This document shows positions 1 to 7,293 of a stretch of 7,293 nt of DNA, piece by piece. A model generated the notes under the pieces. That model did no database searches. It worked only from the letters and a program-made list of their open reading frames with translations, and had not been told where the DNA came from. Origin of the DNA: SAR202 cluster bacterium (GTDB lineage Bacteria > Chloroflexota > Dehalococcoidia > UBA3495). Numbering within the stretch: position 1 is the first letter of the stretch; each line of letters begins with the position of its first letter. The stretch lies in assembly GCA_002401285.1 (NCBI GenBank), contig NVSQ01000028.1, forward strand, positions 7,456 to 14,748, given 5' to 3'. The translations under genes and the position numbers were made by a program.

Positions 1-1
1 G

Positions 2-745
2 CTGGGCGCCGGGTCCCGGCCCCATGGCGTGATCGTGGGACCTGACGGAGCGCCTTGGGTCACCGACAGCGGTCTGAACGCCATCGTGCGCGTCGATCCG
101 GAAAGTCTAAGAGTGGACGTTTTCCCCTTACCACCGGACCGCCCCAACGTGAACTTAAACACTCCCACGTTTGATAACGACGGAGTACTTTGGTTCACCG
201 GACAGGGTGGTGTCTACGGACGGTTGGACCCAGCCACGGGTGAGATGGAGGTTTTCGACGCGCCGCGTGGCCGGGGTCCCTACGGAATCGCGGCCAGTCC
301 CAACGGCGACGTTTATTACGCCTCTTTGGCTGGGAGTTACGTGGGCCGCATCGATCCCAAAACAGGCGAAGCAACCGTCCTAGACCCGCCAACCCCGAAT
401 CAGGGCGCTAGGCGCGTATGGCCCGATTCCCAAGGCAGGATATGGGTAAGCGAGTGGAACGCCGGCAAAGTGGCGGTATATGACCCATCCGAGGAAACAT
501 GGCGCGAGTGGAAGCTTCCCGGTTCGGCGCCACGGGCGTATGCGGTTTATGTCGATGAGCTGGACATGGTGTGGCTAAGCGACTTTGGCGCTAACTCGGT
601 CGTCCGGTTTGACCCAGAGAGCGAGGAGTTCGAGGTGTTCGACCTGCCCAGTAACCCCAGCAACGTCAGGCAGATCCTCGGCCGGGACGGCGAAGTTTGG
701 CTGCCAGAGTCGGCGGCTGACCAACTCGTAAGGATCCGTTACTAG
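2..745 (+). CDS. Vgb-like (streptogramin lyase family) beta-propeller protein, 5' end outside the window
   Basis: The frame is open to the left edge, so the gene starts upstream. The GTG at 29 lies inside a propeller strand (RPHGVIV.PDG) and is not a real start. About six repeats of roughly 40 residues are visible, each with a W(V/F)T/S..-N-x-V-x-R-x-DP core: VTDSGLNAIVRVDP, WFTGQGGVYGRLDP, YYASLAGSYVGRIDP, WVSEWNAGKVAVYDP, WLSDFGANSVVRFDP and WLPESAADQLVRIRY. This is the pattern of the COG4257/Vgb seven-bladed propeller, so about one blade and any signal peptide are missing. True virginiamycin B lyases use His and Glu residues in late blades to open the streptogramin lactone. Here the matching GPHG positions read GPYG, GARR, PRAY and NVRQ, so antibiotic lyase activity is not supported. 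A binding or other lyase role is open. The gene stops at TAG 743-745, and I see no clear terminator after it. Confidence 0.8.
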   Translation: MGAGSRPHGVIVGPDGAPWVTDSGLNAIVRVDPESLRVDVFPLPPDRPNVNLNTPTFDNDGVLWFTGQGGVYGRLDPATGEMEVFDAPRGRGPYGIAASPNGDVYYASLAGSYVGRIDPKTGEATVLDPPTPNQGARRVWPDSQGRIWVSEWNAGKVAVYDPSEETWREWKLPGSAPRAYAVYVDELDMVWLSDFGANSVVRFDPESEEFEVFDLPSNPSNVRQILGRDGEVWLPESAADQLVRIRY

Positions 746-835
746 GAAATGTAGCCGGACGCGAGGCGATTCTGAACTGTGATGTTCGGCGGGAATCGGT
801 TACCTGATAAAGGAATTCACGGCATTGGATAGCGG

Positions 836-864
836 TTGACGCGGTCCGGATGCCGTTTTATAGT
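836..864 (+). promoter_or_regulatory. sigma70-type promoter for the DUF2306 gene
   Basis: TTGACG at 836-841 and TATAGT at 859-864 are separated by 17 bases, each matching the consensus hexamer at five of six positions. Transcription would start near 871, leaving a leader of about 65 bases before the GTG at 937. The position in the 191-base gap after the propeller gene suggests the DUF2306 gene is transcribed on its own. This is predicted from sequence only. Confidence 0.6.
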
Positions 865-936
865 CCGTGCAATCTAAGACAGCACATGTTTAAGAAAGTT
901 GATTAAGTTTGGAATATACCTGGTGGGAGGGACCGA

Positions 937-1598
937 GTGGTCGTTAGCCGAGCAAAGACGATGAAGATCGCGAGCACTCTAGGCTGGATCGCGATAGTGC
1001 TTGCCGTGCTCCTGATGCTCTTTTCCGGGGCGAATCGCCTGGGGTCATTGACCCAGGATGCGGCAACGGCTGACGCTCTGGGCGTTCGCTATATCGAGCA
1101 CCCGTGGGTCTCGCTCTTCCACATTGTTCCGGGGGTGCTGTTTCTCACGTTTGCTCCCCTGCAGTTCGTCGCCCGGATTCGGCGGCGGAGAATCAGCATT
1201 CACCGTGGCTCGGGGCGGGTGCTCGCCACCTTGGCCGCGATCAGCGCCGTGCTCGCGCTCGTCGTCAACTTCCTCTTCCTGCCTTCGGCGGCATCAGCAC
1301 ACAGTCAGCAGTAATCTTCGTGAGCGTACTCCTTCTCTTTTCACTTTCTATGGCGATTCGTCACATCATTAGGAAAGAGGTGCGCCAACATCGTGAGTGG
1401 ATGATCCGAACGTTCGCCGCGGCCATGAGTGTGGCCACCCAGCGGGTCTTCCTTATTCTACTTACGTCGCTGACAGGCCTTAGCTTGGAGGAGGTATTTG
1501 GCGCCGCCTTTTGGCTGGGTATCGGCGTCAATCTGGTAGTAGCGGAGGTGTGGATCAACCACACGCGCGCGTCAAGCCGGTCTGCGGAAAGAGCTTAG
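937..1598 (+). pseudogene. DUF2306-type multi-pass membrane protein, interrupted by a one-base frameshift
   Basis: The first frame (937-1314) gives 125 residues with three hydrophobic segments (about 11-29, 57-78 and 95-115) and the loop RRRRISIHRGSGRVL. It then ends in an unrelated tail, SAASAHSQQ. A second frame picks up at about 1281 with AFGGISTQSAVIF and runs to 1598. It adds three more membrane segments, the loop RQHREWMIR, and the ending LGIGVNLVVAEVWI. Joined at 1280/1281 with one added base, the gene has 221 codons including the stop. HR.(S/L)GR, FGGIS, HR.WMIR and the N-LLVAE-WI ending are typical of the DUF2306 family, whose function is unknown. CTGCC at 1279-1283 was probably CTGGCC, giving LAFGGIS. 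No slippery heptamer is present, so programmed frameshifting is unlikely. GTG 937 is chosen because GGGAGG lies six bases upstream at 925-930. A sequencing error is a real alternative to a pseudogene. Confidence 0.75.
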
Positions 1599-1654
1599 AT
1601 ATATCCAGTGAGTACTCATCTGGGTAGGCTACATCTAACCGGGAAATGCCAGTC

Positions 1655-1660
1655 TATAAT
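1655..1660 (+). promoter_or_regulatory. possible -10 element for the cupin gene
   Basis: A perfect TATAAT lies 75 bases before the cupin start. No good -35 hexamer is found 16-18 bases upstream, so the promoter may be weak or need an activator. A 10-base palindrome TGAGTACTCA (1609-1618) lies upstream of it. Confidence 0.35.
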
Positions 1661-1694
1661 ATCGAAGTCGTGCTGCGGACCACAGAAAATACTT

Positions 1695-1707
1695 AACAGT
1701 TACTGTT
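1695..1707. repeat. 13-base inverted repeat in the cupin leader, possible operator
   Basis: AACAGT-T-ACTGTT is a perfect six-base inverted repeat with a one-base centre. It lies about 35 bases after the candidate -10 element and 27 bases before the cupin start codon. The loop is too short for an RNA hairpin, so a DNA-binding site is the more natural reading. It may also be chance. Confidence 0.3.
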
Positions 1708-1734
1708 CACACAACTTGGACTGCTGGAGGTCAG

Positions 1735-2067
1735 ATGGTTACTCGTATATACAACGGTGAGGATGGTCAGGCCCACTTTGAGGACCTCAACGTGCCAGCG
1801 GGAGACCTAGAGACAATCTCCCTCACGCCCGGAGCCAACATGACGTTCCGCAACTCCCCGGATGGGAGCTTCAGCGATTGGCACAACGGTCCTCGGCTTC
1901 AGTACGTGATCGTCCTTTCCGGACAGATGGAAATAGGCATCGGAGACGGCACCAAACGGATGTTTAACCCCGGCGACATTCTGCAAGTCGAAGACCTGAC
2001 GGGCCAGGGCCACACCACTCGTTCGGTGGGCAACCGGATCACCGCCAGTGTGCCCTTAGCCGGATGA
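1735..2067 (+). CDS. small single-domain cupin protein
   Basis: The product is 110 residues, the usual size of a one-domain cupin beta-barrel. Motif 1 is DWHNGPRLQYVIVLSGQMEIGIGDG (about 48-72) and motif 2 is FNPGDILQVEDLTGQGHTTR (77-96). H50, Q56 and H93 are the likely metal-facing residues. The classical HxH pair and Glu of motif 1 are reduced to H50 plus Q56, as I recall for the cupin group with WHN.P..QYV. It may bind a metal or small ligand, but the reaction cannot be stated. No signal peptide is seen, so it should be cytoplasmic. GGAGG at 1726-1730 lies four bases before ATG 1735 and fixes the start. It converges with the alpha/beta hydrolase with only 39 bases between them, and the two share no promoter. 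Confidence 0.85.
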   Translation: MVTRIYNGEDGQAHFEDLNVPAGDLETISLTPGANMTFRNSPDGSFSDWHNGPRLQYVIVLSGQMEIGIGDGTKRMFNPGDILQVEDLTGQGHTTRSVGNRITASVPLAG

Positions 2068-2106
2068 CCCGGCGAGTCCGCCAAGGACGCATCTCCGCCC
2101 TGGGCG

Positions 2107-3033
2107 TTATTCGTTTTCAGACGCGACGTTCCCTAGAAATCCTCTGATCTCACTTAGAATCAGGTCAGGATACTCCATCGGAATAAAGTGGGTACCGCAG
2201 CCCATCGCTTTCACCCGTGACCCAGCGACCGTTTTCAGAAAATTCTGCACACCAACGTCTTCGGGTTTCTGGCCGGTGGGGTAATCTCCCAGCAGCAGCA
2301 GGTACTGTCCAGTGAGCCTTTCTATGTACACTGCATCGTTCACGCCATCACGCTGCCCGTAGAACGCCGCCTCCACTTCGGGATTGCATTTCAACTCAGC
2401 CCGTCCATCCGGCAATAAACGAGTGCCGCCTTCTATGAAATCGGCAAACACTTCTTCGGTCCACCTCTTGAATACCGGGCGGTTCCGGTAGGCCTCGTAC
2501 ATCGCCTCCCGGCTTTCCCAGATGGACCGTTTCAGTCTCGCCCGCCTCGCCCGTTCTTGCAGGTCCTGGGACGGCGCCGACGCTGGGGGAGGACCCACAC
2601 GGGACTCTATCAGCACGGACCGACCGATGATGCCGGGCTGCAGGGAGTCGGCAATCATAGTGGCCATCCCCCCCAAAGAGTGTCCCACCGTGTCAACACC
2701 TTCGAAGCCCATCAGCCGGATAACTTCGGCCAGGTCTTCCCCCATCTGGTGAAAAGTTAGGTTCTGATCCGTAGATTCCGTATCGCCGTGGCCGCGCTGA
2801 TCGAAACACATGACGTGGAAGTCTGCGCTCAGGGACCTGGCCGCCCGGTTCCAGGTGGAAGCACAGAGACCGACGGCATGCAGCAACAACAAAGGCGGCG
2901 CGGTGGGGTTGCCCCAATCTAGATAGTGGTGGTTGATCCCCTGTGCCTTAACGAATTGACTTGTTGGCTGCAACAATTCCTCCCCCATTAATTCGGTCGT
3001 TCGGCGGACTATTCTAACGGCAGGGGGCAGCAT
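2107..3033 (-). CDS. alpha/beta hydrolase fold protein
   Basis: The product is 308 residues with an alpha/beta hydrolase fold. The oxyanion-hole strand is LLLLHAVG (48-55), the DQRGHGDT turn is at 78-85, and the nucleophile elbow GHSLGG (117-122) places catalytic Ser at S119. C-terminal GTHFIPME supplies the catalytic His (H282). The acid is probably D250 in LLLLGDYP. The region of about 130-230 between elbow and acid is a helical lid. The layout resembles esterases, lactonases and C-C hydrolases of the Abhydrolase_1 group; the substrate cannot be read. The start at 3033 is preferred over Met16 (2988) because GGGAGG (3046-3041) lies seven bases upstream of it and no SD precedes Met16. There is no clear signal peptide. 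It is read away from the haem dioxygenase gene and toward the cupin. It could act on a lipid product of the neighbouring oxygenases, but there is no direct evidence. Confidence 0.88.
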   Translation of the reverse strand: MLPPAVRIVRRTTELMGEELLQPTSQFVKAQGINHHYLDWGNPTAPPLLLLHAVGLCASTWNRAARSLSADFHVMCFDQRGHGDTESTDQNLTFHQMGEDLAEVIRLMGFEGVDTVGHSLGGMATMIADSLQPGIIGRSVLIESRVGPPPASAPSQDLQERARRARLKRSIWESREAMYEAYRNRPVFKRWTEEVFADFIEGGTRLLPDGRAELKCNPEVEAAFYGQRDGVNDAVYIERLTGQYLLLLGDYPTGQKPEDVGVQNFLKTVAGSRVKAMGCGTHFIPMEYPDLILSEIRGFLGNVASENE

Positions 3034-3374
3034 TTACCACCCTCCCCTCGAGCAGGTTGGATTATGTACACCAACTGGACCCGGCCGGCGGCTCACTAGA
3101 TTAACGGCCTGTCAATCAAAGGGAAGGGATCGGGCCAGAAGATAATGTTGAGCCTGCTGGGGCTCATCAAAATAGCGATGTATATTTAACTACGAATTCC
3201 GTGTGCTTACATACATATACTGTCAATAACAGCGGAATAATTAACGATAACTTGCCATTATATTGATGGGCAATCTACTGTATTGAAGTTCTAACGAAAT
3301 CAATCCCGCATATTCCTTGTTCATCCGTCGTAACATCTTAGAATCACAGGATTGGGTATGTATTATTTACTTCC
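3034..3374. other. 340-base intergenic region between divergent genes, AT-rich on the right
   Basis: No convincing gene is present; the only small ORF noted (ATG 3145, 14 codons) has no good SD. From about 3170 the DNA is much more AT-rich than the genes around it. It holds inverted repeats at 3149-3166 (TGAGCC-6-GGCTCA) and 3252-3273 (TTGCCAT-7-ATGGGCAA, one bulge). It must carry the promoters for the hydrolase (leftward) and the dioxygenase (rightward), but no hexamer pair stands out strongly for either. Confidence 0.7.
3338..3366 (+). promoter_or_regulatory. weak candidate promoter for the dioxygenase gene
   Basis: TATTAT at 3361-3366 matches the -10 consensus at five of six positions. 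TTAGAA lies 17 bases upstream at 3338-3343 and matches the -35 consensus at only three of six. Transcription would start near 3373, before or on the palindrome at 3373-3388. If so, translation must start at 3471 rather than 3375. Confidence 0.25.
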
Positions 3375-3388
3375 ATGATTGATCATGG
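3373..3388. repeat. perfect 16-base inverted repeat next to the dioxygenase start
   Basis: CCATGAT-TG-ATCATGG has seven-base perfect arms and a two-base centre. It covers the first ATG at 3375. A small hairpin, GGGTT-CTC-AACCC (3387-3399), overlaps its right edge. A seven-base perfect dyad next to a possible transcription start suits a repressor site. Confidence 0.45.
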
Positions 3389-4775
3389 GTTCTCAACCCC
3401 AAAAAGCTCGCAGCTAACACCTAGATCGATCGGCGAGTATACCGCTGGCGATCACCGAGGTTGGATCGAGATGGATAATGGAGAACAAGCAGTCCGGGCA
3501 GAAGCCCAAGAGTTACTCGAACAGCGGAAATATCGAGACGCGCTGGATCTGCTGAAAAATCGCCTCCCTCAGGAGACTGACGGAGAAGGACATGCGTTGC
3601 TGGGCCTCGCCCACTATCACCTGGAAGAATACGCATCGGCTGTTGAGCAATACGCTGTGGCCCTGCAACTTGATGCTGGTAATCAAGAGTGGCAGGAGAT
3701 GCTGGATGCTGCGAGAGCGAATACCGTCGCTGAGATTCAAGTACCGGTTCCCGATGTTTACTTCTTCGATCGCGACAAGTTGTTGGCAGAGCCTATCGTG
3801 CCAGACGGAGCATTGCCGCCACGGCCGCTAATAGTTCGCGGCCCCGGACCGTTAAAGCGATTAAAGGTGATCCTCGAAACCTTGATAGGCGCCATATTAG
3901 GCTTCATTACGGATGTCCTGATCCAACTTGCCGGAAAGGTGATTGGATATCGCGGAAAAGTGTGGACCGATTGGTACAACAGGTGGTATCTGATCGGGAC
4001 ATTTACGTTGGCGTATCTGCGAGTCGTGCTCACCAAAAACAACCTCAAGGATACCTACCCCAAAGGTACCCTTATCGGGTTCCAAACACCCGGTCAATCG
4101 CCTCCTGAGGGTGTCACACACTTTCGCACGGCAGACGGTAGTTGGAACAACTTGGCCGACCCAAAGGAAGGGGCCGCGGGCACCCGTTTCACCCGAAATG
4201 TAGAGAATGACGCGATCCATCCGGAGACCGGGAATATCCTTATGTCCCCGAATCCCCGGGAAGTAAGCTTGCAGTTTTTAACGCGCCAAGGGGAGATGAA
4301 AACAATTCCCTTTCTCAACCTCTGGGCAGCCGCATGGATCAATTTCCAAAACCATGACTGGATCGATCACGGCCAGACTCTGACCGATGAATACCATGAG
4401 ATCCCGCTACCGGCGGACGACCCTGCCCGGGAGAGATTTCGGCAAACCAAGATGCTACTCCCAAAAAGTCAGCCGGATCCGACACGACGACCCGGGCAAG
4501 AGGAAACTCCGATCTCGTTCATCAACGAGGTGACACATTGGTGGGATGCCTCGCAGATCTACGGCAGCGATCAGGAGACAGTTGACCGGCTCCGTAGCCA
4601 TGACGATGGCAAGTTAAGAATCAACGCCGATGGTTCTCTACCGGTCGGTCAAAACGGAGTTGAGGAGACCGGATTCACTCGAAATTGGTGGATCGGGCTG
4701 ACGTTGCTTCACACGTTGTTTGCCAGAGAGCACAACGCCATATGTGACAAATTAAAACAAACACATCCAGATTGA
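3375..4775 (+). CDS. TPR-haem dioxygenase/peroxidase (PIOX/alpha-dioxygenase-like), N-terminal part up to an in-frame TGA
   Basis: This is the first part of an 822-position gene (3375-5843) interrupted at codon 467. Residues about 33-115 form two TPR-like helical repeats (LLEQRKYRDALDLL; ALLGLAHYHLEEYASAVEQY). A hydrophobic, possibly membrane-associating stretch follows at about 162-192. The animal haem peroxidase domain then begins: FRTADGSWNNLADP, AGTRFTRNV, SPNPREVS, and PFLNLWAAAWINFQNHDWIDHG with the likely distal haem His at H327. It ends REHNAICDKLKQTHPD. ATG 3375 has no SD and sits inside a palindrome. ATG 3471 (Met33) begins right before the TPR and has GAGG ten bases upstream, so 3471 is the likelier start. 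Alone, this piece lacks the proximal His and catalytic Tyr and should not be active. Relatives oxygenate fatty acids with O2. Confidence 0.8.
   Translation: MIDHGFSTPKSSQLTPRSIGEYTAGDHRGWIEMDNGEQAVRAEAQELLEQRKYRDALDLLKNRLPQETDGEGHALLGLAHYHLEEYASAVEQYAVALQLDAGNQEWQEMLDAARANTVAEIQVPVPDVYFFDRDKLLAEPIVPDGALPPRPLIVRGPGPLKRLKVILETLIGAILGFITDVLIQLAGKVIGYRGKVWTDWYNRWYLIGTFTLAYLRVVLTKNNLKDTYPKGTLIGFQTPGQSPPEGVTHFRTADGSWNNLADPKEGAAGTRFTRNVENDAIHPETGNILMSPNPREVSLQFLTRQGEMKTIPFLNLWAAAWINFQNHDWIDHGQTLTDEYHEIPLPADDPARERFRQTKMLLPKSQPDPTRRPGQEETPISFINEVTHWWDASQIYGSDQETVDRLRSHDDGKLRINADGSLPVGQNGVEETGFTRNWWIGLTLLHTLFAREHNAICDKLKQTHPD
4773..4775 (+). other. in-frame TGA at an expected Trp codon of the haem dioxygenase
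   Basis: The frame reads THPD-TGA-DDNRLFNVARLINAALIAKIH. In this family, as I know it, the segment is (Y/H)P.W.(D)(E)RLF..ARL, so TGA stands for TGG, a single G-to-A change. No frame shift is involved. The next stop in the frame is at 5841-5843. Several other genes here appear to end in TGA, and Trp is otherwise written TGG, so the code looks standard. Confidence 0.85.
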
Positions 4776-4796
4776 GATGATAATCGCCTCTTCAAT

Positions 4797-5843
4797 GTGG
4801 CCCGCCTTATCAACGCGGCGCTGATAGCCAAGATTCACTCTATCGAGTGGACACCCGCGATTTTGCCCAATCGTGCCCTACACTCGGGCTTGCAAGCCAA
4901 TTGGTTTGGTCTCTTGACCAATATCTTTAAGACCGGCCGTCAAAGGAAAACGTTGGCTGAATTCAACGTGCGAAATCCTGAGATGGGCGGACTAGTCGGG
5001 AACCGGCTTAATAAGAATGGTCACCCTTTTGGCTTCGCCGAGGAATTCGTGGAAGTCTATCGTCTGCATTCGTTATTGCCCGAGACGATCGATATTCGGC
5101 GGATCGCCAATCAAGAACAGATCGAGAAAATACCATTTGTCGAAACGCGCCAGGCAGGTTCGCCCAAGTTGACCGAAAAAGTCGGTCTGCTCGACCTTTC
5201 CTACTCCTTTGGCCGACAGCTTCCGGGGAAACTGGTGTTGAACAATTTTCCGAAGTTCATGCAAGAGATGAGTGTTCCAGGTAACCCTTTATTCGACTTG
5301 GGCGCCGTGGACATCCTAAGGGCGCGCGAGCGGGGCGTGCCTAGATACAACAAATTCAGGCGCCAGTTAACTCTCAATCCGATTCGCGCCTTCGAAGACC
5401 TCACCGGCGACGTGAAGGTTGTGGAGCGACTCAAAGAAGTGTACGAAGACAAGCCCGAAGACATAGAAAAGTTGGACCTGATGATCGGCACTCTTGCAGA
5501 AGAACATCGGCCAAAGGGGTATGGATTCGGCGAAACCATGTTCCAGATCTTTATTCTCAACGCCAGCCGAAGACTTCAGGCGGACCGCTTCTATACCACT
5601 AACTACAACGAGGAAACATATTCCAAAGAAGGGCTTAAGTGGATCGACGATTCCAGTTTCAAAACCGTTTTGTTGCGCCACTATCCAGAGCTTGGCGAAA
5701 CCGGGTTAGAGAACGTCAAAAACGCCTTTGAACCTTGGGATACCGGAGAACGACTGGATAAGAAACGCCACCCTATCCGTGAATATGACCGGGAGTTGAA
5801 GCCCGATCCGATGCTCGGTGACTCGTATCGGCAATCACGGTGA
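4797..5843 (+). CDS. haem dioxygenase/peroxidase (PIOX/alpha-dioxygenase-like), C-terminal part after the in-frame TGA
   Basis: This is the same reading frame as the preceding gene part. GTG 4797 is only the first possible internal start and has no good SD, so independent translation is doubtful; in the whole protein it is Val475. The piece carries KIHSIEWTPAIL (H488 of the whole; the matching His in plant alpha-dioxygenases helps bind the substrate carboxylate). EEFVEVYRLHSLLP contains the Y-x-x-H pair: catalytic Tyr562 and proximal haem His565. Next come DILRARERGVPRYNKFRR, the hallmark of animal-type peroxidases, and LNASRRLQADRFYT, whose Arg residues contact haem or substrate in alpha-dioxygenases. 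Spacing from distal His327 to H488 (161) and to Y562 (235) is close to plant alpha-dioxygenase as I recall it (about 155 and 223). The downstream sequence shows no further decay, so the TGA is recent, read through, or an error. A P450 gene follows. Confidence 0.8.
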   Translation: MARLINAALIAKIHSIEWTPAILPNRALHSGLQANWFGLLTNIFKTGRQRKTLAEFNVRNPEMGGLVGNRLNKNGHPFGFAEEFVEVYRLHSLLPETIDIRRIANQEQIEKIPFVETRQAGSPKLTEKVGLLDLSYSFGRQLPGKLVLNNFPKFMQEMSVPGNPLFDLGAVDILRARERGVPRYNKFRRQLTLNPIRAFEDLTGDVKVVERLKEVYEDKPEDIEKLDLMIGTLAEEHRPKGYGFGETMFQIFILNASRRLQADRFYTTNYNEETYSKEGLKWIDDSSFKTVLLRHYPELGETGLENVKNAFEPWDTGERLDKKRHPIREYDRELKPDPMLGDSYRQSR

Positions 5844-5873
5844 CCACTTTATGACCGGGATGATTCTGGCTTC

Positions 5874-5918
5874 GTAAGTGCGGGCCGCTTACTTAGCGCG
5901 TTGTCACACCAGGCCCGC
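5874..5918 (+). promoter_or_regulatory. two overlapping, mutually exclusive hairpins between dioxygenase and P450 genes
   Basis: Hairpin A pairs GTAAGTG (5874-5880) with CGCTTAC (5886-5892), seven pairs including one G-U, with loop CGGGC. Hairpin B pairs GCGGGCC (5880-5886) with GGCCCGC (5912-5918), seven pairs with a 25-base loop. They share bases, so only one can form at a time. Neither is followed by a T-run, so neither looks like a standard terminator. They could mark an mRNA processing or stability site in a dioxygenase-P450 transcript, or be chance. Confidence 0.3.
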
Positions 5919-5982
5919 CGATAGAAGCTGGTGGTCTACGAATCGGGACCCACCTTAACCGGGCAAAGGAGTAAAGCAACCG

Positions 5983-7281
5983 ATGGCCAACGAAACCGGC
6001 AAAACCTTACCCTCGACCGGGTTGATGGATCTTATTCGACTGATCTGTGGCCTCCTCCGCGCTTTGATGCCCAATCGCTACTTCTTGAATCCCGGTTTGG
6101 TCCTAAGTGATTGGATCAGGGATCTAGCCCGGCGCCGCTCGACCGAGGGCATCATCCTCAACTTTGGATTCAGAAGGTTTTTGCTGGTAACGGGAAGAGA
6201 CCTGTCACGACACATCTTGAATCAAAGTCCAAGCACCAACACTTATGCGGCAGGACCGGGCAAAGTAGCGGCCGTGTCTTTCCTGGCGGAGCAATCGCTC
6301 ACTCTTAGCCATGACGAGAAATGGGACAAGCTGCGACCGTTAAATGAGCAAACACTGTCAACCGGTGGCAGCCCTGATCTCCAACAGGCTGCACTGTTCC
6401 AAGTCCAGGTGGCATTTGCCCAACCTGTATCCAGCATTGATGACATTCGAGACCGTATGGGCAGGGTCATGCTGGGGGTTGTATTTGGCGGTGCTCCGCC
6501 ACAACTGGCTCAAGACATACAAGTCTTGTTTGGCTATGTCCAATCCCTGCCGAGAAGAAAATTGTTAGGATGGACCCAAAGAGGCCGCCGCGAACGGTTT
6601 TATGGGTCGATTCGGCAGTCGTGGAACGAGGCGCAAGGAACGAGTCTGCTTGCCAGAGCGCACACCTTTTCTCGAGGGGGACATTTCGACGAAGATCAAC
6701 TGCTGCAGCAGATCCCCCACTGGATGTTCACGTTTACCGGGTCGGGCACCGATCTGCTATCGAGGACATTGGCCATGTTGGGGTCAAGGCCGGAGGTTGC
6801 CGAGCAGGTGCGACAGGAGATTAACGCTGCTGGTCCCCTGGACCAAGCGATCTCCATCAGCCGCCTAAACTTCGTGGAAGCATGCCTATTGGAGACATGC
6901 CGCCTGTTCCCGCCGGTTACCCGTACTTCCCACGTAGCTCCCCAAGGAGATACGTTCGACGGCGTCTCAATACCGGCCGGCTTGGAGATATTGCACTACT
7001 TCCTGATCAGCCTCCGCGACACTTCGGTGGACCCAAGCGCTAACTACTTTGAACCGGACAAATGGCTCGACCCGGGAAACGATAGGCGCTCGGTGTACCC
7101 TAATATCTTTCTAAGCGGCGCGCGAGCTTGCCCCGGTGAAAGTCTGATTCTTTTCGTCTGTAAAGCCGCGATTATATTTCTCTACGGAGTGAAAAATGAG
7201 ATGCTAAGCATCCGTGCGCTCACAACGGACCCTCTGTCTTTCCCATTCCCGAAAGGGACACCTCGTTTTCGATTATCTTGA
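5983..7281 (+). CDS. cytochrome P450 with a non-canonical I-helix
   Basis: The product is 432 residues, complete for a soluble bacterial P450. The Cys loop FLSGARACPG matches FxxGxRxCxG, with C383 as haem ligand. The K-helix ExxR is ETCR (304-307), followed by LFPPVTRTS. FEPDKWLDP takes the PERF position. The I-helix is WMFTFTGSGTDLLSRTL (247 on). Against the usual (A/G)Gx(D/E)T(T/S) it reads T-G-S-G-T-D (252-257), so the acidic residue is Gly255 and the Thr (T256) is kept. Loss of that acid is known in P450s that act on preformed hydroperoxides or act as isomerases, rather than on O2 with NAD(P)H electrons. AGGAG at 5967-5971 lies 11 bases before ATG 5983. No ferredoxin or reductase gene is in the window. 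The gene follows the haem dioxygenase by 139 bases on the same strand and may be cotranscribed. A fatty-acid hydroperoxide is the inferred substrate; a normal monooxygenase remains possible. Confidence 0.9.
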   Translation: MANETGKTLPSTGLMDLIRLICGLLRALMPNRYFLNPGLVLSDWIRDLARRRSTEGIILNFGFRRFLLVTGRDLSRHILNQSPSTNTYAAGPGKVAAVSFLAEQSLTLSHDEKWDKLRPLNEQTLSTGGSPDLQQAALFQVQVAFAQPVSSIDDIRDRMGRVMLGVVFGGAPPQLAQDIQVLFGYVQSLPRRKLLGWTQRGRRERFYGSIRQSWNEAQGTSLLARAHTFSRGGHFDEDQLLQQIPHWMFTFTGSGTDLLSRTLAMLGSRPEVAEQVRQEINAAGPLDQAISISRLNFVEACLLETCRLFPPVTRTSHVAPQGDTFDGVSIPAGLEILHYFLISLRDTSVDPSANYFEPDKWLDPGNDRRSVYPNIFLSGARACPGESLILFVCKAAIIFLYGVKNEMLSIRALTTDPLSFPFPKGTPRFRLS

Positions 7282-7293
7282 CGTGGAACTACC

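What the first reader, a model, noticed from the sequence alone, without database searches (positions are those of the whole stretch)
3375..7281. Bacterial haem dioxygenase next to a P450: a split version of the fungal Ppo/linoleate diol synthase arrangement
The right-hand block codes, in order and on one strand, for a PIOX/alpha-dioxygenase-type haem oxygenase and a cytochrome P450. In fungal Ppo and linoleate diol synthases the same two enzyme types are fused: the N-terminal haem domain makes a fatty-acid hydroperoxide and the C-terminal P450 domain isomerises it. Gene order here matches domain order there. This suggests a two-gene bacterial oxylipin-type pathway. Function and substrate are inference.
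Basis: partly seen in the sequence, partly recalled or inferred. Interest (0 to 1): 0.75.

Follow-up and report, generated by a model that had tools for sequence, protein, structure and literature searches.

The report
Bacterial alpha-dioxygenase with its partner P450
Bacteria of several unrelated groups keep a gene for an enzyme that adds oxygen next to the acid end of fatty acids beside a gene for one particular, unnamed cytochrome P450, which points to a two-step pathway in an unusual combination; in the organism read here the first gene is interrupted by a stop signal.

Summary
In detail: a haem fatty-acid dioxygenase gene and a P450 gene lie in order on one strand, 139 bases apart. Two corrections matter. 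The dioxygenase is an alpha-dioxygenase (plant PIOX family, C2 oxygenation), not the Ppo/linoleate diol synthase type: 26 of 26 aligned copies keep the residues that hold the fatty-acid carboxylate in rice alpha-dioxygenase. And the gene here is broken by an in-frame TGA at 4773-4775, present also in the window's assembly and in other database copies. The linkage is real: relatives of this P450 adjoin an alpha-dioxygenase-type gene in 16 of 16 testable loci from about five phyla, in all three gene orders, so 'matching domain order' means little. The P450 passed no named-family cut-off; 0 of 64 aligned copies carry the O2-activating I-helix motif that 8 of 9 readable other P450s show, as expected of a hydroperoxide-using P450. 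Some clusters add catalase-like, DyP-like, RoxA-like or OYE-like genes. Best reading: a bacterial alpha-oxidation oxylipin cassette in which the P450 converts the 2-hydroperoxide. Linkage and family membership are shown; the reaction is inferred.

The parts
3375..4775 (+). N-terminal part of the alpha-dioxygenase gene (longest frame; likely start ATG 3471): weak TPR-like N-terminus, then haem peroxidase fold with the distal haem His (codon 4353-4355)
   Evidence: (PF03098 positions 1-247; TPR_16 E 3.5e-4, below its cut-off)
4773..4775 (+). in-frame TGA that interrupts the alpha-dioxygenase gene; relatives have Trp at this residue in 105 of 106 sequences where the motif was found (44 of the 150 examined were not matched by the expression)
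   Evidence: also in G000:C168 ('1 TGA') and at the end of P0241 and P0243
4776..5843 (+). C-terminal part of the alpha-dioxygenase gene in the same frame: His 4836-4838 (rice H311), Thr 4851-4853 (T316), radical Tyr 5058-5060 (Y379), proximal haem His 5067-5069 (H382), Arg 5571-5573 (R559)
   Evidence: (PF03098 positions 249-522)
5965..5971 (+). AAAGGAG, likely ribosome-binding site of the P450 gene
5983..7281 (+). intact cytochrome P450 gene, 432 aa, of an unnamed family; partner of alpha-dioxygenase
6715..6759 (+). I-helix signature PHWMFTFTGSGTDLL: the acid position of the canonical (A/G)Gx(D/E)TT motif is Gly
6892..6903 (+). ExxR motif (ETCR) of the P450
7108..7137 (+). Cys pocket FLSGARACPG with the haem-thiolate Cys

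Best explanation
The block is a two-gene member of a bacterial alpha-oxidation cassette. The first gene codes for an alpha-dioxygenase: a haem-generated Tyr radical takes a hydrogen from C2 of a free fatty acid held by its carboxylate and O2 adds there, giving a 2-hydroperoxy fatty acid. The second codes for a dedicated, probably redox-partner-free P450 that takes this hydroperoxide (or its immediate breakdown product) and rearranges, dehydrates or cleaves it before it decays by itself to a one-carbon-shorter aldehyde. Shown here: family of both proteins, catalytic and substrate residues of the dioxygenase, strict linkage, loss of the O2-activation motif in the P450. Inferred: that the hydroperoxide is the P450's substrate, and the product. 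In the organism of the window the dioxygenase gene is interrupted by a TGA shared by the near-identical copies seen, so the pathway is probably off or very weak there, while the P450 gene is intact.
For: Nearest structures are rice and Arabidopsis alpha-DOX. H157, H311, W315, T316, F375, Y379, H382, F552, A556 and R559 of rice are kept in 26 of 26 sequences aligned to it (window, 12 loci L033-L044, G159, 12 database proteins). Lactoperoxidase and peroxinectin have Thr for H311, Leu for T316 and Leu or Thr for R559 (read by eye). Linkage 16 of 16 testable loci; 15 of 15 without the remote G942 P450 (25% identical, its Cys-pocket and ExxR sequences altered). 18 of 71 distinct P450 contig lengths of 5 kb or more recur exactly among dioxygenase contigs, against 0-1 after shifting (a lower bound, since only the 120 best rows of each list were visible). 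The two trees correlate: r 0.83, 0 of 5000 permutations, 28 pairs; for the window plus 11 named loci r 0.49, 3 of 5000. Canonical I-helix motif 0 of 64; acid position Gly 114 and Ala 3 of 117 readable of 120; other P450s canonical in 8 of 9 readable, of 28 loci tried. Dioxygenases of the same phylum without this P450 carry catalase-like, DyP-like or companion genes in 6 of 9 loci. CYP peroxygenases lack the acid-alcohol pair (PMC10988616, start of abstract in the listing).
Against: No activity is shown for any member. A missing acid residue also occurs in some ordinary P450s (recalled), and an invariant Ser (S254) could serve as the alcohol under another alignment of the I-helix. The P450 could act on the aldehyde or on another lipid. 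The dioxygenase is interrupted in the window's species, so the pair cannot be presumed to work there. The tie is one-sided: 9 of 11 genomes with the dioxygenase in the window's phylum lack this P450. Five of the 16 loci are Moorena, and in the tree comparison L033 and P0064/P0144 are near-identical, three Moorena pairs likewise, and 16 of 28 pairs rest on equal contig lengths, so the correlation is inflated. Positions near the site that do vary: W262 is Ser in 4 of 26, M325 and T376 vary.
Confidence: 0.58

Rival explanations
1. True split Ppo/linoleate diol synthase: the dioxygenase makes an 8- or 10-hydroperoxide of an unsaturated fatty acid and the P450 isomerises it to a diol, epoxy alcohol or allene oxide.
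For: Same two enzyme superfamilies; a fatty-acid desaturase gene lies about 0.8 kb downstream of the P450 in the window's contig; OYE-like genes, the family of the plant jasmonate-pathway reductase (recalled), in 5 of 16 loci.
Against: Alpha-DOX carboxylate and alpha-carbon residues kept in 26 of 26 copies; Tyr motif and I-helix differ from the fungal motifs in PMC13049297; gene order not conserved.
Confidence: 0.12
2. Ordinary O2- and reductase-dependent P450 that works downstream of alpha-oxidation on the shortened aldehyde or 2-hydroxy acid (for example oxidising, deformylating or hydroxylating it).
For: Alpha-DOX products decay to aldehydes or become 2-hydroxy acids (PMC9305512, passages); ordinary Cys pocket and ExxR motif; fold closest to ordinary monooxygenases.
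Against: Canonical acid-alcohol motif absent in 64 of 64 copies. Redox-partner genes beside the P450 were not searched for, so their presence or absence says nothing here.
Confidence: 0.22
3. Detoxification or defence module: the P450 and the other haem enzymes mainly destroy lipid hydroperoxides or release reactive aldehydes against competitors or grazers.
For: Some clusters gather several haem peroxidase-like genes; in the two-gene oleate-diol operon of P. aeruginosa the hydroperoxide former expressed alone was lethal or toxic, and the second gene is seen as control (PMC4496055, passages).
Against: A generic detoxifier need not be tied to one dioxygenase family as strictly as seen.
Confidence: 0.08

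Closest known systems
Plant and cyanobacterial fatty acid alpha-dioxygenase (PIOX; rice 4KVJ; CalDOX, LepDOX of PMC8720084, passages seen)
   Same: Haem ligands, Tyr radical and H311/T316/R559 set; E 8e-114 to rice
   Different: Window-type copies have about 200 further N-terminal residues with TPR similarity; linked to a P450, a word that does not occur in PMC8720084
Fungal DOX-CYP fusions (Ppo, LDS, AOS, EAS; Oliw 2026, PMC13049297, sections 6, 24 and 28 and passages read)
   Same: A COX-superfamily haem dioxygenase paired with a P450 without the usual O2-activation motif; the 9R-AOS I-helix GVGT resembles GSGT here (resemblance only)
   Different: Separate genes, alpha-DOX branch, YRLH/YRMH instead of YxW/YxF, no NQ in the I-helix
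Nostoc punctiforme 10S-DOX with a catalase-related hydroperoxide lyase in a separate gene (Brash 2014, as cited in PMC13049297; original not held)
   Same: Two-gene bacterial haem dioxygenase plus hydroperoxide-converting haem enzyme; catalase-like genes also occur in some of these clusters
   Different: Linoleate 10S-DOX, and the second enzyme is catalase-related, not a P450
Pseudomonas aeruginosa oleate-diol synthase operon PA2077/PA2078 (PMC4496055, passages seen)
   Same: Two-gene bacterial hydroperoxide former plus diol synthase; RoxA-like genes also sit in 6 of 16 P450-dioxygenase loci
   Different: Both enzymes are RoxA-related dihaem cytochrome c peroxidase-type proteins; no alpha-DOX or P450

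Membership tests
Fatty acid alpha-dioxygenase (PIOX) | Distal and proximal haem His and catalytic Tyr (rice H157, H382, Y379) | tested here: met
   kept in 26 of 26 sequences aligned to rice (window read with X at the stop)
Fatty acid alpha-dioxygenase (PIOX) | Carboxylate-binding His311 and Arg559 and alpha-carbon-positioning Thr316 | tested here: met
   kept in 26 of 26; replaced in lactoperoxidase and peroxinectin (by eye); roles from PMC8720084 passages
Fatty acid alpha-dioxygenase (PIOX) | 2-hydroperoxidation of fatty acids | not testable with these tools
   needs enzyme assay
Ppo / linoleate diol synthase | DOX domain with YxW or YxF at the catalytic Tyr | tested here: not met
   YRLH or YRMH in the 26 aligned copies against Table 2 of PMC13049297
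Ppo / linoleate diol synthase | P450 domain with NQxQ-type I-helix (SRS4) | tested here: not met
   TGSGTD in 44 of 64 and variants in the other 20, no NQ in that stretch in any, against Table 3 of PMC13049297
Ppo / linoleate diol synthase | Covalent fusion DOX then P450 | tested here: not met
   separate genes in all 16 loci, in three orientations
CYP74 | Insertion in the Cys loop and altered haem-binding sequence (recalled) | tested here: not met
   F(L/F)xGxRxCPG without insertion in 63 of 64; definition recalled, not fetched
CYP152 peroxygenase | Arg-Pro in the I-helix that binds the fatty-acid carboxylate (recalled) | tested here: not met
   no Arg-Pro in that stretch of the 22 sequences printed; definition recalled
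Named bacterial P450 families of NCBIfam | score above the curated cut-off | tested here: not met
   best 56 bits against a cut-off of 525 for the 4 P450s given

The most novel reading that the evidence does not exclude
An unnamed P450 family is a dedicated 2-hydroperoxy fatty acid isomerase or lyase. Together with alpha-dioxygenase, and in many hosts with catalase-like, DyP-like, RoxA-like, OYE-like and small beta-barrel companions, it forms a bacterial alpha-oxylipin pathway present in about five phyla. The TGA shared by the copies of the window's species would then mark loss, or leaky read-through control, of the hydroperoxide-making step.
Probability: 0.4. Interest if true: 0.75.

Novelty: new variant of a known kind. 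Interest (0 to 1): 0.6.

Why it matters
Pairing a COX-like dioxygenase with a hydroperoxide-converting P450 is known from fungi, and COX with thromboxane or prostacyclin synthase from animals (PMC13049297); the bacterial counterparts that I saw in the papers use catalase-related or cytochrome c-type partners. A strictly linked alpha-dioxygenase and P450 in several bacterial phyla would give alpha-dioxygenases a dedicated second enzyme, where the product is otherwise described as decarboxylating spontaneously or becoming a 2-hydroxy acid (PMC9305512). It may also add a P450 family that uses hydroperoxides without redox partners. It is directly testable with genes from named strains (Moorena bouillonii PNG, Thioalkalivibrio denitrificans ALJD).

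Tried and rejected
Chance adjacency: rejected, 16 of 16 testable loci although this P450 is rare: 2 of 301 genomes of the window's phylum, 1 of 292 of Moorena's phylum, 4 of 346 of L042's phylum (one of them the remote G942), 4 of 20 of Moorena's family. In some searches at most 5 candidates a genome were scored, so these are lower bounds. Not counted: L045 (ends inside the P450, probably the other part of L037's gene), G008 (P450 piece at a contig end, L052), and G357, G358, G359, G362, G877 and G1013, which repeat L034, L036, L038, L042, L040 and L035. G942 is a remote relative (25% identical; Cys pocket and ExxR altered, no canonical I-helix motif); without it the count is 15 of 15.

The dioxygenase is not tied to the P450 in return: in the window's phylum 11 of 301 genomes have it at E <= 1e-50 and only 2 of those have the P450. 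The other nine are 41-45% identical to P0121; their catalytic residues were not checked. An earlier count said 7 of 9 of these loci carry companion genes; the recount is 6 of 9.

Recoding of TGA: rejected as a genome-wide code, because TGA also ends the cupin, dioxygenase and P450 genes. Assembly error: unlikely, since the window and G000:C168 differ at 2 of 7293 bases and share the TGA, and P0241 (cluster of 51 member sequences) and P0243 (17) end at the same residue (only the representatives were seen). No intact copy closer than 85% over the whole protein was among the 120 rows listed of 3399. Decay after the stop: not seen; window-unique against P0121-unique changes 14 to 13 in the second half and 8 to 11 in the first (outgroups P0122/P0123), 19 to 21 and 20 to 21 (P0122 alone), 10 to 5 and 7 to 3 with a wider outgroup. 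This fits a young inactivation or residual read-through and cannot separate them.

Papers: ten searches, several of which showed only the top of their listings (for example 12 of 62, 12 of 164, 20 of 88, 10 of 241). No title or abstract start in them describes this alpha-dioxygenase and P450 linkage; passages were seen in five papers only (PMC13049297, PMC8720084, PMC9305512, PMC11719350, PMC4496055). The library is open-access only, so this is weak evidence of absence. No tree with Ppo or CYP74 members was built, because their sequences were not at hand; published or recalled motifs were used instead.
Full report
WHAT IS THERE. The window is G000:C168:22977-30269 of an unnamed 3.99 Mb draft genome, 78.6% complete; its phylum is not told, and the names on some of the nearest hits (Dehalococcoidia bacterium) suggest Chloroflexota (inference). 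The window differs from that contig at 2 of 7293 bases. On the + strand lie an An_peroxidase-type gene, 3375-5843, and a P450 gene, 5983-7281. The first is interrupted by an in-frame TGA at 4773-4775.

THE HAEM ENZYME IS AN ALPHA-DIOXYGENASE. Its closest listed intact relative P0121 (85% identical) hits rice and Arabidopsis alpha-dioxygenase at E 8e-114 and 8e-104, far ahead of lactoperoxidase, 2e-30. I aligned the window, the dioxygenases of 12 P450-bearing loci (L033-L044), G159 and 12 database proteins (of the 150 listed) with the rice chain. All 26 keep H157, H311, W315, T316, F375, Y379, H382, F552, A556 and R559; W262 is Ser in four, and M325 and T376 vary. According to PMC8720084 (passages) H311 and R559 bind the fatty-acid carboxylate, T316 positions the alpha carbon and Y379 forms the radical. 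In lactoperoxidase and peroxinectin the H311, T316 and R559 positions hold other residues (read by eye from the printed alignments). The fungal DOX domains of Ppo and LDS have YxW or YxF at the catalytic Tyr (PMC13049297 Table 2); here it is YRLH or YRMH. So the first product to expect is a 2-hydroperoxy fatty acid.

THE P450. Four members given to NCBIfam match no family near its cut-off, and the best PDB hits by sequence are generic (CYP3A4, E 7e-9). An AlphaFold2 model (pLDDT 91.5) is an ordinary P450 fold without a specific nearest family. Its I-helix reads PHWMFTFTGSGTD. The canonical (A/G)Gx(D/E)(T/S)(T/S) motif occurs in 0 of 64 aligned members (TGSGTD in 44, variants in 20). In the 120 listed homologues the acid position is Gly in 114 and Ala in 3, with 3 unreadable. 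As a control, 28 loci with other P450s from this genome and its relatives were tried; 9 gave a readable frame and 8 of these have the motif. This is what hydroperoxide-using P450s look like (PMC10988616, start of abstract; PMC13049297), but it is not proof.

LINKAGE. A scan of species genomes with the P450 alignment found 13 loci; 12 have an alpha-dioxygenase-type gene directly beside the P450 and the thirteenth (L045) ends inside the P450. Adding the window, G159, and G942 and G1012 gives 16 of 16 testable loci; G942's P450 is a remote relative with altered signature sequences, so 15 of 15 without it. By record titles they come from cyanobacteria (Moorena and others), Gemmatimonadetes, Thioalkalivibrio, Dehalococcoidia and Pontiellaceae; that these are five phyla is partly recalled. 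Five of the 16 are Moorena. Orders: dioxygenase then P450 in 6, P450 then dioxygenase in 7, divergent in 3. In the protein lists, 18 of 71 distinct P450 contig lengths of 5 kb or more equal a dioxygenase contig length, against 0-1 after shifting. The two trees correlate (r 0.83 over 28 pairs, 0 of 5000 permutations; r 0.49 over the window and 11 named loci, 3 of 5000). Common descent and near-identical pairs contribute to this, and 16 pairs rest on equal contig lengths.

THE WIDER CASSETTE. Several loci hold further genes of kinds met in oxylipin metabolism: RoxA-like proteins in L034, L039, L040, L042, L044 and G1012; OYE-like flavoproteins in L034, L035, L036, L041 and G1012; a small protein 'sm' in L036, L038, L039, L040, L042 and L043; catalase-like, DyP-like and 'x440' genes in L036, L038 and L043. 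The window, G159, L033 and L037 show none of these in full in the stretch held, though L033 has a RoxA-like fragment at its end and L045, L037's probable other part, has RoxA-like and OYE-like genes. G942 was searched with the same queries and shows none. Of nine related dioxygenase loci without this P450 in the window's phylum, six carry one or more of the sm, catalase-like, DyP-like and x440 genes; three do not, two of them on contigs of about 6 and 10 kb. The P450 thus seems to be one of several haem partners that bacteria attach to an alpha-dioxygenase. 'sm' is fused to the P450 in P0113 and to a RoxA-like protein in L039. The window's contig has instead a fatty-acid desaturase gene about 0.8 kb downstream of the P450, with a kinase-like gene between.

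THE INTERRUPTED GENE. P0241 (463 aa, cluster of 51 sequences) and P0243 (302 aa, 17) end at the same residue as the window's first half, so the stop is not peculiar to one assembly. Near-identical P450s are common (P0001-P0006, 97-100%), yet no intact dioxygenase closer than 85% over its whole length is among the 120 rows listed. The second half shows no clear excess of change. I read this as a young loss or a leaky read-through; the first is likelier.

KNOWN OR NEW. Two-gene bacterial hydroperoxide pathways are known with other partners: Nostoc 10S-DOX with a catalase-related lyase (cited in PMC13049297; original not held) and the P. aeruginosa oleate-diol operon (PMC4496055, passages). Ten paper searches listed none with alpha-dioxygenase plus P450, within an open-access library and mostly seen only as listings. 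I rate it a new variant of a known kind.

Noticed in passing
P0134 (1055 aa; 667 kb contig): An alpha-dioxygenase of the window's type runs into the N-terminal third of a different P450 (Pfam positions 1-171) and then ends in unrelated-looking sequence: a natural but possibly frameshifted or truncated fusion.
   Followed up: partly
P0212 (1106 aa): An alpha-dioxygenase of the window's type fused to a C-terminal catalase-like domain (PF00199, E 6.8e-7), the partner type also found as a separate neighbour in other loci.
   Followed up: partly
L036:3019-3447, L038:5920-6372, L043:11336-11788 and the N-terminus of L039:11238-13286: A small conserved protein (no Pfam match for the L036 copy), fused to the P450 in P0113 and to a RoxA-like protein in L039; the modest model has one significant structural match, Tcur_1030.
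   Followed up: partly
L036:3520-4839 and relatives in L038, L043, L068, L071, L072: A protein of about 440 aa (no Pfam match for the L036 copy), conserved next to a DyP-like gene in alpha-dioxygenase clusters.
   Followed up: no
L051:7841-9136 (G159): The P450 copy beside an intact dioxygenase seems itself disrupted (in-frame TGA and an apparent shifted stretch); a real defect or an assembly error.
   Followed up: no
L083:8534-9868 (-) (G942): A remote P450-like protein beside an alpha-dioxygenase-type gene, with IPHWLF kept but the Cys pocket reading NGPQACAG and DSQR in place of ExxR: perhaps a more derived partner.
   Followed up: partly
window 2107-3033 (-), 1735-2067 (+), 937-1314 (+), 2-745 (+): Alpha/beta hydrolase, small cupin, DUF2306 membrane protein and a virginiamycin B lyase-like protein upstream; the hydrolase and cupin, the two tested, had no match in the other P450 loci searched.
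   Followed up: partly
L038, L039, L040 and L042 dioxygenases: Unusually long alpha-dioxygenases (936-1002 aa) matched by Pfam in three stretches where scanned (L038, L039); Ser replaces the otherwise conserved W262.
   Followed up: no
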